Source: Marinomonas sp. KMM3893 (GTDB lineage Bacteria > Pseudomonadota > Gammaproteobacteria > Pseudomonadales > Marinomonadaceae). From it: a DNA stretch of 64,000 bases. Position numbers and translations under genes: made by a program. Below the pieces are notes generated by a model that made no database searches, was not told where the DNA came from, and saw only the letters and a list, made by a program, of their open reading frames with translations. This document shows positions 1-64,000 of this stretch, one piece after another. Every line of letters starts with the position of its first letter. The first letter of the stretch is position 1. The stretch is taken from assembly GCF_004352855.1 (NCBI RefSeq), contig NZ_SJSC01000004.1, positions 186,001-250,000 on the forward strand. The letters run 5' to 3'.

Positions 1-1539
1 AATAATAGCAACTCGAACGGCGATACCTCTCTTATGCAGAAGGAGCAATCTGAGTCGGTTCATCGATTTACCGAACGCAGTGGCGACTATTACAGTGCTG
101 AGTTTGAAAAAATTCAATCGAGTACTCGCTTAACCTTATCTTTCAATGTTGCGGCGGCCTTGTTTGGTCCTTTTTGGGGGGCGGCTCGAAATATTTGGGG
201 CTTCTTTTGGTTAAGTACCATCGCCATGCTGTTTGCCTTGGTGCAATTAGGTCGTGGTTTATGGGGTGAGTTGGGCGCCGATAAATTAGCACAAGCGGCG
301 CGCTTGGGAAGTAAATCTCAAGAGATGGCCGCCAAAGCACAAGTGGCCTTAGAGGCTGGCGCTGCCAACGCTCAGGCGCTACTGCGTAACTCTGATAACT
401 TACAACGAGCCGCAGACAAAGCCACGGCTGCCGCGAACGAAGCGGCGAAAGGGGCTGAGCAATTGGTGATCTGGGGCGCTGTGTTTTTAATCGTGGTGAT
501 GATTTTTCAAGGGCTGATTGCCAATCTTGTCTACGAGAAAAAATACTGTCGCTGGCGTGCCGATTACAGCGAGAAAAATGGCTTTAGCATGATGAACCTA
601 CTGCTTGGCAGCGCCATGTTAGCCATCATGCTGCCACTGATGTTGTATCGCTTCACGGCGACCAAACCAGTGGCTTGGCTGATCGAGTTTCCAGCGGACA
701 AAACCGTTTTTAATTCAGCGTCCAGCTGGTTGGACTCGGCGTTTGACGCGGTGGCTATTCACGGTTCTGGTTTCTTTGATGGCATTACTTCTGGCATTCG
801 GGTCTTGCTGGACGGGTTAGAAGTGGTGCTGGTGGATACGCCTTGGCCGGTGATTACCTTGGTGATCTTGTTTATGGCATGGCGCTTGGCTGGGCCTCGC
901 GTGGCGATCTTTACCGTGGCGGCTTTGGCTTACCTCGCCTTCTTAGGTTATTGGGAAAAAAGCATGGCGACGATCGCCTTGCTGGGTGCGGCGGCCACCT
1001 TGTGTGTTGTGGTTGGAGTACCGTTTGGCATCTTGTGTGCGAAAAACCGCACCGTGGATTCGATCGCTCGACCGGTTCTCGATTTCATGCAGACCATGCC
1101 CGCGTTTGTCTACTTGATTCCTATTATTGCCTTCTTCGGTACTGGTAAGCCGCCAGGTATATTGGCCACGCTGATCTTTGGTATGCCGCCAGTGGTTCGT
1201 TTGACGGCGTTGGGCATCAAGCAAGTACCACCTTCTATTGTGGAAGGGGCCTTAGCGTTTGGTTGCTCACGTCGCAAGTTGTTGCTGGATGTTGAGATCC
1301 CTTTGGCGATGACCAGCATTTTAGCGGGCATTAACCAAACCATTTTGATGTGTCTTTCTATGGTGGTGATTGCCTCTTTGATTGGGGCAGAAGGCTTGGG
1401 TACAGACGTCTTGATGGCACTGCAATTTGCCGCGAAAGGACAAGGCTTGTTGGCTGGTTTGGCGATCTTGTTCTGCGCCATGATCATCGACCGAATTGTA
1501 CAAGGGTGCTTTAAACCAGCAGGAAGACCCGCGGACTAA
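1..1539 (+). CDS. ProW-like ABC transporter permease with N-terminal membrane extension (5' end may lie outside window)
   Basis: This is the inner-membrane permease of a glycine betaine/proline-type (ProU/OpuA) importer. The C-terminal third, about residues 310-490 counted from the ATG at 34, is a binding-protein-dependent transport domain with an EAA-type loop (EGALAFGCSRRKLLLDVEIPLA). The N-terminus is unusual. A DUF2628-like hydrophobic segment (FNVAAALFGPFWGAARN) is followed by an Ala-rich, probably coiled stretch at about residues 80-140, then two more membrane helices before the permease domain. The frame has no stop between base 1 and the ATG at 34, and no ribosome binding site precedes that ATG, so the true start may be upstream. 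etfB follows after 56 bases with no terminator, so uptake and oxidation genes are probably co-transcribed. The betaine substrate is inferred from family and context. Confidence 0.85.
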   Translation, partial: NNSNSNGDTSLMQKEQSESVHRFTERSGDYYSAEFEKIQSSTRLTLSFNVAAALFGPFWGAARNIWGFFWLSTIAMLFALVQLGRGLWGELGADKLAQAARLGSKSQEMAAKAQVALEAGAANAQALLRNSDNLQRAADKATAAANEAAKGAEQLVIWGAVFLIVVMIFQGLIANLVYEKKYCRWRADYSEKNGFSMMNLLLGSAMLAIMLPLMLYRFTATKPVAWLIEFPADKTVFNSASSWLDSAFDAVAIHGSGFFDGITSGIRVLLDGLEVVLVDTPWPVITLVILFMAWRLAGPRVAIFTVAALAYLAFLGYWEKSMATIALLGAAATLCVVVGVPFGILCAKNRTVDSIARPVLDFMQTMPAFVYLIPIIAFFGTGKPPGILATLIFGMPPVVRLTALGIKQVPPSIVEGALAFGCSRRKLLLDVEIPLAMTSILAGINQTILMCLSMVVIASLIGAEGLGTDVLMALQFAAKGQGLLAGLAILFCAMIIDRIVQGCFKPAGRPAD

Positions 1540-1595
1540 TAAACAATTTTAAACAACTCGTTAACGTAAACAATGACAAAGTAGAGATATGACAT

Positions 1596-2345
1596 ATGAA
1601 AATATTAGTGATGGTAAAGCGAGTATCTGATCCAAACGTAATGATTCGAGTCAGTGCGGATAACAGTAGTGTGGATCTTAATAATGTCAAAATGGCGATC
1701 AACCCTTTTTGTGAAATCGCAGTAGAAGAAGCGGTACGCCTAAAAGAAGCGGGCATTGCGACTGAAGTCGTGGCCTTGTCGATCGGTGGTACGCAATCCC
1801 AGGAGCAAATACGTACGGCCCTGGCGATGGGAGCGGATCGTGGCATCTTGATCGAATCTGAGGGGCCATTGGAATCTTTGACTGTGGCCAAACTAACGCA
1901 AAAGATCATCGAAGAAGAGCAACCAGGCTTGGTGATCTTAGGTAAGCAGTCTACCGATACGGACAACAGTCAAACGGGTCAAATGCTGGCCTCTTTGATG
2001 GGCTGGGCGCAGGGTACGTTCGCATCTAAGTTGGAAATCAGTGGCGAAAAAATCAATCTAACTCGTGAAGTGGACAGCGGCTTACAAACATTGAGTTTGA
2101 GCATGCCTGCGGTGGTGACTTGTGATTTGCGTCTTAATGAGCCGCGTTTTGCGTCTTTACCGAACATCATGAAAGCGAAACGTAAGCCTTTGGATGTGAA
2201 GGCCGCTGGGGATCTTGGTGTTGATCTTACGCCGCGCATTAAAACCTTAATGGTAGAAACGCCGAATGAGCGTCAAGGCGGTACGGTATTGGGTTCAGTC
2301 GCTGAATTAGTAGAAAAATTGAAAACAGAAAAAGGGGTGATTTAA
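1596..2345 (+). CDS. etfB: Electron transfer flavoprotein beta subunit (module A)
   Basis: Small, AMP-binding subunit of ETF, which takes electrons from flavoprotein dehydrogenases and passes them to ETF-QO. The start [10 protein letters not shown] is typical. The nucleotide-binding segment [16 protein letters not shown] is at about residues 116-131, and the recognition loop that docks onto partner dehydrogenases ([12 protein letters not shown]) is at about 187-198. At 249 aa it has the usual family length. The stop abuts the start of etfA, so the two are translationally linked. A close paralog lies in module B at 12228. Its position beside purU and folD suggests service for N-methyl oxidation rather than fatty-acid oxidation; this is an inference. 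Confidence 0.95.
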
Positions 2346-3272
2346 ATGACGATTTTAATGATTGCAGAGCATGACAACAAAAGCTTAAAAGAAATCACCT
2401 TAAATGCGATTACCGCCGCGACTCAAATTGGTGGTGACATTGATGTGCTGGTGGTCGGTGAGAATTGCGGCAGTGCGGCAGAAGCAGCGGCAACCATTAG
2501 TGGCATTCGTCGTGTACGAGTAGCAGACCATGCTTGTTACAACGGCCAGTTGGCTGAAAACGTTGCAGCCTTGATTCAAACGCTGGCGGGCGATTACAGC
2601 CATATCATGGCGCCAACCACCACCAGTGGTAAAAATATTTTGCCGCGCTTAGCTGCGGCTCTCGATACCAGCTATTTCTCAGACATTATCAGTGTAGAAA
2701 GTGCCGATACGTTTAAACGTACTATTTATGCGGGTAATGCCATCGAAACGGTTCAAACCGCCGACAGCATTAAAGTGATGACGGTTCGCGGTACTGCGTT
2801 TGAACTGGCAGCTCAAGATGGCAATGCGCCAGTTGAAGTGGTTTCAGAAGTAACCGATCTAGGGCTGTCTTCGTTTGTGAGTGAAGATTTGGCTGTTTCT
2901 GAACGCCCTGAATTGACCTCGGCCAGCATCGTTATTTCTGGTGGTCGTGGCATGCAAAATGGCGAGAACTTCTCGATCCTTGAAAAAGTGGCGGATAAGT
3001 TGGGCGCTGCGGTGGGGGCATCTCGTGCGGCCGTAGACGCAGGCTTTGTGCCTAACGATATGCAAGTAGGTCAGACCGGTAAAATTGTCGCTCCAGACTT
3101 GTACATTGCCGTGGGTATTTCGGGCGCGATCCAGCATCTTGCTGGTATGAAAGACTCGAAAGTGATTGTGGCCATTAACAAAGACCCTGACGCGCCGATT
3201 TTCCAAGTGGCGGATTACGGTTTGGTGGCGGATCTGTTTGATGCGGTTCCTGAATTGGAACAAGCGCTTTAA
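2346..3272 (+). CDS. etfA: Electron transfer flavoprotein alpha subunit (module A)
   Basis: FAD-carrying subunit of ETF. The C-terminal half holds the family's FAD-binding signature: [29 protein letters not shown] and [13 protein letters not shown] at about residues 220-270. The N-terminal half is the heterodimer scaffold. At 308 aa it is of normal length. It starts directly after the etfB stop. A 10-bp hairpin separates it from the ETF-QO gene downstream. Compared with the module B paralog, the C-terminal half is almost identical while the N-terminal half is clearly diverged, which matches general family constraint. Confidence 0.95.
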
Positions 3273-3292
3273 TAGGTGCGTATAACGAATCT

Positions 3293-3320
3293 GTGCCGCT
3301 GAGGTCAGCGGCACTTATTT
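3293..3320 (+). terminator. Intergenic hairpin between etfA and ETF-QO (module A)
   Basis: Perfect 10-bp stem (GTGCCGCTGA / TCAGCGGCAC) with a two-base loop, followed by TTATTT. The T-rich tail is weak, so it may attenuate rather than stop transcription, setting the ratio of ETF to ETF-QO. Confidence 0.5.
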
Positions 3321-3352
3321 AGTAGAACAAGCGATTGAGAAGGAAATAACTG

Positions 3353-5005
3353 ATGCGGGAATCGATGGAGTTTGATGTCGTTATTGTAGGTGCTGGCCCA
3401 GCGGGTCTGTCTACGGCCTGTCGACTTATGCAGCAGGCACAACAAGCTGAACGTGATATGAGTGTTTGTGTGGTGGAAAAAGGCTCCGAAGTCGGGGCGC
3501 ATATTTTTTCCGGTGCGGTATTAGAGCCTCGTGCCCTGACTGAATTATTTCCCGATTGGGAGGATCGCGGCGCGCCCTTGAATACGCCTGTCATTGGCGA
3601 TGAAATTTATTTGTTTCAAGACGCCGAACGGGCGAAGCGCATTCCGAATAGTTTTGTACCAAAGAGTATGCATAACGAAGGCAATTACGTTATCAGCTTG
3701 GGCAATTTGACCCGCTGGTTGGCAGAACAGGCAGAAGGCTTAGGCGTGGAGATTTTTCCAGGCTTTGCGGCCGCCGAAATCCTGTATCACGAGAATGGTG
3801 CGGTAAAAGGCATCGCCACCGGTGATATGGGCGTGAGCGCGGATGGCAGCCAGAAAGGCAGCTATATGGAAGGCATGGAGCTGCATGCAAAATACACTGT
3901 GTTTTCAGAAGGCTGCCGTGGCCATTTAGGGAAACAATTGCTGGCGAAATACGCGTTAGACGATGGTGTCGATGTTCAACATTACGGCATTGGTATTAAA
4001 GAGTTATGGGACATAGATCCTGCGAAACATAAGCCTGGTTTGGTGGTGCATGGTGCGGGGTGGCCATTGGACAAAGACACCAACGGTGGCTCTTTCTTGT
4101 ATCACGGTGAGAACAACCAAGTGGTCGTGGGTTTAGTGGTGGATTTAAGTTATTCGAATCCCTATTTAGGGCCATTTGATGAGTTTCAGCGAATGAAACA
4201 GCATCCTGTGTTTAAAAACACTTTAGAAGGCGGCAAGCGTGTGTCTTATGGCGCTCGGGCGATGACAAAAGGTGGGCTGAATGCTTTGCCTAAAATGTGT
4301 TTCCCAGGCGGCTTGCTGGTGGGCTGTGATGCCGGAACCTTGAATTTTGCAAAAATCAAAGGCACTCACACCGCGATGAAGAGCGGCATGGTCGCTGCTG
4401 AGACTATTTTTGCCGCTTTACAGACAGACGATGAAGGCGGGAAAGAGTTGAATGCTTTCACTGAGGCGTTGAATGCTTCTTGGCTGTATGACGAGCTGCA
4501 TCGTTCGCGAAACTTTGGGCCGGCGATGCATAAGTTCGGTACCTTCTGGGGGGGCGCGTTTAACTATGTGGATCAGAATTGGTTTAAAGGCAAATTGCCG
4601 TTCACCTTGCATGACAACACGCCGGATTATGCCCAGTTAAAAGAAGCGTCTGAATGTACGCCGATCGAGTATCCGAAGCCGGATGGCAAGATCAGTTTTG
4701 ATAAATTGTCTTCCGTGTTTTTGTCCAATACAAATCATGAAGAAGATCAGCCCTGTCACCTCACGTTAAAAGACGAAAGTGTGCCGGTGAAAAGGAACTG
4801 GGGATTGTTTTCAGGGCCAGAAGCGCGTTTTTGTCCGGCTGGGGTTTACGAGTTTGTCGAAGACCCAGAGAAACACGACATGCGCTTGCAGATTAACGCT
4901 CAAAACTGCTTGCACTGTAAAACCTGTGACATAAAAGATCCGTCTCAGAATATTACTTGGGTCGTGCCTGAAGGAACCGGTGGACCGAACTACCCGAACA
5001 TGTGA
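3353..5005 (+). CDS. Electron transfer flavoprotein-ubiquinone oxidoreductase (module A)
   Basis: Membrane-associated iron-sulfur flavoprotein that reoxidises ETF and reduces ubiquinone. The FAD-binding motif VIVGAGPAGLSTA lies at the N-terminus. The C-terminus carries the [4Fe-4S] cluster cysteines in FCPAGVYEF and NCLHCKTCDIKDPSQNI, followed by the conserved GGPNYPNM ending. At 550 aa it has the full family length. AGGAAAT precedes the ATG at a good distance. It follows etfBA in the same direction after an 80-base gap containing a hairpin. A same-length paralog lies at 10295. Having dedicated ETF-QO copies beside demethylation genes is a known arrangement in bacteria that oxidise N-methylated compounds. 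Confidence 0.95.
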   Translation: MRESMEFDVVIVGAGPAGLSTACRLMQQAQQAERDMSVCVVEKGSEVGAHIFSGAVLEPRALTELFPDWEDRGAPLNTPVIGDEIYLFQDAERAKRIPNSFVPKSMHNEGNYVISLGNLTRWLAEQAEGLGVEIFPGFAAAEILYHENGAVKGIATGDMGVSADGSQKGSYMEGMELHAKYTVFSEGCRGHLGKQLLAKYALDDGVDVQHYGIGIKELWDIDPAKHKPGLVVHGAGWPLDKDTNGGSFLYHGENNQVVVGLVVDLSYSNPYLGPFDEFQRMKQHPVFKNTLEGGKRVSYGARAMTKGGLNALPKMCFPGGLLVGCDAGTLNFAKIKGTHTAMKSGMVAAETIFAALQTDDEGGKELNAFTEALNASWLYDELHRSRNFGPAMHKFGTFWGGAFNYVDQNWFKGKLPFTLHDNTPDYAQLKEASECTPIEYPKPDGKISFDKLSSVFLSNTNHEEDQPCHLTLKDESVPVKRNWGLFSGPEARFCPAGVYEFVEDPEKHDMRLQINAQNCLHCKTCDIKDPSQNITWVVPEGTGGPNYPNM

Positions 5006-5158
5006 TAGCCAAATATGTGGCCGTTAATCTATGGAGTGACAGTGCGCATGTTGTGATAAATGCGTGCTGGCTTGTTTTATAAAAACGAATCGCGTCTGCG
5101 CTATGCAGGCTCAACCAATGACTTTTATCGACTCTAGGAAGCTAAGTAGGCAATTATT

Positions 5159-6031
5159 ATGACAACGAAAAAAACGCAAGAAAATCAGTTTATTTTTAAC
5201 ATTACGTGTAACGCAAGCAGTGGCATAGTGTCATCTGTTACCACGTTTTTGTCTGAACGAGGTTGTTATATTAGCGAACTGTCACAGTTTGATGATCCAG
5301 ATACGAACCACTTTTTTATGCGTGCTGTAGGCTACATAGAAAGCGGGGATAAAACACTGGATGATCTTAACTTAGAGTTTCCTTTTGTCGCAGAACAGTT
5401 TGATATGAAGTGGACCTTGGTGCCTGCATCACAACCTTGTAAGGCGCTGATCATGGTGAGTAAATTCGACCATTGTTTGGACGATTTGCTGTACCGCTTG
5501 CGTAAAGGCGAGCTTAATATGGAGGTCACGGCCATTGTTTCTAACCATTTGGATTTGCGTCCGATGGCTGAACGAGAAGGGATTCGATTTGTTTACCTTC
5601 CGGTTAATAAAGAAAACAAACGTGAGCAAGAGCAAGCCTTGTTGAGCATAGTCGAAGAGACCGGTACTGAGCTGGTGATTCTCGCGCGCTATATGCAAAT
5701 CTTGTCTGACAACTTGTGTACTGAGTTGAAAGGCCGTGCGATCAATATTCACCACTCTTTCTTGCCCGGCTTTAAAGGCGCGAAACCTTACCATCAAGCC
5801 CATGCACGTGGCGTTAAATTGATCGGAGCAACCGCGCATTACATTACGTCTGATTTGGACGAAGGCCCGATTATTGAGCAGTCAGTGCAGATTGTGAACC
5901 ACGCCTTTTCTCCAGAAGCGCTTGTGGCCGCCGGTCGTGATACGGAAACCGTAGCATTGGCTCGTGCGGTGAAATTACACATAGAACACCGTGTGTTTAT
6001 GGATGACAACAAGACCGTAGTGTTTCGCTAA
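5159..6031 (+). CDS. purU: Formyltetrahydrofolate deformylase (module A)
   Basis: Hydrolyses 10-formyl-THF to formate and THF, freeing folate when large amounts of C1 units are released. An N-terminal ACT domain (about residues 10-85) is followed by the formyltransferase fold (about 90-285). The catalytic Asn-His-Asp set is visible: Asn and His in [11 protein letters not shown], and Asp in [11 protein letters not shown]. At 290 aa it is of normal length. folD starts 11 bases downstream behind a strong GGGGAGG site. The 150-base gap upstream may hold an internal promoter, but I cannot define one. The paralog is at 13980. Confidence 0.95.
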
Positions 6032-6042
6032 GGGGAGGCGTT

Positions 6043-6906
6043 ATGACAACCATCATTGACGGAAAAGTCATTTCCGCACAATTGCTTGAGCAGGTAACGG
6101 GTGATGTCATTGAGTTCAAAGCAAAGCACGGCATTACGCCGGGCCTTGCTGTGGTGTTAGTTGGGGATGACCCAGCAAGCCAAGTCTATGTGCGCAATAA
6201 AGTGCAGCGTGCGGAGCAAGTGGGCATTCGTTCTATCAAACACCGCCTTGACGCCAATGTGTCTCAAGAAACCTTGAATGATTTGGTGGCAGAACTGAAT
6301 GCGGACCCTGAGATTCACGGCATCTTGGTGCAATTGCCATTGCCTAAGCATTTAGACGAAGACGAGATTGTGGATGCGATCGCGCCGAGTAAAGACGTTG
6401 ACGGCTTTCATTCTCTGAATGTGGCGGCGCTTGCAACGGGCAAACCGGGCTTGGTGCCTTGTACGCCACAGGGCAGCATGACCATGTTAAGGCAAACCCT
6501 TGGTGATTTAACGGGTTTGCACGCGGTAGTAATAGGGCGCTCCAACATTGTTGGTAAGCCAATGGCAGCCTTGTTATTGCAGGCCAATTGCACAGTGACC
6601 ATGGTGCATTCGCGTACCCGAGACATTGCTTCTGTGTGTCGTCAGGCAGATATATTAGTGGCTGCAGTTGGCTCGCCAAAGTTGGTTAACGCCGATTGGG
6701 TCAAGCCAGGCGCGACCGTGATTGACGTGGGCATCAATGTAGAAATGCTGGATGGCGTGCGTAAGTTATGTGGCGATGTGGATTTTGAGAGCGTGAGCAA
6801 GGTGGCTGGCGCGATCACTCCTGTACCTGGTGGCGTTGGCCCAATGACAATTGCCAATCTATTGGCCAATACCCTGCAAGCGGCGCAAGCACAAATATCG
6901 GCTTGA
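6043..6906 (+). CDS. folD: Bifunctional methylene-THF dehydrogenase/methenyl-THF cyclohydrolase (module A)
   Basis: Interconverts 5,10-methylene-THF and 10-formyl-THF. The conserved active-site elements are present: Tyr and Lys in SQVYVRNK (about residues 48-55), Gln in ILVQLPLP, Asp in KDVDGFH, and the PGGVGPMT motif near the C-terminus. At 287 aa it matches the family. The start has an excellent GGGGAGG ribosome binding site. It is the last gene of module A and is followed by a strong terminator. Together with PurU it forms the route from methylene-THF to formate. It is the more standard of the two FolD copies in this window. Confidence 0.95.
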
Positions 6907-6969
6907 TTGACCGTGCGTCATTGATCGATGTCACTGATCAATTCGCTAAACGCTTTTTCTGCAAAAACG

Positions 6970-7005
6970 AAAAAGGAGAAGACTGAATAGCCTTCTCCTT
7001 TTTTT
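6970..7005. terminator. Bidirectional terminator after folD (module A)
   Basis: Twelve-bp stem (AAAAAGGAGAAG / CTTCTCCTTTTT) with a 10-base loop. It has an A-run on the left and a T-run on the right, so it can end both the module A transcript and the opposing transporter transcript. Confidence 0.9.
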
Positions 7006-7033
7006 GTGTCAGCTAATACTTAATCAGTAGAGA

Positions 7034-7897
7034 TTAGGACTTGCCTTTCCAAGGGATTAATTTGGCTTCGATTTTACGCATGATGATGTCGATGCTGTAA
7101 CCAATCAAGCCGACAATAATAACGCCCAATACGACAATGTCGGTGGCTAAAAATTTACTCGCCACCATGATCATATAACCTACCCCTGAATTCGCGGCTA
7201 CCAGCTCAGCGGCCACTACGGTTCCCCAACAAACCCCCATGGCAACGCGCATACCTGTAAAGATCTCCGGCAAAGAGTTAGGTAGGATAACGTGCTGTAA
7301 GATTTGTCTTTTGTTAGCGCCTAACGAGTGGGCCGCATGGATCTTATTCAATTTGATGCTACTCACCCCAGCTCGTGCCGCGATGACCATGATCCAAAGG
7401 GCTGCAAAGAAAATTAGCAAAATCTTTGAGCGCTCACCAATACCAGACCAAATGATGACCAACGGGATAAACGCAAGCGGGGGAATAGGGCGGAAAAATT
7501 CGACAATGGGGTCAAACCAGCCACGCACTTTTTCAGATAAACCCATGGCAAAGCCTAGGGGAATACCCACAAGACACCCTAGGCTAAAGCCAACTAGGAT
7601 GCGATAAAGGCTCGCCCAAATATGCTCCCATAAGGTAAAACCGCGGTAGCCGTCTTGGGAAATGGTGATGAATTGTTGCCATACGGTACTCGGTGCAGGC
7701 CAAAAAATCGGATTGATAAAGCCTAATGTGCTACCAAAGTGCCACACAACGGCGAGGCTAAAAACAGAAATGATGCTCCAGAAACGGCCTTTTCCGATGG
7801 CTTCGGTATCGCCAAAGGTCGTGGTTTTTTGCTTGTTAATACCTGATTTACTCATGCCTGAGTAGTGTTTGAATGATTCAAGTAAGGACATGTTCAT
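7034..7897 (-). CDS. TauC/SsuC-type ABC transporter permease
   Basis: Inner-membrane permease of a taurine/sulfonate/nitrate-family importer. At 287 aa it has about six hydrophobic segments, and the EAA loop is visible as HAAHSLGANKRQILQHVILP. Its start overlaps the end of the ATPase gene by four bases (ATGA), so they are co-translated. It is the last gene of a three-gene operon running right to left (binding protein, ATPase, permease). The operon sits between two oxidative C1 modules, which suggests a small N-methylated or sulfonated solute, but the sequence does not prove a substrate. Confidence 0.9.
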   Translation of the reverse strand: MNMSLLESFKHYSGMSKSGINKQKTTTFGDTEAIGKGRFWSIISVFSLAVVWHFGSTLGFINPIFWPAPSTVWQQFITISQDGYRGFTLWEHIWASLYRILVGFSLGCLVGIPLGFAMGLSEKVRGWFDPIVEFFRPIPPLAFIPLVIIWSGIGERSKILLIFFAALWIMVIAARAGVSSIKLNKIHAAHSLGANKRQILQHVILPNSLPEIFTGMRVAMGVCWGTVVAAELVAANSGVGYMIMVASKFLATDIVVLGVIIVGLIGYSIDIIMRKIEAKLIPWKGKS

Positions 7898-8703
7898 ATT
7901 CCAACCGCCTGATTATTTCCCATAATTTCTTCTTCCATTCCCCATATCATCGATAAGACTTCTTCTCGCTTGGCGATGAATTCCGCCGAGGTTTTGACCT
8001 CTCTAGGGTCTTTTGTGAGGCCCTCTTCGGCAAAGGGCAAACGGTACTCTTGTTTGATTCGTCCAGGTCTTGGTGCCATAACAAATAGACGTTCACCTAA
8101 GAACAAGGCTTCTTCGACGCTGTGGGTGATCAAAATAATGGTTTTACCGGTGTCTTTCCAAAGCTTAAGAACCAAGCTTTGCATCTTCTCTCGGGTTAAT
8201 GCGTCCAGCGCCCCAAGGGGTTCGTCCATTAAGATGATGTCAGGGTTGTTGGCTAGGCATCTGGCGAGTGCAACCCGCTGTTGCATCCCCCCAGAAAGCT
8301 CATAAATGGCCTTGTCGCCAAAGTCTTGTAAGCCTACCGTGTCTAATAAATCGTCGACGATTTTACTGGTTTCTTCACTTGAGACTCCTGCCATTTTGGG
8401 ACCAAAGGCAATGTTTTCAGCGACATTCATCCATTCGAATAATGCCCCTTGTTGAAATACCATGCCGCGATCAGGGCCAGAGTGCGTCAGTTTGGTAGTG
8501 CCATTTATGACCGCCCCAGAAGTGGGTGCTAAAAAGCCCGCGATGATATTTAACAGCGTACTTTTACCGCACCCCGAAGGCCCTAGAATGGCGAGCAGCT
8601 CGCCTTGCTTAAGGTTAAAGCTTACGTCTTGTAAGGCTTCAACCCGATTGCCATTGGGCTCATCGAAGGTCATCGAAATGTGGTTTGCGTTCAATGCAGA
8701 CAT
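7894..8703 (-). CDS. TauB/SsuB-type ABC transporter ATP-binding protein
   Basis: Cytoplasmic ATPase that powers the adjacent permease. Walker A is GPSGCGKST (residues 41-49), the signature is LSGGMQQRVALARCL, Walker B is IILMDEPLGALD, and the switch histidine is in ITHSVEEAL. At 269 aa it is of normal length. Its sequence is in the taurine/nitrate/sulfonate importer class. The binding-protein gene ends 24 bases upstream of the start. Confidence 0.93.
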   Translation of the reverse strand: MSALNANHISMTFDEPNGNRVEALQDVSFNLKQGELLAILGPSGCGKSTLLNIIAGFLAPTSGAVINGTTKLTHSGPDRGMVFQQGALFEWMNVAENIAFGPKMAGVSSEETSKIVDDLLDTVGLQDFGDKAIYELSGGMQQRVALARCLANNPDIILMDEPLGALDALTREKMQSLVLKLWKDTGKTIILITHSVEEALFLGERLFVMAPRPGRIKQEYRLPFAEEGLTKDPREVKTSAEFIAKREEVLSMIWGMEEEIMGNNQAVGI

Positions 8704-8727
8704 TATGAATACCTTATGTTGATTGGA

Positions 8728-9744
8728 TTAATTGACGTTTTTGAAGTAGCTGGCATCGATCGTGGCGCTGTAGTCATCCAAAGCGCTGGGGATTTGCTTT
8801 TGCTGGACAAAAAAGTCGGCAACTTCTTTAGTGAAGGTCTGCACACCGCCACCCATCCAATAGGGAGAAATTTGCTGCTCTTTAAGTGGGAAGGTGAAGA
8901 GATCGAGGATTTGATTCGAGTCTTGTAGTGATAAACCAGAGGCTTTCGCAATAATAGGCTGTTGCGCTTTCGGATCGTTTTTATAGGCGGTGTTGGCGTC
9001 GTTGGTGACTTTTAAAAACTCGGTGACTAAAGCGGGGTGTTGTTTGGCGAATTTATTGTTGGCAGAAATGACATCAAAGGATCGAATGCCAAAAGATTCT
9101 TGTTGTTGTGCGGTCATTAATACTTGGCCGTATTGCTTCATACGACGTAGAGCGCCGCCCCAACCACAAGCCATGGAAACATCGCCACGAGCCAGCGCGG
9201 CAGCGCCATCGGCTGGTGCCATGTCTAATAGATGAACCTTGTTACTGTCGACGTCTAACTGTTTCAGAGTTTTGAGCATTTTGTAATGGGAGACGGTGCC
9301 AAAGGGAACCGCGATGTTTTTGCCTTCCAGTTGTTTGGCATTGGCGGTGGTAATGTGGGCTTGTTTTCTGACCACGCAATTATCATTTTCAGCGTAAGAG
9401 ACGGCGATTCCCACCATGGTAATAGGTAAGCCTTTGGAGACCGCAATGGTAAAAGGCACCAAACCTTGAGAGTAGGCTATGTCGACTCCCCCAGAGGCCA
9501 TTGCAGCAGACATAGCAGTACCAGAATCAAAGGCGTGCCATTCGACTTTTACCCCCATTTCTTTGCTGTAGGTATCATTCACTTGAGCAACTTGATTGGC
9601 CGTTGGCCATTCTAAAAAATACCCAATGGAAACGGTGCTCGGCTTATCGTCGGCCAACGCTAGGCTAGCAGAAGTGGCGATGGTGCCCATTGCCAGAGAC
9701 CCTATCAGTGTTGAAACCATCTTTGTCATAACAACCTTTTTCAT
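8728..9744 (-). CDS. TauA-like periplasmic substrate-binding protein
   Basis: Captures the transported solute in the periplasm. The chosen ATG gives MKKVVMTKMVSTLIGSLAMG, a clear signal peptide ending near SLALA, and has a GAGG ribosome binding site seven bases upstream. The longer open frame would add 16 hydrophilic residues before the signal and is less likely. The mature part follows the TauA/SsuA fold (VSIGYFLEWPTANQVAQ, WHAFDSGTAMSAAMASGGVDIA). At 338 aa it is of usual length. Ligand-contact residues cannot be assigned to taurine with certainty, and context suggests the ligand may instead be an N-methylated compound. Confidence 0.9.
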   Translation of the reverse strand: MKKVVMTKMVSTLIGSLAMGTIATSASLALADDKPSTVSIGYFLEWPTANQVAQVNDTYSKEMGVKVEWHAFDSGTAMSAAMASGGVDIAYSQGLVPFTIAVSKGLPITMVGIAVSYAENDNCVVRKQAHITTANAKQLEGKNIAVPFGTVSHYKMLKTLKQLDVDSNKVHLLDMAPADGAAALARGDVSMACGWGGALRRMKQYGQVLMTAQQQESFGIRSFDVISANNKFAKQHPALVTEFLKVTNDANTAYKNDPKAQQPIIAKASGLSLQDSNQILDLFTFPLKEQQISPYWMGGGVQTFTKEVADFFVQQKQIPSALDDYSATIDASYFKNVN

Positions 9745-10294
9745 AACAACCTCATTAAAACTGTCTGTCTGTTTGTGTGAGCGTTGAATCAACGCGGCAA
9801 TTATTCGCTTTGTGTTTTTGAATCATTTTGTGGCGACTGAAACAGGGCCATAAAAATGACTTAAATCGATACTGCCGTGTAAAAAATATCCCTACAAATG
9901 ATTAAAACTGCGTATCCGTTAGAAAAACTAACACTAGAGCTGCGTGCTTTTTGTGCAGGTTTGGTGTCTTGCTGCCACATCCTTGCGCATGGGTTAGCTA
10001 GAGGGGGTGGAAGCCCTAGGTTGAGTATTTTTTGTTGGATTAAGTGTCAATTAATGGCTTTGTTTTGGTGCAAGCAATAACACTCAGCTCTGTCTGCTTG
10101 ATTGGCAAAAAGAGGAAATTAGCGTAAAAAAAACAGAATAAAGTGCGTTAATGTTCCTTTGCCAAGGTTCATAAGCTAGATGAGAGGGAAGTATAATTTC
10201 GTACAAATGAAATTTTGTGTTGTATTTTCATTTTCTGTGTGTAATTTTCCTGTTAACTTTTTCTATATGTGCAGTTTGATGATTAGGGGTAAAT
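9745..10294. other. Divergent intergenic region between transporter and module B
   Basis: About 550 bases without a supported gene. It must hold the promoter of the leftward transporter operon and that of ETF-QO of module B. Near its right end is an inverted repeat that recurs upstream of etfB of module B. A 60-codon frame at 9898-10080 has no convincing ribosome binding site or recognisable product. I saw no known riboswitch. Confidence 0.6.
10205..10233. promoter_or_regulatory. Putative operator, AAATGAAA-N13-TTTCATTT
   Basis: Inverted repeat with 8-bp arms at 10205-10212 and 10226-10233, about 60 bases upstream of the ETF-QO start. The same arms with exactly the same 13-base spacing occur at 12163-12191. 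Arm centres are 21 bp apart, two helical turns, as expected for a dimeric regulator. Confidence 0.6.
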
Positions 10295-11947
10295 ATGACA
10301 CGCGAAAGTATGGAGTTTGATGTCGTTATTGTCGGGGCAGGACCGGCTGGATTATCGACGGCTTGTCGTTTAATGCAACAAGCGAATAACGCAGGCGAAG
10401 AGTTAATGGTGTGCGTGGTTGAAAAGGGTGCGGAAGTGGGGGCGCACATTTTATCTGGCGCGGTCGTTGAGCCAAGAGCGCTGGATGAATTGTTTCCAGA
10501 CTGGCAAGCGTTAGGTGCGCCATTGACCGTTCCTGTGGTGGAGGACCAAATTTATTATCTAAACAGTGCTAAGAAATCGATCAAAATCCCCAATGCCTTA
10601 GCGCCTAAGCCGATGCATAACCATGGTAACTATGTTGCCAGTGTGGGTAACCTTTGTCGTTGGTTGGCAGAGCAAGCGGAGCAATTGGGGGTGGAGATAT
10701 TTCCAGGCTTTGCGGCGGCGCATATTATCTATGATGAAGAAAGCGGTCGTGTGGCGGGGATTGGCACCGGCGATATGGGGGTTGATGCGGATGGAAACGC
10801 AAAGGATAACTACATGGCGGGCATGGATTTGCTGGCCAAATACACGGTATTTACAGAAGGGTGCCGTGGGCATCTGGGCAAAGAGCTGATTAATAAGTTT
10901 GCGTTAGATGAAGGTAAAGACCCTCAGCATTATGGTCTCGGCATTAAAGAATTATGGGAAATCGATGAGAGTTTGCATCAGCCTGGATTGGTGTTACATG
11001 GGGCCGGCTGGCCGCTGAGTGAATCGAACTCCACAGGCGGTTTCTTTTTATATCATGGGGATAATAACCAAGTAGTGGTTGGTTTGATTACCGATTTAAA
11101 TTACAGCAACCCGAATTTAAGCCCTTACGATGAATTTCAGCGTATGAAACATCATCCTTTGATTGCTCAGTATTTATCGGGAGCCAAACGCTTGTCTTAC
11201 GGGGCGAGAGCCATTGCCAAAGGAGGCTTGAACTCCTTGCCTAACATGACCATGCCGGGGGCTTTGTTACTGGGGTGTGATGCAGGAACCTTGAATTTCT
11301 CTAAAATTAAAGGCACTCACACTGCCATGAAATCCGGCATGTTGGCCGCAGAAGTGCTGTTTCCTGAGCTGATGAAAAAAGACCAAGGAGGGCATGATCT
11401 TGTTCAGTACCATGAGCATTTCAAACAGTCTTGGTTATACGATGAACTGTATAAAGGGCGGAACTTTGGTTCTGCGTTACACAAATACGGCACCTTTGTC
11501 GGCGGTATGCTGAACGTCATTGACCAAAACATCATGCGCTTGCCGTTTACTTTGCGCGATCAAAAGCCCGATTATTTGTGTCTAAAGCCCGCCAGTGAAT
11601 GCGCGGATATTCAGTATCCTAAACCGGATGGCAGACTGAGCTTTGATAAAAGTTCGTCGGTCTTCTTGTCGAATACCAATCATGAAGAGAACCAACCTTG
11701 CCACTTACATTTAAAAGATCTGTCGGTGCCTGTGCTGCATAACTTGCCGACCTTTAATGAGCCAGCTCAACGCTTTTGTCCTGCCGGTGTTTATGAGGTG
11801 CTGGAGAACGAGGACGGTAGCCCACGTTTCCAAATCAATGCGCAGAATTGTGTGCATTGCAAAACCTGCGACATTAAAGATCCGGCGCAGAACATTACCT
11901 GGCGAGTGCCTGAAGGGGGTGGTGGACCGAATTATCCGAACATGTAA
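10295..11947 (+). CDS. Electron transfer flavoprotein-ubiquinone oxidoreductase (module B)
   Basis: Paralog of the 3353 gene with the same 550-aa length. It has the N-terminal FAD motif VIVGAGPAGLSTA and C-terminal iron-sulfur cysteines in FCPAGVYEV and NCVHCKTCDIKDPAQNI. The start is MTRESMEFDVV after GGGGTAAAT. It transfers electrons from ETF to ubiquinone at the inner membrane. In module B it leads the cluster instead of following etfBA, and an inverted-repeat operator lies upstream. A 280-base gap with a hairpin and a new promoter separates it from etfB, so it is probably a separate transcription unit under shared control. Confidence 0.95.
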   Translation: MTRESMEFDVVIVGAGPAGLSTACRLMQQANNAGEELMVCVVEKGAEVGAHILSGAVVEPRALDELFPDWQALGAPLTVPVVEDQIYYLNSAKKSIKIPNALAPKPMHNHGNYVASVGNLCRWLAEQAEQLGVEIFPGFAAAHIIYDEESGRVAGIGTGDMGVDADGNAKDNYMAGMDLLAKYTVFTEGCRGHLGKELINKFALDEGKDPQHYGLGIKELWEIDESLHQPGLVLHGAGWPLSESNSTGGFFLYHGDNNQVVVGLITDLNYSNPNLSPYDEFQRMKHHPLIAQYLSGAKRLSYGARAIAKGGLNSLPNMTMPGALLLGCDAGTLNFSKIKGTHTAMKSGMLAAEVLFPELMKKDQGGHDLVQYHEHFKQSWLYDELYKGRNFGSALHKYGTFVGGMLNVIDQNIMRLPFTLRDQKPDYLCLKPASECADIQYPKPDGRLSFDKSSSVFLSNTNHEENQPCHLHLKDLSVPVLHNLPTFNEPAQRFCPAGVYEVLENEDGSPRFQINAQNCVHCKTCDIKDPAQNITWRVPEGGGGPNYPNM

Positions 11948-11996
11948 TTGCGTGCGATAAGACAACTTATATCACGGATGAAATCTGCTCTTTGCT

Positions 11997-12029
11997 TTCA
12001 TTGGCTGGCGTTTCTTGCGAGCCAATGAA
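11997..12029 (+). terminator. Hairpin downstream of ETF-QO (module B)
   Basis: Ten-bp stem (TTCATTGGCT / AGCCAATGAA) with a 13-base loop, 50 bases after the stop. No T-run follows directly, so it is a weak or rho-assisted terminator. Confidence 0.4.
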
Positions 12030-12131
12030 GGTGCCACCTTGTTTGCCTTCCTTTTTACACCGCTTTAATGCGGCTGTTACTCCCTGTTTTTCAGTATTTT
12101 TGCCTTGCCTAAGATTTATTCAATAAAACTA

Positions 12132-12199
12132 TTGACATAAAAAATGAGATAAACAATCATATAAATGAAATTATTAAAGTAAATTTCATTTATATGATT
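12132..12199 (+). promoter_or_regulatory. Promoter and large palindrome upstream of etfB (module B)
   Basis: A perfect TTGACA at 12132-12137 could be a -35 element, with AATCAT at 17-bp spacing as a weak -10. Overlapping that -10 is a palindrome with 18-bp perfect arms (AATCATATAAATGAAATT at 12155-12172 and its complement at 12182-12199). It contains the AAATGAAA-N13-TTTCATTT element also found upstream of ETF-QO. This placement fits repression by a dimeric regulator; the regulator is not known. Confidence 0.6.
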
Positions 12200-12227
12200 T
12201 TTGTTTTCTTCTTTGTTGGAGCGAAAA

Positions 12228-12974
12228 ATGAAAGTGCTAGTCGCCGTTAAACGAGTTGTGGATGCCAATGTTCAAATTCGAGTGAAGTCAGATAATTCTG
12301 GCGTTGATGTGTCGAATGTCAAAATGTCGATTAACCCTTTCTGCGAAATCGCGGTGGAAGAGGCGGTTCGATTAAAAGAATCTGGCGTGGCTGAAGAAGT
12401 GATTGTGGTAAGCGTGGGAGATGATGCTTGCCAAGAGCAATTGAGAACCGCGCTTGCGCTAGGGGCTGATCGCGCTATTCAAGTGAAAGCAGAGTCGGAG
12501 CTTCAGCCTTTGGCCATCGCGAAGTTACTCAGCAAGATTGTCGAGCGTGAAGAGGTTTCTCTCGCTATTTTAGGTAAGCAATCTATCGATGGGGATAACA
12601 ATCAGACGGGCCAGATGTTGGCGGCGTTGGCAGGTATGTCCCAAGGTACCTTTGCGTCTAGCTTAGAGATCAAAGACGGCGAGGCGATTGTGACTCGTGA
12701 AATCGATGGCGGGCTGCAAAAAGTTGCGTTGAAATTACCAAGCTTGATCACCACGGATTTGCGCCTCAATGAGCCACGTTTTGCCTCATTGCCTAACATT
12801 ATGAAAGCCAAACGTAAGCCACTGGTACAGATCACGCCAGAAGAGTTGGCTGTGGATATTTCCCCAAGACTGACCACCTTAGAAATCAATACTCCAGCTG
12901 CCCGCGCGGTAGGCGAACGAGTGGCAAATGTGGCTGAGCTTGTCGAGAAGTTAAAAGTGGAAGGAGTATTGTAA
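12228..12974 (+). CDS. etfB: Electron transfer flavoprotein beta subunit (module B)
   Basis: Second EtfB of the window. The ATG at 12228 (MKVLVAVKRV) has a TTGGAG site and matches the paralog start; an upstream frame adding nine residues is not supported. It has the nucleotide segment GKQSIDGDNNQTGQML and the docking loop [12 protein letters not shown]. Length is 248 aa. Its stop overlaps the start of etfA (TAATG). It is preceded by the palindromic operator, so this module is probably inducible. Its likely partner is the dehydrogenase encoded at 14890. Confidence 0.95.
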   Translation: MKVLVAVKRVVDANVQIRVKSDNSGVDVSNVKMSINPFCEIAVEEAVRLKESGVAEEVIVVSVGDDACQEQLRTALALGADRAIQVKAESELQPLAIAKLLSKIVEREEVSLAILGKQSIDGDNNQTGQMLAALAGMSQGTFASSLEIKDGEAIVTREIDGGLQKVALKLPSLITTDLRLNEPRFASLPNIMKAKRKPLVQITPEELAVDISPRLTTLEINTPAARAVGERVANVAELVEKLKVEGVL

Positions 12975-13921
12975 TGACTATTTTAGTAATCGCAGAACAC
13001 AACAATCAAACATTGGCACTAGCAACAGGCAATACTCTAGCGGCAGCGCAAGCACTGGCTAGTAAAACCGGTAGCGAAGTGGCTTTGCTGGTGGCGGGAG
13101 AAGATTGCCAAAGTGTCGTTGAAGAAGCGGCGAGCACGCAAGGGGTTGCCAAAGTATGGGTGGCCAATTGCGCGGCGTTAAAACAACAGCTTGCTGAAAA
13201 TCTAGCGCCTCTCGTGGTTGATCTAGTGGCCGAAAAGGGCATCAGTCATGTGCTAGTTTCTTCCACCGCAGCGGGTAAGAACATTGCACCACGCCTTGCA
13301 GCACTGCTCGATGTTGCGCAAATTTCCGACCTAATAGAAGTGATTGATGCTGATACCTTTGTGCGTCCAATTTACGCAGGCAATGCCTTAGCTACGATCA
13401 AAAGTAGCGATGCGGTAAAAGTTCTGACGGTACGCAGTACGGCGTTTGAGGCCATTGAATTTAGTGGAGGCGATGCGCTTATAGAGTCTCTGTCAGACGC
13501 GGTTGACCAAGGGTTGTCGCGTTTTATTAGTGAAGAGGTGGTGGCGTCAGATCGACCTGAATTGACCTCTGCTAAGGTGATTATTTCAGGCGGTCGAGGC
13601 ATGAAAAATGGCGACAACTTTGTGCTGCTGGAAAAGGTGGCTGACAAAATTGGCGCGGCCGTTGGGGCATCCCGTGCGGCGGTAGACGCAGGTTTTGTCT
13701 CGAATGACATGCAGGTGGGTCAAACGGGCAAAATTGTCGCACCGGATTTGTACATTGCGGTGGGCATTTCAGGCGCGATCCAGCATCTGGCCGGTATGAA
13801 AGATTCTAAAATCATTGTGGCCATCAATACAGATGAAGAAGCGCCTATTTTTAATGTTGCTGATTACGGCTTGCAAGCGGACCTTTTTGACGTATTGCCA
13901 GAATTGGAAGCCGCCCTTTAA
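12974..13921 (+). CDS. etfA: Electron transfer flavoprotein alpha subunit (module B)
   Basis: FAD-binding subunit of the second ETF, 315 aa. The FAD signature [19 protein letters not shown] and [13 protein letters not shown] is present in the C-terminal half. The N-terminal half differs from the module A copy, including a short insertion, so the two are old paralogs rather than a fresh duplication. It overlaps the etfB stop by one base. A GGGCATTT hairpin lies between it and purU. Confidence 0.95.
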
Positions 13922-13943
13922 TTACTTAACTTATTAGCAATAA

Positions 13944-13962
13944 GGGCATTTTAAAAATGCCC
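13944..13962 (+). other. Stem-loop between etfA and purU (module B)
   Basis: Eight-bp stem (GGGCATTT / AAATGCCC) with a three-base loop, just upstream of the purU ribosome binding site. There is no T-run; it may stabilise or process the mRNA. Confidence 0.4.
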
Positions 13963-13979
13963 GATTCGGAGAGCATGAA

Positions 13980-14837
13980 ATGTCGGACCGCACCTATCGT
14001 ATTGTTTTAGATTGTCCTGATCGTATTGGTATTGTTACGCGCGTTGGTGAGGTGATTACCAACAATGGCGGCTGGATTAATGAGTCTTCTCATTATTCAG
14101 ATGAAGAAAACAATTGGTTTTTTTCTCGTTTTGAAATTAGAGCAGAATCGTTGTCATTTAGCCCAGAAGTGCTAGCGCAAAAGTTTGCTGAGTTGAAAGA
14201 AGAGTTCAGCATGAATTTGCAAGTACTTGATACCAGCCGACCTAAGAAAGTGGTGCTGATGGCGAGTAAAGGCAGCCATTGTTTGTCCGATTTGCTAGAT
14301 CGCTGGAAAAGTGGTGATTTGGAATGTGATATTCCTTGTGTGATATCCAATCACGAAGACATGCGTAGCATGGTTGAGTGGTACGGCATTCCGTATTTTT
14401 GTGTGCCGATTGACCCTAGCAATAAATCCGTTGGGTTTGCTGAAGTGGAGCGTTTGGTGGCCGAACAGGAAGCCGATTGTGTGGTGCTGGCGCGTTACAT
14501 GCAAATTCTGCCGCCTTCCTTATGTCAGACTTTGAAGCACAAGGTGATCAATATTCATCACAGCTTCCTGCCTTCTTTTATTGGTGCTAAGCCCTACCAT
14601 CAAGCCGCTGAACGTGGCGTGAAGTTGATTGGGGCTACCTGCCATTATGTGACAGAAGACCTTGATGAAGGGCCGATTATTGACCAGGACGTGGTTCGTG
14701 TGAAGCACAGTGACAAGGTTGAAGAACTAGTGCGACGGGGTAAAGACGTTGAGAAAGTTGTCTTGGCGCGGGGTTTGCGTGCGCATTTAGAAGATCGAGT
14801 GTTAGTGCGTGGTAACAAGACCGTAGTATTCAACTAA
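13980..14837 (+). CDS. purU: Formyltetrahydrofolate deformylase (module B)
   Basis: Second PurU, 285 aa. It has an N-terminal ACT domain (YRIVLDCPDRIGIVTRVGEV at its start) and a formyltransferase domain with the catalytic elements [11 protein letters not shown] and [11 protein letters not shown]. It releases formate and THF from 10-formyl-THF. In the known glycine betaine catabolic region of Pseudomonas, an extra purU accompanies folD and the demethylation genes for the same purpose. CGGAGAG precedes the ATG. The dehydrogenase gene follows after about 50 bases. Confidence 0.95.
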   Translation: MSDRTYRIVLDCPDRIGIVTRVGEVITNNGGWINESSHYSDEENNWFFSRFEIRAESLSFSPEVLAQKFAELKEEFSMNLQVLDTSRPKKVVLMASKGSHCLSDLLDRWKSGDLECDIPCVISNHEDMRSMVEWYGIPYFCVPIDPSNKSVGFAEVERLVAEQEADCVVLARYMQILPPSLCQTLKHKVINIHHSFLPSFIGAKPYHQAAERGVKLIGATCHYVTEDLDEGPIIDQDVVRVKHSDKVEELVRRGKDVEKVVLARGLRAHLEDRVLVRGNKTVVFN

Positions 14838-14889
14838 GTGAATGGATTTATGAAGCGCTTTATCGACAGGGTAAGGCGCTTGGAGAAAG

Positions 14890-17343
14890 ATGATGACAAA
14901 AACACTACCTAGTTCAGCTCAAGTTGTGATCGTTGGCGGCGGCGTTATCGGTTGCAGCGTGGCATACCATTTAACCAAGCTGGGTTTTACCGATGTGGTA
15001 CTGCTCGAAAGAAGGCAACTTACCTGTGGCACTACTTGGCATGCGGCGGGCTTGGTGCCGACGTTACGTGCCACATACAATATGTCGATGCTGGCGAATT
15101 ACAGCGCGACCTTGTATGAACAGTTACAAGCGGAAACAGGCCAAGGAACTGGGTTTGTTCGTAATGGCTCTTTGACGATTGCGACCAATAAAGAGCGCCT
15201 TGCAGAACTGAAGCGCGGCGCTTCTATGGCTAAGGTTGCAGGCTTTCCGTGTGATGTGATTTCTCCAGATGAAGCCAAAGCGCTATGGCCACTGATGAAT
15301 GTGGACGATGTGATTGGTGCAATTCATTTACCTATGGATGGTATGGCAAGCCCTGTTGATGTTACGCAAGCATTGGCCAAAGGCGCGCGCCAAGGTGGTG
15401 CCAAGATTATTGAAGGCGTTAAAGTCTTAGATATGAAGGTCAAAGACGGTAAAGCGGTGGGTGTGATTACCGAACAAGGCGATATAGACGCAGAATATGT
15501 CGTGAATTGTTCAGGCATGTGGGCTCGAGAATTTGGTAAGAAAGCCGGTGTTAATGTGCCACTGCATGCGGCAGAACACTTTTATGTGGTCACAGAAAAC
15601 ATGCCTGATTTGCAGCGTGGCTTGCCGACGATGCGAGACATGGATGGCTATTGCTATTACAAAGAAGACGCAGGCAAGTTATTGGTGGGCATGTTTGAGC
15701 CAAATGCGAAGCCTTGGGGAATGGAAGGCATTCCAGAAAACTTTTTCTTTGATCAATTGCCAGAAGATTTTGATCATTTAGAACCCTATTTAGAAGCGGC
15801 CATGCACCGTTTACCCATTCTTGAAAAAACCGGTTTGCAGGTGTTTTTTAATGGCCCTGAATCCTTCACGCCAGACGATCGTTATCATCTTGGTGAGGCG
15901 CCAGAGGTGCGTAACTATTTCGTCGCCGCTGGGTTCAACTCGGTGGGCATTCAGTCCGCCGGTGGTGCGGGTAAAATGTTGGCAGAATGGATTCATAAAG
16001 GGCATGCGCCACAAGATTTATGGGACGTGGACATTCGTCGAAACATGCCTTTTCAAGGCACTCAGAAGTACTTACAAGAGCGTACCACAGAGTCTTTGGG
16101 GCTCTTGTATGAAACCCATTATCCCTTCAAACAGTTTAAAACGGCACGTGGTGTTAGACGCTCAGTGTTGCATGAGCAACTAAAAGCACAGGGTGCGGTA
16201 TTTGGCAGTGAAAATGGCTGGGAGCGCGCTAACTGGTTTGCCAAAGAAGGCCAAAAAGCCGAGTACGAATACTCTTTTGGTCGTCAGAACTGGTTTGATA
16301 ACAACAAAGAAGAGCATCATGCCGTCAGAACGTCAGTGGGGGTTATTGATCAGAGTTCTTTTTGTAAATATAAGATTGAAGGCCCGGACGCTGAGGCGTT
16401 TCTCAACCGTATTTGTTGCAACAATGTGTCGGTTGCCGTGGGCAAAATGGTTTACACCCAATGGCTAAATGAGCGTGGTGGGATTGAAGCGGATGTGACG
16501 GTAACTCGCTTAGCCGATGATCAGTATTTGGTGGTCTCTGGAGTCGCTTGTCAAACCCGTGATTTGGATTGGCTACGCCGTCATAAACAGGCCGATACCG
16601 CGGTGGTTATCACAGATATGACCTCAGCGTATGCGGTAGTCACTGTAATGGGGCCTAAGTCCCGTGACACTCTTGCTAAATTGACCAAGGCCGATTTATC
16701 CCATGAAGGTTTCCCATTTGCCACGTCGCGGGAGATTGAGTTGGGTTATGCGATTGTGCGAGCGTCGCGTATTACGTATGTGGGTGAGCTGGGTTGGGAG
16801 TTGTATATTCCAACGGAGTTTGCGCCAAGCGTGTACGAGTTAGTGTTTGAAGCGGGTGTTGAGTTTGATATTCGTCCTTATGGCTACCATACGATGAACT
16901 CGTTGCGGATGGAAAAATGCTACCGCCATTGGGGCCACGATATCACAGACGAAGACACTGTGCTGGAAGCTGGCTTGGGCTTTACCTGTGATTTTGAAAA
17001 AGCGGGAGGCTTTATTGGCAAGGAAGCGGTGCTTGCGCAAAAAGCGCAGGGTCCTCTGAAAAAACGTTTTGTTGCCTTCTTATTTGATGATGCAGAGCCG
17101 CTTTGTTACCACGAAGAGCCGATTTATGCCGATGGTGTCATTGTTGGTCGGACCACGGCTGGTATGTTTGGTCATACGCTTGGGGCGACGGTAGCCATGG
17201 GCTATATCGAGTCAGAAGCGGGCGTGACAAAAGATTGGTTAGAAGCAACCAAGTTTGAAATTGAAGTGGAGTGTGTGCGTTATCAAGTGACACCTTCGCT
17301 GCGTTCTTTCTATGACCCAGCCATGGAAAATATTAAGCGCTAA
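14890..17343 (+). CDS. FAD-dependent oxidoreductase/aminomethyltransferase of the dimethylglycine/sarcosine dehydrogenase family
   Basis: Oxidatively removes an N-methyl group and passes the C1 unit to THF as methylene-THF, giving electrons to ETF. The N-terminal DAO domain has the FAD motif GGGVIG (residues 16-21) and TTWHAAG, whose His51 corresponds to the histidine that carries covalent FAD in mammalian dimethylglycine dehydrogenase. From about residue 420 the protein is a GcvT-type folate-binding domain. At 817 aa it matches this fused family. The ATG has a TTGGAGAAAG site. It lies inside module B between purU and folD, so all partners for electrons and folate are encoded around it. The exact substrate (dimethylglycine, sarcosine or another N-methyl amine) cannot be read from sequence. 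Confidence 0.9.
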   Translation: MMTKTLPSSAQVVIVGGGVIGCSVAYHLTKLGFTDVVLLERRQLTCGTTWHAAGLVPTLRATYNMSMLANYSATLYEQLQAETGQGTGFVRNGSLTIATNKERLAELKRGASMAKVAGFPCDVISPDEAKALWPLMNVDDVIGAIHLPMDGMASPVDVTQALAKGARQGGAKIIEGVKVLDMKVKDGKAVGVITEQGDIDAEYVVNCSGMWAREFGKKAGVNVPLHAAEHFYVVTENMPDLQRGLPTMRDMDGYCYYKEDAGKLLVGMFEPNAKPWGMEGIPENFFFDQLPEDFDHLEPYLEAAMHRLPILEKTGLQVFFNGPESFTPDDRYHLGEAPEVRNYFVAAGFNSVGIQSAGGAGKMLAEWIHKGHAPQDLWDVDIRRNMPFQGTQKYLQERTTESLGLLYETHYPFKQFKTARGVRRSVLHEQLKAQGAVFGSENGWERANWFAKEGQKAEYEYSFGRQNWFDNNKEEHHAVRTSVGVIDQSSFCKYKIEGPDAEAFLNRICCNNVSVAVGKMVYTQWLNERGGIEADVTVTRLADDQYLVVSGVACQTRDLDWLRRHKQADTAVVITDMTSAYAVVTVMGPKSRDTLAKLTKADLSHEGFPFATSREIELGYAIVRASRITYVGELGWELYIPTEFAPSVYELVFEAGVEFDIRPYGYHTMNSLRMEKCYRHWGHDITDEDTVLEAGLGFTCDFEKAGGFIGKEAVLAQKAQGPLKKRFVAFLFDDAEPLCYHEEPIYADGVIVGRTTAGMFGHTLGATVAMGYIESEAGVTKDWLEATKFEIEVECVRYQVTPSLRSFYDPAMENIKR

Positions 17344-17423
17344 TGGTTGGCGCTTCTGAGAGCTGCTTGCAGCTCTTTGTTTTTTCTTTGATCGATAGAA
17401 GATCACTTAATAGACAGGAATAA

Positions 17424-18269
17424 ATGATGGCGGCACTTATATTAGATGGTAAAGCATTAGCAAAGTACAGAGAGTCTCAATTGAAAAACGCGGTAAAGGC
17501 GCTCACCAAGGCCGGGGCGGAAGTGCCGACCTTAGCGACTATTTTAGTGGGGGGAGATCCAGCCTCTGCGACCTATGTTCAGATGAAGCAAAATGCTTGT
17601 CAGCGTGTGGGTATGGACTCGGTTAAAATTGAGATGCCAGAAGAGACTTCGACAGAGCAATTACTGGCGCAAATCCAGATATTAAACAAAGACCCTAAAA
17701 TTTGCGGGATTCTATTGCAGCACCCGGTGCCAGCACAGATCGATGAAAGGGCCTGTTTTGATTCCATTGCCATTGAAAAAGATGTGGATGGCGTGACCAC
17801 TCAAGGTTTTGGCTTGATGTCGATGGGCGAGTTGGCGTTTGGCTCAGCTACTCCTGCCGGTATTATGACCTTGTTGCATCATTACGATGTGCCTTTAGCT
17901 GGTAAACATGCGGTGGTAGTAGGGCGCAGTCCTATTTTAGGTAAGCCGATGGCAGCCATGCTGTTAAATGCCAATGCGACCGTCACTGTGTGTCATTCAC
18001 GCACTGAAAATTTAGCGGCTCTGGTGGCTCAAGCAGACATTGTGATCGGAGCTGTGGGCCAGCCAGAATTGATTAAAGCTGAGTGGATTAAAGATGGCGC
18101 TGTGGTGGTGGACGCGGGTTATCACCCTGGTGGTATTGGTGACATAGATAAAACGGGTTTGGACGAGCGAGCGATGGCGGTAACGCCGGTGCCAGGTGGT
18201 GTGGGTCCAATGACGATTAATGCCTTGATTAGTCAAACCCTAGAGTCTGCAAGGATAGCGGCACAATAG
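17424..18269 (+). CDS. folD: Bifunctional methylene-THF dehydrogenase/cyclohydrolase (module B)
   Basis: Second FolD, 281 aa. The active-site Tyr and Lys are in ATYVQMK, Gln in GILLQHPVP, Asp in EKDVDGVT, and PGGVGPMT lies near the end. It belongs to a variant with LLQHPVP instead of the LVQLPLP of the copy at 6043, so the two folD genes are not recent duplicates. It completes the module B path from methylene-THF to the PurU substrate. The start is ATGATG after ACAGGA. Two hairpins follow the gene. Confidence 0.93.
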
Positions 18270-18310
18270 GGTGTAACCCATTGTACTTTATCCTTCTCAG
18301 TTATTTATAG

Positions 18311-18370
18311 TTCTCAGCACTTTTGTGCCGAGAATCGAGCCGCTATCGCAAGATAAGCGGCTTTGTTGTT
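18311..18370 (+). terminator. Tandem hairpins ending module B
   Basis: The first hairpin at 18311-18334 pairs TTCTC-A-GCAC with GTGC-C-GAGAA, with one mismatch. The second at 18338-18362 pairs AGCCGCT with AGCGGCT and is followed by TTGTTGTT, which fits an intrinsic terminator. Confidence 0.65.
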
Positions 18371-18554
18371 GGTTAATAAACGATTGGAAAGGCATGTGCC
18401 TTACGTTTTTGAATGTTATCGGTTACTCTTATCTGCCTTTTATAAAGGTGGTTTTTTGTTTCGCTTTGTTCCGATTTGGCGAATGATCTTAGCCGCTTGA
18501 ATACGTTGCTTTGATTAGGAAAATGACTTTAAACACGGGCTAGTATGGGCTGTT

Positions 18555-19145
18555 ATGACGAATAAAATACGCAATGATGCAGACGCTGAAAACCTAAGAA
18601 TTGGCCGTCAAATACGTGATTTACGTAAAGCCAAGGGCATCACCTTGGTTGAAATGGCGGAGCGGATTCAGCGCTCTGTTGGCTATGTTAGCCAAGTTGA
18701 GCGGGGAGTGTCCGCGTTGCCAATCCCGATCCTACAGGCAATTTGCAAGGTACTGGATGTGCAAATGAGTTGGTTTTTCCATACGGATTTGGAGGCGCCT
18801 ATCGAAGAAGTGAATCACATTGTGCGTGGTGACGCTCGACGTGGTTTGAACTTTGCAGGAACAGGCATTAGGGAAGAGCTGTTGTCGCCACGTCTATCAG
18901 GCCAATTACAGATGATTTTGACAACCTTTTCACCGGGCTCAGAAACGCAAGCACGGGAAAGAAAAGGTGAAGAAGGCGGTTTGTTACAAGCTGGCACGAT
19001 CGAGCTTGGTATTGGCGAAAAGCGCTTCTTATTAAGTGCAGGGGACAGTTTTATTCTTACCGGAGACGAACCCCATTGGGTACGTAATCCATCAGACAGT
19101 GAAGACGCTGTGGTGGTATGGACCCTTACCGGTGGTGGTTATTAA
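18555..19145 (+). CDS. XRE-family transcriptional regulator with cupin domain (PuuR-like)
   Basis: DNA-binding regulator of 196 aa. An HTH-XRE domain spans about residues 15-70 (IRDLRKAKGITLVEMAERIQ is its first part) and a cupin sensor domain about residues 105-190, ending in HWVRNPSD and VVWTLTGGGY. The architecture is the same as PuuR, which senses an amine or its breakdown product. It lies directly after module B in the same direction but behind terminator hairpins, and converges with the second dehydrogenase gene. It is a good candidate to bind the inverted repeats upstream of ETF-QO and etfB; this is inference from position only. Confidence 0.9.
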   Translation: MTNKIRNDADAENLRIGRQIRDLRKAKGITLVEMAERIQRSVGYVSQVERGVSALPIPILQAICKVLDVQMSWFFHTDLEAPIEEVNHIVRGDARRGLNFAGTGIREELLSPRLSGQLQMILTTFSPGSETQARERKGEEGGLLQAGTIELGIGEKRFLLSAGDSFILTGDEPHWVRNPSDSEDAVVVWTLTGGGY

Positions 19146-19208
19146 CGCCGGTTTGCTGGCTTTTTTGTCTCGCTAAGTTTTTCTTTGCGCTAAGTGTTAA
19201 TAACACAA

Positions 19209-19249
19209 AAATAAAAGGGTCATAAACTGTGTTTATGACCCTTTTATTT
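19209..19249. terminator. Bidirectional terminator between XRE regulator and dehydrogenase
   Basis: Perfect 19-bp stem with a TGT loop. The arms contain AAAGGGTCATAAAC and its complement, with A-rich left and T-rich right ends. It separates two convergent genes. Confidence 0.95.
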
Positions 19250-19322
19250 AGCGAATTTTATCTATCAGCAAGGGCTTGTTCTAATTACAGCCCTTGCAGA
19301 TAGCCTTTACTGATAGAAGAGA

Positions 19323-21752
19323 TCAGTCGTCTGATTTTAAACGCTCTGAATTGGCATCGTAAGGCGGCTTACTTAGGCAGCTGATCGGGTAGTGATCACC
19401 AAGGATTTTTACCGTTAAGGATTTATCTAGGTAGTCGCTTTGGATATAGGCAAGGGCTAGGCTCTTTTGGCAGCGATGGCCGTATCCACCTGAGCTGACT
19501 TGGCCTACGGCTTTGCCATCATGGTAAATAGGTTCCATGCCATTGGCGGCATCAAGGTCTGTTGAATGGACTTCAATCAGCATCATTTTTTGTTTAATAC
19601 CGGCTTCTTTTTCAATGCTAAGGGCAGCTTTACCTTCGAATTCCCCTTTGCCCATTTTTACAAAGAAACTTAAGTTGGACTCGAGAATACTAAATTCACT
19701 GTTGAGGTCGTGGCCCCACATTGAGTAGCCTTTTTCAAGGCGCATGGAGTCCATGGCTCTAAGGCCAAAGTTACCAATATTGAACGCTTTACCTGCCGCC
19801 ATTAAAGCATCATAGAGGGCTGCTTGATGCTCAATAGGGTGATGCAACTCCCAGCCTAGTTCGCCGACAAAATTCATTCTGAGTGCTCTGGTGGGCACGC
19901 CTGCGACTAGAATTTCTTGTCCAGTGAACCAAGGGAAAGCGGCATTGCTCAGGTCTGTCTCGGTCAATTGTTGCAATACTTTTCGTGCGTCTGGCCCAGC
20001 TAAAACCAAAGTGCCGTATTCACGTGTGATATTGTTGAGGCCAACAGAGCCATCTTTCGGTAAGCGAGTACGCAACCAATCTTCAATAAGCAGCTCGCCA
20101 GCAGCAGGCGCCATCATGTAATAGTGCCCATTCTCTAACTTGGTAATGGAGAACTCCCAAGCAATCCCGCCATCGTTAGTTAATGGGTGCGCGAGGGCAA
20201 TATTGCCTGTTTGAGTTGGGATTCGGTTAGGAGAGAACGACTCTAACCAGGCATGAGCCCCGGATCCTGAAATTTCAAATTTTGTGAATGGCGACAGATC
20301 TAATACGCCAACATGTTGCTGCACTAATTGGCACTCTGCAGCAACGGGCTCGAACCAATTGCCGCGGCGAAAACTGTGTTGTTCTTCTGCTTTACTGCCT
20401 TTAGGGGCAAACCAACTGGCACGCTCCCAGCCGAAATAGGCACCAAAGACGGCATTTTGCTCCGCTTGGCGCTGGTAGATTGGCGCTTGTTTTTGGCCGC
20501 GTTTTGCTGGACGCATGGCATATTCATTGGGAAAGCCTAACTGATATTCGTTGGCGTACACTTCGGTTCCTTTCGCCACAGTGTATTCGTGGGTTGCGTA
20601 GTCGCCAAAGCGACGGGGATCCAGCTCGAAAAGGTCCAGTTCTGGGTAGCCATCAACAATCCATTGCGCCATAAAGTGACCCGCGCCACCGCCTTGTACG
20701 ATGCCGAAGTTAAAGCCGGTACAGACAAAATAATTGTCATAGCCGTGTACTGGGCCAATCAAAGGGTGACCGTCTGGTGTGTAGGTAATAGGACCATTAA
20801 CGGTGGTTTTAATACCCGCATTAGCAACAATGCCAACTTGTTCCATGGCAGTACACATAATGTCTTCAATACGGTCTAGGGAAGGTTGTAATAGCTCTTG
20901 ACCAAAGGCTGTTGGTACGCCGTCCACCGCCCATGGAATGCCGTCTTTTTCATACGGACCTAAGATGAAGCCTTTGCCTTCTTGGCGTAAATAATAGGAC
21001 ACATCTGGGTCGCGAAGCATGGGTAACATGGTGTCACGGGCTTCTAATTCTGGCACATTGTCGGTCACAACAAATTGGTGTTCCATGGAGCAAACTGGCA
21101 GTCGATGACCAATCATTTCCGCGACTTCGTTACAGCGGAAGCCGGCTGCGTTGACGATTTTACCTGCGTCAATCACACCTTTTTCTGTGGTCACTGTCCA
21201 GCGACCATTGGCCTGTTGCTCGATCGATTTTACTGGGTTATTACGCACAATAGTGGCACCCGCGGCTCGAGCGCCAGCCGCCATGGCGTTGGTGACGCTG
21301 GTTGGGTCTATGTGACCATCAGCAGGGTCCCATAGGCCGCCGACCAATCCAGTGGTATCTAGAAAAGGGAAAAGTTCTTGTAAGCGCTGATTGTCTACGA
21401 TTTCTAGATCCAAGCCTGCAAGGTCAGACATGGCTGCAACTCGTTGGAATTCATCCATGCGATCTTGAGTGTGAGCGAGACGAATGGCTCCCGTTTGGTG
21501 ATGGTCAACTTGCTGGCCAGTTTCTTCTTGCAAACGACTATAAAGATCAATGCTGTATTGCTGTAATTTCATGATGTTGTAGCTGTTACTGAAATGCGGC
21601 AAGTTACCCGCAGCGTGCCAGGTCGACCCTGATGTAAGCTCTAGTTTTTCCGTCAGCATAACATCGCTTAACCCCATTTTTGTTAGATGGTATAGGGTGC
21701 TTACGCCCGCAATACCACCGCCAATAATAAGAACGTCAGTTGTACTTTTCAT
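19323..21752 (-). CDS. Second FAD-dependent oxidoreductase/aminomethyltransferase (DMGDH-like)
   Basis: Paralogous to the protein at 14890 but clearly diverged. The N-terminal FAD motif is GGGIAG (residues 11-16), and STWHAAG gives His46 as the probable flavin-linked residue; a GcvT domain forms the C-terminal half. Length from the chosen ATG is 809 aa. That ATG (MKSTTDVLIIGGG) has AGAG upstream, while in-frame starts 5 and 9 codons earlier lack a good site. Residues after the histidine differ from the first copy (NLPHFSNSYNIMKLQQ against LVPTLRATYNMSMLAN), so substrate choice may differ. A LysR gene is divergent from it, with palindromes between. It has no own ETF genes and presumably uses those of modules A or B. 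Confidence 0.9.
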   Translation of the reverse strand: MKSTTDVLIIGGGIAGVSTLYHLTKMGLSDVMLTEKLELTSGSTWHAAGNLPHFSNSYNIMKLQQYSIDLYSRLQEETGQQVDHHQTGAIRLAHTQDRMDEFQRVAAMSDLAGLDLEIVDNQRLQELFPFLDTTGLVGGLWDPADGHIDPTSVTNAMAAGARAAGATIVRNNPVKSIEQQANGRWTVTTEKGVIDAGKIVNAAGFRCNEVAEMIGHRLPVCSMEHQFVVTDNVPELEARDTMLPMLRDPDVSYYLRQEGKGFILGPYEKDGIPWAVDGVPTAFGQELLQPSLDRIEDIMCTAMEQVGIVANAGIKTTVNGPITYTPDGHPLIGPVHGYDNYFVCTGFNFGIVQGGGAGHFMAQWIVDGYPELDLFELDPRRFGDYATHEYTVAKGTEVYANEYQLGFPNEYAMRPAKRGQKQAPIYQRQAEQNAVFGAYFGWERASWFAPKGSKAEEQHSFRRGNWFEPVAAECQLVQQHVGVLDLSPFTKFEISGSGAHAWLESFSPNRIPTQTGNIALAHPLTNDGGIAWEFSITKLENGHYYMMAPAAGELLIEDWLRTRLPKDGSVGLNNITREYGTLVLAGPDARKVLQQLTETDLSNAAFPWFTGQEILVAGVPTRALRMNFVGELGWELHHPIEHQAALYDALMAAGKAFNIGNFGLRAMDSMRLEKGYSMWGHDLNSEFSILESNLSFFVKMGKGEFEGKAALSIEKEAGIKQKMMLIEVHSTDLDAANGMEPIYHDGKAVGQVSSGGYGHRCQKSLALAYIQSDYLDKSLTVKILGDHYPISCLSKPPYDANSERLKSDD

Positions 21753-21833
21753 AGTCTCTATTCTCATGTTGAGGCTCACAAATTGGAGCTTGTGTGTTGG
21801 GATAGACTGATGCTATAAAACGGTTAGCATTAC

Positions 21834-21853
21834 TACAAACGATAAAATTTGTA
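21834..21853. promoter_or_regulatory. Putative LysR-type binding site
   Basis: Inverted repeat TACAAA-N8-TTTGTA in the 138-base divergent gap between the dehydrogenase and the LysR gene, a position typical for LysR operators. Confidence 0.45.
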
Positions 21854-21860
21854 ATTTTAG

Positions 21861-21875
21861 ATAAGCTAAGCTTAT
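21861..21875. promoter_or_regulatory. Perfect palindrome ATAAGCT-A-AGCTTAT
   Basis: Fifteen-base palindrome ending 15 bases before the LysR start codon. It may be an autoregulatory operator; no regulator is assigned. Confidence 0.4.
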
Positions 21876-21890
21876 TTGAAGTGAGGGATT

Positions 21891-22787
21891 ATGCAGAAAG
21901 GGTTAACCAACAATATACAGTTGAATTGGCTGCGAACATTTGAGGCAGCAGCACGCCAGTTAAGTTTCACCTTGGCGGCGGAAGAGTTGAATATGAGCCA
22001 GTCTGCTGTGAGCCAACAGATTCAACTGTTGGAGCATCATTTGGCACAAAAATTGTTTGTAAGGGCAAATCGTGCAATACAGCTGTCGGATGCTGGGCGG
22101 GCTTTTTTGCCTTTGGTGCAGGATTCCATGAGCCTATTAAATACTGGGGCCGCTCAGATTTTTAGCCCTGTTAATGCTTCTATGGTGGAAGTCAACGTTA
22201 ATGAGTCTTTTGGTGTACTGTGGTTGGCCACGCACATGGCCAAATTTCATGCGATATACCCCCAAGTGACGGTTCGACAGCTAGGAACCAACTGGGAAAG
22301 TGATTTTGAGCGATCCACCACCGAGCTAGAAATTCGTTATGGCTCTGGGGATTGGTCTGGGTTCGACGCTTACCCTTTGATTACCCCCAATTTGCGCCCC
22401 TATTGCAGTACTGAAAGTGCCAAGCGCCTCCGTAACCCTGAGGACTTGGCCTGTCTACCCTTGTTGGAAGTGATTGGCGCTAAGCAAGGTTGGGACAGTT
22501 GGTTAAGTCACGTGGGGTTATCCGCTTTGCTGGATTTACCGCGGCACTATACGGACAGCCATGCTTCTGCAGTCAGTATGGCAGCAAATGGATTTGGTAT
22601 TTGCTTAATGTATGACGAAATGATGCAAGAGGGGGTCTTGGCACAACAGCTGGTAGCCCCTTTTATGGACAGTATTGAGACCAAAGGCAACTACTATTTG
22701 TGCTATCGAAAAGGCTTGCCGTTATCTACGGCGTCAACTGTGTTTTGTGATTGGTTACTCAGTGAATCTTGTTTTAGCCCTCAATAG
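21891..22787 (+). CDS. LysR-family transcriptional regulator (GcvA-like), first of two
   Basis: A 298-aa regulator. The N-terminal winged HTH at about residues 10-68 (FEAAARQLSFTLAAEELNMS, QSAVSQQIQLLE) is followed by a LysR substrate-binding domain. The sequence is GcvA-like, a group often tied to glycine or amino-acid metabolism. GTGAGGG precedes the ATG. It is divergent from the dehydrogenase gene at 21752, its most likely target, and the second LysR gene follows 18 bases later. Confidence 0.92.
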   Translation: MQKGLTNNIQLNWLRTFEAAARQLSFTLAAEELNMSQSAVSQQIQLLEHHLAQKLFVRANRAIQLSDAGRAFLPLVQDSMSLLNTGAAQIFSPVNASMVEVNVNESFGVLWLATHMAKFHAIYPQVTVRQLGTNWESDFERSTTELEIRYGSGDWSGFDAYPLITPNLRPYCSTESAKRLRNPEDLACLPLLEVIGAKQGWDSWLSHVGLSALLDLPRHYTDSHASAVSMAANGFGICLMYDEMMQEGVLAQQLVAPFMDSIETKGNYYLCYRKGLPLSTASTVFCDWLLSESCFSPQ

Positions 22788-22805
22788 AGCTTGGATATAG
22801 TCGAT

Positions 22806-23723
22806 ATGAAAAGACGATTACCTTCGTTAAATGCATTGCGTGCTTTTGAAGTTACCGCGCGTTTGTTGAGCTTTCAGCAGGCGGCCAATGAGCTGAATGT
22901 TACTCACTCGGCGATCAGTCATCAGATAAAGAAGCTGGAACAAGACTTAGGGGCGGAGCTTTTTGTACGCATGGGGCGGCGGGTGGCGTTAACAAACCTC
23001 GGTCAGCGTTATTATCAAGATGTGCACGATGCGTTACAAATCATAGAGCACAGTACGGAGGAAAATTTTGGTGAGCCTGATCAGGGTAAATTGGTTGTGC
23101 AGTTTTATATGGGGATTGCATCAAGATGGCTGGTGCCGCGCTTGGGCTTTTTCCGACAGCAATACCCAAGCTTGAACGTTGAATTGTTTAGCACCTATTT
23201 TAGTTGGGAATTTGAAAAAAGTACCGCCGATTTAGGTGTTATTTATAGTGAAGAAAAAGATCATAATTTATCGTATCAGTATTTATTTAAAGGCAGTTTG
23301 GTACCGGTATGCAGTCCGACTTTGTTTACTAAGCAAGCTTGTTCTTCGTTAACTGAGCTATTAACTAAGCCATTGCTGCATGTTTCTGAATCCCCCAAAA
23401 ATTTATCCTATTGGCTGCAGCAGCAAGGTGTGATGTCTCTCGACCAATTGGAGGTCAAAGAGGGGTATGATAACTATCAGTTGGTGTTAGAAGCCGCTAT
23501 TGCTGGTCAGGGCATTGCTTTTGTCCCCGCCTTCTTCTGCTGTGGTGACATTGCAAGCGGCAAATTGGTCGTGCCATTGGAGCAGACCGTCCCCGAGATA
23601 GGATGTTGGTATCTTGTTTGTTCGGCCACCTCTAGAATCAATTCCAGAGCAAATTATTTTATAAGTTGGTTAAGTAAAATGATTGATCAAGATGTCGTAT
23701 TGCAAAAATACCTGCAAGAGTAA
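22806..23723 (+). CDS. LysR-family transcriptional regulator (GcvA-like), second of two
   Basis: A 305-aa regulator with an HTH at about residues 6-64 (LNALRAFEVTARLLSFQQAA, HSAISHQIKKLE) and a C-terminal ligand-binding domain. I chose the ATG at 22806; a TTG at 22791 is in frame and possible. It lies 18 bases after the first LysR gene and is probably co-transcribed. Two tandem GcvA-like regulators beside one dehydrogenase gene suggest either two signals or different targets. Confidence 0.9.
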   Translation: MKRRLPSLNALRAFEVTARLLSFQQAANELNVTHSAISHQIKKLEQDLGAELFVRMGRRVALTNLGQRYYQDVHDALQIIEHSTEENFGEPDQGKLVVQFYMGIASRWLVPRLGFFRQQYPSLNVELFSTYFSWEFEKSTADLGVIYSEEKDHNLSYQYLFKGSLVPVCSPTLFTKQACSSLTELLTKPLLHVSESPKNLSYWLQQQGVMSLDQLEVKEGYDNYQLVLEAAIAGQGIAFVPAFFCCGDIASGKLVVPLEQTVPEIGCWYLVCSATSRINSRANYFISWLSKMIDQDVVLQKYLQE

Positions 23724-24302
23724 ATGCAATATATTGATGTTTTGATAAGCGTTTTATTCTGATTGTTAATGTTTTTATTTTCATTTTTAAAAGTGGTTGT
23801 TTGCTTTTCACTATGATCAAGCAGTCTTTTTTTGTTCGGCGATTTCTTTGTGTATTATGAGTTTTCATTAAAATCTATTTGTATTTTTGAAAATGACGCT
23901 TATAAAATTTGATTTATATCAATAAAAGAGACGGTTTTCTTTTTTTGCTTGTTGTTTTTTTAATCATTATTTTTCGAATTATGACGTTAAGTCATTTTTA
24001 AAATATTTGTTTTCTATTTTTTTCAAATCTTACCAATCGGTTATATTTCTCAATTTGATCAAGTGTTTATCTTGGTGCATGTGTCTTTTTTTCTTTAGTG
24101 AGACGGACTTTTTCATGAATTTCCATGCTTATTTTCTGGATGAAAAACGTACGATTTTTGTTTTCAAAGAAACTATGTAGTTTTTTGTTAGTAAAGAAAG
24201 TGTCATTCCTTCTGGATTTTTTCTACTTATTTGTTGATCTGTATGGCTTTTTTGTAGTTAAATGGCCTTTCTTTACAAAAGTAAACGGAATTTTTACAAA
24301 AG
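23724..24302. other. AT-rich intergenic region
   Basis: About 580 bases, strongly AT-rich with many T-runs. A 71-codon frame at 24125-24340 is Phe-rich from the T-runs, has no ribosome binding site and overlaps the next gene, so I do not accept it. The region probably holds the promoter of the envelope cluster. Confidence 0.6.
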
Positions 24303-25079
24303 ATGGACCAGCCAGTAGCTCAAAAGACGCCTATTTATAAGCGTATACAAGCCATTACCGTTTTAATTGCCTCTGTGATGATTTCTTTTGGATCATGGGG
24401 CGATACCAAAGAACTTCTTATTGAAATTTACGATAGCAGCATTAGTCACTTTACAAATAATGTAGAGTTTTCTCATCTTGAGAACGTTAAAGTCGGTGGT
24501 AATCTTGATTTTATCGAACAAACGTTTGGCATTGCGAAAGTCATAAAGTCTTCCAAAACAGTTAAAGATCTTGAATATCGTTATTACACAGATCGTAAAT
24601 ATTTATTGGCTGTTGCCACACAAAAATCACGTATTGTTGCTTATCAAGTTGTCAGTTTACGTCGCTCTTTTGACCCTTCGTTGCCGTTTTCTGATTTCCA
24701 ATTAGGTTCTTTTTTCTACTCTGATTATTCAAATGGTTTTGACGACTCTCGATTGGATAACGCCAACATAACTTACTACATGGAAGCGCATTCCTTAGGG
24801 CGTGCAGGGTTGTTTTTGAATCAATATTTCGCCTATGTGGGGTACGGTGCCGATTATTCTGAATTGGCGGACGCGGGCGTCGCGAGCAAAAAGGCCATCG
24901 CGGCATTGGATCAGGCCATTTTAGAGTCCAATGAAAAACAGATTAAGACAAGGCTGCAAGCGCTCAGACGTGAAGTGCGCCCTAATGTTTTTGTCGTAGG
25001 AGACATTGATGCATCTACCGCTGCCGACATGCTACTCACTCGTTATGAATACGCGGTTTATTTTAAGGATCAATTATGA
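24303..25079 (+). CDS. ETEC_3214-like hypothetical protein, first gene of envelope cluster
   Basis: A 258-aa protein that resembles the ETEC_3214 domain family, by memory of the family and not by search. One hydrophobic segment near the N-terminus (AITVLIASVMISFGSWG, about residues 17-33) suggests a membrane anchor or uncleaved signal with the rest in the periplasm. No catalytic motif is visible. Its stop overlaps the start of the next gene (ATGA), which ties it to the lipoprotein cluster. The start codon has no strong ribosome binding site. Its function is unknown. Confidence 0.8.
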   Translation: MDQPVAQKTPIYKRIQAITVLIASVMISFGSWGDTKELLIEIYDSSISHFTNNVEFSHLENVKVGGNLDFIEQTFGIAKVIKSSKTVKDLEYRYYTDRKYLLAVATQKSRIVAYQVVSLRRSFDPSLPFSDFQLGSFFYSDYSNGFDDSRLDNANITYYMEAHSLGRAGLFLNQYFAYVGYGADYSELADAGVASKKAIAALDQAILESNEKQIKTRLQALRREVRPNVFVVGDIDASTAADMLLTRYEYAVYFKDQL

Positions 25080-26011
25080 GAGTTTTTGTCTTTTTCGCGC
25101 TCGGTTTATTGCTAACCGCTTGTCAGAGTATTAAGGAAACTACGCCGGATTGGTGGACCTCTCCAGTAGCGGACAGTGAGCAATGGATTTACGGCGCAGG
25201 GGAAGGGTATAACCTGACTCAAGCCAATCAACAGGCGTTAGCCAATGTCGCCGGAAAATTAAAAACTGAAATCAGTTCCTCTCTTTCTCATAGAACACAA
25301 GAAACCACGCAAGCGCTGGATGAATACGCTGACCGTCAGCTTAACTCCACCGTTGCAACGGTATCGCTTAGTCATTATGAAACGATCAAAACCGCCGTGC
25401 TAGACACCAAAACCCTGACCCTTGTTCGGGTGAATCGTGCGGCTTTGGCCAAAGAGTGGTTGCGCCAGTATAACGCCACGGCCAGTGATGTTCATGCGGT
25501 GATGGCCGACACTCGAGAAAATCGATTCCAGTGGTGGTTAAAAGCCAAAGCGCTGATTCCTGATGCTCGTTCTGCTGATCAGCTGGCTGTTTTATGGTCC
25601 GGCTTGATGAATCAAGAAAAAGCATCCCATCTTGAAGATCAGCTTAGTGCGGTGATCGATAAAAGAAAGCCAAGCGTAGAGCTTAAAGGCCCTGAATCCA
25701 GCATTAATCAGGCGATTAGAGCGAGCTTGTTGGATGACGGCTTGCGTCTAGGTCGATGCCGAGTTTGTGATGTCACCATTCGCTACAGCACTCAGTTCAG
25801 TAGTGACACCTTGTTTGGGCAAAGTGTGGTCAATATGACGTTTTTAGGATCGTTAACAGATCGTGACGGCGAGGTGTCTTCAGCTCGTTGGCAGGTAAGA
25901 GCTTCTTCTGCTTCAGGTGCATCAGTGGGGAAAAAAGCCACGCTGGTGTTGGCTGTACAGAAGCTAAAAAGAGAAGGTCTATGGAAGGCCTTCGGTATGG
26001 AAACTAACTAG
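25076..26011 (+). CDS. LPP20-family outer-membrane lipoprotein (311 aa)
   Basis: Lipoprotein with signal MRVFVFFALGLLLTAC; the lipobox Cys16 is followed by Gln, so sorting to the outer membrane is expected. The N-terminal part (PDWW, EQWIYGAGEGYNLTQANQQA) is typical of LPP20/FlgP-type proteins. The C-terminal part, from about residue 200, has a Cys pair (CRVCDV) and looks like a second small domain. The start overlaps the preceding stop. Its role in the envelope is unknown. FlgP relatives support the Vibrio flagellar motor, but no flagellar genes are near, so I do not carry that function over. Confidence 0.8.
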   Translation: MRVFVFFALGLLLTACQSIKETTPDWWTSPVADSEQWIYGAGEGYNLTQANQQALANVAGKLKTEISSSLSHRTQETTQALDEYADRQLNSTVATVSLSHYETIKTAVLDTKTLTLVRVNRAALAKEWLRQYNATASDVHAVMADTRENRFQWWLKAKALIPDARSADQLAVLWSGLMNQEKASHLEDQLSAVIDKRKPSVELKGPESSINQAIRASLLDDGLRLGRCRVCDVTIRYSTQFSSDTLFGQSVVNMTFLGSLTDRDGEVSSARWQVRASSASGASVGKKATLVLAVQKLKREGLWKAFGMETN

Positions 26012-26026
26012 GTAGAGTCCTTAACT

Positions 26027-27067
26027 ATGTTCAAGAAAAAACTTTTTGTAATGGCCAGTGTAGTAGGCGCAATGGCGCTTGCAGGTTGTACTCCAGAATT
26101 GGCGAAAACTCAATTAACATCAGCCCCTATGGCTGAGCTTGCTCCAACCAAACAGCAATTAGCGGAACAGCTCAAAGGGCAAGGCAGCAAAATTATTGTA
26201 GCGCCTGTTGAGTACAGTACGCCTGATGGTAAGTTTTTTATTGGTGAAGTCTACGATGACCTTACTCAGCGTGTGATGAAATCAGGTAACACGGTAGTTG
26301 ATCGCAAGTTGGCGCTAAAACTGAAAGACGAGCTTATTGCTGCTGAGAAATCTGGCAAGTTCCGTACTAGCGGACCGTCTGTTGCTGACGTTGCTCTGAT
26401 GAGCAAAATTGTTACGCTGAACAGTAGTAAAAGTTTCCATAAAGCGCGCTCTTGGGTAGATGATAAGGGTGAACGTCATCGTGTTGAAGCTTACTGCAGC
26501 TTCTCTGCGAAAGCGAAAATGTACGTTCGTGCTTATAAAATGCCTTCCATGGAGTTGATTAATACGTACGAATACGATGGTTCAGAAAGCTTCAGTTCTG
26601 AAACTAATAATTCACGTTGCCCAGTGAGCGATTCTCAACTGCGCGGTTTATACAGCGAAACATTGGCTGAAGCGGTGAAATCTGGTTCTTTTCAAACTTT
26701 GAATGACCTGGCGCCAGAAGCGTATGTTATTGAGCGTCGCGATGAAGTGGGCAAGCCAGGCGAGAGCTCTTTGTTCCGCGTGACCATCAGTAAAAAACAA
26801 GGTGCAATAGAAGGCGCAACGGTTAACTTCTACCACAAAGAAAAACAAGTGACTCCTATCACTAATGAAACCCGCATCCAAGAAGTATTAATTGGTGAAG
26901 GTGAAGTGACGAAAAACGTTGATGCGACTGGTGCTTATGTTTACGTAGGCGATGAAGAAGTCATTAATAAAATCAAGATCGGTGATGTTGCTAAATTGTC
27001 TCATGGCAAATGTGACGTGAATGAAACAGAAGTTCTTGGTTCTTGTATTAAAATTCCTGGCTTATAA
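26027..27067 (+). CDS. CsgG/LpoB-like lipoprotein
   Basis: A 346-aa lipoprotein with lipobox LAGC (Cys21). The central domain (IIVAPVEYSTPDGKFF, GEVYDDLTQRVMKSGNTVVD) resembles the CsgG/LpoB/FlgO-type fold, in which a small protein sums up effects on murein synthases or pores. The C-terminal region (GAYVYVGDEEVINKIKIGDV) looks like the small beta domain found at the end of FlgT-like proteins. It lies 15 bases after the previous gene. Cysteines are conserved in pairs, consistent with a periplasmic location. The family call is by pattern only. Confidence 0.7.
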   Translation: MFKKKLFVMASVVGAMALAGCTPELAKTQLTSAPMAELAPTKQQLAEQLKGQGSKIIVAPVEYSTPDGKFFIGEVYDDLTQRVMKSGNTVVDRKLALKLKDELIAAEKSGKFRTSGPSVADVALMSKIVTLNSSKSFHKARSWVDDKGERHRVEAYCSFSAKAKMYVRAYKMPSMELINTYEYDGSESFSSETNNSRCPVSDSQLRGLYSETLAEAVKSGSFQTLNDLAPEAYVIERRDEVGKPGESSLFRVTISKKQGAIEGATVNFYHKEKQVTPITNETRIQEVLIGEGEVTKNVDATGAYVYVGDEEVINKIKIGDVAKLSHGKCDVNETEVLGSCIKIPGL

Positions 27068-27081
27068 GTAGGTAGAGTTAA

Positions 27082-27657
27082 ATGAAATTATTTAAAGTTG
27101 CGTTCATTGCGGCGTCTGTCAGTGCTATGGCCGGTTGCAGCATGATTCCTGATACGTTTTCAGATTGTTCATACCCAGACTCTCCGGGTGAATCTGCACC
27201 TTCATGGATTTGCAGTCAGCCTGTTGAAGGTCTTGAGCTTCAAGCTGTAGGTTATTCTAAGAAAATGGCATCAGGCCCAGGCATGATGCGTGATGTTGCT
27301 GCGACAGAAGGTCGTGCTCGTCTAGCGGGTGAGTTCTCTACCGATGTTGCTAGTCGTATGGCTCGTGTTACCAAAGACAGTACGGTCAACGGTGAAAACA
27401 CAAACTCTGACGTGTCAGAGCGAGTTCAAAAAACCTTGGCGGCGATGACATTGCAACGCGCTCGCGTTTATCGCACACAGTTTAGCCCTGCGGGTAACTT
27501 GTACTTGCTTGTTGGTCTAGATAAAGACGCTTACAACATGAATGTTGAATCTGTGGCTAAGTCGGCCATTGGTGAAGATTCTCCTGCGTTATACCAGAAG
27601 TTTTTAGCCGATGAAGCGGATAAGTCACTTGATGGCATCCAGAAAAATATGAACTGA
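27082..27657 (+). CDS. LPP20-family lipoprotein (191 aa)
   Basis: Lipoprotein with signal and lipobox MAGC (Cys19). The mature part has the LPP20 pattern: a tryptophan near the N-terminus (APSWICSQP), a glycine-containing strand (LQAVGYSKKM), then a long helix (RDVAATEGRARLAGEFSTDV). It is the second member of this family in the operon and is followed by a terminator. It probably works with the two lipoproteins upstream in one outer-membrane assembly; this is inference from co-localisation. Confidence 0.8.
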   Translation: MKLFKVAFIAASVSAMAGCSMIPDTFSDCSYPDSPGESAPSWICSQPVEGLELQAVGYSKKMASGPGMMRDVAATEGRARLAGEFSTDVASRMARVTKDSTVNGENTNSDVSERVQKTLAAMTLQRARVYRTQFSPAGNLYLLVGLDKDAYNMNVESVAKSAIGEDSPALYQKFLADEADKSLDGIQKNMN

Positions 27658-27669
27658 TCATCAGTTGAT

Positions 27670-27697
27670 AAAAAAGGGGCTTCGGCCCCTTTTTTTA
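27670..27697 (+). terminator. Terminator after LPP20 lipoprotein gene
   Basis: A-rich stem ending in GGGGC, a TTCG tetraloop, then GCCCC and a T-run. This is a classic intrinsic terminator. It separates the lipoprotein genes from the transglycosylase gene, which may be reached only by read-through or its own promoter. Confidence 0.95.
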
Positions 27698-27734
27698 GGC
27701 TTGGGTTTTAGGTTTACATTTTAAGGTGTAAAAA

Positions 27735-28832
27735 ATGAAAAAAATTTATCTTATATTACTTATGTTCGCAACCGCTTCTGCTCAGGCGCAAAGCTATGCA
27801 GAATGGAAGCAGAGTCGTCAAGAAGGCTATCAAGCCTATGCGCAAAGCTATCTGGCTCGCTATAAAGCCTATCAAGAAGAAGTGGTTAAGCAGTGGGGGG
27901 ACTATGCCAAGTTGTCTAGTGCTCATGACTATATTTTGTATAAAAAAGACCTGCATCAGCGCGTGATTCTGGATTATCAGAACAATCAGATTCTGATTGA
28001 ATCGTTGAATGGCAAAGATCTGGATGTAAAGCAGGTGTTGTCAGAGTTGGCTGGCACATCAGTAGGTGGTGCTTTGTCTAAGGACCCAGTGTTGCCAAAC
28101 GTTAAGGTTCAGTCTGAAGCAGAAAGCTTATTGAAGACCATTGCAGGCTCCGATGATGTGGTGTCTGTGATGGCGAAGGCAAGCATAGTGCAAGGTGATG
28201 GCGACGCCACCAGTAAGCGCATTCAGCAAGTACGAATCAGTTTGCCGGCGCAAAGTGTGGTGGATCGTGCTAAGCCGTTTTTCCCAGCGGCGACCAAAAT
28301 GTCAGCGGAGTTTGATGTGGATCGCAGTTTGATCTTGGCGGTAACACAAACAGAGTCTAGCTTTAATCCGTTGGCTCAGTCGCCTATTCCAGCGTTTGGT
28401 TTAATGCAGATTGTGCCGGATTCAGCGGGCAAAGATGTCAATGTGCATATCAATAAAAAGGACAAAAGTCCGGACGTAGACACCTTGTTTAAGCCGGATG
28501 AAAACATTCGTTTTGGTGCGGCGTATTTGCATATATTAGATAGTCGTTACTTGAAAGACATCAAGGATGAGAGAAGTCGTTTGTATTGCACTATCGCAGC
28601 TTATAATACAGGTGCGGGCAACGTTGCGAGTGTTTTTCACCCAGATAACAAGCGTTCGTTGAGCGCTGCTGTTGAGGTGATTAATCAGCTTTCGCCTGAT
28701 GAAGTGTACCAGCAGCTGATTGCAAAACTGCCGTACCAAGAAACCAGAACCTATTTAAAAAAGGTCAGTACTGCGCTGCAACAATATCAGCAGCTTGAGT
28801 CGGCGGAAGTGGCTAAGGCGCAATCGCTTTAA
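27735..28832 (+). CDS. MltC-like murein lytic transglycosylase
   Basis: A 365-aa periplasmic protein. The signal peptide MKKIYLILLMFATASAQA has no lipobox cysteine, unlike MltC of enteric bacteria. A DUF3393-like domain (about residues 20-130, HDYILYKKDLHQRVILDYQN) is followed by an SLT domain (about 195-340). In the SLT domain, ESSFNPLAQSPIPAFGLMQI contains the catalytic Glu and the glycine-rich motif, and AAYNTGAGNV is the substrate-groove motif. It cleaves glycan strands of peptidoglycan. Next to three lipoproteins, one of LpoB type, it suggests a cell-wall remodelling unit. Confidence 0.88.
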   Translation: MKKIYLILLMFATASAQAQSYAEWKQSRQEGYQAYAQSYLARYKAYQEEVVKQWGDYAKLSSAHDYILYKKDLHQRVILDYQNNQILIESLNGKDLDVKQVLSELAGTSVGGALSKDPVLPNVKVQSEAESLLKTIAGSDDVVSVMAKASIVQGDGDATSKRIQQVRISLPAQSVVDRAKPFFPAATKMSAEFDVDRSLILAVTQTESSFNPLAQSPIPAFGLMQIVPDSAGKDVNVHINKKDKSPDVDTLFKPDENIRFGAAYLHILDSRYLKDIKDERSRLYCTIAAYNTGAGNVASVFHPDNKRSLSAAVEVINQLSPDEVYQQLIAKLPYQETRTYLKKVSTALQQYQQLESAEVAKAQSL

Positions 28833-28864
28833 CCAGTGCGCCTGCGATGGCGCAGGCGTGTTGC

Positions 28865-28943
28865 AAAAGCAGAATACGGTATAGAGCGAAAGCCTTTCTT
28901 AAATAAGAAAGCGTGGCAGCTTATACAGTGTTCTGCTTTTTTT
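28865..28943 (+). ncRNA. Long structured hairpin with T-run: possible small RNA or complex terminator
   Basis: Outer stem AAAAGCAGAA (28865-28874) with TTCTGCTTTT (28931-28940), extended inward by a TAC/GTG pairing, one mismatch, and GTATA with TATAC. Inside it is a second hairpin, CTTTCTT-AAAT-AAGAAAG (28894-28911). A run of seven Ts ends the structure. The size and branched shape exceed those of a simple terminator. Confidence 0.45.
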
Positions 28944-29070
28944 GTTCTGAGTGCTTTGATTTATAGCGTAAGGAAGGTGTTAGCTTGCTGGTATAGGTGA
29001 ATGATGCGGCATGGCTTTGGTTCTGTGTTGTGTTATGGGTTGTGTTCTAAAGAGAGGGGTAAAAAGAATG

Positions 29071-29097
29071 CTCTGCTACCAAGAGGTGGTAGCAGAG
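29071..29097 (-). terminator. Terminator of OmpA-family gene
   Basis: Ten-bp stem CTCTGCTACC / GGTAGCAGAG with a seven-base loop. Read leftwards it is followed by a T-rich stretch, and it lies just downstream of the leftward OmpA-family gene. Confidence 0.8.
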
Positions 29098-29116
29098 TAG
29101 GTTGTTACGAGTGGTG

Positions 29117-29749
29117 TTATTTGCGCAGTGTATAAAGGGCTGTGTTGTATTTTGTGTCCACGCTGTAGATTGTCCAGCGTTTTACATCTGCTGTCTGTTG
29201 GGCAAATACATTCGCCAGTACGCGTCGGTTGTTGGCGCGGCCTTGTTCGGTGTCGTTTGTCGCAATTGGGTTGCTTTCGCCGTAGCCAATCGCTTTAACG
29301 CGTTTTGGCGATACTCTAAAGCTGTCGATTAACACATCGGCGATGGCTGTTGCGCGTTTTTGTGACAAGGCTTTGTTGATTGTTTCTGCACCGACGTTGT
29401 CAGTGTACCCTTCGATAATTACCTTGCTGCTTGGGTGATCTTTCAAGAAAGTAGCCAGTTTCATTACTTCTGGGTAAAACTTAGGTTTTACCACGGCTTT
29501 TCCTGAGTCGAATAAGATATTTAGATCAACGGTTAATACTTTCGATGACACTTTTGGGCAGCCATTGGTGTCAACTGCGTCCCCTAGTGGGGTGTTAGCG
29601 CAGTGGTCTCGAGCGTCGATTACGCCATCTTTATCGTGGTCGGAAAGTCCGGCTTTAATGTTGCTGTCGAAAAGGCTTTCCGCATGACTGGCACTGCTCA
29701 ATAGCAATAGAAGGCTAACGGTGCATAGTGTTTTAAATGCTTTAATCAT
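29117..29749 (-). CDS. OmpA-family protein
   Basis: A 210-aa exported protein with signal MIKAFKTLCTVSLLLLLSSA; the ATG at 29749 has a TGGAG site. A short calcium-binding-like thrombospondin type 3 element (DHDKDGVIDARDHCANTPLG) precedes the OmpA C-terminal domain. There the peptidoglycan-binding signature appears as IEGYTDNVGAETINKALSQKRA and SNPIATNDTEQGRANNRRV. It has no beta-barrel, so it is a periplasmic or peripheral peptidoglycan-binding protein. It is transcribed alone, converging with the transglycosylase gene. Confidence 0.9.
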   Translation of the reverse strand: MIKAFKTLCTVSLLLLLSSASHAESLFDSNIKAGLSDHDKDGVIDARDHCANTPLGDAVDTNGCPKVSSKVLTVDLNILFDSGKAVVKPKFYPEVMKLATFLKDHPSSKVIIEGYTDNVGAETINKALSQKRATAIADVLIDSFRVSPKRVKAIGYGESNPIATNDTEQGRANNRRVLANVFAQQTADVKRWTIYSVDTKYNTALYTLRK

Positions 29750-29852
29750 GATGAACTCCATGTAGTTCGTGTATGCGTTTAATATAACGTTGCCTCTTCC
29801 TTGAGACTATGGAAGTTATGTAGCGTTTAGTGAGATTGTAATTTTTTGTAAT

Positions 29853-30275
29853 TTACCAGCTACCAGTATTTTCCATTGATGCCCACGGCTCAGCTTGTTC
29901 GAGGGACTCGCCTTTTTGTAGTAGTTCAATGGATATATTGTTTGGGTCCTTGACGAAAGCCATGTGTCCGTCGCGAGGTGGACGAAGAATGGTTACGCCA
30001 ATGGATTGCAGTTTTTCGCAGACTTGATAAATGTTGTCGACTTCGTACGCTAGGTGGCCAAATTGGTCGCCCCCTGTATAAGTGCGATCATCCCAGTTAT
30101 GGGTTAGCTCAACTTCAGGCTCTCCCGGTGCGGTTGCGTAGTAAATAAGAGAGAATTTGCCTTTTTCGCTGTCGTGTCTACGCGTCTGTACTAGACCCAA
30201 TCCTTCGGTGTAAAAGGTGTGGCTTTCTTCAGGCTTGTCGGTTCTTATCATGGCGTGAAGGTAACGAATTGACAT
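29853..30275 (-). CDS. Glyoxalase I (lactoylglutathione lyase)-like protein
   Basis: A 140-aa VOC-fold enzyme, likely converting the methylglyoxal-glutathione adduct to lactoylglutathione. The four metal ligands can be read as His7, Glu56, His74 and Glu117, nearly the spacing of E. coli GloA. A strong AAAGGAG site supports the ATG at 30275, 11 codons inside the longest frame. It differs from textbook GloA in its C-terminal tail, so another VOC-family substrate is possible. Confidence 0.85.
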   Translation of the reverse strand: MSIRYLHAMIRTDKPEESHTFYTEGLGLVQTRRHDSEKGKFSLIYYATAPGEPEVELTHNWDDRTYTGGDQFGHLAYEVDNIYQVCEKLQSIGVTILRPPRDGHMAFVKDPNNISIELLQKGESLEQAEPWASMENTGSW

Positions 30276-30364
30276 GGAAACTCCTTTAGATAATTTGTCT
30301 AACATCATGTTTCATATCTTAAATGGATCGAATGTAGATGCATACCGATACGACGAAATTTACA

Positions 30365-30688
30365 TTATTCTTCCCAAACCCAGCGTAAAGGCTCACCAAA
30401 GTCATCGTAAATAATCTTCTTTTTCGGTTTTTTATGGGATTTAACAGGGTAAGGGGAGGCGGGTTTACTGCCTTTGCGCTGCTGAATAGCCGCTACCACA
30501 TGATTAAGTGGTGTGCGTTCTTTTCTTGGCTCGCTAAAGCCCATGTGTGCCGTGTTATACTTGCCGTCAACAAGACCGGATTCACCCATATTTACTTGCT
30601 GGATTTTTCCGTTGGCCTTGATGAATTCCTCTACTAAAGAATCTATTTCGTTTCGAGTGTCTTTTTTTGTGGTCTTTGGTTTGGTCAT
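30365..30688 (-). CDS. Small basic protein, SutA-like region
   Basis: A 107-aa hydrophilic protein, rich in Lys and Pro, ending KIIYDDFGEPLRWVWEE. The segment LVEEFIKANGKIQQVN resembles the conserved core of SutA (MEEFLARGGKVQEI in Pseudomonas, from memory), an RNA-polymerase-binding protein. The rest does not match. The start is uncertain: an ATG 15 codons upstream is in frame and neither has a clear ribosome binding site. It is divergent from yejK with about 75 bases between. Confidence 0.65.
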   Translation of the reverse strand: MTKPKTTKKDTRNEIDSLVEEFIKANGKIQQVNMGESGLVDGKYNTAHMGFSEPRKERTPLNHVVAAIQQRKGSKPASPYPVKSHKKPKKKIIYDDFGEPLRWVWEE

Positions 30689-30765
30689 GGCGTAACTATA
30701 AGGTGTTGAATTGCCTCTCAAGAGGTTGGTCATAATTCATTCATACTAAACGTAAGAGGTTGCTG

Positions 30766-31788
30766 GTGTCTATTACCAACTTGATTGTGCATGAAATACA
30801 AAAGCATGAAGGCGAACGTAAGGCGATCCTTATTGCCCGCCCGAATGAGAACCCGATTGATGGGCAAGCTGAAGCGCTATCGGAGCAAGTAACCAATTTA
30901 TTCAATCGATCTGGCATGACGACAGGGCGCTTTTCAAACCCTGAAGGGAGTGAAGAAGGTTCACAATTGCCTGCGTTGCTAACTAAGCATTTTAAAGACG
31001 ATGCATTCGAAGATTTTGAGGGCTTCTCAAAAAATTGTGCGGCGGAATATCTTAAATACCTTGAACCTGTTGAAGAGGCGCAAGGCGGGTTGTTGTGGTT
31101 TAACCATTATGAGCTTCATGATACGCACTTTTTATACATTGTGATGTTGAAGCGTAAGCAGGGTATTGGCTTGGGGGCGGATCTTAGTCTTTCTCAAGTT
31201 GAGCAGATTGAGATGGAAAAGCTGCACATGGCGCTGCGAATCAATCTTAATGCTTGGCGTGCTGGTGATGAAGGGCGTTATATCGCGTTTCGTTTTGGTC
31301 GTGCGCCTAAGCCAGAAAGTGAGTACTTTACTCAGTTTATTGGTTGTGATGAGCCAAAAGTGGCGGCAAAAGAGACTCGTAAGCTAGTAGATTTGACCTC
31401 CGCGTTTTGTCAATCAGAGGGGATTTCGACTAAGCAAGCGAACGAGTTTAAGAAAGTGGTATCTGAGCATTGCCAGTCTAAGGCGGAAGAGCGTGAGCCG
31501 CTTGAGATAAAGCAAATTGCCAATGAAGTTGAGTCGCGTTTCTCTGTGGAGCAAGCGAATAAATTTCTGGAAATCGCCGAATCTGACAGCTTTCAGATGG
31601 AGAAAGAGATTTTTGTAGAAAAGGCGGCGTTGAAGAAGCTGACGCGCCTTTCTGGGAGTTCTCGTGCGCTAACGCTAAGTTTTAACAGCGATTTGTTGGG
31701 TGAGTCGATTGTGTTTAATGCTGATACTGGCACTTTGACGATCAGCGATTTGCCAAAAAGCCTGCTTAAACAGTTGCAGGCGCTTTAA
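30766..31788 (+). CDS. yejK: Nucleoid-associated protein YejK/NdpA
   Basis: A 340-aa homolog of the E. coli nucleoid-associated protein NdpA, matching its layout: N-terminal SITNLIVHEIQKH, and C-terminal LTRLSGSSRALTLSFNSDLLGESI with TLTISDLPKSLLKQLQ. I chose GTG at 30766 because AAGAGG lies six bases upstream; TTG at 30760 is also in frame. It binds DNA and is thought to shape the nucleoid. It is monocistronic here. Confidence 0.92.
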   Translation: MSITNLIVHEIQKHEGERKAILIARPNENPIDGQAEALSEQVTNLFNRSGMTTGRFSNPEGSEEGSQLPALLTKHFKDDAFEDFEGFSKNCAAEYLKYLEPVEEAQGGLLWFNHYELHDTHFLYIVMLKRKQGIGLGADLSLSQVEQIEMEKLHMALRINLNAWRAGDEGRYIAFRFGRAPKPESEYFTQFIGCDEPKVAAKETRKLVDLTSAFCQSEGISTKQANEFKKVVSEHCQSKAEEREPLEIKQIANEVESRFSVEQANKFLEIAESDSFQMEKEIFVEKAALKKLTRLSGSSRALTLSFNSDLLGESIVFNADTGTLTISDLPKSLLKQLQAL

Positions 31789-31846
31789 CGTCAGGAACTT
31801 GTATGACAAGGCCTTTATTTTTAAAGGCCTTGGTTGTCTAGCGCTT

Positions 31847-32497
31847 TTATTCGCTAAGTCCTAGCAAGGTTTCGAGCTCCTGCATGGTCTTAAAGCAAGC
31901 GTCAGCACCAGCATTGCGTTGCAGTTGTGCGTCGAGTGTTTCGCTAAAGGCGAGTACCCGCATGCCGGCGGCTTTGCCTGCAGTAATCCCTGCAACCGAG
32001 TCTTCAATCACTAAGCAGTCTTCTGGGGCGATATTTAATGCGGCAGCCGCTTTGAGGTAAAGGTCTGGTGCTGGTTTCCCGTTGGCCACATCTTCTACGC
32101 AAAAACGAACCGAAAACCTTTCTTCGAGCTGAATCTTGTTAAGCTTAAAGTTCATTTCTTTACGGCGTGCATTCGTTGCCATCGCAATAGGGACTGTGAT
32201 CTTACTAAGCAGCTCGCGCACCCCTTTGATCGGTTCTAAATGTTCGTCTATCGTGGCGTGAAATAGCGTTCGATAATCCGCGTCAAAGCTCTCGGGTAAG
32301 GCTTTGCCTAATAAAGCTTCTGCGGTTTTTAGGTTTTCTTTGTTGGTAAAGCCGGTAAAACGCTCGTGTAGTAATTTATCGTCAATGTGCAAGCCTTGTT
32401 GCTGCAGCATGGAGCGCATGATCTCGTTAGAAATATTTTCTGTGTCGACAATGACACCATCGCAATCGAAGAGTATTGCTTTGTAAGAGTAAGACAT
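31847..32497 (-). CDS. HAD-superfamily hydrolase, beta-phosphoglucomutase-like
   Basis: A 216-aa phosphatase or phosphoglucomutase-like enzyme. Motif I is FDCDGVIVDTE with nucleophile Asp11 and general acid Asp13; motif II Thr or Ser lies near AMATNARRK, the motif III Lys is in GKPAPDLY, and motif IV is VIEDSVAGI. The alpha-helical cap sits after motif I. Substrate cannot be assigned. The gene stands alone between yejK and the small basic protein. Confidence 0.88.
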   Translation of the reverse strand: MSYSYKAILFDCDGVIVDTENISNEIMRSMLQQQGLHIDDKLLHERFTGFTNKENLKTAEALLGKALPESFDADYRTLFHATIDEHLEPIKGVRELLSKITVPIAMATNARRKEMNFKLNKIQLEERFSVRFCVEDVANGKPAPDLYLKAAAALNIAPEDCLVIEDSVAGITAGKAAGMRVLAFSETLDAQLQRNAGADACFKTMQELETLLGLSE

Positions 32498-32662
32498 AGA
32501 GAAAGTACTTCGTTATGAGTGAGTCACGATAATAACGAATTTAGAGGGGGAAACGGAAGGGAGGGATTTATTGTTTTTCTCCCCTTTCAAAAGTTCAATT
32601 GCGCTATACTATGTCTCGATAACGCAAGGCATAGGCAAGAGTTGTGTGATTGCTTCTTTCTA

Positions 32663-32842
32663 TTAATGCGTTGCTGGAGTGTGTGAAACGGCTTTGCGAG
32701 TAGGCGCTAGCATTTTCTTAACATAGGTCGCAGCGGCTTTGGCGTGGCGAACCCACTTTTCACGACGGGCACGGCGTTCAGCGCTTCGATCTTCTAGGCC
32801 CCAGCGTTTTAATAATGCATCATATTGTTCTTGAGAGTCCAT
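32663..32842 (-). CDS. Small basic hypothetical protein (59 aa)
   Basis: Open frame MDSQEQYDALLKRWGLEDRS followed by a very basic helix-like middle (AERRARREKWVRHAKAAATY) and an end rich in Thr and Ala. A perfect AAGGAG site lies seven bases before the ATG, which strongly supports translation. About a quarter of residues are Arg or Lys, so nucleic-acid or ribosome binding is plausible. I do not recognise the family. A 10-bp inverted repeat lies upstream. Confidence 0.7.
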   Translation of the reverse strand: MDSQEQYDALLKRWGLEDRSAERRARREKWVRHAKAAATYVKKMLAPTRKAVSHTPATH

Positions 32843-32874
32843 AGTGTTCTCCTTGGTGTTACAGTGAATTTTTA

Positions 32875-32900
32875 AAAATGTTGTTTTATTACAACATTTT
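32875..32900. promoter_or_regulatory. Inverted repeat AAAATGTTGT-N6-ACAACATTTT
   Basis: Perfect 10-bp arms in the gap between the leftward 59-aa gene and the rightward DUF2947-like gene, about 30 bases before the former. It is a possible operator controlling one or both. Confidence 0.45.
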
Positions 32901-32990
32901 CAATATTAGATACGATGCGTTGCCAATACAAACGATCGTTTTTCATGAATTAGGTTATTTTTTTTCACCTTTTTCGTTATGTAGGAAATC

Positions 32991-33461
32991 ATGGCATATC
33001 AGTTACTAGAGAGTTTTTCAAAAAGTTGGATTTTTAAGCGAGAAGATCCAAAAGTAGAACCAGAAGATCTGACGCAAATTCATTTGTTGGATGAGGCGCG
33101 AGCGGCCAGTGTGTGGCGAGATTATATTAGTGAAGCGCACATTCACCCAGACCACTTTGATGATAATGATTGGGCTAAGAAAAGTGCCGTGGCTCAGATT
33201 AAATGGGAGCCTATTTGGGAATCTGATGATCCGGCGTTGCCTGAATTACTGCTCGACCATGTGGCGCCGTGGGGAGAGGATACGTTAGTTTTCTTCTGTT
33301 GCCATAATGAACTGGTTTTTGAAATGACTTGGTCTGTGTTTAAGCGCACCTGGAAGGCGTTTTTGTTTCTTGATAACGGCCCTGTGCTGGTGGCTAAGAA
33401 GAAAAAACAAGCGGTGCAGTTTCATTCAAGTGGTATGGCTTCTTTGCTGAATCGCGGGTAA
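32991..33461 (+). CDS. DUF2947-like hypothetical protein
   Basis: A 156-aa soluble protein, acidic in the first half with many tryptophans (SVWRDYISEAHI, EPIWESDDP, HVAPWGEDTLVFFCC). It resembles the DUF2947 family known from marine gammaproteobacteria, by memory only. No signal or catalytic motif is seen. It is followed by a clear terminator and stands alone. Its function is unknown. Confidence 0.75.
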   Translation: MAYQLLESFSKSWIFKREDPKVEPEDLTQIHLLDEARAASVWRDYISEAHIHPDHFDDNDWAKKSAVAQIKWEPIWESDDPALPELLLDHVAPWGEDTLVFFCCHNELVFEMTWSVFKRTWKAFLFLDNGPVLVAKKKKQAVQFHSSGMASLLNRG

Positions 33462-33476
33462 TTTCGTTTCGTCTAT

Positions 33477-33537
33477 AAAGACAAATCTTCAAGAGTAAAG
33501 CCCATGATGCTTGAATTTGAAGGTTTGTCTTTTTTTA
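33477..33537 (+). terminator. Terminator after DUF2947-like gene
   Basis: Sixteen-position stem from AAAGACAAATCTTCAA (33477-33492) to TTGAAGGTTTGTCTTT (33517-33532), with one G-T pair and a 24-base loop, then a T-run. Confidence 0.85.
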
Positions 33538-33553
33538 TGGCTGCTGCTTTGTT

Positions 33554-34261
33554 TTAGGCATCAGTATTGCCGCGTTTTCGACTGGCAAGGCAGTGTTGAT
33601 TGAAGCGCTGATAATAGTGAAGCAGGTGTTTGCTTTGTTTTTCATGACCGAGGGTGTCGAGCAATAAGGCAACCACTTCAGCGGTGGCAAATTGCATGTC
33701 GTGGCCTGAATGTCGAACTAAAAATGAGCGCTGCGCCTGACTGTTGATTTCGAAGTGAGGGATGTCTTTAAGCCATTCGCTTTGGTGAAACATCTTGCTG
33801 GCCTGTTTCCAAGTTCCATCGAGAATAATAAAGGTGTGATTGTGTTGATTCTCTGAGGTTGGCAGTGGCAGTGTTCTGGTGGTTCTGCCTTGCTGTTGGG
33901 CGGTTTCGGTATTGGGGAAAAGTAACGTGCATTGCCCCTTTTTTGCTTCTAGCAGCTTGCTGAGTTCTTCGTCTGGCTGCGTTCTGTCCCATAAAAAAGC
34001 GCGCGTGTTCTCGGGATAGAGGTCAGCGATCAGGCGACCGCTATTGGTCGGTTTGTATATCTCATCGCGATGGAATAGCAAGATGAAATCGACAGCGGCT
34101 TGGCGTGGCTCGCGGTAGGCGCAAAAACAAGCAAATTCAGCCATCATGCAAGAAGGGCAGCGCACAGCATTGGCACCACGAGCGATAAAAGGTCGTTGGG
34201 CCCTTGAGCGGCATTTGGTGCGCAGCAGATCGACACTGTGGAGTGGGTGTTTGTGGTCCAT
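33554..34261 (-). CDS. DTW-domain protein, probable tRNA-uridine aminocarboxypropyltransferase
   Basis: A 235-aa protein of the DTW family (E. coli TapT/YfiP type), which adds the aminocarboxypropyl group of SAM to a tRNA uridine. The motif appears as FIILDGTWKQASKM at about residue 145. N-terminal cysteines (RCPSCMMAEFACFC) look like a metal site, and the LLFHRDEIYKPTNSGRLIAD segment is typical. The ATG at 34261 is preferred over a TTG six codons upstream. It is convergent with the DUF2947-like gene. Confidence 0.85.
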   Translation of the reverse strand: MDHKHPLHSVDLLRTKCRSRAQRPFIARGANAVRCPSCMMAEFACFCAYREPRQAAVDFILLFHRDEIYKPTNSGRLIADLYPENTRAFLWDRTQPDEELSKLLEAKKGQCTLLFPNTETAQQQGRTTRTLPLPTSENQHNHTFIILDGTWKQASKMFHQSEWLKDIPHFEINSQAQRSFLVRHSGHDMQFATAEVVALLLDTLGHEKQSKHLLHYYQRFNQHCLASRKRGNTDA

Positions 34262-34533
34262 AAAAACCAAGTAGATCAAGTTTTTGGAAGCGAACGCACA
34301 TTGGTTGGTTTTTGTCCGCCCAGGTGTCGCTGATATTAGGGGGTCGTATCATACCTGAGGTGTGATTCTTTACCACTTTTAAACGGCGAAAAAACCATTT
34401 TTTCGGTGTCTTTTTGAAACTCTGACTAAAACTATGCAAATATCAAGGAATCAAAGCTAAAGCGCTTCTGGGCTTCTGTTCGTGAGCATCTTTGCAGGCT
34501 AAGGTTGGCATATCAATATGGCATGAGTAATCT

Positions 34534-35295
34534 ATGAGTCGTTATATCTCTCCTGTGCTTTATATCCTATTAATGTTAGTTGGGTGCGCAGCGTTTATTT
34601 CTATTGCAGGTGTTAGGGTTGGGTTGTTTGAACCTCTGACTGGTTTTTCCCTGCTAAGGCAGAGTGTATTTGCCGCATTAATCTTATCTGCGTTAGCGGC
34701 GCTTTCTATGTTCGCTTGCCGTAAAGAATGCAATGTCTCTAGCCAACGTTTTTTTGGTTTGGTGTTGATTGTCTCTCTCGTTTACAGCTTTATGTGGATT
34801 GTTTTTTATGCCGAACGTTGCAACTTACCTGATATTAATGACATCACCACGGACACTGTGACACCGCCTGCGTTTTTGAATGTGAACTTTCTTCGCAAGT
34901 CGAATGAGAATGGTCTGAGTTACAACCCTAAATGGGGGCCTATTCAAAAGGCGCATTATCCTGGGGTTAAGCCGATTACAACGACAAAAAGTATTGATGT
35001 GGCGTATCAAAAAGCGCTGGACTTGGTAAAAGAAAGAGGGTGGCAGCTTAATGCTTTTTATCCTGAAGTCGGCATCATAGAGGCGACCGCCAGAACGCCA
35101 ATTTTTGGTTTCAGAGACGATGTGGTTATTCGTGTTGCAGAAGTCGATGGTGAGGTTCGTGTTGATATGCGTTCTTGCTCTCGAGTAGGGTCAGGCGATT
35201 TTGGTATGAATGCACGCCGTATCGAGCATTACATGGCGGATCTGAATGCCAACCTTAATGGCAGACCTATGGATAGAGTGCATTACCTAAAATAG
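34534..35295 (+). CDS. DUF1499-domain membrane protein
   Basis: A 253-aa protein with three predicted membrane helices in the first 95 residues (about 8-30, 42-62 and 72-92), followed by a DUF1499 domain. The domain begins at NLPDINDITTDTVTPP and includes GWQLNAFYPEVGIIEATART and VDMRSCSRVGSGDFGMNARRI. The domain's function is unknown. The TetR gene starts about 60 bases downstream in the same direction. Confidence 0.88.
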   Translation: MSRYISPVLYILLMLVGCAAFISIAGVRVGLFEPLTGFSLLRQSVFAALILSALAALSMFACRKECNVSSQRFFGLVLIVSLVYSFMWIVFYAERCNLPDINDITTDTVTPPAFLNVNFLRKSNENGLSYNPKWGPIQKAHYPGVKPITTTKSIDVAYQKALDLVKERGWQLNAFYPEVGIIEATARTPIFGFRDDVVIRVAEVDGEVRVDMRSCSRVGSGDFGMNARRIEHYMADLNANLNGRPMDRVHYLK

Positions 35296-35358
35296 CGCTC
35301 GTCTTAAAAATCAGGACGCGATAAACTCGATGTACCTTTCTTGTACAGAGGACGTCTT

Positions 35359-35946
35359 GTGAGCCTGCGCCAAACTCAAAAAGCCAATACCCGTTCTGCC
35401 ATAAAGCGGGTCGCGAAACATGCCTTTTTAACCAAAGGCATTGAGGCAACAAGCACACGCTTCCTTAGTGAGCAGGCTGGCATTGCAGTCGGAACCCTCT
35501 TTGTTCATTTCCCCGATAAACTTTCCCTTGTAAAAGACATCTTCTTTGATGAGATGGACGCGGCGCTTAGAGAAGCCGCCGACGCTCAAAGCGCATGCCA
35601 ATCTCCTTCTGATTACTTGCTTCAAATGGCCGATGTGCTGTTTTCTTTTTATGATAAATACGCCGAGTTTGCGCGCCTTGTGCTGTTTGACAGTCTTGCT
35701 CATGGTGGTTTTCATGCAAAACAGATGGACGTTATTGTAGAAGGGGTGGCAGGTCGCTTTAAACAGGTGGGTGTGGACGACAATACCGCGGCGATTTTTG
35801 CTGAAAACATGGCGGCAAATTACTTCATGGTATTGTTAAAAGGCATTCCTAGTGGTGTTCTTGGGCGAGCGGCCATCGATCATTTGGGTAAGCTCAATTT
35901 GCCTTTTGATGTTTCTTATAAAAATGCCTTGAAGAAAGGCCATTAA
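35359..35946 (+). CDS. TetR-family transcriptional regulator
   Basis: A 195-aa repressor-type protein. The HTH is at about residues 5-50 (AIKRVAKHAFLTKGIEATST, EQAGIAVGTLFVHFPDK), with a C-terminal ligand domain of unknown specificity. GTG at 35359 is chosen because AGAGGA lies seven bases upstream; a TTG six codons earlier would also be in frame. It may regulate the DUF1499 gene just upstream, but no operator was found. Confidence 0.9.
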   Translation: MSLRQTQKANTRSAIKRVAKHAFLTKGIEATSTRFLSEQAGIAVGTLFVHFPDKLSLVKDIFFDEMDAALREAADAQSACQSPSDYLLQMADVLFSFYDKYAEFARLVLFDSLAHGGFHAKQMDVIVEGVAGRFKQVGVDDNTAAIFAENMAANYFMVLLKGIPSGVLGRAAIDHLGKLNLPFDVSYKNALKKGH

Positions 35947-35981
35947 CCAAGCTTGCCATTAAATTGTGATTGCATGCGACT

Positions 35982-37739
35982 TTATGTGAGGTCATTGGCC
36001 TTGCGATAAGGTCCTTGGTAATCAAATAGTCTCTCGGTAATTTGCCAGTGGTGCTTTTGTTTTTTGGCAATGACAAAATCGGGCGTCGGCAAATAGGGTT
36101 CGAATTTTAACGCGTCATTGGCGTGCTCAAACTCAATAGGGTGCGTGCTGTTGGCGACGCGGCGTCCAAACTCTTGGTTAAATTTCTGTTTTGACTTTTT
36201 CTGTTTGAAATAAAAACTTTCGCTTAGCGTTGTGCCGTCTTCGTCATGGTAAGTGACCTTGATGCTGTCATCATCTGGTTGGCTTGCTAAGGTGATGCCG
36301 GAGCAACGAAGAACCTTGTTGTTTTTCAGGTTCAGCGCATTTCTCAGTTGATCATCGGGGTCAATCAGTTTCTCTGTACAATGTTGGCATTGGCGTGCCG
36401 CAATGTCGTTTTCTTCGTTGCAATGTGGGCAACGCTTGAAGCAAAAACGGTAGTCGCATTGTTCTTCGCCATGGGGTGTTTCCATAAGGCCGTGGCAGCG
36501 TCGCCCAAAATGCTCAATAACGTTTCCTTCGCTGTCTTTTCTTCCCCAAAAAGTATTGGCAAAGTCGCATTCAGGGCAATGTACTAGTACGGGAACAGAA
36601 TCTTTTGTGGGCTTTTTCTCACCCACTTCGGGTTGAAAAATGTCGTAACCATTGTTGGTGTAGTCGAGCACTAAACAATCTTTTTTGCCTGGGCTTAGGC
36701 GCAGTCCGCGGCCCACAATTTGTTGAAACAAACTGATTGACTGGGTGGGGCGAAGGATGGCAATAACGTCCACGTGCGGGGCGTCAAACCCTGTAGTTAA
36801 TACTGATACATTGACCAGGTATTTGAGCTTTTTGTCTTTAAATGTCTGAATGAGCCGATCGCGTTCTTTGTTGTGCGTTTGACCTGTAATGAGCGCAGAT
36901 TCAGAGTCGGGTAAATAAGAGATGATCTCTTTTGCGTGATCAATGGTGGACGCAAAGATCATCACGCCTTGGCGTTGCTCGCTCAGCTGAATGATTTGTT
37001 CTGTCACTGCGCGGGTAACTCTGGGGTGTTTATGGATCAGCTCATTGAGTGCGATTGCATCCGTGTCTTGCTCGCCATCTAGGCTTTCTGTTAGTTGGCT
37101 GAAATCATAATGAGCAACGGCCGCATCATAATGTATGGGTGGGGTAAGGTAGCCGTTTTTTACCATGTGTCTTAGCGGCAATTCAAAAATGCATTTTTTG
37201 AAAAAACACGCATTGCTAGGGCGTGCAAAGCCATAATAATGGTGTTGGTAAATCCAGCCGCTGCCAAGGCGATAAGGCGTTGCGGTGAGGCCAAGGATTT
37301 TGGTGTTTGGATTGAGTGACAAAAAATGTTGGATGGTTTTTTGATATTGACTGCCGGGCGTCATATCGATGCGGTGGCATTCGTCGATGATGATTAAGCT
37401 GGCTGCTTGTGTGAAATCGTCTAGGTTGGCGGCGAGTGACTGGATGCTGGCGAAAGTGGTTTTTTCGCCGCTGTTTTTTTGATTTAAACCAGCCGAATAC
37501 AAACCTGCTTGGTGGCCGGTGGCTAAGAATTTTCCATGATTCTGTTCGACGAGTTCTTTGACATGCGCTAGGCAGATTACGTGCCCTTTTGCTAGGCGAC
37601 TAAGCTCTGCGATGACCAGACTTTTGCCTGCGCCTGTGGGGAGCACAACCACGGCTGGGTCATTGCTTTGGCGAAAGTGGTTTAGAGTCGCCTCGACGGC
37701 TTGGGTTTGGTAGTCGCGTAAGACAAAAGCTTGGGTCAT
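35982..37739 (-). CDS. radD: DEAD/DEAH-box ATPase RadD (YejH)
   Basis: Superfamily II ATPase of 585 aa, close to the 586 aa of E. coli RadD, which acts in repair of DNA strand breaks with RecA and SSB. Walker A is LPTGAGKS (about 38-45), Walker B is IIIDECHRID, motif III is LGLTATPYRLG, and motif VI is QIVGRGLRLS. Zinc-finger cysteines (CPECDF, CPHCNEENDIAARQCQHC) follow the helicase core. The ATG at 37739 (MTQAFVLRDYQ) matches the usual start; one five codons upstream is possible. Confidence 0.92.
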   Translation of the reverse strand: MTQAFVLRDYQTQAVEATLNHFRQSNDPAVVVLPTGAGKSLVIAELSRLAKGHVICLAHVKELVEQNHGKFLATGHQAGLYSAGLNQKNSGEKTTFASIQSLAANLDDFTQAASLIIIDECHRIDMTPGSQYQKTIQHFLSLNPNTKILGLTATPYRLGSGWIYQHHYYGFARPSNACFFKKCIFELPLRHMVKNGYLTPPIHYDAAVAHYDFSQLTESLDGEQDTDAIALNELIHKHPRVTRAVTEQIIQLSEQRQGVMIFASTIDHAKEIISYLPDSESALITGQTHNKERDRLIQTFKDKKLKYLVNVSVLTTGFDAPHVDVIAILRPTQSISLFQQIVGRGLRLSPGKKDCLVLDYTNNGYDIFQPEVGEKKPTKDSVPVLVHCPECDFANTFWGRKDSEGNVIEHFGRRCHGLMETPHGEEQCDYRFCFKRCPHCNEENDIAARQCQHCTEKLIDPDDQLRNALNLKNNKVLRCSGITLASQPDDDSIKVTYHDEDGTTLSESFYFKQKKSKQKFNQEFGRRVANSTHPIEFEHANDALKFEPYLPTPDFVIAKKQKHHWQITERLFDYQGPYRKANDLT

Positions 37740-37843
37740 TATTGAACGCTGCATGCAAAGATAAAATTAGTGTGTCGTTTCGCACGCTACAGTATCATAA
37801 ACGGCTTGGCAATAATGCCGCTTAGGACGTGAACTTTCCCTCT

Positions 37844-38545
37844 ATGATCTTTGATGATGTGATAAATAACCCTTTACCTGATGATTTGCCAGAAGCGCTT
37901 CTGCCTGCGTTTAGTCGCCTCGAACCCTTTGCTTTATTGTTGAAAGATTTGCATACCAAAGGGTGGAGTATTCAGGACGATTTTTTCTCCGACGCGTTTA
38001 CCGATAAATTGATGGAAGAGGTCCGAGGTATTCAAAATGAGTCCATGTTGCAGGCCGGTGTTGGTCGAAAGCAGGACCATCAGGTGGTGCTGGATGCGCG
38101 GCGAGATTACATCAAGTGGATTGATCCGATTAACGAAACACGTAAGACGTTTTTGGATGAAATGGAAGCGCTGAGAGTGGTGTTAAATCGACAGTTTTTC
38201 TTGGGTTTGTTTGATTTTGAAGCTCACTTTGCGCGTTATGAGGAAGGGGCGTTTTATGAAAAACATATGGACGCTTTTAAAGGTCAAAGTAATCGCATTC
38301 TTTCGACTGTGCTGTACTTAAACGAGGATTGGCAGGAAGACGATGGTGGCGAGTTGGTTATATACGATGAGCATGATGTTGACCGTGAACTGGGGTGTTT
38401 TTTGCCTAAAAAAGGCCGTTTGGCGGTGTTTTTAAGCGAAGATTTTTATCATGAAGTGAAAGTGGCAAAGCGCACGCGTCACAGTATTGCCGGTTGGTTT
38501 CGAGTGAATAACACCACAGCCAAAACGCTGGACCCTGATCAGTAA
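37844..38545 (+). CDS. 2-oxoglutarate/Fe(II)-dependent oxygenase (SM-20/PKHD-like)
   Basis: A 233-aa prolyl-hydroxylase-like dioxygenase. The iron ligands His-x-Asp are seen in YEKHMDAFKGQ, the distal His in DFYHEVKVAKR, and the 2-oxoglutarate-binding Arg in TRHSIAGWFRV. Length and motifs fit the bacterial SM-20-related group, thought to hydroxylate a protein (EF-Tu in Pseudomonas). The start is uncertain: GTG at 37829 is in frame, and an AGGA lies awkwardly close to it and too far from the ATG. Confidence 0.88.
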   Translation: MIFDDVINNPLPDDLPEALLPAFSRLEPFALLLKDLHTKGWSIQDDFFSDAFTDKLMEEVRGIQNESMLQAGVGRKQDHQVVLDARRDYIKWIDPINETRKTFLDEMEALRVVLNRQFFLGLFDFEAHFARYEEGAFYEKHMDAFKGQSNRILSTVLYLNEDWQEDDGGELVIYDEHDVDRELGCFLPKKGRLAVFLSEDFYHEVKVAKRTRHSIAGWFRVNNTTAKTLDPDQ

Positions 38546-38660
38546 CTATGGAGTTGATTTAACTGCCTCACAGGCTCGAAATTTTGTCAGAAAATCTCTA
38601 TAATGCGCGCCTTGTTTAATTGCTCTGGTTTTACGTTCCAGACCGCATAGGAGATAGAAA

Positions 38661-39659
38661 GTGTCTAAAGTTGTTGTTTGTGCCCTTTATAAGTTTGTTG
38701 AGCTTCCTCAGTTTGAATCCCTGCGTGAGCCGTTGCAGTCTGTTTTAGAAGAAAATGGCATTCGCGGAACCTTGTTGCTGGCAAGTGAAGGAATAAACGG
38801 TACTGTGGCTGGGTCTCGAGAAGGCATTGATACCATGTTGGCGTGGTTGGATCAGCAGCCAGGTTTGGACAATATCGTGAGCAAAGAGTCTTATGACGAA
38901 GACATGCCTTTCTATCGAACTAAGGTAAAATTGAAAAAAGAAATCGTCACCATGGGGGTAGAAGGAATCGACCCGAAACGTGTGGTGGGGAGCTATGTAA
39001 AACCAAGCGAATGGAATGCATTGATTTCTGATCCAGACGTGGTCTTAGTGGACACTCGTAATGATTACGAAGTGCAGATCGGTACATTTAAGAACGCAGT
39101 TAACCCAAAAACAGAGACTTTCCGTGAATTTCCTGAGTACGTGAAAGAAAACATGGACCCGAAGAAGCAGAAAAAAGTGGCGATGTTTTGTACTGGCGGA
39201 ATTCGTTGTGAAAAATCCACCGCTTACATGTTAGAGCAAGGCTTCGAAGAGGTGTATCACCTTGAAGGTGGCATCTTAAAATACTTGGAAGAAGTGCCAA
39301 AAGAAGAAACCATGTGGGAAGGCGAGTGCTTTGTTTTCGATAATCGTGTTTCTGTTAATCACGACCTTGAAAAAGGCGACTATGATCAATGCCATGCTTG
39401 TCGTATGCCGATCACCGAAGAAGAGAAACAAGATGAGCGCTATCAGCAAGGCGTGAGTTGTGTGCATTGCTTTGATAAATTCACCGATGAGCAGCGCCAG
39501 CGTTTTGTAGAGCGTGAGCGTCAGGTGCAATTGGCGCGATCTCGCGGCGAAGAGCATATTGGGGCGGAGGTTTCGGAGGCGGTTGAAAAGCATCGCTTAG
39601 AAAAAGCCCTGGAAAAAGAGCGCCAGCGTAAGATTCGCGAACAAAGAAGCCAGTCGTAA
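38661..39659 (+). CDS. trhO: tRNA uridine(34) hydroxylase / rhodanese-domain protein TrhO (YceA)
   Basis: A 332-aa enzyme that hydroxylates U34 of tRNA using oxygen, a step toward cmo5U. An N-terminal acylphosphatase-like domain (about 1-95) is followed by a rhodanese domain with the active-site loop FCTGGIRC (about residue 180), then a Cys pair (QCHAC, SCVHC) and a basic C-terminal helix. The start is GTG after GGAGATAG. The length is typical. Confidence 0.93.
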
Positions 39660-39669
39660 GCCGCTATGA

Positions 39670-39696
39670 ATTTCGCTCAGCCAGCCTGAGCGAAAT
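39670..39696 (+). terminator. Stem-loop after trhO
   Basis: Eleven-bp stem ATTTCGCTCAG / CTGAGCGAAAT with a five-base loop, 10 bases after the stop. No T-run follows, so termination may be partial. Confidence 0.5.
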
Positions 39697-39831
39697 ATAA
39701 ACTATTGATCTAAATCGCGATTTTTTCGCTTTCTCGTGTCCTTCTCGGCGCCATCCTTTGCGATGAATGGTTCCGAAATGCGTCGGACTGCCGTACAATG
39801 AAAAATCGCTTTTTATTAGCCAGTATCTATC

Positions 39832-42063
39832 ATGAGTTATCAAGTTTTAGCACGCAAATGGCGGCCACAAACATTCCTTGAAATGGCAGGGCAAGACCAT
39901 GTATTACAAGCCTTGGTCAATGCGCTTCGCCAGCAACGTTTGCATCATGCTTATTTGTTCAGTGGTACGCGTGGGGTGGGGAAAACAACCATCGCCCGTA
40001 TCTTTGCAAAATGCCTAAACTGCGAAACCAATGGCATCTCTCCTGAACCTTGCGGGCATTGCGACAGCTGTGTCGAAATCGCCGAAGGTCGCTTTATCGA
40101 TTTGATTGAGGTCGATGCGGCTTCTCGAACGAAAGTGGAAGATACCCGAGAATTACTAGAAAACGTTCAATATGCGCCCACTCGCGGACGTTTTAAAGTC
40201 TATCTAATAGACGAAGTTCATATGCTATCGACGCACTCTTTCAACGCATTATTGAAAACATTGGAAGAGCCTCCAGCACACGTGAAATTTTTGCTCGCAA
40301 CGACGGACCCGCAGAAATTGCCGGTGACCATTTTGTCTCGTTGTTTGCAGTTCAATCTTAAAAACATGACACCCCAGCGCGTGGTGGGCTATTTACAAAC
40401 CGTCTTGACGACCGAGCAGGTGTCTTATGATCAACCTGCATTGTGGCAAATAGGTCAAGCCGCCAATGGCAGTATGCGTGATGCGTTAAGTCTGACGGAT
40501 CAAGCCATCGCGTTTGGTAATGGCACTATCTCTGAGACGGGCGTCACCGCCATGTTGGGCTTAGTAAATCAAGCGCAAATTCTGGATCTATTAGAGAGTG
40601 TGGCGAGTAAAAACGCCGCACAAGTGTTGCAAAAAATAGACGCTCTAGCGGACTATCAGCCAGACTTTACCGCCATCTGTGGCAGTTTATTAGACACCTT
40701 GCATCGTGTTGCTGTGGAGCAGCAAGTGCCGGGGGCATTGCTGGACCAGCTAGGCGACTTGGCGCGTATTCAGCAGATTGCCGCAACAGTAAGCTCTGAA
40801 GAAATTCAGTTGATGTATCAAAGTTTGTTGATTGGTCGCCGAGATTTGCATTTATCTCATACGGCGCGTTCCGGCTTTGAAATGCTGATGTTGCGACTGA
40901 TTGCCTTTCGTCCTGCACCGCCGATGACGGTGTCTTATGAGGCGCCGCCACGGCCTGTTGCACCATCGGGCGGTCAGCCTGAAACGCCAGCGTTAGCGCC
41001 TCATCCTGCAAAGCCCCATCCTGTAGAGCCTGCGCCTTCTGATTCGTCGTCTGTAAAGATGCCCCAAGAGGATGTGTCAGTAACCTCATCAGAAGAAGCG
41101 GAGTCGGCATCATTAAACACGGCGTCGGACATTGCTGAGGCGGTTGTGAATGACGTGGTCGGCAGTGCGGCTGAGCCTTTGCCTGAAGCAGAGCGCCCGC
41201 CGTGGGAAGAAGCACCGGCTCAGCCTGAAGTAGCAGACGCCGCGGCCGAAGAGCCGCCATTAGAAGCCTCTTCTGTGAGCGCAGAAAACACTGCTGAAGT
41301 GCCTGCTGCTGTTGAAAACAGTCCAGTGACACCACATAAAGAACCTAAAGCACTAAGTTCTGTTGATGAGGCACCTCAAATAGCAGAGGTTGAGCCTGTT
41401 GTGGCTAAGGCCGCTCCTGTGTATTCGCCTTCTGTGGAAGAGTACGCAGAAGATGAAGACGAGGAAGAGGACGAAGAAGAAGCGGAAGAGCGTGCCATTG
41501 CGGATGTTTCTGACCCCTTCAATCCGGCCGCCGACCTGGTTCAGGCGCTCGGCGCAGATTCTGTTGCCGTAGAAGCAGAACCTGTAGTCGAAGAAGCTAA
41601 TACGCCAAAAGCAGCCGATACGGTGGCTCAGCCGGCGTTAGGTATGCCATTGCCAGAGATGCATCATTTTAGTGAGCTAACCATGAAACTTTGGTGGTTG
41701 GTTGCGCCAAGGTTGCCGTTAACGGGCTTGGTACAGAACATTTTGATGAACTCCAGTTTGATTTCTGCCACTGAGCAGGGGGTTAAGCTGGAAGTGCCTT
41801 TAGAATATGGGCACATGTTAAACCAAACGCGATACGAGCAAATTCAAGGTGCGCTAAGCGACTTTTTTGGGCAAAGCGTGCCCTTGATTATTGATACGGT
41901 TGAAGACACCAGTGGTGTTACTGCGGAAGAATTTGCCGCCAGCAAGCGAGCTGAAGCGCTGCAAGTCGCAATCGATCATTTGAATTCACACCCAGTGGTT
42001 CAAGCCCTCGCCAGTACGATGGGTGCGCAACTGGTTTATGATACTGTTAAAGTTAAAGCTTAA
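39832..42063 (+). CDS. dnaX: DNA polymerase III subunits gamma and tau
   Basis: Clamp-loader ATPase of 743 aa. Walker A is GTRGVGKTT (about 45-53), the zinc cysteines are in CLNCETNGISPEPCGHCDSC, and the Walker B/DEAH-like motif is IDEVHMLS. From about residue 365 to 620 there is a long Pro/Ala/Glu-rich linker with an acidic run of Glu and Asp, then the C-terminal tau domain that contacts the polymerase. I saw no A-rich slippery heptamer like that which makes gamma in E. coli. ybaB and recR follow in the standard order. Confidence 0.96.
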   Translation: MSYQVLARKWRPQTFLEMAGQDHVLQALVNALRQQRLHHAYLFSGTRGVGKTTIARIFAKCLNCETNGISPEPCGHCDSCVEIAEGRFIDLIEVDAASRTKVEDTRELLENVQYAPTRGRFKVYLIDEVHMLSTHSFNALLKTLEEPPAHVKFLLATTDPQKLPVTILSRCLQFNLKNMTPQRVVGYLQTVLTTEQVSYDQPALWQIGQAANGSMRDALSLTDQAIAFGNGTISETGVTAMLGLVNQAQILDLLESVASKNAAQVLQKIDALADYQPDFTAICGSLLDTLHRVAVEQQVPGALLDQLGDLARIQQIAATVSSEEIQLMYQSLLIGRRDLHLSHTARSGFEMLMLRLIAFRPAPPMTVSYEAPPRPVAPSGGQPETPALAPHPAKPHPVEPAPSDSSSVKMPQEDVSVTSSEEAESASLNTASDIAEAVVNDVVGSAAEPLPEAERPPWEEAPAQPEVADAAAEEPPLEASSVSAENTAEVPAAVENSPVTPHKEPKALSSVDEAPQIAEVEPVVAKAAPVYSPSVEEYAEDEDEEEDEEEAEERAIADVSDPFNPAADLVQALGADSVAVEAEPVVEEANTPKAADTVAQPALGMPLPEMHHFSELTMKLWWLVAPRLPLTGLVQNILMNSSLISATEQGVKLEVPLEYGHMLNQTRYEQIQGALSDFFGQSVPLIIDTVEDTSGVTAEEFAASKRAEALQVAIDHLNSHPVVQALASTMGAQLVYDTVKVKA

Positions 42064-42075
42064 TTGGAGAGAGTT

Positions 42076-42402
42076 ATGTTTAAAGGTGGAATGGGCAACA
42101 TGATGCGCCAAGCGCAGAAAATGCAGGAAAACGTGCAGAAAGCGCAAGAAGAAGTGGCGAATATGGAAGTAGAAGGCCAGTCTGGTGCAGGCCTTGTTAA
42201 AATCGTCATGACAGGTCGTCATGATGTAAAACGTGTTTCTATCGATGACTCTTTGTTTGAAGACGATAAAGACATGCTTGAAGATCTTATTGCTGCGGCG
42301 GTAAACGACGCGGTGCGCAATATTGAAGTAAGCCAGAAAGAAAAAATGGATGCGGCAACTGCAGGCATGTCTCTACCACCTGGTTTTAAAATGCCTTTCT
42401 AG
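42076..42402 (+). CDS. YbaB/EbfC-family nucleoid-associated protein
   Basis: A 108-aa DNA-binding protein, [20 protein letters not shown] at its start and PPGFKMPF at its end, both typical. It forms dimers that bind DNA and works near RecR in repair. The ATG at 42076 has a GGAGAG site; a TTG four codons earlier is in frame but less likely. It lies between dnaX and recR as in most gammaproteobacteria. Confidence 0.95.
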
Positions 42403-42411
42403 GAGCCCGGC

Positions 42412-43005
42412 TTGTTTAGTCCCTTAATTAAAGAGCTTATCGAGTCATTACGTTGCCTTCCTGGTGTTGGCCCAAAGTCAGCACAGAAGATGGCGCTGTA
42501 TCTTCTGGAGCGAGAGCATAAAGGGGCGGACAGACTGGCAAATGCACTGCGTGAAGCGTTGGATAAGGTCGGCCGCTGTTCTAGTTGCCGAACCTTAACG
42601 GAAGAAACGGAGTGCAGCATCTGCGCGGACACAGAACGTGATCCTACGCATTTATGCATTGTTGAAACCCCAGCAGACGTGCTTGCCATTGAATCGGCAG
42701 GGACGTTTGATGGGCGTTATTTTGTACTATTAGGTCACCTTTCCCCGATTGATGGTATTGGCCCAGAAGAATTAGGCTTAGATCATTTAGAAAATTTAGT
42801 GGTTCATAATCGAGTCGAAGAAGCGATTATTGCAACAAACTCAACGGTTGAAGGCGAAGCGACGTGTCATTATATCGCTGAGAAATTAAAATCCAAAAAC
42901 ATCAACGTCAGTCGTATTGCTCATGGTGTTCCCATGGGTGGTGAGCTGGAATACGTAGATGGCAACACTCTGGCGTTAGCGCTAGAGGGTCGGAAAACAC
43001 TCTAG
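42412..43005 (+). CDS. recR: Recombination protein RecR
   Basis: A 197-aa RecFOR-pathway protein for gap repair. It has an N-terminal helix-hairpin-helix ([20 protein letters not shown]), the Cys4 zinc motif CSSC and CSIC, and the Toprim domain ([27 protein letters not shown]). The start is TTG with a perfect AGGAG six bases upstream. It is in one operon with dnaX and ybaB. The length matches the family. Confidence 0.96.
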
Positions 43006-43006
43006 A

Positions 43007-44161
43007 ATGGAAAACCAAGATCAAGCTCTGAATATTGTATGGGTAGCGGACAATGACTCGTTAGCAAGTTGGTGTGAATACTGGGCTGAATTGCCCGTCA
43101 TCGCGGTTGATACTGAGTTTATTCGTCGTACAACGTACTTTCCTATTACTGGTTTGATCCAAATCAGCGAAGGGGAAAAAGCGGTGTTGATTGACCCGCT
43201 GGCGATTGATCAATGGGAACCTTTGCGTGCCTTGCTAGTCAACCCGTCTGTGATGAAGGTGTTTCATGCTTGTTCAGAAGACTTGGATGTATTTGAGCGT
43301 TTATTGGGTGTGTTGCCGACGCCATTCTACGACACGCAAATCGGCGAAGCGTATGCCGGTGCGCAGTGGTCATTAAGCTATGTGAAGCTGGTGGCAACCT
43401 ATTTAAATATCGAAGTCGCGAAAGACGAAACGCGTTCTGATTGGACACAGCGTCCATTGACCGACGCGCAAAAACGTTACGCGGCATTGGATGTGGTGTA
43501 CCTTGCTCAGCTTTACCCAATGCAAGTGGCGAAGCTTGAAGAGAAAAACATGCTTAGCTGGGCATTAGAAGATTGCGAATCTCTAACCTGGCAGCATCAA
43601 ATGAACGCCGACCCAGAACAAAACTGGGCGGGGATTAAAACGGCGTGGCGTTTGTCGCCTGCTGGGTTGACCTTGTTGCGTTTGTTGTTTATTTGGCGTG
43701 ATGAGCAAGCGCGCAAAGAGAACGTGCCTAAAGGTCAGGTGTTAAAAGACAGAACCTTATGGGCGCTGGGAAAAACATTGCCTGATTACCACAAGGCGAT
43801 TGCAGAAACAGAAGAGCTCACGGGTAAGCAGCATCGATTGTACGGTGATGAAATTTTAAAAACCGTTGCTTTGGTGAAAGGACTTTCTAAAGACGAATTG
43901 CAGTTGCCTTTACCGGCGCCTTTGCCATCGCAGGCAGGGGAGCTGACAAAGGCGATAAAAGCCTATATTCGTGAGCGCGCTCAAGAATTAGACATAGCGC
44001 CAGAAGCTATGTTGAAACGTAAATTGTTGGAACCATTGGTGCAGCATTTGTACGATGGCTCTACGATTGACTGGCAAAATCCAGCGATGACTGGGTGGCG
44101 TCGTGACACCATTATTGAGCCCGTGCTTGAGCGTTTTAAAAAAGACGCGACCGAGCAATAA
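43007..44161 (+). CDS. rnd: Ribonuclease D
   Basis: A 384-aa 3'-to-5' exoribonuclease that trims tRNA and other stable RNA. The DEDD catalytic residues are visible: Asp and Glu in VDTEFIRR, Asp in HACSEDLDVF, and Tyr-x3-Asp in RYAALDVVYL. An HRDC domain (about residues 215-300) follows. It starts one base after the recR stop, so it may extend that operon. ycgL follows 23 bases downstream. Confidence 0.95.
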   Translation: MENQDQALNIVWVADNDSLASWCEYWAELPVIAVDTEFIRRTTYFPITGLIQISEGEKAVLIDPLAIDQWEPLRALLVNPSVMKVFHACSEDLDVFERLLGVLPTPFYDTQIGEAYAGAQWSLSYVKLVATYLNIEVAKDETRSDWTQRPLTDAQKRYAALDVVYLAQLYPMQVAKLEEKNMLSWALEDCESLTWQHQMNADPEQNWAGIKTAWRLSPAGLTLLRLLFIWRDEQARKENVPKGQVLKDRTLWALGKTLPDYHKAIAETEELTGKQHRLYGDEILKTVALVKGLSKDELQLPLPAPLPSQAGELTKAIKAYIRERAQELDIAPEAMLKRKLLEPLVQHLYDGSTIDWQNPAMTGWRRDTIIEPVLERFKKDATEQ

Positions 44162-44184
44162 GAAAATAGAGCATTGAGAATAGT

Positions 44185-44478
44185 ATGAAACAGCATTTAA
44201 TTGTCGAAGTTTTTCGCTCGTCTAAGCATGATGGGATGTACTTGTACGTGAAAAAAAGCGTGGGTTTGAAGGACATTCCAGAAGCGTTAATGACGCGCTT
44301 TGGTTCCGGTGTTAGTGCCATGACTATGTTGTTAACAAAAGATCAAAAATTGGCTCGTGCGGACACGGACAAAGTCATTCAAGGCATTCAGGAAAAGGGA
44401 TTTTACCTACAACTTCCTCCGGCGAAAGATGAGTATTTATTAGATCTTTATAAAACGCCAACCGAGGCCGTTTACTGA
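44185..44478 (+). CDS. ycgL: YcgL-domain protein
   Basis: A 97-aa small protein ([20 protein letters not shown] start, [17 protein letters not shown] end) of the conserved YcgL family of unknown function. It lies between rnd and ycgN in an arrangement common in gammaproteobacteria, which suggests a role near RNA metabolism. The gap to ycgN is only two bases. Confidence 0.92.
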
Positions 44479-44480
44479 TT

Positions 44481-44960
44481 ATGATTGCTAAGCGTTACGA
44501 ACCGTTTTGGAAAACCACCGCGATGAAGCAATTGAGCGCCCCTGAGTGGGAGTCCATTTGTGATGGTTGTGGAAAGTGTTGCCTGCAAAAGTTAGAAGAT
44601 GAAGAAACAGATAACGTCTTTTATACCAATCTTGCGTGTGAGCAACTTAACATTGGCGCGTGCCAGTGTAAGGTGTATGAAACGCGCCAAGATAAGGTGG
44701 CTTCTTGCATCACGTTAACGGCGGACCAAGTAGAAACGTTTGATTGGTTGCCAGATACCTGCAGTTATCGAGTGTTGCATGAAACTGGCGATTTGCCCAA
44801 TTGGCACCCCTTGGTGACCGGCAGTAATAAAGAAATGCTGCGCCAAGGATTAAGTGTTCGACATTATGCGGTGAGTGAAAACAGCGTCGCAGAAGAAGAT
44901 TGGGAGACACATATCATCAAGTGGGTGCATGGCATGCCAGAACCCTATGACTTCGGCTGA
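44481..44960 (+). CDS. ycgN: YcgN-family cysteine-cluster protein
   Basis: A 159-aa protein of the UPF0260 family. Its cysteine pattern CDGCGKCCLQK, then LACEQL, then CQCKVYETR, resembles the zinc/iron-binding cluster of the YkgJ group. The function is unknown. It starts two bases after ycgL and is probably co-transcribed. The length is typical. Confidence 0.92.
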   Translation: MIAKRYEPFWKTTAMKQLSAPEWESICDGCGKCCLQKLEDEETDNVFYTNLACEQLNIGACQCKVYETRQDKVASCITLTADQVETFDWLPDTCSYRVLHETGDLPNWHPLVTGSNKEMLRQGLSVRHYAVSENSVAEEDWETHIIKWVHGMPEPYDFG

Positions 44961-45012
44961 TGTAGCATGGACAGCATGACTCAGCCTTTATAATCTTAAG
45001 AGGTGATCGCAA

Positions 45013-46893
45013 GTGAAACAGTTAAAGATAAGTGCCGTACTTTGTTTTGTTTTTCTTTCCTTGTGGTCATCATTGGGTCAAGCTGATACCCAGTTTCGTA
45101 TTATCGTTGATGCGTCTGGCAGCATGCAAAGCAATGACCCAGACCATATTACTTCAGAGGCCTTGCGCCTTCTTGCTGACTTATCCCCTGAGAATAAAGC
45201 CACATTAGGGGTTTGGTTGTTTGGCGAGCAGCCCAGAGTGCTTTTCCCAGAAACGTTAGTGAACAGTGCTTCGAAAGCAAAGCTTGCAAGCTATGTGACG
45301 AATTACCCCACCCAAGACGTCAAAACAGATTTAGAATCTATTCTTGCTATGTTGCTTAAAACCCCTGATGTCGCAGGCTTGTCGCCTGGTTATCGCCGTG
45401 ATTGGATTTTAGTGACCGATGGCATGGTGGACATCAGTCGTGACGAGTCGGTGAATGACGCTTCTCGACAACGCATCTGGCAAGACCTCACGCAACAGTT
45501 AGAAGCGAAGGGGATTCACCTCCACACCATTTCTTTAACGGATTATACAGACAAGGCGCTACTCGACCATTTGTCATATCGAACCAACGCCACCCATACC
45601 GATGTGGCCGTGCCAGAAGATCTATTAGACACCTTTGATCAGATTTTCAGTCAGGCGGCTCCGGCAGAAGAGTTGCCATTAACGCAAGGCGGCTTTGATG
45701 TGGATGCAAGTGTCAAAGAAATGACCATTGAAGTGCTTCATGAAACCGGTAGATTGCCCAAATTGGTACAGCCTAATGGGGCGACTATGCCGTTATTGAG
45801 CCGTCCGGGCGTGTATGTATCGGATGCGCCGCACTACACCGTCTTCACCGTGACAAACCCGAGTGTGGGGCATTGGCAGTTAGACAATGTTAACCCTGAG
45901 CGCAGCCATGTGCGCGTGGTTTCTGATTGGGTTGCTAAAGCCACGACGATTCCTGCTTTGGTGTTTACCCAAGAAGCCATTGATTCGAGTGTGGCACTTT
46001 TTCAATATGGACAAGCGCTAACCACGCCTGATCAATTATCGAATATTAAGGTCAAGCAGACGCTCACACGAGTGGCTGGCGGACGTAAAATGTCGGTATT
46101 AAGTTGGGAAATGACTCCAGTTGGCGCTGAGTTCAAAAGTCGTATCGATGGCATAGTGCAGCCAGGACTTTATGAATTAACCAGCGTAATTCAAGGCGAA
46201 TCAGCGGCCCGAGAAATTCGCCAATACATCACGGTGCAACCGGCGGTGAGTTTTCAGGCTAAGAATGATGGGGCGAATCTGGTGACGTTTTCCGCCAGTG
46301 CGAGCAACGCCAAACTGGACGCCTCACAGTCGAGTATGACGCTGCAGTTAACCTATGCAGATGGTGCTCAGCAGCGAGAGCAAATGCCGTTTATTAGTGA
46401 AGGGTACTGGGAAAAAATCGTGCCTATTGGCGCAGACAGTTTTGCTAAGGTAAAAGCCACCTTGGTGGGCGTGACTGACGCTGGTCGCCCGTTGCAATAC
46501 ACGACACCGACTTGGACGATCGAACGCCAAGGCGATGGGGATGTGATGATCCAAAAAGGGGATTTGACGGCGACACAGGTTCAGCAAGACGACGATTCAA
46601 GTTTGTCCAGCAGTCAGCAAGTGGCCGCATTGGCGGTGCCGCCGAGTATTGATGTGGTGGGAGGTGGTTCGTTCGATGAAAGCGCGGCGCCTGCTGCGAC
46701 GGTCGTTCCTAAAGCGAATCAAAGTGTGGTGGCGCAAGTCTCGCAAGAAATGAAGTCGGTGACGCAGGCCAGTTGGTTTATTTATGCGCTGATTGCGGCG
46801 GTGGCTTTTGTTCTTATTGTATTGGTGTTTGTGTTTTCTCGGTCTTCGAAGTCCAAAGGCCGTTATCAGAGTGAAGAATCAGACGATGTGTGA
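45013..46893 (+). CDS. VWA-domain periplasmic protein with C-terminal membrane anchor
   Basis: A 626-aa protein. The signal peptide (about 1-24, ending GQA) is followed by a von Willebrand A domain with the MIDAS motif DASGSMQS (about 33-40). Beta-rich repeats come next, then a membrane helix at about 590-612 (FIYALIAAVAFVLIVLVFVF) and a short basic/acidic tail inside. The start is GTG after AGGTGA. Its last eight bases overlap the amidotransferase gene, so the two are translated together. The layout resembles TIGR03503-type proteins of marine gammaproteobacteria. Its function is unknown; a metal-dependent adhesion or scaffold role is inferred. Confidence 0.85.
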   Translation: MKQLKISAVLCFVFLSLWSSLGQADTQFRIIVDASGSMQSNDPDHITSEALRLLADLSPENKATLGVWLFGEQPRVLFPETLVNSASKAKLASYVTNYPTQDVKTDLESILAMLLKTPDVAGLSPGYRRDWILVTDGMVDISRDESVNDASRQRIWQDLTQQLEAKGIHLHTISLTDYTDKALLDHLSYRTNATHTDVAVPEDLLDTFDQIFSQAAPAEELPLTQGGFDVDASVKEMTIEVLHETGRLPKLVQPNGATMPLLSRPGVYVSDAPHYTVFTVTNPSVGHWQLDNVNPERSHVRVVSDWVAKATTIPALVFTQEAIDSSVALFQYGQALTTPDQLSNIKVKQTLTRVAGGRKMSVLSWEMTPVGAEFKSRIDGIVQPGLYELTSVIQGESAAREIRQYITVQPAVSFQAKNDGANLVTFSASASNAKLDASQSSMTLQLTYADGAQQREQMPFISEGYWEKIVPIGADSFAKVKATLVGVTDAGRPLQYTTPTWTIERQGDGDVMIQKGDLTATQVQQDDDSSLSSSQQVAALAVPPSIDVVGGGSFDESAAPAATVVPKANQSVVAQVSQEMKSVTQASWFIYALIAAVAFVLIVLVFVFSRSSKSKGRYQSEESDDV

Positions 46894-47671
46894 GTTATTA
46901 GGTATGAGTGCCAATGTCCCGACGGACATTTGTTTTAGTTTTTCAGGGTTGCGAGCGCGTGGCGGTCGTACTGGTCCCCATCGAGATGGTTGGGGGATGG
47001 CGATGTATCGCGATGGTCATGTGTGGGCGATGCACGATCCGCGCCCGAGCAGCGATTCAGATTTGGCCGAAGTGATGAGCAAAACCTCGTTAAAATGTGA
47101 CATTGTGATCAGTCATATTCGTCAAGCCAATGTGGGGGCTGTGAGTCTGCCGAACACTCATCCGTTTAGTCGTATTCTCTGGGGCAAAACCTGGACCTAT
47201 GCGCACAATGGTCAGCTTGAAGGGTCTGAGAAATTGCCGGTTGGCATTCATCAGCCGCTGGGTAATACCGATTCAGAACGTGCTTTTTGTTGGATTATAG
47301 AGCAGTTGTCGGTGCGTTTTGGAGAGCAAGAGCCTGCGTTGCCTATTTTGGCGGATGCCATCACTGAGCTGGCGCTGCAGATGAAGGAAAAAGGCGTCTT
47401 TAATATGATGCTGTCCGATGGCGCTGTGCTGTTTTGCTTTTGTACGACTAAGTTGCATTGGATCGTGAGACGCGCGCCCTTTAAAAAAGCCACCTTGTCA
47501 GACGAAGATGTCAGCGTGAACTTTCAAGAAGTGACGACGGACAAAGATGTGGTGACTGTGATCGCGACACAACCTCTCACCCATGATGAAGAGTGGGCGC
47601 AAATGGTGCCTGGGGAGTTGTGTGCTTTCCAAGGTGGGGAAGTGGTTTTTCAGAAAAAACCTAATCTATAA
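46886..47671 (+). CDS. Class II glutamine amidotransferase (YafJ-like)
   Basis: A 261-aa protein with an N-terminal nucleophile: MCELLGMSANVPTDI, where Cys2 is the catalytic residue once Met is removed. Supporting motifs are RARGGRTGPHRDGWGMAMY, ISHIRQAN and THPFSR. The longer open frame has 31 extra residues that are the VWA anchor read in another frame, so I reject it. The gene overlaps the VWA gene by eight bases. Which amide acceptor it serves is unknown. Confidence 0.92.
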   Translation: MCELLGMSANVPTDICFSFSGLRARGGRTGPHRDGWGMAMYRDGHVWAMHDPRPSSDSDLAEVMSKTSLKCDIVISHIRQANVGAVSLPNTHPFSRILWGKTWTYAHNGQLEGSEKLPVGIHQPLGNTDSERAFCWIIEQLSVRFGEQEPALPILADAITELALQMKEKGVFNMMLSDGAVLFCFCTTKLHWIVRRAPFKKATLSDEDVSVNFQEVTTDKDVVTVIATQPLTHDEEWAQMVPGELCAFQGGEVVFQKKPNL

Positions 47672-47713
47672 GGGCATTTGCTCAAGCTCTGCCGACAGGC
47701 CTTCTTTGAATAA

Positions 47714-47757
47714 AAAAACCAGACTGGCGCAGGTCGCTGCCAGTCTGGTTTTTATTT
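47714..47757. terminator. Bidirectional terminator between amidotransferase gene and cysK
   Basis: Fifteen-bp stem AAAAACCAGACTGGC / GCCAGTCTGGTTTTT with a 10-base loop, between two convergent genes. Confidence 0.93.
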
Positions 47758-47779
47758 GTGTAGCCGGTTGTTCTTTGTG

Positions 47780-48745
47780 TTATTGAACCAGTTCGTTGTC
47801 GCTGAACTCGCCTTCAAATAAAGCGGTGGATAAATAGCGCTCGCCAGAGTCAGGTAAAATCACGACGATTTTCTTGTCTTGGAATTCCGCCATTTGGTTT
47901 AGCTTTTCTGCTGCAACCACGGCCGCACCACAAGAAATACCACACAAAATACCTTCTTCGCGCATGAGGCGCTTCGCCATTGCGATGGCGTCTTCGTTGG
48001 TGACTTGCTCAACGCGGTCCAGCATAGAAAGGTCTAAGTTCTTAGGAATGAAGCCCGCGCCTATGCCTTGGATTTTATGGGGGGCCGGCGTTGGTGTTTC
48101 GCCGTTTAGCGTTTGTGTGATAACAGGCGAGCTGCTTGGCTCTACAGCAACGCTCAAAATCGCTTTTTCTTGGGTGTTTTTGATGTAACGGCTAATGCCA
48201 GTAATAGTGCCGCCAGTGCCTACGCCGGAGACAAGAATGTCGATTTCGCCATTGGTGTCTTTCCAGATTTCAGGTCCTGTGGTTTGTTCGTGTATTTCAG
48301 GGTTGGCAGGATTATCGAACTGTTGCAATAAGACCACGTTGTCGTCTTGAGCGATTTCTTGTGCTTTCTCAATGGCGCCTTTCATGCCTTTTGCTGGTTC
48401 CGTTAATACTATGGTCGCGCCCAATGCTTTCATGACTTGGCGGCGTTCGACACTCATGCTGGATGGCATGGTAATGGTAATAGGGTAGCCGCGAGACGCC
48501 GCAACAAAACACAGTGCAATGCCGGTGTTGCCGCTTGACGCTTCAACGATGGATTTGCCTTTTTTTAAGATGCCTTTTTTCTCAGCGTCCCACACCATGT
48601 TGGCGCCGATTCGACATTTTACTGAGAAAGCAGGGTTGCGAGATTCCACTTTTGCCCAAATATTTCCGTTGCCAATTTTGTTTAGGCGTACAAGCGGCGT
48701 ATTGCCAATGGTCAAAGAGTTATCTTCGAATACTTGCTGAGACAT
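47780..48745 (-). CDS. cysK: Cysteine synthase A
   Basis: PLP enzyme of 321 aa that makes cysteine from O-acetylserine and sulfide. The PLP lysine is Lys43 in [11 protein letters not shown]. The substrate loop is [11 protein letters not shown], and the phosphate-binding loop is [10 protein letters not shown]. The sequence follows E. coli CysK closely from end to end, including [12 protein letters not shown] and [11 protein letters not shown]. It is transcribed alone. Confidence 0.95.
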
Positions 48746-48940
48746 ATCATTTCCTTATTCGTTGATCTATTGAGGGGCGCTACACGTTAAAACTCGCACA
48801 GCAGATTGCGTTCACTATAACCCCTTGATAGGGATTAATGTTAGAATTTCCAACTATATAGATAGAAACGGTGCGCCTTTTTCTCAGTTTTTACATACCT
48901 CTTATTAGCACCAATTGACTAGGATATTAGTTTACTTACT

Positions 48941-51900
48941 ATGCCAATTACCGATGTGATGACGCGAGACCGTCATGTTATAGCTCGCAAACAAGAGCAA
49001 TTAGCCAAACGTAAGAAAGACGGTTTGCCGTTTGATCGCATGGCCTCTGAGCTTGAGGCCATGGTGGAAAAATCTGCGGCCTTGTATCAGGCTCGATTAG
49101 GTCGCTTACCCAAGATCACCTATGATGAAAGCTTGCCTGTTGCGGCGCGATCTGAAGAAATTATCAAGGCGATACAAGACAACCAAGTCGTGATCATCGC
49201 GGGGGAAACCGGCTCGGGTAAAACCACACAGCTGCCTAAAATGTGTCTTGAGGCGGGGCGTGGTATTGCAGGGCTGATTGGTCATACCCAGCCGCGTCGT
49301 ATTGCGGCGCGCAGCGTGGCCGATCGTATCAGTGATGAGATGCAAGTTAAGCTTGGTGAACAGGTTGGTTTTCAGGTTCGATTTAGCGATGAGAGCAATG
49401 AAGAAACGCTGATTAAGTTGATGACAGACGGTATTTTGTTGGCGGAAATTCAGCAAGACAAATTGCTGTATAAGTACGACACCATCATCATCGATGAAGC
49501 CCATGAGCGTAGCCTAAACATTGATTTCTTATTGGGTTATTTAAAGCGCGTGTTGGCTGCAAGGCCCGATTTGAAGGTCATAGTGACCTCTGCCACCATT
49601 GATGTTGAGCGTTTTTCTGCGCACTTTAACAACGCACCCATTATTGAAGTATCGGGTCGAACTTACCCTGTTGAAGTACGTTATCAGCCTTTGTTGAGCA
49701 AATCTGACTCCGAAGCGCTGGACGAAGATCAAAGTATGGAGCAAGGCATCTTGGATGCCGTCGAGCTACTGATTCAAGAAGAAAAGCAATCGGGCTATCG
49801 CGGTGCAGGCGACATTTTGGTGTTTTTGGCAGGAGAGCGAGAAATTCGTGAAACCGCTGAGATTCTTCGTCGTGCTGAACTGAGAAACACCGAAGTCTTG
49901 CCCTTATATGCGCGCCTCAGCACCAGTGAGCAGCAGCGGATTTTTAAGTCTCATTCTGGGCGTCGCATTGTGCTGTCGACCAACGTGGCTGAAACCTCGT
50001 TAACAGTGCCAGGCATTCGTTATGTGATTGACCCAGGGTTGGCGCGAATGAGTCGCTACAGTGTGCGCTCTAAAGTGCAGCAGTTACCGATAGAGAAAAT
50101 CAGTCAGGCGAGTGCCAATCAGCGTGCTGGGCGTTGTGGTCGAGTGGCGGAAGGGGTCTGTATTCGTTTGTACGATGAGGCCGATTTTGCGGCTCGATCT
50201 GAGTTCACCGATCCGGAAATATTTCGTACTAACCTAGCGTCGGTTATTTTGCAGATGGCCAATCTACGCTTAGGCCCGGTTGAGAAGTTTCCGTTTGTAG
50301 AAATGCCAGAACGTCGCATGATCAACGACGGTTATCGTGCGTTGACAGAGCTTGGGGCATTAAAAGGTGAGCAGCTAACGCCGATTGGCCGTCAGTTGGC
50401 TAAGTTACCGATCGACCCTAAATTGGGGCGTATTCTGATCGCGGCTGAAAAGCAATCCGTGTTGAAAGAAGTGGCGGTGATTGTCAGTGCCTTGTCTGTT
50501 CCTGATCCACGTGAACGCCCTCAGGATAAGAAAACCCAGTCAGATCAAGCTCACGCTCAAGACAAGGACGAAGATTCTGACTTTGTGGTGTTCCTCAATT
50601 TGTGGGAGCGTTTCGAAGAACAACGCCAAGCCTTGTCACAAAACCAGTTGCGCCAATATTGTCGTAAGCAATTTTTGAATTTTATGCGGATGCGAGAATG
50701 GCGTGATATTCACCGTCAAATCTTGATCGCCTGCAAGCAGTTGGGCTTTAAAGAAGTCGACCATGAGAATCGTAATTACGAAGCGATTCACCGTTCCTTG
50801 TTGGCTGGCTTGTTTACCCAAGTTGCGAACAAAATGGAAGACAGCAAAGAGATGCTGGGCTGCCGCTCTCGTAAAGTGTCTATTTTCCCAGGCTCCATGT
50901 TGTTTAAAAAGCCACCGCAATGGGTGATGGCGGCCGAGTTGGTGGAAACCAGCAAGCTTTATGCGCGTGTTGTGGCGCGTATTGATCCTGAATGGATTGA
51001 AGAGTTTGCCGAGCCATTTGTGAAAAGACAGTATTTTGATCCGCACTTTGAGCGCAATCAAGGTCGTGTCATGGCTCAGGAACAAGTCTCTCTGTATGGG
51101 TTGATTATTGTTGCCAAACGACGCGTAGATTATGGTTTGATTGAGCCTGAAGAGGCGCGTGAAATATTGATCCGCAGTGGTTTGGTTGAAGGGCAGATGC
51201 GTACCAAGCAGGCTTTCTATCGTAAAAATAAAGCCTTAGTAGAGACCCTTGAAACCCAAGAAGCCAAATTGCGAAAGCGTGATATTTTGGTCGACGACGA
51301 GGCGGTCTTTGCCTTCTACCATCAGCGAATTCCGCAAGATGTTCGTAATCAAAAAAGTCTTGAGTACTTTGCTAAAAAATCCCCCGATGCTTTGTTGATG
51401 ACCCGTGATGATTTGATTAATCAAGACATCACTGTGGACGACATGGCGTTTCCAGATTCTTATGGTTTGAACGGTGTGGCGTTACCGATAGATTACCGTT
51501 TTGAGCCGGGCAAAGCGACGGACGGCGCCACACTGAAAGTCCCCGTTGGCTTGTTGCGTCAGCTCAGTCTTGAGGATTTAGGGTGGGCGGTTCCAGGCTT
51601 TATCAAAGAGCGTTGTGAAGCTTTGTTACGGGCTTTACCGAAAGCGTTGCGCCGTCGTTTTGTGCCCATTCCTCAGTTCGTCGATCGTGTTTACCCAAAT
51701 CTCTCCAAAGAGAAAGGGGACTTACTTGAGCAGTTAAGTTTGCAGATTAAGCGCGAAACCTTGATTGAAATCCCGCTGAATGAATGGACGCCAGAGCGTT
51801 TAGAAACCCATCTGACTCTGACGTTAGAGGTGGTGGATGAACGCGGCAAAGTATTGGGCACAGGCAAAGACCTTGCTCAGCTTCAAACCCAGTTTAGTGA

Positions 51901-52816
51901 CATGGTGGAAGAAAGCTTCGCTAAATTTGGCACCAAAGAACACGAGCAAGACGATTTAAGTCAGTGGCCAGATCAAGACATTCCAGAGCGCCAAGAAATC
52001 CAGCAGGCGGGCATTAAAGTCACTGCGTTTCCTGCTTTGGTGGCGGTGGGTGAGTCTGTGTCATTGAAGATGTTCGATGACCAAAATACGGCCTTAGAGT
52101 CACATCGTAAAGGGGTGATTGCGCTGCTAAAAATGGCGTTGCAAAAAGACATTCGTTATTTGCAGAAGAATTTACCGCACCTGAAAGAGTCCATGTTGAT
52201 TTTTTCTCCGCTTGGACAAAAAGAAGTGCTGCTCAATGATTTGCTTAATGCGATTTTAGATAAGGTCTTTCTCGATGGCCGTGATCTACCGCGCAGTAAA
52301 GCAGACTTTGAACACTGCATAGTGACGCACAAGCCTCAACTGGTGACGGTGGCCAACGAGATGGCGAACCAACTGTATCGTGTATTGTCTTCTTATCAGG
52401 GTGTGGCCAAAAAAATGAAAGGCAGTATACCTTTGCCTTGGACACGGGTTTATGGGGATATTAAACTCCAATTAGAAAATCTAATTTATCCTGGCTTTAT
52501 TGGCAGTACGCCGCTCTTCTGGTTAGGGCAATTACCGCGTTACTTTAAAGGCATTGAAGTGCGCTTAGAGCGTTTTCAAAACCATTTAAATAAAGAAAAC
52601 AGCTATGTGACGCAATTAGAAGGTCTTTGGCAGACGTATTTAAAGCAGAAAAAAGCCCATGATGATAAATCTCTTTATGATCCTGAGCTGATAAAATACC
52701 GCTGGATGCTAGAAGAGTATCGAATTTCACTGTTTGCGCAATCTGTTGGCACGTTAGAGCCTATCTCAGACAAACGACTGAGCAAACAATGGCAAGGCGT
52801 CAAAAAACTTGTTTAG
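48941..52816 (+). CDS. hrpA: ATP-dependent RNA helicase HrpA
   Basis: DEAH-box helicase of 1291 aa, the full HrpA length, which unwinds stalled mRNA-ribosome complexes. Walker A is GETGSGKTTQ, the DEAH box is DEAHERSLN, motif III is TSATID, and motif VI is QRAGRCGRV. The helicase-associated, OB-fold and C-terminal DUF3418 regions follow. It is divergent from cysK; mlaA follows after 12 bases. Confidence 0.96.
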   Translation: MPITDVMTRDRHVIARKQEQLAKRKKDGLPFDRMASELEAMVEKSAALYQARLGRLPKITYDESLPVAARSEEIIKAIQDNQVVIIAGETGSGKTTQLPKMCLEAGRGIAGLIGHTQPRRIAARSVADRISDEMQVKLGEQVGFQVRFSDESNEETLIKLMTDGILLAEIQQDKLLYKYDTIIIDEAHERSLNIDFLLGYLKRVLAARPDLKVIVTSATIDVERFSAHFNNAPIIEVSGRTYPVEVRYQPLLSKSDSEALDEDQSMEQGILDAVELLIQEEKQSGYRGAGDILVFLAGEREIRETAEILRRAELRNTEVLPLYARLSTSEQQRIFKSHSGRRIVLSTNVAETSLTVPGIRYVIDPGLARMSRYSVRSKVQQLPIEKISQASANQRAGRCGRVAEGVCIRLYDEADFAARSEFTDPEIFRTNLASVILQMANLRLGPVEKFPFVEMPERRMINDGYRALTELGALKGEQLTPIGRQLAKLPIDPKLGRILIAAEKQSVLKEVAVIVSALSVPDPRERPQDKKTQSDQAHAQDKDEDSDFVVFLNLWERFEEQRQALSQNQLRQYCRKQFLNFMRMREWRDIHRQILIACKQLGFKEVDHENRNYEAIHRSLLAGLFTQVANKMEDSKEMLGCRSRKVSIFPGSMLFKKPPQWVMAAELVETSKLYARVVARIDPEWIEEFAEPFVKRQYFDPHFERNQGRVMAQEQVSLYGLIIVAKRRVDYGLIEPEEAREILIRSGLVEGQMRTKQAFYRKNKALVETLETQEAKLRKRDILVDDEAVFAFYHQRIPQDVRNQKSLEYFAKKSPDALLMTRDDLINQDITVDDMAFPDSYGLNGVALPIDYRFEPGKATDGATLKVPVGLLRQLSLEDLGWAVPGFIKERCEALLRALPKALRRRFVPIPQFVDRVYPNLSKEKGDLLEQLSLQIKRETLIEIPLNEWTPERLETHLTLTLEVVDERGKVLGTGKDLAQLQTQFSDMVEESFAKFGTKEHEQDDLSQWPDQDIPERQEIQQAGIKVTAFPALVAVGESVSLKMFDDQNTALESHRKGVIALLKMALQKDIRYLQKNLPHLKESMLIFSPLGQKEVLLNDLLNAILDKVFLDGRDLPRSKADFEHCIVTHKPQLVTVANEMANQLYRVLSSYQGVAKKMKGSIPLPWTRVYGDIKLQLENLIYPGFIGSTPLFWLGQLPRYFKGIEVRLERFQNHLNKENSYVTQLEGLWQTYLKQKKAHDDKSLYDPELIKYRWMLEEYRISLFAQSVGTLEPISDKRLSKQWQGVKKLV

Positions 52817-52828
52817 GAAACATAATTA

Positions 52829-53983
52829 ATGAAGGCAATGTTTATGAATAGGTCGACGACCTGGTTAGTGGCTGCGTTACTCAGTGTCACCTTGAGCGCT
52901 TGTGCGAGTAAGTCCCCTGATGGGGCTCAATCGTCAGAAGTCGCTGCACCGGTAGCGGAAGTGCCCAGCGAAAAAGTGAATGGACAGGATCATCAAGCAA
53001 AGGATGTTGCAAGCGACACCGCCAAAGGCGCGGCAGACGATGAAGGGTCATGGGACGATGATTCGACCGACGATAGTGTGGTAACAGACCCAGCAGATCC
53101 ATGGGAGGGTTTTAACCGCGCTATGTTCTCCTTTAATGATACCTTGGATGTGTATTTTTTGAAGCCGATTGCGAAAGGCTATAAAAATGTTACCCCGGAA
53201 TTTATGCAAACAGGCGTGAGTAATTTCTTCTCTAATATAGGCGAGATCTCGAACCTGACTAACAGTGGTTTACAAGGTAAGAAGAATGCTTTTGTGGCTT
53301 CCACATGGCGCTTTGTTATCAACTCAACCGTCGGTATTTTTGGCTTATTTGACGTGGCTTCCTCGTTAGGGGTGCGCAAATACGATGAAGATTTCGGTCA
53401 GACGTTGGGCTATTGGGGCGTTTCTTCCGGGCCTTATTTGGTGTTGCCTTTCTTAGGCCCCTCTACGGTTCGTGATGCGGGCGGTACGGCTGTCGACTTC
53501 TTCAATTATGACCCTGTGGATGAATTGGACCTTAATCGGGATCAAAATATCGGTCGTTGGTCTTTGTACGTGGTGCAAAAACGCGCCAGCTTCCTTTCTG
53601 CTGAATCGCTTATTATTGGCGATCGTTACAGTTTCATTCGTGATGTGTATTTGCAAAATCGAGAGAATGAAGTGTATGACGGGCATCCACCCTCTAAAGC
53701 GGCGAAAAAAGCGCACGCCGACAGCGGCGATAGCTGGGGGGATGACACAGGAGCTGACAGCTGGGGAGACGATGATAATACCGACAGTTGGGGCGATGAC
53801 ACAGGTACAGACAGCTGGGGGGATCCAAGCGATGACGCGCCCGCGGTTGAGGCTAGTGTTAAGGCCGCGCCTGCTGATACTCAGCTCGAGGCCAACAGCA
53901 CAGGAACCAAGGTGGTGCAAAAAACCGATGACTCGGTGACGGACGACGCACTTGAGAGCGGCGAGAATAAGACGCAAGATTAA
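52829..53983 (+). CDS. mlaA: MlaA/VacJ-family lipoprotein with acidic repeat tail
   Basis: Outer-membrane lipoprotein that takes misplaced phospholipids from the outer leaflet. The lipobox is LSAC, within the first 25 residues. The MlaA domain (about 90-285) contains DPWEGFNRAMFSFND, GIFGLFDVASSLG and FGQTLGYWGVSSGPYLVLPF. It is flanked by acidic low-complexity regions: an N-terminal SWDDDSTDD stretch and a C-terminal tail with four DSWGDD-type repeats. At 384 aa it is about 100 residues longer than usual because of these tails. Confidence 0.92.
   Translation: MKAMFMNRSTTWLVAALLSVTLSACASKSPDGAQSSEVAAPVAEVPSEKVNGQDHQAKDVASDTAKGAADDEGSWDDDSTDDSVVTDPADPWEGFNRAMFSFNDTLDVYFLKPIAKGYKNVTPEFMQTGVSNFFSNIGEISNLTNSGLQGKKNAFVASTWRFVINSTVGIFGLFDVASSLGVRKYDEDFGQTLGYWGVSSGPYLVLPFLGPSTVRDAGGTAVDFFNYDPVDELDLNRDQNIGRWSLYVVQKRASFLSAESLIIGDRYSFIRDVYLQNRENEVYDGHPPSKAAKKAHADSGDSWGDDTGADSWGDDDNTDSWGDDTGTDSWGDPSDDAPAVEASVKAAPADTQLEANSTGTKVVQKTDDSVTDDALESGENKTQD
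53722..53825 (+). repeat. Tandem repeats coding DSWGDD units in mlaA
   Basis: Four degenerate copies of a roughly 30-base unit encoding (G/T)DSWGDD plus a short linker. The copies differ mostly by silent changes, so the repeat is kept at protein level. Confidence 0.8.
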
Positions 53984-54014
53984 TCTTTTCGATTCAGCCA
54001 AATGAACCTAATAC

Positions 54015-54049
54015 GAAGCCTGACGAGTGACCCTCGGCAGGCTTTTTTA
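54015..54049 (+). terminator. Terminator after mlaA
   Basis: Stem AGCCTG-A-CGAG / CTCG-G-CAGGCT with a five-base loop, followed by TTTTT. Confidence 0.9.
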
Positions 54050-54146
54050 TGCTTGTTGATGCTGTCTTCTGTGCTTTGCTGTGTGGCATCGGCCGCTAGA
54101 ATTGAGTTACAGTGATTCGTCTAAATATGGTGAACAAGGAACGGGT

Positions 54147-54272
54147 ATGAAGACGATTGGTGTGATTGGTGGGATGAGTTGGGAGTCAACCGCAAGCTAT
54201 TATTCTGCGTTGAATCAAAGCGTGGCTCAGTCGCATTGTGATGCGGCGGTAAAATGGGCGCTGCAAGACTGA
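54147..54272 (+). pseudogene. Truncated aspartate/glutamate racemase-family gene
   Basis: A 41-codon open frame. The first 26 residues (MKTIGVIGGMSWESTASYYS, then ALNQSV) are the conserved N-terminus of YgeA/aspartate racemase proteins, which are normally about 230 aa. The match is lost within about ten more residues and the frame stops at 54272. The missing part is replaced by the end of the opposing acetyltransferase gene, so a deletion or rearrangement removed the rest. Confidence 0.8.
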
Positions 54273-54285
54273 CAGTGCGAATCAA

Positions 54286-54843
54286 TCAGCCAAGATAGCG
54301 CTCGTCTTTTGCCACATTTCGCGTCACAACAGCGTTGGCGCCGATAATAGCGTTGTCGCCAATGCTGATGCCGGGGAGGATTTTTGCTCCGCCGCCAATC
54401 CAAACCTTGTTGCCGATGGAAATAGGCTTGGCGTGGCATTCGCCTAAGGCTCTGGCTTCGGCTTCCCGTGGGTGATCCACCGTATAGAGATGCACGCCAG
54501 GTCCTAGTAAGACATCGTCACCAATGGTGATGCTGGCGCTGTCTAAGAAAACGCAGTTAAAGTTAATGTAGCAGCGCTCACCGATGTGAATTTGCGTGCC
54601 GTAATCGCATTGGAAGCCAGGTTCTATGACTAGGCTGCCAAATGCTGCAAAGAGTCGTGTTATATGGCGTAGGTTGCCTTTGCTTGGGTGGGCGTTGTAT
54701 TTGGCGCACGCCAAGCGCGCGGCTTCACGTCTTAGGCGTAAATCGGTATCTATGCCATTGAAGGCGTGTCCTTGGCGCATTTTGTCGAATTCGGTGATGT
54801 TATCGCTCAATGGGGTTCTCTCAATCGCTTGCTTTGAAGGCAT
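54286..54843 (-). CDS. Sugar O-acetyltransferase of the Maa/NodL family, C-terminus shortened
   Basis: A 185-aa left-handed beta-helix enzyme that acetylates a sugar or similar alcohol. The hexapeptide repeats are clear (ITIGDDVLLGPGVHLYTVDH, ISIGNKVWIGGGAKILPGIS). The active-site His is in the VDHPRE segment. Family members end with about a dozen further residues containing a GNPAR-type motif after VVTRDV; here the protein stops at VVTRNVAKDERYLG. It faces the truncated racemase gene only 13 bases away, so both 3' ends were probably lost in one event. It may still be active because the catalytic parts are intact. Confidence 0.8.
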   Translation of the reverse strand: MPSKQAIERTPLSDNITEFDKMRQGHAFNGIDTDLRLRREAARLACAKYNAHPSKGNLRHITRLFAAFGSLVIEPGFQCDYGTQIHIGERCYINFNCVFLDSASITIGDDVLLGPGVHLYTVDHPREAEARALGECHAKPISIGNKVWIGGGAKILPGISIGDNAIIGANAVVTRNVAKDERYLG

Positions 54844-54870
54844 AAAAAACGCGACCTAGGCCGCGTTTTT
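54844..54870 (-). terminator. Terminator after tal
   Basis: Nine-bp stem AAAAACGCG / CGCGTTTTT with an eight-base loop and runs of A or T on both sides, directly downstream of the leftward tal gene. Confidence 0.85.
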
Positions 54871-54905
54871 ATCGTGATTATCTGTTCGCTAAGCGTGTTA
54901 GCCTA

Positions 54906-55856
54906 TTACAGCATCGCCACTAACGTTGTTTCTAGTTTACGTTGGTCAGCGGCAAAGTTGCGAATGCCTTCAGCAAGTTTCTCAGTGGCCATTGCGTCTT
55001 CGTTCATTGCCCAACGGAAAGCTTGTTCTGTGATCGCTTCTGGAGCAGGTTTCACCTCAGTAGCAGGGATCAGTTTACGCTCTAGTGGGCTTTCGTCTTT
55101 TTTCAGTTCTTCAAGCAGTGCAGGGCTGATTGTTAGGCGGTCACAGCCAGCAAGTTGCTCGATTTCACCGATGTTACGGAAGCTTGCACCCATTACCACA
55201 GTGTTGTAACCGTGCTCTTTGTAGTAGTTGTAGATTTCAGTAACAGACACAACGCCTGGATCAGTTTCTGCTGTGTAGTCTTCGCCTGTTGATTTTTTGT
55301 ACCAATCAAGAATACGACCAACGAATGGAGAGATCAGGAACACACCCGCTTCGGCACAGGCTTGCGCTTGAGCGAAAGAGAAAAGCAGTGTTAGGTTACA
55401 GTTGATGCCATCTTTTTCTAGTTGCTCTGCAGCCTTGATGCCTTCCCATGTAGAAGCAGCTTTGATCAAGATGCGGTCACGAGAAACGCCAGCTTCTTCG
55501 TAAAGCTTGATTAAACGGTGGGCTTTTTCGATCGTACCTTGAGTGTCGTATGACAAACGTGCGTCTACTTCAGTAGAGATGCGGCCTGGAACGTATTTAA
55601 GAATTTCAGTGCCGACGATTACCGCTAGTTTGTCACTTGCGTCAATCAGTTGCTGGTCTTTGTCGTTGCTCTGTTCTTTGGCCCAAGCAACCGCTTGATC
55701 TAGGAAAGGAGCGTATTCAGGGATTTGTGAAGCTTTAAGCATCAAAGAAGGGTTTGTGGTCGCATCTTCTGGCAAGAACGCTTTGATTGCCGTGATATCG
55801 CCGGTGTCAGCCACAATGGTAGTGAACTCTTTTAATTGAGATAACTTGTTGCTCAT
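54906..55856 (-). CDS. tal: Transaldolase
   Basis: Pentose-phosphate enzyme of 316 aa, transferring a dihydroxyacetone unit between sugar phosphates. The Schiff-base lysine is in [17 protein letters not shown], at a place equivalent to Lys132 of E. coli TalB. The N-terminal [12 protein letters not shown] and the [18 protein letters not shown] motif are typical. dusA lies immediately upstream with five bases between, so they may be co-transcribed. Confidence 0.95.
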
Positions 55857-55861
55857 TGCTC

Positions 55862-56899
55862 TTATCCTTTACGTTGATGATTTTTGACCAATTCAATGGC
55901 CTCTAATAATACGTCTATCTTAGCGTCAATTTTATGACCTTTTTCTGAAAGATAGCGTCGGAATTGTTTGCCGCCAGGCTCGCCTTGGAAAATACCCAAA
56001 ATATGGCGAGTAAGGTGAGACAGTCGGGCGCCTTCTGCCATTCTGCCTTCCATGTGTAAGACAAATTTTTCGAGTGCCTCAAAACGGTTGGCAACCAAGG
56101 GGTGTCCGCCAAAAATTTGCGCGTCTATTTGGCTTAAAATCCAAGGGTTGTGATAGGCCTCACGACCAACCATAACACCGTCAACATGAGTGAGTTGCTC
56201 TTGGCACTCCGCTATTGTCTTAATGCCACCGTTTATAATGATTTCAAGGTCTGGAAAGTCTCGCTTTAACTGATGTACATAATCGTATTTCAGTGGCGGT
56301 ACTTCGCGGTTTTCTTTCGGGCTCAAACCTTGAAGAATGGCTTTTCGAGCGTGCACAATAAAGGTGTTGGTGCCAGTGGTAGCTATGTCACCAACAAAGT
56401 CTCGAACAACACTGTATTCCTCTTGGTCGTCAATGCCAATACGATGCTTGATGGTCACAGGAATACTGCAAGCGTCCTGCATCGCGCGCATGGCGTCTTT
56501 GACTTTGTCTGGGTGTTCCATCAAACAAGCGCCAATCATGCTGTTTTGTACGCGGTCGCTTGGGCAACCTACATTTAGGTTGACTTCATCAAAGCCTGCT
56601 TGCTCCGCCAATTTTGCGCATTTACTCAAATCGACCGGATTAGAGCCACCAAGCTGCAAGGCAATAGGGTGCTCGCATTCGTCATAATGTAAGAAACGTT
56701 CAGGATTGTTGCCATACAACAAGGCGCCTGTTGTCACCATCTCGGTATAAAGCAAGGTGTTTTTGCTTAACGTGCGAGCGAAGACCCGGTAATCACTTGT
56801 CGTCCAATCTAGCATGGGTGCTACTGAGAAGCGTCGATCGAGCTTAGTGCTTGATGTTAAAGGTGTTTCGCTATGATTGATGGTATCTGTTGCTGTCAT
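55862..56899 (-). CDS. dusA: tRNA-dihydrouridine synthase A
   Basis: FMN enzyme of 345 aa that reduces uridines in the D-loop of tRNA. The catalytic Cys is in [17 protein letters not shown]. Other motifs are [15 protein letters not shown] at the N-terminus, IKHRIGIDD, and [17 protein letters not shown], the last characteristic of DusA. I chose the ATG at 56899; a longer frame would add 26 residues with no domain content. It is followed closely by tal. Confidence 0.93.
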
Positions 56900-57422
56900 T
56901 AATTTAGTCTTTCGTGATCGAATATGGGGGTTGTTGGCATGAAAATAGAACAATGCCGAGTAACAAAATGGCAGCAATTGCCTAGTTGCGTTACTTCGGT
57001 GACGCCACGAACCTTAAACACTGATTATGTCATAAAATTACAGGATTGTGGTATGGCTACCTGCACTATAGAGTAAAAGAACACTTGAACTCCGCTATTG
57101 CTGCGCAATGTTGGATGAGAGTGGTAGGAGGGGGAAATGTTTGTTTTCTTCATGACTTTATATAAATTACTAAGCGAAAGTTAGGAGTAAGAGAGCGGTA
57201 GATTATTTTGATCTCTCTATCACTTTTGATTATCGCGTTCATAATCTCTATCTGGCAACGAGTGATTCGCTAAGTCGTTAGCACCTACGGATTCAGTTCA
57301 CGGGTGGCCAAAGAGTTTGAACGCAGCTAGATCGACGAAACCGAAAGCGCCTTTTTAACCTGACTCCCATGAGGCGGTGGGAAAGCAGGGTGTCCGTGTG
57401 CTGGCGAGTGAGGAGGTTTTAT
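56900..57422. other. Intergenic region without supported gene
   Basis: About 520 bases at the boundary between core genes and the decaying accessory segment. No frame of note, tRNA or known RNA motif was seen. The part near 57240-57360 has short repeated words (TCGTTAG, CTAAGTC) but no clear attachment site. Confidence 0.5.
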
Positions 57423-57500
57423 ATGAAAATGGTTTGCGGTGAAAATGAAGGTTCTCAGGACTGGGTATTAAGTGCAGGAAAGGGAAATTATAGGCATTAA
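57423..57500 (+). CDS. Possible 25-aa peptide with strong ribosome binding site
   Basis: Frame MKMVCGENEGSQDWVLSAGK plus five residues, preceded by GAGGAGG seven bases before the ATG. The ribosome site is excellent, but length and lack of a known family leave it doubtful; it could be the start of a lost gene. Confidence 0.25.
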   Translation: MKMVCGENEGSQDWVLSAGKGNYRH

Positions 57501-57523
57501 AAAAGCCACCATGTGGCAGCTTT
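57499..57523 (-). terminator. Terminator of Sir2 operon
   Basis: Read leftwards, GCCAC-ATG-GTGGC is followed by six Ts. It lies 12 bases after the 42-aa gene. Confidence 0.75.
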
Positions 57524-57534
57524 AATGAAATCGA

Positions 57535-57663
57535 TTATTTTGCGGAAAGAGGCGTTTTGGGTTTCAATGTGCCTTCTTTTACTGCTTTGGCGTATGCCTC
57601 TCCTAAGCGCTTAAGGTTTTTTGCTTTTAATGCAGAAACCTGTTCAATGCGTTTTGATGACAT
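57535..57663 (-). CDS. Small protein (42 aa) overlapping the Sir2-domain gene
   Basis: Frame MSSKRIEQVSALKAKNLKRL followed by GEAYAKAVKEGTLKPKTPLSAK. It is Lys-rich and probably helical. GAGGAG lies eight bases before the ATG, inside the end of the Sir2 gene, and the two frames overlap by 20 bases, which suggests translational coupling. It is followed by a terminator, so it is the last gene of the unit. I do not recognise a family. Confidence 0.65.
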   Translation of the reverse strand: MSSKRIEQVSALKAKNLKRLGEAYAKAVKEGTLKPKTPLSAK

Positions 57664-58588
57664 AGTATATCTCCTCGTTGAGATTAATTTCTAACCAGTG
57701 GCCGTACTTTAACGTATTGCAATATTGTTTAGCAAGCTTATTGTAGAAGCGTACTAGGCGTGAGTGCGCCGCCGATGCGGTATAAAACTCGCCACCATAT
57801 TGATTCTTATGAATATTTATTAATGAGCATAGCGTATGTCCTAAAACATTCAAATTTAGTAAAGATAATGGAGGCCCTACAGGTGCCTTGAATTGGGTTT
57901 CTACACCACCCTCAATGTTCGGTTCATAGTCAAACTTAACTTCAAATGAAGAGTGAGTCAGCTGATGGCCTATAAAGGTTTGAATGTCTTCTAAAAGCTC
58001 CATTTCATTATAAAAGTGGATTGATGGCGAAAAATACACAACATAATTAAGGCCATTGATGTTTATACCGTAGGTGTCAACTTTGTACGTTCCGAGGTCC
58101 AGTTCTTTAAATACCAGGGGGAGTTTAGAGGTTACTTCGATACTTTTTAAAGTATCTGTCATGCTACCAATTATCTGTTCACAGAATAGATTGCTATTAT
58201 GTTCAATGTTGTAGTTGATTACCTGGCCACCCGCTTGCCGTACTTTGGCCTCAAGTATTCCGATAGGATGGCCGTTATCACTTACGCCAAGAATGACTAG
58301 AATGTCATCTTGCGACCATAACAAATCATCAACAATACTGGCTTCTGAAAACCGACTATTCACCACTGTAATTGGGTCATCGACACAACCATAAATGTGA
58401 GTGGTTGTTCCATTTGCCTTTTCAATAAGTGAATCTACATTAAGTGTGAAATGTTGGAATTCAATATCAGCAGCACGACAGAATTCTTCAATTTTCTTGC
58501 ATTCATGGTGAGCGCTGTTAGGTGTTGCGTCATCAAAAATATGTTTGTGGCTTTTGAAGTATCTGCAATGCTTGAGTCTCTGAGGCAC
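57644..58588 (-). CDS. Sir2-domain protein, main part (frame disrupted from its N-terminus)
   Basis: This frame holds most of a sirtuin-like domain followed by about 170 residues of unknown type. The Sir2 core reads TPNSAHHECKKIEEF, then FTLNVDSLIEKANGTTTHIYG, then DDILVILGVS and GGQVINYNIEHN, matching the order of motifs in NAD-dependent deacylases. The catalytic histidine position (HMHG in CobB) is Tyr here (HIYG), so normal deacetylase activity is doubtful. The N-terminal GAG motif lies in another frame at 58533-58688. Removing one T from a T5 run would join them into a 347-aa protein. The GTG at 58588 is only a formal start. A 42-aa gene overlaps the end. Confidence 0.75.
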   Translation of the reverse strand: MPQRLKHCRYFKSHKHIFDDATPNSAHHECKKIEEFCRAADIEFQHFTLNVDSLIEKANGTTTHIYGCVDDPITVVNSRFSEASIVDDLLWSQDDILVILGVSDNGHPIGILEAKVRQAGGQVINYNIEHNSNLFCEQIIGSMTDTLKSIEVTSKLPLVFKELDLGTYKVDTYGININGLNYVVYFSPSIHFYNEMELLEDIQTFIGHQLTHSSFEVKFDYEPNIEGGVETQFKAPVGPPLSLLNLNVLGHTLCSLINIHKNQYGGEFYTASAAHSRLVRFYNKLAKQYCNTLKYGHWLEINLNEEIYYVIKTH

Positions 58589-58688
58589 TAAAAAAGTATT
58601 TAAACTCTTCTGACATTGTTCTTTCTTGATACGTTGGAATTCCAGATCCTGCGGATAGCCCAGCGCCAGACAGTAAGACTAATTTCAT
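58533..58688 (-). pseudogene. N-terminal piece of the Sir2-domain gene
   Basis: A 51-codon frame starting ATG with MKLVLLSGAGLSAGSGIPTY, the NAD-binding GAG-x-S-x-x-S-GIPT motif of sirtuins. It stops at 58533, just after a T5 run. The next residues of the domain continue in the +1 frame of the 57644-58588 gene, and dropping one T gives the smooth join QTYF-DDATPNSAHH. It is either a real inactivating mutation, a slippage site, or a sequence error. Confidence 0.75.
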
Positions 58689-58822
58689 GTTGCCTCAGTA
58701 GTAAAATACAGATACAGCCTAGTGCTATATCATCCTTGATTATCGTTATTTGGGATTCTAACGTAACAGCCCCACTAAGGTCACTTTTAATACATTTATC
58801 CGTTAAGCATGAGCGAAATTTG

Positions 58823-59044
58823 GACTTCCCTAAGTTCAACCTGCAAGTGATTCGCGCCTTCTAGTACGCTCAACAACAGCAGGAACCGTTTCAATAATCC
58901 GTACCTGCGCCCATCAACGGCGTTGCCAAATTCTTAGGTATAACAGAAAGCATCGCCGTCGTATTAGCCACTGACATCATAGCCATGATTCAAACCATCG
59001 AATGCGTCAAAAACGCCACAGGCCGGCACTTCAGAGAAGGTTAA
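58823..59044 (+). pseudogene. Possible decayed coding fragment with two in-frame stops
   Basis: One frame reads as plausible protein across a TAG (58862) and a TAA (58895): DFPKFNLQVIRAF, then YAQQQQEPFQ, then SVPAPINGVAKFLGITESIA through NATGRHFREG to a final TAA. Composition is protein-like and hydrophobic/polar patterning is regular after the second stop. I do not recognise the family; it may be the tail of a lost gene. Confidence 0.3.
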
Positions 59045-59076
59045 AGCAGGGAAGAGCAAGGGGGGAAACCCCTTGG

Positions 59077-59402
59077 TTAAGTTCTCATGTCATTTTTTAT
59101 TGATTCAAAAGCTTTGTTTATGAGTGCTTCTTTTAATTTTTTAGTATTTTTTAAGTTACTATAGAAGTGCTTTATATCAAATTTATCTTTTATTACTTCT
59201 TTCGCTAACATATCAATTTCTGTATCGATTTTTGATGTGTTTCCAATGTAAAAATCAAATTGGGTTAACGCAAAATGATATTGTTGCTGCTTATTTAGGA
59301 TAGCTGATGTTGATTTTACAATTTCGAAATTCAATTCAGTTTTTTTAGAATTAATAATATTTGATAGGTAAGTATACTTTGTTGATGAAACCTCATTATT
59401 AT
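59077..59402 (-). pseudogene. C-terminal part of a frameshifted membrane protein
   Basis: The 85-codon frame (59077-59334) continues open upstream to NEVSSTKYTYLSNIINSKKT and on to an A6 run near 59405. There a single extra A would join it in frame to the two-helix protein at 59403-59777. The text is Lys- and Ile-rich and helical (KEVIKDKFDIKHFYSNLKNT). It shares strand and AT-rich composition with the upstream part, so I treat both as one broken gene of about 230 codons. Confidence 0.6.
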
Positions 59403-59777
59403 TTATTTTTTATTTAATATTATTAATTTCTGATCTTTTTTCCAAAAATTGTCTTTTAGACCGCATAAATGTTGCATGGCGTATAAGTAATCATCATGCT
59501 TTTCTTGAAATTCGTTAATGGCTCGAATTGTATTTTCTATTTTCAGTTGATTTTTCCATTCTTTTCCCGCGTTAAATGCTAGTAATAATAGGCCAATGGT
59601 TCCAGTGCCCGCTAGCATTCCACCTATATCAGCAAAGGTTACTTCTCCTTGTTCCCAAAATTTAATGTAGACCAAGGTAAAAATCGATCCTACGAAGACG
59701 CCTGTGAGCAACGCTAGGAAAAACTCGACTTGGTCTCTAGCTGCATTCTTTATTGTGTTCTTGGCTGTCTTGAACAT
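59403..59777 (-). CDS. Two-helix membrane protein, N-terminal part of a frameshifted gene
   Basis: A 124-aa product with two membrane helices, about residues 20-40 (FFLALLTGVFVGSIFTLVYI) and 50-68 (ADIGGMLAGTGTIGLLLLAF), followed by a charged helix (KEWKNQLKIENTIRAINEFQ). The frame ends at AAATAAAAAATAA. Insertion of one A, or -1 slippage on the A6 run, would extend it by about 107 residues. No family name is offered. The gene is on the same strand as the Sir2 gene, but about 390 bases separate them. Confidence 0.6.
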   Translation of the reverse strand: MFKTAKNTIKNAARDQVEFFLALLTGVFVGSIFTLVYIKFWEQGEVTFADIGGMLAGTGTIGLLLLAFNAGKEWKNQLKIENTIRAINEFQEKHDDYLYAMQHLCGLKDNFWKKDQKLIILNKK

Positions 59778-59921
59778 GGCGTCTTCCGTGTGTAAATAGT
59801 TGATCTCGCTACTTTACCCTAACGTTAGCTATTCCTGAAATCCCGCCTCATTTCTGGTCACAAAACCAGAAATCCTACTCATGACAAAATTTCACTTGGT
59901 CATTCATGATGGTTAAAACTA

Positions 59922-59941
59922 TACTGTATGAATGTACAGTA
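59922..59941 (+). promoter_or_regulatory. LexA box (SOS box) of umuDC
   Basis: TA-CTGT-N8-ACAG-TA, a perfect match to the gammaproteobacterial SOS box, 14 bases before the umuD start. It predicts repression by LexA and induction by DNA damage. Confidence 0.95.
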
Positions 59942-59955
59942 TTTTGGGTGTGGCT

Positions 59956-60402
59956 ATGCGAGTGACTTATCTTGGGGTGTCTCAGTCCCAATCTTTTATT
60001 GATGCGAACAGTGTGCGGATTCCGCTTTATGTGGAGTCTGTGTCGGCGGGCTTTCCTTCGCCTGCTCAGGATTTTGTTGAAAAATCCTTAGACTTAAATG
60101 AGTTCTGTGTGGCGCATCCGATGGCGACCTTTTACGTGCGCGCTCAGGGGGATTCGATGATCGATGCGGGCATTCATTCGGGCGATGTCTTGGTCGTTGA
60201 TCGATCATTAACGGCGCGCCATGGGGACATTGTGATCGCCTGCATTCATGGGGAAATGACGGTGAAGATGCTGGAACTTAACCCCAATGTGCTGCTTCGC
60301 CCAAAGAACAAAGCTTATAAAGCGATTCATATCACCGAAGAGTCTGAGTTGGAAATCTTTGGTGTGGTCGTGGGGGTTGTCCGTAGGTACGAGCGCGGTT
60401 GA
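59956..60402 (+). CDS. umuD: UmuD-like S24 peptidase (translesion synthesis, cleavable type)
   Basis: A 148-aa self-cleaving subunit of DNA polymerase V. The catalytic Ser is in QGDSMIDAG and the Lys in MTVKMLEL. The cleavage site is kept: Ala-Gly in VSAGFPSPAQD, equivalent to Cys24-Gly25 of E. coli UmuD. The chosen ATG gives MRVTYLGVSQS; a start eight codons earlier would lie inside the LexA box. The stop overlaps the umuC start (TGATG). Confidence 0.93.
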   Translation: MRVTYLGVSQSQSFIDANSVRIPLYVESVSAGFPSPAQDFVEKSLDLNEFCVAHPMATFYVRAQGDSMIDAGIHSGDVLVVDRSLTARHGDIVIACIHGEMTVKMLELNPNVLLRPKNKAYKAIHITEESELEIFGVVVGVVRRYERG

Positions 60403-61673
60403 TGAAGACAGCATTTGCCTTGGTCGATTGCAATAATTTCTATGCGAGTTGCGAAAAGTTGTTCCGACCAGATTTAAAACACACGCCTGTTGTGGTGTTA
60501 TCGAATAACGATGGCTGTATTGTCGCGCGTTCCAAAGAGGTAAAGGCGCTGGGTATTAAGATGGGCGTACCGATGTTTCAGGTTCAGGACGAGATAAGAC
60601 AGCACGGTATTGTGTGCTTCTCGTCCAATTATGCGCTGTATGCGGATATGTCGAATCGGGTGATGACGATTCTTGAAGAGGAAGCCCCCCGGCTTGAGGT
60701 GTATTCCATCGATGAAGCCTTTATGGATTTATCCGGTGTTGATCATGTAGTGGGTTTGCTGGAATTTGGTAAGCAAGTAAAAGCCAAGGTTGATCAATGG
60801 ACGGGCATTACGGTAGGAGTAGGTATTGCCCCCACCAAAACGTTGGCGAAGTTGGCAAATCATGCGGCGAAGAAATACCCAGCAACCGGCTCGTTGGTGG
60901 ATTTGATGGACCCAGAAAGACAAAAACGTTTATTGGCACTTGTTGAAGTAAGCGATGTTTGGGGCGTTGGCCGTCGTACCACGGCAAAACTAAAAGCCAG
61001 AGGCGTTCATACGGCGTTAGATCTTGCCAATGCAGACCCGAAAACCATCCGAAGTGAGTTTTCTGTGGTATTGGAGCGGACCATTCGAGAGTTGAATGGG
61101 GTGTCATGTTTGGATTTGGAATTGGTCAGGCCAACAAAGCAGCAAATCATTTGCAGTCGGTCGTTTGGTCATAAAGTGACAGACAAGCGAGAGCTGCGGG
61201 AAGCGGTCGCCAAATACACAACCAGAGCCGCCGAGAAACTACGCGGAGAAAAGCGACTTTGCCGTGTGGTGAGTGTGTTCGTTCGTACCAGCCCTTTTAT
61301 TCCAAACGAACCGCAATACTCGAAAACACTCTCTGCAGAGCTGCCCAACCCAACCGACGACACGCGAGACTTATTAGAAGTAGCAAATGAGTTGTTTAAG
61401 CGAATTTATCGTGCTGGTTTCCGCTACGCCAAAGGCGGCGTAATGCTCGCTGACTTCTACGAACAGGGCGCCTTCCAACAAGATTTATTTCGAGCAGACA
61501 ATCCAAAAATCAACTCTAAAGCCTTAATGAGTGTCGTGGACAAAATCAACCACAGCGGTCTCGGCAACGTCTTCTTCGCCTCGCAAGGTGTGTCACCACA
61601 ATGGGCAATGAAACGAGAACACCTATCGCCAGGGTACACGACCAGGTGGGATGAGCTGCCCAAGGTTTGGTGA
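60402..61673 (+). CDS. umuC: DNA polymerase V catalytic subunit UmuC
   Basis: Y-family translesion polymerase of 423 aa. The palm motif VDCNNFYASCEKLF at the N-terminus gives the first catalytic Asp; the second acidic pair is in EVYSIDEAFMDLSG. The helix-hairpin-helix WGVGRRTTAKLKARG and the little-finger domain follow. Its ATG overlaps the umuD stop, so the pair is translated together under one LexA box. The length is typical. Confidence 0.95.
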   Translation: MKTAFALVDCNNFYASCEKLFRPDLKHTPVVVLSNNDGCIVARSKEVKALGIKMGVPMFQVQDEIRQHGIVCFSSNYALYADMSNRVMTILEEEAPRLEVYSIDEAFMDLSGVDHVVGLLEFGKQVKAKVDQWTGITVGVGIAPTKTLAKLANHAAKKYPATGSLVDLMDPERQKRLLALVEVSDVWGVGRRTTAKLKARGVHTALDLANADPKTIRSEFSVVLERTIRELNGVSCLDLELVRPTKQQIICSRSFGHKVTDKRELREAVAKYTTRAAEKLRGEKRLCRVVSVFVRTSPFIPNEPQYSKTLSAELPNPTDDTRDLLEVANELFKRIYRAGFRYAKGGVMLADFYEQGAFQQDLFRADNPKINSKALMSVVDKINHSGLGNVFFASQGVSPQWAMKREHLSPGYTTRWDELPKVW

Positions 61674-61677
61674 GATC

Positions 61678-62009
61678 TTAATCTTCTTTTTTAGTGGCGC
61701 TTCCAAGCTGTGTTCCAGCCCATAAGCCTAATTCTAAAATGCCTAAACCAACATTCCATTTAGGTTTTTCTGATATTAATAAATAAGTTGCAGTCAGAGC
61801 TGTTCGTGTTGTGATGTGGCATTTTGATTGGCTACCCAATTAGAAAAATGTTCGCAATTATTACTTATAACCGAGTAGCCCCATTTGCCTATTTGAGGTC
61901 TTGCCCTTTTAAGTAGTTCCGTTACAGGTACCGTGTGTTCAGTAACAACACCCCCTGTTTTTTCCCGCCAACATGCGCCAGCGGGTTTGCTTAGGCTCGT
62001 TGCTCTAGC
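61678..62009 (-). pseudogene. Remnant of an LRAT-domain (NlpC/P60-like) protein gene
   Basis: The frame 61794-62009 encodes GGVVTEHTVPVTELLKRARP, then IGKWGYSVISNNCEHFSNWV. NCEHF with the nucleophile Cys is the hallmark of lecithin retinol acyltransferase-like domains. It stops at 61794, but a neighbouring frame (61678-61839) continues with TALTATYLLISEKPKWNVG and GLGILELGLWAGTQLG, which looks like the usual hydrophobic tail. The upstream part with the conserved His is missing and no start codon is present. So the gene is truncated and frameshifted. Confidence 0.6.
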
Positions 62010-62590
62010 TCAAGAAATACAAGCCTTTAACTATAAAATATCGCTTTCATAAGAAGAGAACGACGTTTGTTAATCTCGCGTGTAGGGCTTGCGAGTCTGG
62101 GCGATGGTCGTTAAGGTTTATTCAGGTCATTAGCGTTATGGTTGTCGGCTACACGAGTCATTGAAGCTTCGCCAAGTCAGGGACTTTGTCGGTTCTAGGC
62201 CTTACTAAAACGGCGCTTGTTTGTTTTTAGGGTGGGGGGCTTATGAAGCCCCTGTCAGATGAAATGCTATAAATGGCTTGGCTTGGCTTGGCTTGGTTTG
62301 AGTTGGTCGGTGTTGGGTTTGGTGGCTGAGGATTTTTCAAGCTTTATCATGAACTTGGCGCTGATACCGGAAGATTACAGGGTGTTGGTATGGTGTTCAA
62401 AAAAACGTTTAATCACCTTTGGCTCATCTTTAGAGATGTGTCATGTCTGCTTTAGAGAGGGTTTCTGTGGTTAGGGGGTCAAGATCATCCTTTTGAAAGT
62501 ATTGATCACAGATAAAGCGCACTGATAATCTAGTTTCTAGAAATGAAGCTGATTAGAATGATTTATGACAATACGTTCATGGAGGAGTAT
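62010..62590. other. Gene-poor stretch between umuDC region and lipoprotein gene
   Basis: About 580 bases with no supported gene. It contains a seven-bp hairpin GGGGCTT-ATG-AAGCCCC (62236-62252) without a T-run and a short GGCTT repeat. A 71-codon frame at 62259-62474 is built on that repeat, has no ribosome site, and is rejected. Confidence 0.55.
62275..62299. repeat. Short tandem repeat (GGCTT)4
   Basis: Four perfect GGCTT units and a fifth changed to GGTTT. Repeats of this type can vary in copy number. Confidence 0.8.
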
Positions 62591-62749
62591 ATGGAGCAAT
62601 TTAGACAACTACTCACGGATCTCGAGTGTATTTCTCTTCAGGATATTTCAGAGATACCTGAAGACCTACAGCACGAGATTGCTGAGCAGATAGAGCAGTT
62701 GCAAGACAAACTCAAGCGCTTAAATGAAAGCAGCTGTTCCGTTAAATGA
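62591..62749 (+). CDS. Small acidic hypothetical protein (52 aa)
   Basis: Frame MEQFRQLLTDLECISLQDIS, then a long acidic helix rich in Glu, Gln and Leu (HEIAEQIEQLQDKLKRLNES) that may form a coiled coil. GGAGG lies five bases before the ATG, which makes translation likely; longer in-frame starts upstream lack such a site. The family is unknown. Confidence 0.6.
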   Translation: MEQFRQLLTDLECISLQDISEIPEDLQHEIAEQIEQLQDKLKRLNESSCSVK

Positions 62750-62853
62750 CCTGTGATGATAAGGCGGCCTCTTTTTGCGTTTATGAGTGCGATAAAATTC
62801 GAGCTTGCTAAGGCATCAATCAAGTCGGTTATTTCAAATGCTGGGGTGTCGGC

Positions 62854-63270
62854 ATGAGTTATCCTATTAAGGCGTTGATGTGTTGTTTGGTGGCGCTCTT
62901 GTTATCGGGTTGCGCTGCTGACTCAGAGCGAATGCTTGGTAAAGCGCGTACGCCAGTTGCGGTGTCTGAGGTTCAGGTTTTGATGCAGCCGCCCAGTGTT
63001 GCCTATGAAGCAATTGCGCAAATAAAGGTAAGAGTGCAAGAAGGGTTTGATCAGCAGGCTCGTTTGAAAAATACCATAGCTGTGTTGGTCGCCAAAGCGG
63101 CTAAGTTGGGGGCGAATGGCGTGATAGTGGCGGATACCAAAGAGTTTAATGCGGCTTACAATCGCATCAGCACAGGCACGGCTTTTACTGAGGGTGCTTC
63201 ATTTACTTTGTCGCCAAGCGCTTTTAGTCGGGTAAAGCTAAGTGCCACCGCCATTTACTTGGCTCCGTAG
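62854..63270 (+). CDS. Small lipoprotein
   Basis: A 138-aa lipoprotein with signal and lipobox LLSGC (Cys20) followed by Ala, so outer-membrane sorting is expected. The mature part reads YEAIAQIKVRVQEGFDQQAR and LVAKAAKLGANGVIVADTKE, a pattern reminiscent of YbjQ/RcsF-type small alpha-beta domains. This is a resemblance by eye only. It is monocistronic, just before the second umuD-like gene. Confidence 0.75.
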   Translation: MSYPIKALMCCLVALLLSGCAADSERMLGKARTPVAVSEVQVLMQPPSVAYEAIAQIKVRVQEGFDQQARLKNTIAVLVAKAAKLGANGVIVADTKEFNAAYNRISTGTAFTEGASFTLSPSAFSRVKLSATAIYLAP

Positions 63271-63395
63271 ACATCTGGTTAAGCTTGCCAGTGTTATTTT
63301 AAATATTAAATAAAATAATTATTTTAATTATCTAATACGATTATTTCCTCTATTTATCGCTATATTTTGTTAGGTGATAATGGGCTTCCGCTCTA

Positions 63396-63415
63396 TACTG
63401 TATACATATACAGTC
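63396..63415 (+). promoter_or_regulatory. LexA box of the solitary umuD-like gene
   Basis: TA-CTGT-N8-ACAG-TC, differing from the ideal SOS box only in the last base, 12 bases before the start codon. It predicts control by LexA or a related repressor. Confidence 0.93.
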
Positions 63416-63427
63416 AGGAATGTTTTT

Positions 63428-63877
63428 ATGCGAGTTTCCTATCTCGGCGTTGCCAAATCGGCTTCTTTTATTGCTGCCAACAGCGTTCAAATCCCTCTTT
63501 ATGAAGCGTCAGAGTCTACTGTGCTGCCTTCCTCTGATCAGGATGCGAAGCAACCGGCGTTTGATTTGAATACGCTTTCTATCCAGCACCCAGCCGCGAC
63601 CTTTTTTGTCAGAGCGCATGGTGATTCCATGGTTGAGGCGGGCATTTATGCGGGCGATGTATTGGTAGCGGATAAGTCGCTCAATGCTCGTCACGGCGAT
63701 GTTGTGATAACGTACATTGATGGCGAAATGACGGTGAAAATATTGGAATTAAAGCCTGATGTCGTGCTTCGCCCTAAAAATAAAGCCTATGCGGCGATGC
63801 CAGTAACAACAGAGCCTAATGTGGAGATTTTTGGGGTGGTTATTAGTGTTATCCGTCAATTAGCGCGAGCCGAATAA
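63428..63877 (+). CDS. Solitary UmuD-like protein lacking the usual cleavage site
   Basis: A 149-aa paralog of the UmuD at 59956, aligned along its whole length. The peptidase Ser (HGDSMVEAG) and Lys (MTVKILEL) are kept. The Ala-Gly pair of the cleavage site is replaced: SAGFPSPAQD of the first copy corresponds to STVLPSSDQD here. So it may not self-process at that point, or may be cleaved elsewhere. No umuC follows; the next element is a terminator of an opposing gene. It could act as an antagonist of UmuD or as a regulator, as UmuD-like proteins do in Acinetobacter. That role is inference. Confidence 0.85.
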   Translation: MRVSYLGVAKSASFIAANSVQIPLYEASESTVLPSSDQDAKQPAFDLNTLSIQHPAATFFVRAHGDSMVEAGIYAGDVLVADKSLNARHGDVVITYIDGEMTVKILELKPDVVLRPKNKAYAAMPVTTEPNVEIFGVVISVIRQLARAE

Positions 63878-63882
63878 AAGAC

Positions 63883-64000
63883 TCAAAAAAGCGCCTTGTC
63901 ATCCATAAAGGCGCTGATTATCCAATGCTGTTTCTCAGTGTTGCTTCTTACCTTAATGATATTCTCTCGTACTACAGCAAAGTAAAACTCGCTTACTGGC
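63883..64000 (-). CDS. Possible 3' end of a gene running out of the window
   Basis: An open leftward frame from the window edge to a TGA at 63883, with the C-terminal text FYFAVVRENIIKVRSNTEKQ followed by HWIISAFMDDKALF. It looks protein-like and resembles the ends of phage-type toxin nuclease domains, but 39 codons are too few to be sure. Confidence 0.3.
   Translation of the reverse strand, partial: PVSEFYFAVVRENIIKVRSNTEKQHWIISAFMDDKALF
63885..63915 (-). terminator. Terminator for a leftward gene at the right edge
   Basis: Eight-bp stem AGCGCCTT / AAGGCGCT with a 10-base loop; read leftwards it is followed by T6. It overlaps the end of the partial frame above and would also separate it from the umuD-like gene. 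Confidence 0.7.

Follow-up and report, generated by a model that had tools for sequence, protein, structure and literature searches.

The lipoproteins known to control peptidoglycan enzymes include LpoA and LpoB, which act on synthases, and NlpI, which acts on endopeptidases. In Helicobacter, hp1457 also belongs to the operon that encodes HP1454 and HP1456, and we know of no MltC or ETEC_3214 partner for hp1454-hp1457. HP1454 and HP1456 are encoded in one operon (PMC11756786), and HP1457 is termed an LpoB homologue and discussed alongside MltD and AmiA, two hydrolases of the wall (PMC11394524). A study of the Campylobacter motor describes a common SHS2-like fold for FlgP, H. pylori Lpp20, and FlgT and states that ring formation accompanies an insert in that fold (PMC12222027). 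ETEC_3214 has been described, in an enterotoxigenic strain of E. coli, only as a protein of unknown function that CfaD activates (PMC5554520). The LpoB/LPP20 operons, Helicobacter hp1454-hp1457, and the FlgO/FlgP/FlgT proteins are the nearest known systems to the locus described here, which touches the question of how Gram-negative cells keep wall-cutting enzymes in the right place.

The locus lies in a 64,000-nucleotide stretch of the Marinomonas sp. KMM3893 genome (referred to as the window) and consists of five open reading frames (ORFs), all on the + strand, spanning 24303-28832. All five were found where the first-pass annotation had placed them. The intergenic gaps within the cluster are, in order, -4, 15, 14, and 77 bp, the first of these being the overlap between the ETEC_3214 gene and an LPP20 lipoprotein gene that the annotation had noted. 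The features are as follows.

23724..24302, no strand assigned: AT-rich upstream region with 26% GC (base composition), the probable promoter region of the cluster
24303..25079, + strand: ETEC_3214-domain protein, 258 aa (NF043066; probable N-terminal TM helix)
25076..26011, + strand: LPP20a lipoprotein, 311 aa (PF02169; lipobox; profile match to 4kzs)
26027..27067, + strand: CsgG-type lipoprotein, formerly the "LpoB-like" gene, 346 aa (lipobox; PF03783 in relatives)
27082..27657, + strand: LPP20b lipoprotein, 191 aa (PF02169; profile match to 5ok8)
27676..27696, + strand: intrinsic-terminator-like hairpin in the gap between LPP20b and mltC (GGGGC-TTCG-GCCCC followed by seven T)
27735..28832, + strand: unlipidated MltC-family lytic transglycosylase, 365 aa, predicted catalytic Glu207 (SLT; catalytic motif)

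Within Marinomonas, the CsgG-type gene, the cassette-type ETEC_3214 gene, strong LPP20a matches, and strong matches to the cassette MltC were each present in 6 of 48 genomes, and the six were identical in every case (G000, which holds the window, G011, G024, G025, G026, and G047). Weaker matches were detected in 22 more genomes for LPP20a (at most 38.6 bits) and in 28 more for MltC-type proteins (at most 230 bits, where cassette enzymes reach 670 or more); in this search of the 48 genomes, a second MltC match was absent from G000, G011, and G025. One gene order is common to all six copies. Their flanks differ and represent several unrelated sites: one site is common to the window, G025, and a second, decayed copy of G011, another is common to the G026 and G047 copies, and the intact G011 copy and the G024 copy are located elsewhere. 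In addition, a frameshift splits LPP20a of G026. The constant gene order, the differing flanks, and the signs of decay together identify the five-gene cluster as a mobile unit that is subject to decay, and we conclude that it is a real, discrete, mobile module.

Loci beyond the genus were gathered by profile searches with the CsgG-type family. The profile matched 3 genomes outside Marinomonas among 194 of the order, 2 further genomes among 369 of the class, and 9 of 398 genomes of the phylum, one of the nine being the window's own genome and two being weak and dropped. It also matched 14 of 141 genomes in family f228, which we take from marker genes nearby to resemble Vibrionaceae (two were already known from the phylum search), and 12 of 138 in family f185 (six strong, two already known). 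Counting each locus once gave 33 strong CsgG-type loci, namely, 6 from Marinomonas (the window and L018-L022), L029-L033, L087-L092, and L122-L137. Left out of the counts were the decayed second copy of G011 (L017), the weak L093 (G598) and G016 hits, and six weak f185 genomes (E values of 8.6e-6 to 1.7e-4), two of which were inspected (L138 and L139). The latter two carry short CsgG-type profile matches at about 1e-6.

All five genes occur together in 25 of the 33 loci, Marinomonas included, and the complete loci are spread over 9 genera and 4 families; in f228, the set is complete in 14/14. The CsgG-type gene shares its locus with LPP20a in 30/33 cases, with LPP20b in 27/33, with MltC in 27/33, and with ETEC_3214 in 25/33. 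The eight incomplete loci are L029, which meets a contig edge; L031, without ETEC_3214; L032, without ETEC_3214 and without a recognised SLT enzyme or other transglycosylase; L033, in which the CsgG-type gene stands alone; and L091, L092, L134, and L137. Searches seeded with ETEC_3214 revealed five loci without a CsgG-type gene (L037, L038, L084, L085, and L086), and MltC adjoins ETEC_3214 in all five. The ETEC_3214 gene of E. coli H10407 is solitary on an island, with none of the partner genes in the stretch read around it. A tblastn search of plasmids gave no match for two CsgG-type proteins. When the remaining proteins in the flanks of 35 loci from 21 genera were clustered (E of ≤1e-6, half coverage), LysR regulators were the only family found in at least three genera. 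A conserved sixth gene was rejected on the same clustering, whose thresholds diverged partners could escape. Since no other family recurs in the flanks, the module consists of these five genes. The first-pass annotation had treated the genes as one unit, an idea open to challenge by chance linkage or by a link to a known system; both were examined, and the unit held, the linkage being beyond chance both across loci and in the shared Marinomonas genomes.

We then consider the parts. LPP20a and LPP20b match PF02169 at 27.5 and 29.0 bits, respectively (cut-off, 25.9), the latter bearing out the second LPP20 lipoprotein gene of the first-pass annotation. The LPP20 domain of LPP20a is N-terminal and is followed by a C-terminal extension. 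Against solved structures, the LPP20a profile matched PDB 4kzs, a "LPP20 lipofamily protein" (1.1e-14) that we take to be HP1454, and the LPP20b profile matched the LPP20 lipoprotein 5ok8 (2.6e-6), presumably Lpp20/HP1456. It is in these two matches that the cassette resembles Helicobacter hp1454-hp1457. Across the family rows, a lipobox was found in 31/31 LPP20b, 32/33 CsgG-type, and 28/33 LPP20a proteins, 5 of the 33 LPP20a rows having no visible one; the lipobox ends in C-Q-S in LPP20a and in C-T-P in the CsgG-type protein. None of the lipobox rows of the three families has Asp at +2. By the E. coli rule that lipoproteins without Asp at this position go to the outer membrane, all three are predicted to reside there.

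The third lipoprotein had been described as CsgG/LpoB-like, and the first half of that name is the one that its relatives support. The window protein (26027-27067) has a lipobox, yet no Pfam match of its own. PF03783 (CsgG) scored above its cut-off of 20.8 in 2 of 16 aligned family members, L091 and L092 (35.2 and 27.6 bits), and the window protein probably belongs to this CsgG-related family. It probably also carries a FlgT_C-like tail; relative L092 has a FlgT_C match at 0.019, and the neighbour of L091 is FlgT_N-like (27.8 bits, slightly below the cut-off of 28.8). Neither the window protein nor any of the 16 aligned members matched PF13036 (LpoB), and an hhalign comparison with the LpoB of this genome aligned the signal peptide only; LpoB identity was therefore rejected. 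The canonical LpoB of the same genome (L016) scores 135.9 bits to PF13036 and has its own LPP20 partner beside it. The suggestion that the cassette lipoprotein acts by LpoB logic, as an activator of murein synthases, is not supported. HMMER searches of solved structures returned nothing meaningful for the CsgG-type family or for ETEC_3214, and two AlphaFold models, each built from five close sequences, were poor (mean pLDDT of 42.6 and 37.0).

These assignments define how the cassette compares with the described systems. Like the LpoB/LPP20 operons, of which L016 is an example, it places an LpoB-type lipoprotein beside an LPP20 lipoprotein; unlike them, it has a protein without PF13036 that is longer (346 aa) and carries a C-terminal domain, and it brings its own hydrolase and inner-membrane protein. 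The cassette shares with the FlgO/FlgP/FlgT rings the LPP20/SHS2 domain (found in FlgP and FlgT), the FlgT_C-like tail of one relative, and the FlgT_N-like protein adjoining another, L091, but it is mobile, has its own transglycosylase, and has no flagellar genes nearby. As for the curli channel CsgG, the likeness is the family domain seen in the relatives L091 and L092, and the cassette differs in its extra C-terminal domain and in having no curli genes nearby. A Pfam scan of 17.4-34.3 kb, with the remaining ORFs of at least 150 aa inspected by eye, indeed revealed no flagellar or curli genes in the flanks, as had been noted. The annotation had gone on to say that the FlgO/FlgP/FlgT or CsgG roles do not explain the locus. 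The missing genes agree with this; however, FlgT and FlgP are related to the cassette proteins by domain, so the flagellar parallels are informative all the same.

The enzyme encoded at 27735-28832 contains an SLT domain (8e-24) and a weak Mltc_N match. It scores 190.9 bits to the MltC equivalog model NF008670, under the cut-off of 375, and among solved structures its best matches are chains of the MltC type (3.4e-42). The N terminus resembles a signal peptide without a lipobox. We aligned 38 MltC-type rows, comprising 32 cassette enzymes, 5 lipidated references, and 1 other. The catalytic Glu is kept in 38/38, and a lipobox was found in 0/32 cassette copies; among the lipidated references, the lipobox rule flags 4/5, and the fifth (L068) has one by eye. 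In a tree of these rows, the five lipidated MltC proteins form their own clade (100/100), separate from the cassette enzymes. The L092 enzyme was placed beside the lipidated clade with weak support and on a long branch. One locus, L123, encodes both a cassette-type and a lipidated MltC. The separate clades and the presence of both kinds in L123 argue against an origin of the cassette enzyme from the resident MltC of each host. It has the family, the Mltc_N-SLT layout, and the catalytic residues of canonical E. coli MltC but differs from it in lipidation and in clade. To judge from its sequence, it is a separate, unlipidated MltC-type murein hydrolase that looks active, in keeping with the non-lipidated transglycosylase originally called.

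The ETEC_3214 protein scores 182.2 bits to NF043066 (cut-off, 35). In 25 of 30 family rows, one of which (L038) is a fragment, an N-terminal stretch of 17 residues exceeds 1.6 on the Kyte-Doolittle scale, and in 27 of 30 the positive charge is greater before the hydrophobic stretch than after it. The protein probably has one N-terminal TM helix, the remainder being periplasmic. A BamE-like fold is possible; BamE (PF04355) was matched by only 2 of 21 aligned members, with a best value of 4.8e-4, so we treat this fold as a lead only. The module supplies a genetic context for ETEC_3214.

The hairpin at 27676-27696, which was spotted by eye, folds together with its A/T flank at -16.2 kcal/mol; a standard terminator scan of the window did not list it. 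Using a custom script whose thresholds were set after the window hairpin had been seen, we detected a terminator-like hairpin after LPP20b in 20 of 26 loci. Of the 23 loci in which mltC comes directly next, 19 have the hairpin between the two genes, the misses being L030, L087, L088, and L123; in L031, LPP20b is the end of the cluster. The same criterion gave 0/27 after LPP20a and 0/27 after the CsgG-type gene. The hairpin sequences of Marinomonas and f228 are not alike. We read the hairpin as dose control of mltC.

According to our model, to which we would give somewhat less than even chances, the module carries out scaffolded, dose-limited wall cutting. LPP20a, LPP20b, and the CsgG-type protein would reach the outer membrane and assemble into a ring- or disk-like scaffold, in the manner of their fold relatives FlgP, FlgT, and CsgG. 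Instead of having its own lipid anchor, the soluble MltC-type enzyme would dock to the lipoprotein scaffold, which would also gate it; docked in this manner, the enzyme would cut peptidoglycan only at the scaffold site. ETEC_3214, anchored in the inner membrane, would tie the assembly across the periplasm, and the terminator would hold the enzyme at a lower level than the scaffold. Such a device would probably serve either to make a braced opening in the wall for something that has to cross the envelope or to link remodelling of the outer membrane to that of the wall. A bolder version sees a self-contained, transferable ring-and-cutter, in which lipoproteins of the FlgP/FlgT/CsgG class form a non-flagellar ring, capture a transglycosylase, and with an inner-membrane tether make a regulated wall passage for a large cargo or machine; this we regard as unlikely. 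Every part of the module belongs to a known family; for the five-gene combination, we found no description in the literature searched. The view that the locus is an undescribed outer-membrane to peptidoglycan control unit is supported as regards linked genes, predicted outer-membrane lipoproteins, and an active-looking hydrolase, whereas the control function itself is conjecture. As a compact natural unit, the module encodes an enzyme along with its probable scaffold and a membrane tether, and these are separable genetically.

The neighbours of individual loci bear on the alternatives. In L085 and L086, the MltC-ETEC_3214 pair directly adjoins a true PF13036 LpoB and LPP20 group (LpoB was checked by profile in L085), and in L134, the CsgG-type/LPP20a pair adjoins NlpI (344.9 bits; cut-off, 250). 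Both arrangements suit a regulator of peptidoglycan homeostasis without a passage function, in which the lipoproteins would gauge how far the outer membrane stands from the wall and turn a dedicated transglycosylase on or off. The study that calls HP1457 an LpoB homologue and treats it with MltD and AmiA (PMC11394524) points the same way. However, the cassette lipoprotein itself is not LpoB, and a housekeeping regulator would not be expected in just 6/48 Marinomonas genomes and at varying sites; we consider this reading a serious one that is nonetheless rather doubtful.

In genus g547, 6/6 loci lie between a type VI secretion system (T6SS) cluster and an eCIS cluster (protein families were checked in 4 of the 6), as might be expected if the module helped contractile injection machines by opening the wall so that they could be assembled or released. 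Among the flanks read, this neighbourhood is confined to that one genus and could reflect a hot spot for accessory islands in a single lineage. T6SS and eCIS genes were not seen by eye at the eight remaining f228 loci (six of these were read for more than 15 kb, some on one side) or around the Marinomonas copies, and we judge this role very improbable. The module could also be a mobile island that protects the envelope from phage, predators, or envelope poisons. Such an accessory defence would fit the patchy and mobile distribution, the decayed second copy in G011, and the low GC3 of two genes of the cluster, but 0/5 cluster proteins match PADLOC anti-phage models and no known defence gene was recognised by eye in the flanks; we judge this role very improbable as well. 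Scaffolded wall cutting is the reading we favour.

The NlpI, LpoB-group, papain-type, and T6SS/eCIS neighbours are local rather than general. The papain-type protein was observed at L087 (1e-12), and its gene, like the enzyme of L032, is local.

In the Marinomonas genome G015, which does not carry the five-gene cassette, an unlipidated MltC-type gene adjoins an LPP20b-type gene (locus L065), and the product of the former has a twin-arginine-like start. This MltC-type and LPP20b-type pair is possibly a two-gene form. Another Marinomonas genome, G011, holds its intact copy elsewhere in the genome and a second, decayed copy at the window's site (locus L017, G011:C34), where ETEC_3214, a remnant of LPP20a and a truncated CsgG-type gene were found. 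The window's own genome also encodes a paralogue of LPP20b with 35% identity (L015:5754-6413), which adjoins a pnp-looking gene.

At one locus, the place held by the transglycosylase in other loci is taken by a gene for a 504-amino-acid protein (L032:5003-6517). The N terminus of this protein is similar to that of the cassette MltC, and by eye we recognized a transglutaminase-like Cys/His/Asp pattern; searches of Pfam and NCBIfam returned no match in either. Two loci carry an extra gene immediately 3' of the module (L087:11005-12414 and L088:11794-13203), and Pfam identified the product of the L087 gene as a papain-type protease. Elsewhere, NlpI (L134:7892-8809) adjoins an LPP20a and CsgG-type pair.

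All six loci of genus g547, a member of family f228, have the module with a T6SS cluster on one side and an eCIS cluster on the other (L124, L126 and L128-L131, with flanks L140-L151).

Inspection of the window by eye also revealed genes present twice. Electron-transfer flavoprotein subunits and their oxidoreductase occur as two sets (1596-5005 and 10295-13921), and there are two folD-like genes (6043-6906 and 17424-18269), one of which was confirmed by Pfam. A UmuDC-like pair was likewise seen at 59932-61673, with a second UmuD-like gene at 63374-63877, close to the window's end.

Follow-up and report, generated by a model that had tools for sequence, protein, structure and literature searches.

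UmuD serves as a timer of mutagenesis, the full-length protein acting in an early checkpoint and the cleaved form in DNA polymerase V (pol V). In E. coli its N-terminal arm is engaged by ClpXP, Lon, the beta clamp and Pol III alpha. Why, then, would a Marinomonas genome maintain, beside a complete umuDC operon, a second umuD that has its own, predicted damage-responsive promoter but neither a umuC partner nor the bond at which UmuD is cut? Both loci lie in the window, by which we mean the whole stretch of 64,000 nucleotides that was analysed (Table 1).

Table 1. Features of the window that bear on the solitary umuD gene
Feature	Position	Strand	Basis
LexA box of the complete umuDC operon	59922..59941	+	matrix score 28.1
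Canonical UmuD (SAGFPSP and dyad present), proposed partner or target	59956..60402	+	translation
UmuC, 423 aa, intact	60402..61673	+	ORF list, genus search
Small lipoprotein gene just upstream of the orphan, no Pfam match	62854..63270	+	homolog and Pfam searches
LexA (SOS) box TACTGTATACATATACAGTC, 12-14 bp ahead of the start codon	63396..63415	+	pattern match and matrix of 55 umuDC promoters
Leader with Shine-Dalgarno-like AGGA directly behind the box	63416..63427	+	read from sequence
Solitary UmuD paralog (orphan), 149 aa plus stop, S24/UmuD fold	63428..63877	+	translation, profile and structure matches
N-terminal arm, residues 1-25, whole; QIPLY (residues 21-25) where E. coli has TFPLF	63428..63502	+	alignment
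Altered cleavage loop, EASESTVLPSSDQDAKQPA instead of VDSVSAGFPSPAQDFVEKS, Thr-Val for Ala-Gly	63503..63559	+	7/12 canonical-invariant loop sites changed
Ser67 codon (GDSM), dyad, kept	63626..63628	+	alignment with E. coli UmuD Ser60
Lys104 codon (TVK), dyad, kept	63737..63739	+	alignment with E. coli UmuD Lys97

The product of the solitary gene is 62% identical across 135 aa to the UmuD of the neighbouring operon, and its predicted fold, given this identity, is certainly that of UmuD. It matches the S24/UmuD domain at 3e-20 (Pfam PF00717, 72.4 bits, cutoff 23.3), the NCBIfam model PRK10276 at 121.7 bits (cutoff 110) and the structure of UmuD' (PDB 1umu) at 2e-32; its match to the LexA family reaches 68.7 bits (TIGR00498, cutoff 110.95), with no helix-turn-helix (HTH). 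Four of the relatives discussed below (L038, L049, L050, L176) fall under the PRK10276 cutoff, at 69-100 bits. The arm of about 24-31 residues that in UmuD precedes the cleavage site is present (aligned arm MRVSYLGVAKSASFIAANSVQIPLYEASES). A reading made from the sequence only had described the gene as a umuD without a umuC partner, in which AGFPSP is replaced by TVLPSS and the Ser-Lys dyad is retained, and this description holds: by translation and alignment STVLPSS stands in place of SAGFPSP (A31T, G32V, F33L and P36S), leaving neither an Ala-Gly nor a Cys-Gly bond, both residues of the dyad are intact, and no UmuC match occurs within 8 kb downstream. Changes at sites invariant among canonical UmuDs affect 7/12 positions of the loop, 0/6 of the arm and 9/49 of the body. 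The gene is a UmuD relative that has departed from the family in its cleavage site and in its missing umuC partner, and has kept the rest; cleavage is predicted to be abolished.

The LexA box that had been ascribed to the gene was also recovered. A LexA-type palindrome, CTGTATACATATACAG, lies at 63398-63413, 14 bp ahead of the ATG and followed by AGGA. With a 20-bp matrix trained on 55 umuDC promoters of the genus (training range 22.6-34.1 bits), the box at 63396-63415 scores 22.2 bits, against a 99.9th percentile of 5.0 and a maximum of 17.5 bits for shuffled upstream sequence, and a scan of the 64-kb window returned two sites only, at 59922 and 63396. The significance of the box derives from its matrix score and position, as the plain 16-mer pattern taken alone is not significant (2 seen versus 0.72 expected in 64 kb). 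The predicted LexA site stands at the promoter, as is expected of a member of the LexA regulon. Similarity at the DNA level to the umuD of the umuDC operon (67% over 470 bp) covers the LexA box as well as the coding sequence, so the promoter was copied together with the gene.

Four places in the host genome (3.75 Mb) are matched by the orphan: the gene itself, the umuD of the window, a umuD at C10:46311, and LexA. The third belongs to a second umuDC operon (C10:46311-48024; L034:3312-5028), whose UmuD retains SAGFPSP and a LexA box and whose umuC is divided between two overlapping frames (residues 1-289 and 282-423), likely by a frameshift. The closest relatives of the lipoprotein encoded just upstream of the orphan are found in G025 and G044, with G045 next; in G044 (43%) and G045 (39%) its homologs likewise stand directly upstream of an orphan UmuD, and in other species they stand away from any orphan umuD. 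Between umuC and the lipoprotein gene there is a short, non-coding tandem TTGGC repeat at 62270-62300 (ggcttggcttggcttggtttg). A mobile origin of the window copy was considered and rejected: searches of phages (44 records) and plasmids gave only matches below 60% identity, and viral contigs gave three matches, all distant. In view of these distant phage, plasmid and viral matches the copy is most likely home-grown. A separate search of genome contigs, among which records close to the host genome may be missing, returned distant UmuDs only.

The case is far from singular within the genus. Across 49 genomes, in which nearly every UmuD-like gene was read with its neighbours, all 58 distinct UmuC-partnered UmuDs keep AGFPSP, compared with a loss of the cleavage site in 15 of the 22 distinct solitary ones (Fisher p = 3e-11, although the rows are phylogenetically related and the number of loss events is for this reason the safer figure). 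Twelve genomes, each of a different species, carry an orphan upstream of yaeQ, mostly after a divergent pair consisting of a CI-like S24 repressor and a YdaS/Cro-like regulator. This pair, the CI-like member of which combines an S24 peptidase with an HTH, keeps a fixed chromosomal place in many members of the genus, whether or not an orphan accompanies it (L036-L044, L103-L119), and looks like a domesticated phage switch. The window gene was considered as a member of the yaeQ locus and rejected, its host genome having no orphan there (L100). A second orphan of G046 lies on the margin of the yaeQ stretch, and G011 has one at another place; a close ortholog of the window gene was not found among the 49 genomes. 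At the yaeQ locus the dyad lysine is mostly Met and the serine often Pro, L039_3094 being the sole keeper of the dyad. LexA boxes of 22-31 bits precede 11 of the 15 distinct orphans and are lost or weak in L039_3094, L050, L051 and L072. Six solitary UmuDs in which both AGFPSP and a LexA box persist (L008, L022, L030, L045, L046 and L047) are possible intermediates on the way from a umuDC operon to a cleavage-dead orphan, and the likely order of loss is umuC, then the cleavage site, then the dyad, with most LexA boxes kept. Orphans of this kind are present in three genomes without UmuC (G009, G018 and G031), in one of which, G018, the loss of UmuC is probably recent.

How often this has happened was addressed with trees built with the cleavage loop and the catalytic columns masked. 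The G011 orphan is sister to one canonical UmuD (97/86) and the second orphan of G046 to another (99/90). Orphans of the yaeQ locus cluster together (89/48); the window gene falls beside them, in an ambiguous placement (86/74) and on a long terminal branch (0.35-0.46). A single origin of all 14 cleavage-dead copies is rejected (p-AU 0.027); a common origin of the window gene and the yaeQ group is compatible with the data (p-AU 0.473). The topology thus implies that the cleavage site was lost independently at least three times in the genus, each time in a solitary copy: in G011, in G046 and in the yaeQ-locus lineage.

The window copy might be a recently freed duplicate that is heading for loss and has no present function. 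The genus has many solitary copies, among them truncated or broken ones (G026 C9, G023 C11:253495, G038 C1:3319788), and the long terminal branch of the window gene is in keeping with such a fate. Against it, the reading frame, the box and the dyad are all intact after a dS of 1.7 or more, while the open frame of a simulated neutral copy survives 0.5 substitutions per site in 1.4% of runs, and the changes are concentrated in the loop rather than in the arm or body. Compared with canonical UmuDs the gene shows a dN of 0.24-0.29 and a dN/dS of 0.10-0.15 with dS saturated, a ratio that exceeds that of canonical pairs. Taken together, these figures make decay unlikely for the window gene, with some probability left to a slow form of it by the raised dN/dS and the missing close ortholog. 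Among its relatives the pattern is plainer: close pairs of yaeQ-locus orphans have dN/dS values of 0.07-0.14, near those of canonical genes, and this clade stays under strong purifying selection despite the loss of the dyad. By region, pN/pS in orphans versus canonical UmuDs is 0.09 versus 0.21 in the arm, 0.59 versus 0.13 in the cleavage loop, 0.36 versus 0.14 in the Ser segment, 0.18 versus 0.08 in the Lys segment, and 0.04 versus 0.26 in the C-terminal dimer strand, which indicates that cleavage was given up and the arm and dimer surface were preserved. The window copy seems to be at an early stage of this same course.

The trend reaches outside the genus. Among 215 sampled genomes of the order, the partnered UmuDs that were read keep the Gly cleavage bond, and solitary UmuDs without it were found in L159 (G173), L160 and L161. 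The first of these (L159:2434-2760) has a LexA box, the cleavage segment SAFGDPFP and a Ser to Pro change (GEPM); its genome has further umuDC operons, and it is probably another independent case. In a second, distant genus of the order (that of G157; L176-L181) all six species have a solitary orphan without the cleavage site, in which Ala replaces Ser and Arg replaces Lys. A LexA box can be recognised at -32/-33 in four of the six, and dN/dS is 0.03-0.05 in the two close pairs; none of the six has UmuC, a DinB-like match being the only one. The general proposition of the sequence-only reading, a damage-controlled UmuD without the canonical cleavage site, is therefore strengthened, since beyond the LexA box and the STVLPSS segment of the window gene, similar genes recur and are under selection.

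The same comparison bears on whether the window protein might still be an enzyme, with Ser67 and Lys104 cutting the arm of a partner UmuD in trans, or with the orphan itself being cut at an unusual bond, in support of pol V. The dyad is kept here, and in E. coli the active sites of UmuD are able to cut the partner's arm in trans (PMC5342242). The relatives under selection, however, repeatedly lost the dyad once their cleavage site had gone (lysine to M, V, Q/H or R; serine to P, T or A), which argues that catalysis is not what they were kept for, and the invariance of Ala-Gly in the partnered UmuDs of the genus, along with the Gly bond in those read across the order, is a second point against this reading. 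A catalytic role is accordingly very unlikely.

A different kind of function is suggested by the second genus, where the arm carries GPQLNLPL[FY] in five species and QLTLPLF in the sixth. This is a consensus hexameric clamp motif, clear in this genus only and close to the PAQLSLPLYL of Hda, which binds with a KD of 0.38 uM (PMC11139829). The arm of an orphan homodimer might thus bind the beta clamp or Pol III alpha (or DinB) independently of UmuC, and slow synthesis or steer polymerase choice; the fixation and strong constraint of dyad-less orphans throughout a genus without UmuC favour such a role. The window protein has QIPLY at the place of the clamp motif, and set against Q-aliphatic-x-L/M-[x]-F/L it offers the Q, the aliphatic residue and L at position 4, but Tyr at position 5, which is not the preferred residue; some canonical UmuDs are alike. 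Within the genus no orphan-specific clamp motif was found, orphans and canonical UmuDs both having mostly RIPLY, and a faster rate of orphan evolution in two genomes without UmuC (G031 and G009; Tajima p 0.001-0.055) also counts against this reading. For the window gene, a purely UmuC-independent action on the replisome is possible, if rather improbable.

The reading that we favour, with a probability of roughly one half, is that the window gene encodes a UmuD that is made on damage, stays full-length and acts as a brake, through mixed dimers with UmuD and UmuD' and/or through competition at the clamp; its escape from cleavage, its dimer partner and the direction of its effect are the parts that we infer. 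The gene is a umuD duplicate, copied with its promoter and SOS box, that has no umuC partner and lacks the Ala-Gly site. Upon DNA damage and removal of LexA, the orphan would be made beside UmuD and UmuC and, not being convertible to UmuD' by RecA filaments, would remain arm-bearing. Its C-terminal strand would allow it to dimerise, also with UmuD and UmuD'; in such mixed dimers it would keep UmuC inactive, and its permanent arm would hand a UmuD' partner to proteolysis and/or compete at the clamp, so that mutagenic synthesis would be delayed or shut off. The E. coli system offers precedents for these steps: UmuD and UmuD' preferentially form heterodimers, in which the UmuD arm brings the partner to ClpXP, and of the two forms only full-length UmuD separates Pol III alpha from the beta clamp (PMC5342242); a UmuD that cannot be cleaved keeps UmuC at the membrane (PMC4552617), and UmuD2C is a checkpoint form (PMC4045847).

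Mixed dimers are the simplest route in the window genome, which has an intact umuDC. They had been proposed from the outset as a means of holding back pol V, and this proposal is consistent with the retained arm and dimer strand, with subunit exchange and ClpXP delivery in E. coli, and with the faster evolution of the orphan in two genomes without UmuC. It does not stand in full, as similar orphans persist in three UmuC-less genomes of the genus and in the six species of the second genus, which argues that pol V is not the sole target of such proteins. The Ser-Lys dyad still present in the window protein likewise counts against a pure dimer partner, a role for which it is not needed.

More broadly, and tentatively, at odds somewhat short of even, locked UmuDs may constitute a repeatedly evolved, separate class of damage-checkpoint proteins that are SOS-induced, have lost self-cleavage (and usually the dyad) and keep the arm and dimer surface, poisoning UmuD' and pol V in some lineages and acting on the clamp through a Hda-like motif in others that have no pol V. 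If so, a natural, SOS-made UmuD fixed at full length, and conserved although its protease activity is gone, would show that selection can act on a function of the checkpoint state itself, apart from the activation of pol V. The orphans would offer naturally separated alleles with which to probe full-length UmuD at the clamp, and the UmuC-less second genus would be the cleanest setting for studying the role of UmuD in the absence of pol V. The recurrence of locked copies, their solitary state, the damage control that most retain and the selection that preserves them point to a hitherto unrecognised, putative brake on error-prone DNA copying.

How does such a protein compare with known systems? 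The open-access literature on solitary, orphan or non-cleavable UmuD (subscription papers being mostly outside the scope of the search) yielded engineered alleles, UmuDAb and HumD, and no natural, full-length, non-cleavable UmuD under SOS control; the novelty of a natural locked UmuD is provisional. With the UmuD of pol V (PRK10276; PDB 1umu, 1i4v, 8gmt) the orphan shares the S24 fold, the arm, the dyad, the dimer strand and the LexA box, and differs from it in having Thr-Val in place of Ala-Gly or Cys-Gly and in lacking a umuC partner. UmuDAb of Acinetobacter (PMC4807011, PMC11332147) is likewise a UmuD relative acting outside a umuDC operon, and as a UmuD turned repressor (PMC4807011) it lends some plausibility to the second function that the sequence-only reading had offered, that of a transcription regulator. 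UmuDAb, however, requires an N-terminal DNA-binding extension and replaces LexA; the window protein has the 149 aa of an ordinary UmuD, starts in alignment with the canonical protein, matches no HTH family and coexists with LexA in its genome, and a regulatory role is hardly tenable. HumD of phage P1 (NF051876) resembles the orphan in being a solitary UmuD relative whose arm is not removed, but it is encoded already short, in the activating, UmuD'-like form; the orphan, with its whole arm, represents the opposite state, and its score against the HumD profile is 53.0 bits (cutoff 120). The likeness to Hda, an AAA+ protein that controls DnaA, is one of motif only, the orphans of the second genus having GPQLNLPLFIEG in the flexible N-terminal arm and the window protein the weaker QIPLY. 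The nearest counterparts in behaviour would be the engineered UmuD alleles K97A, S60A, C24D/G25D and UmuD3A (cited in PMC4552617, PMC5342242 and PMC11139829), which are full-length and unprocessable; these are laboratory alleles, whereas the window orphan is a natural, damage-induced second copy standing beside a normal UmuD.
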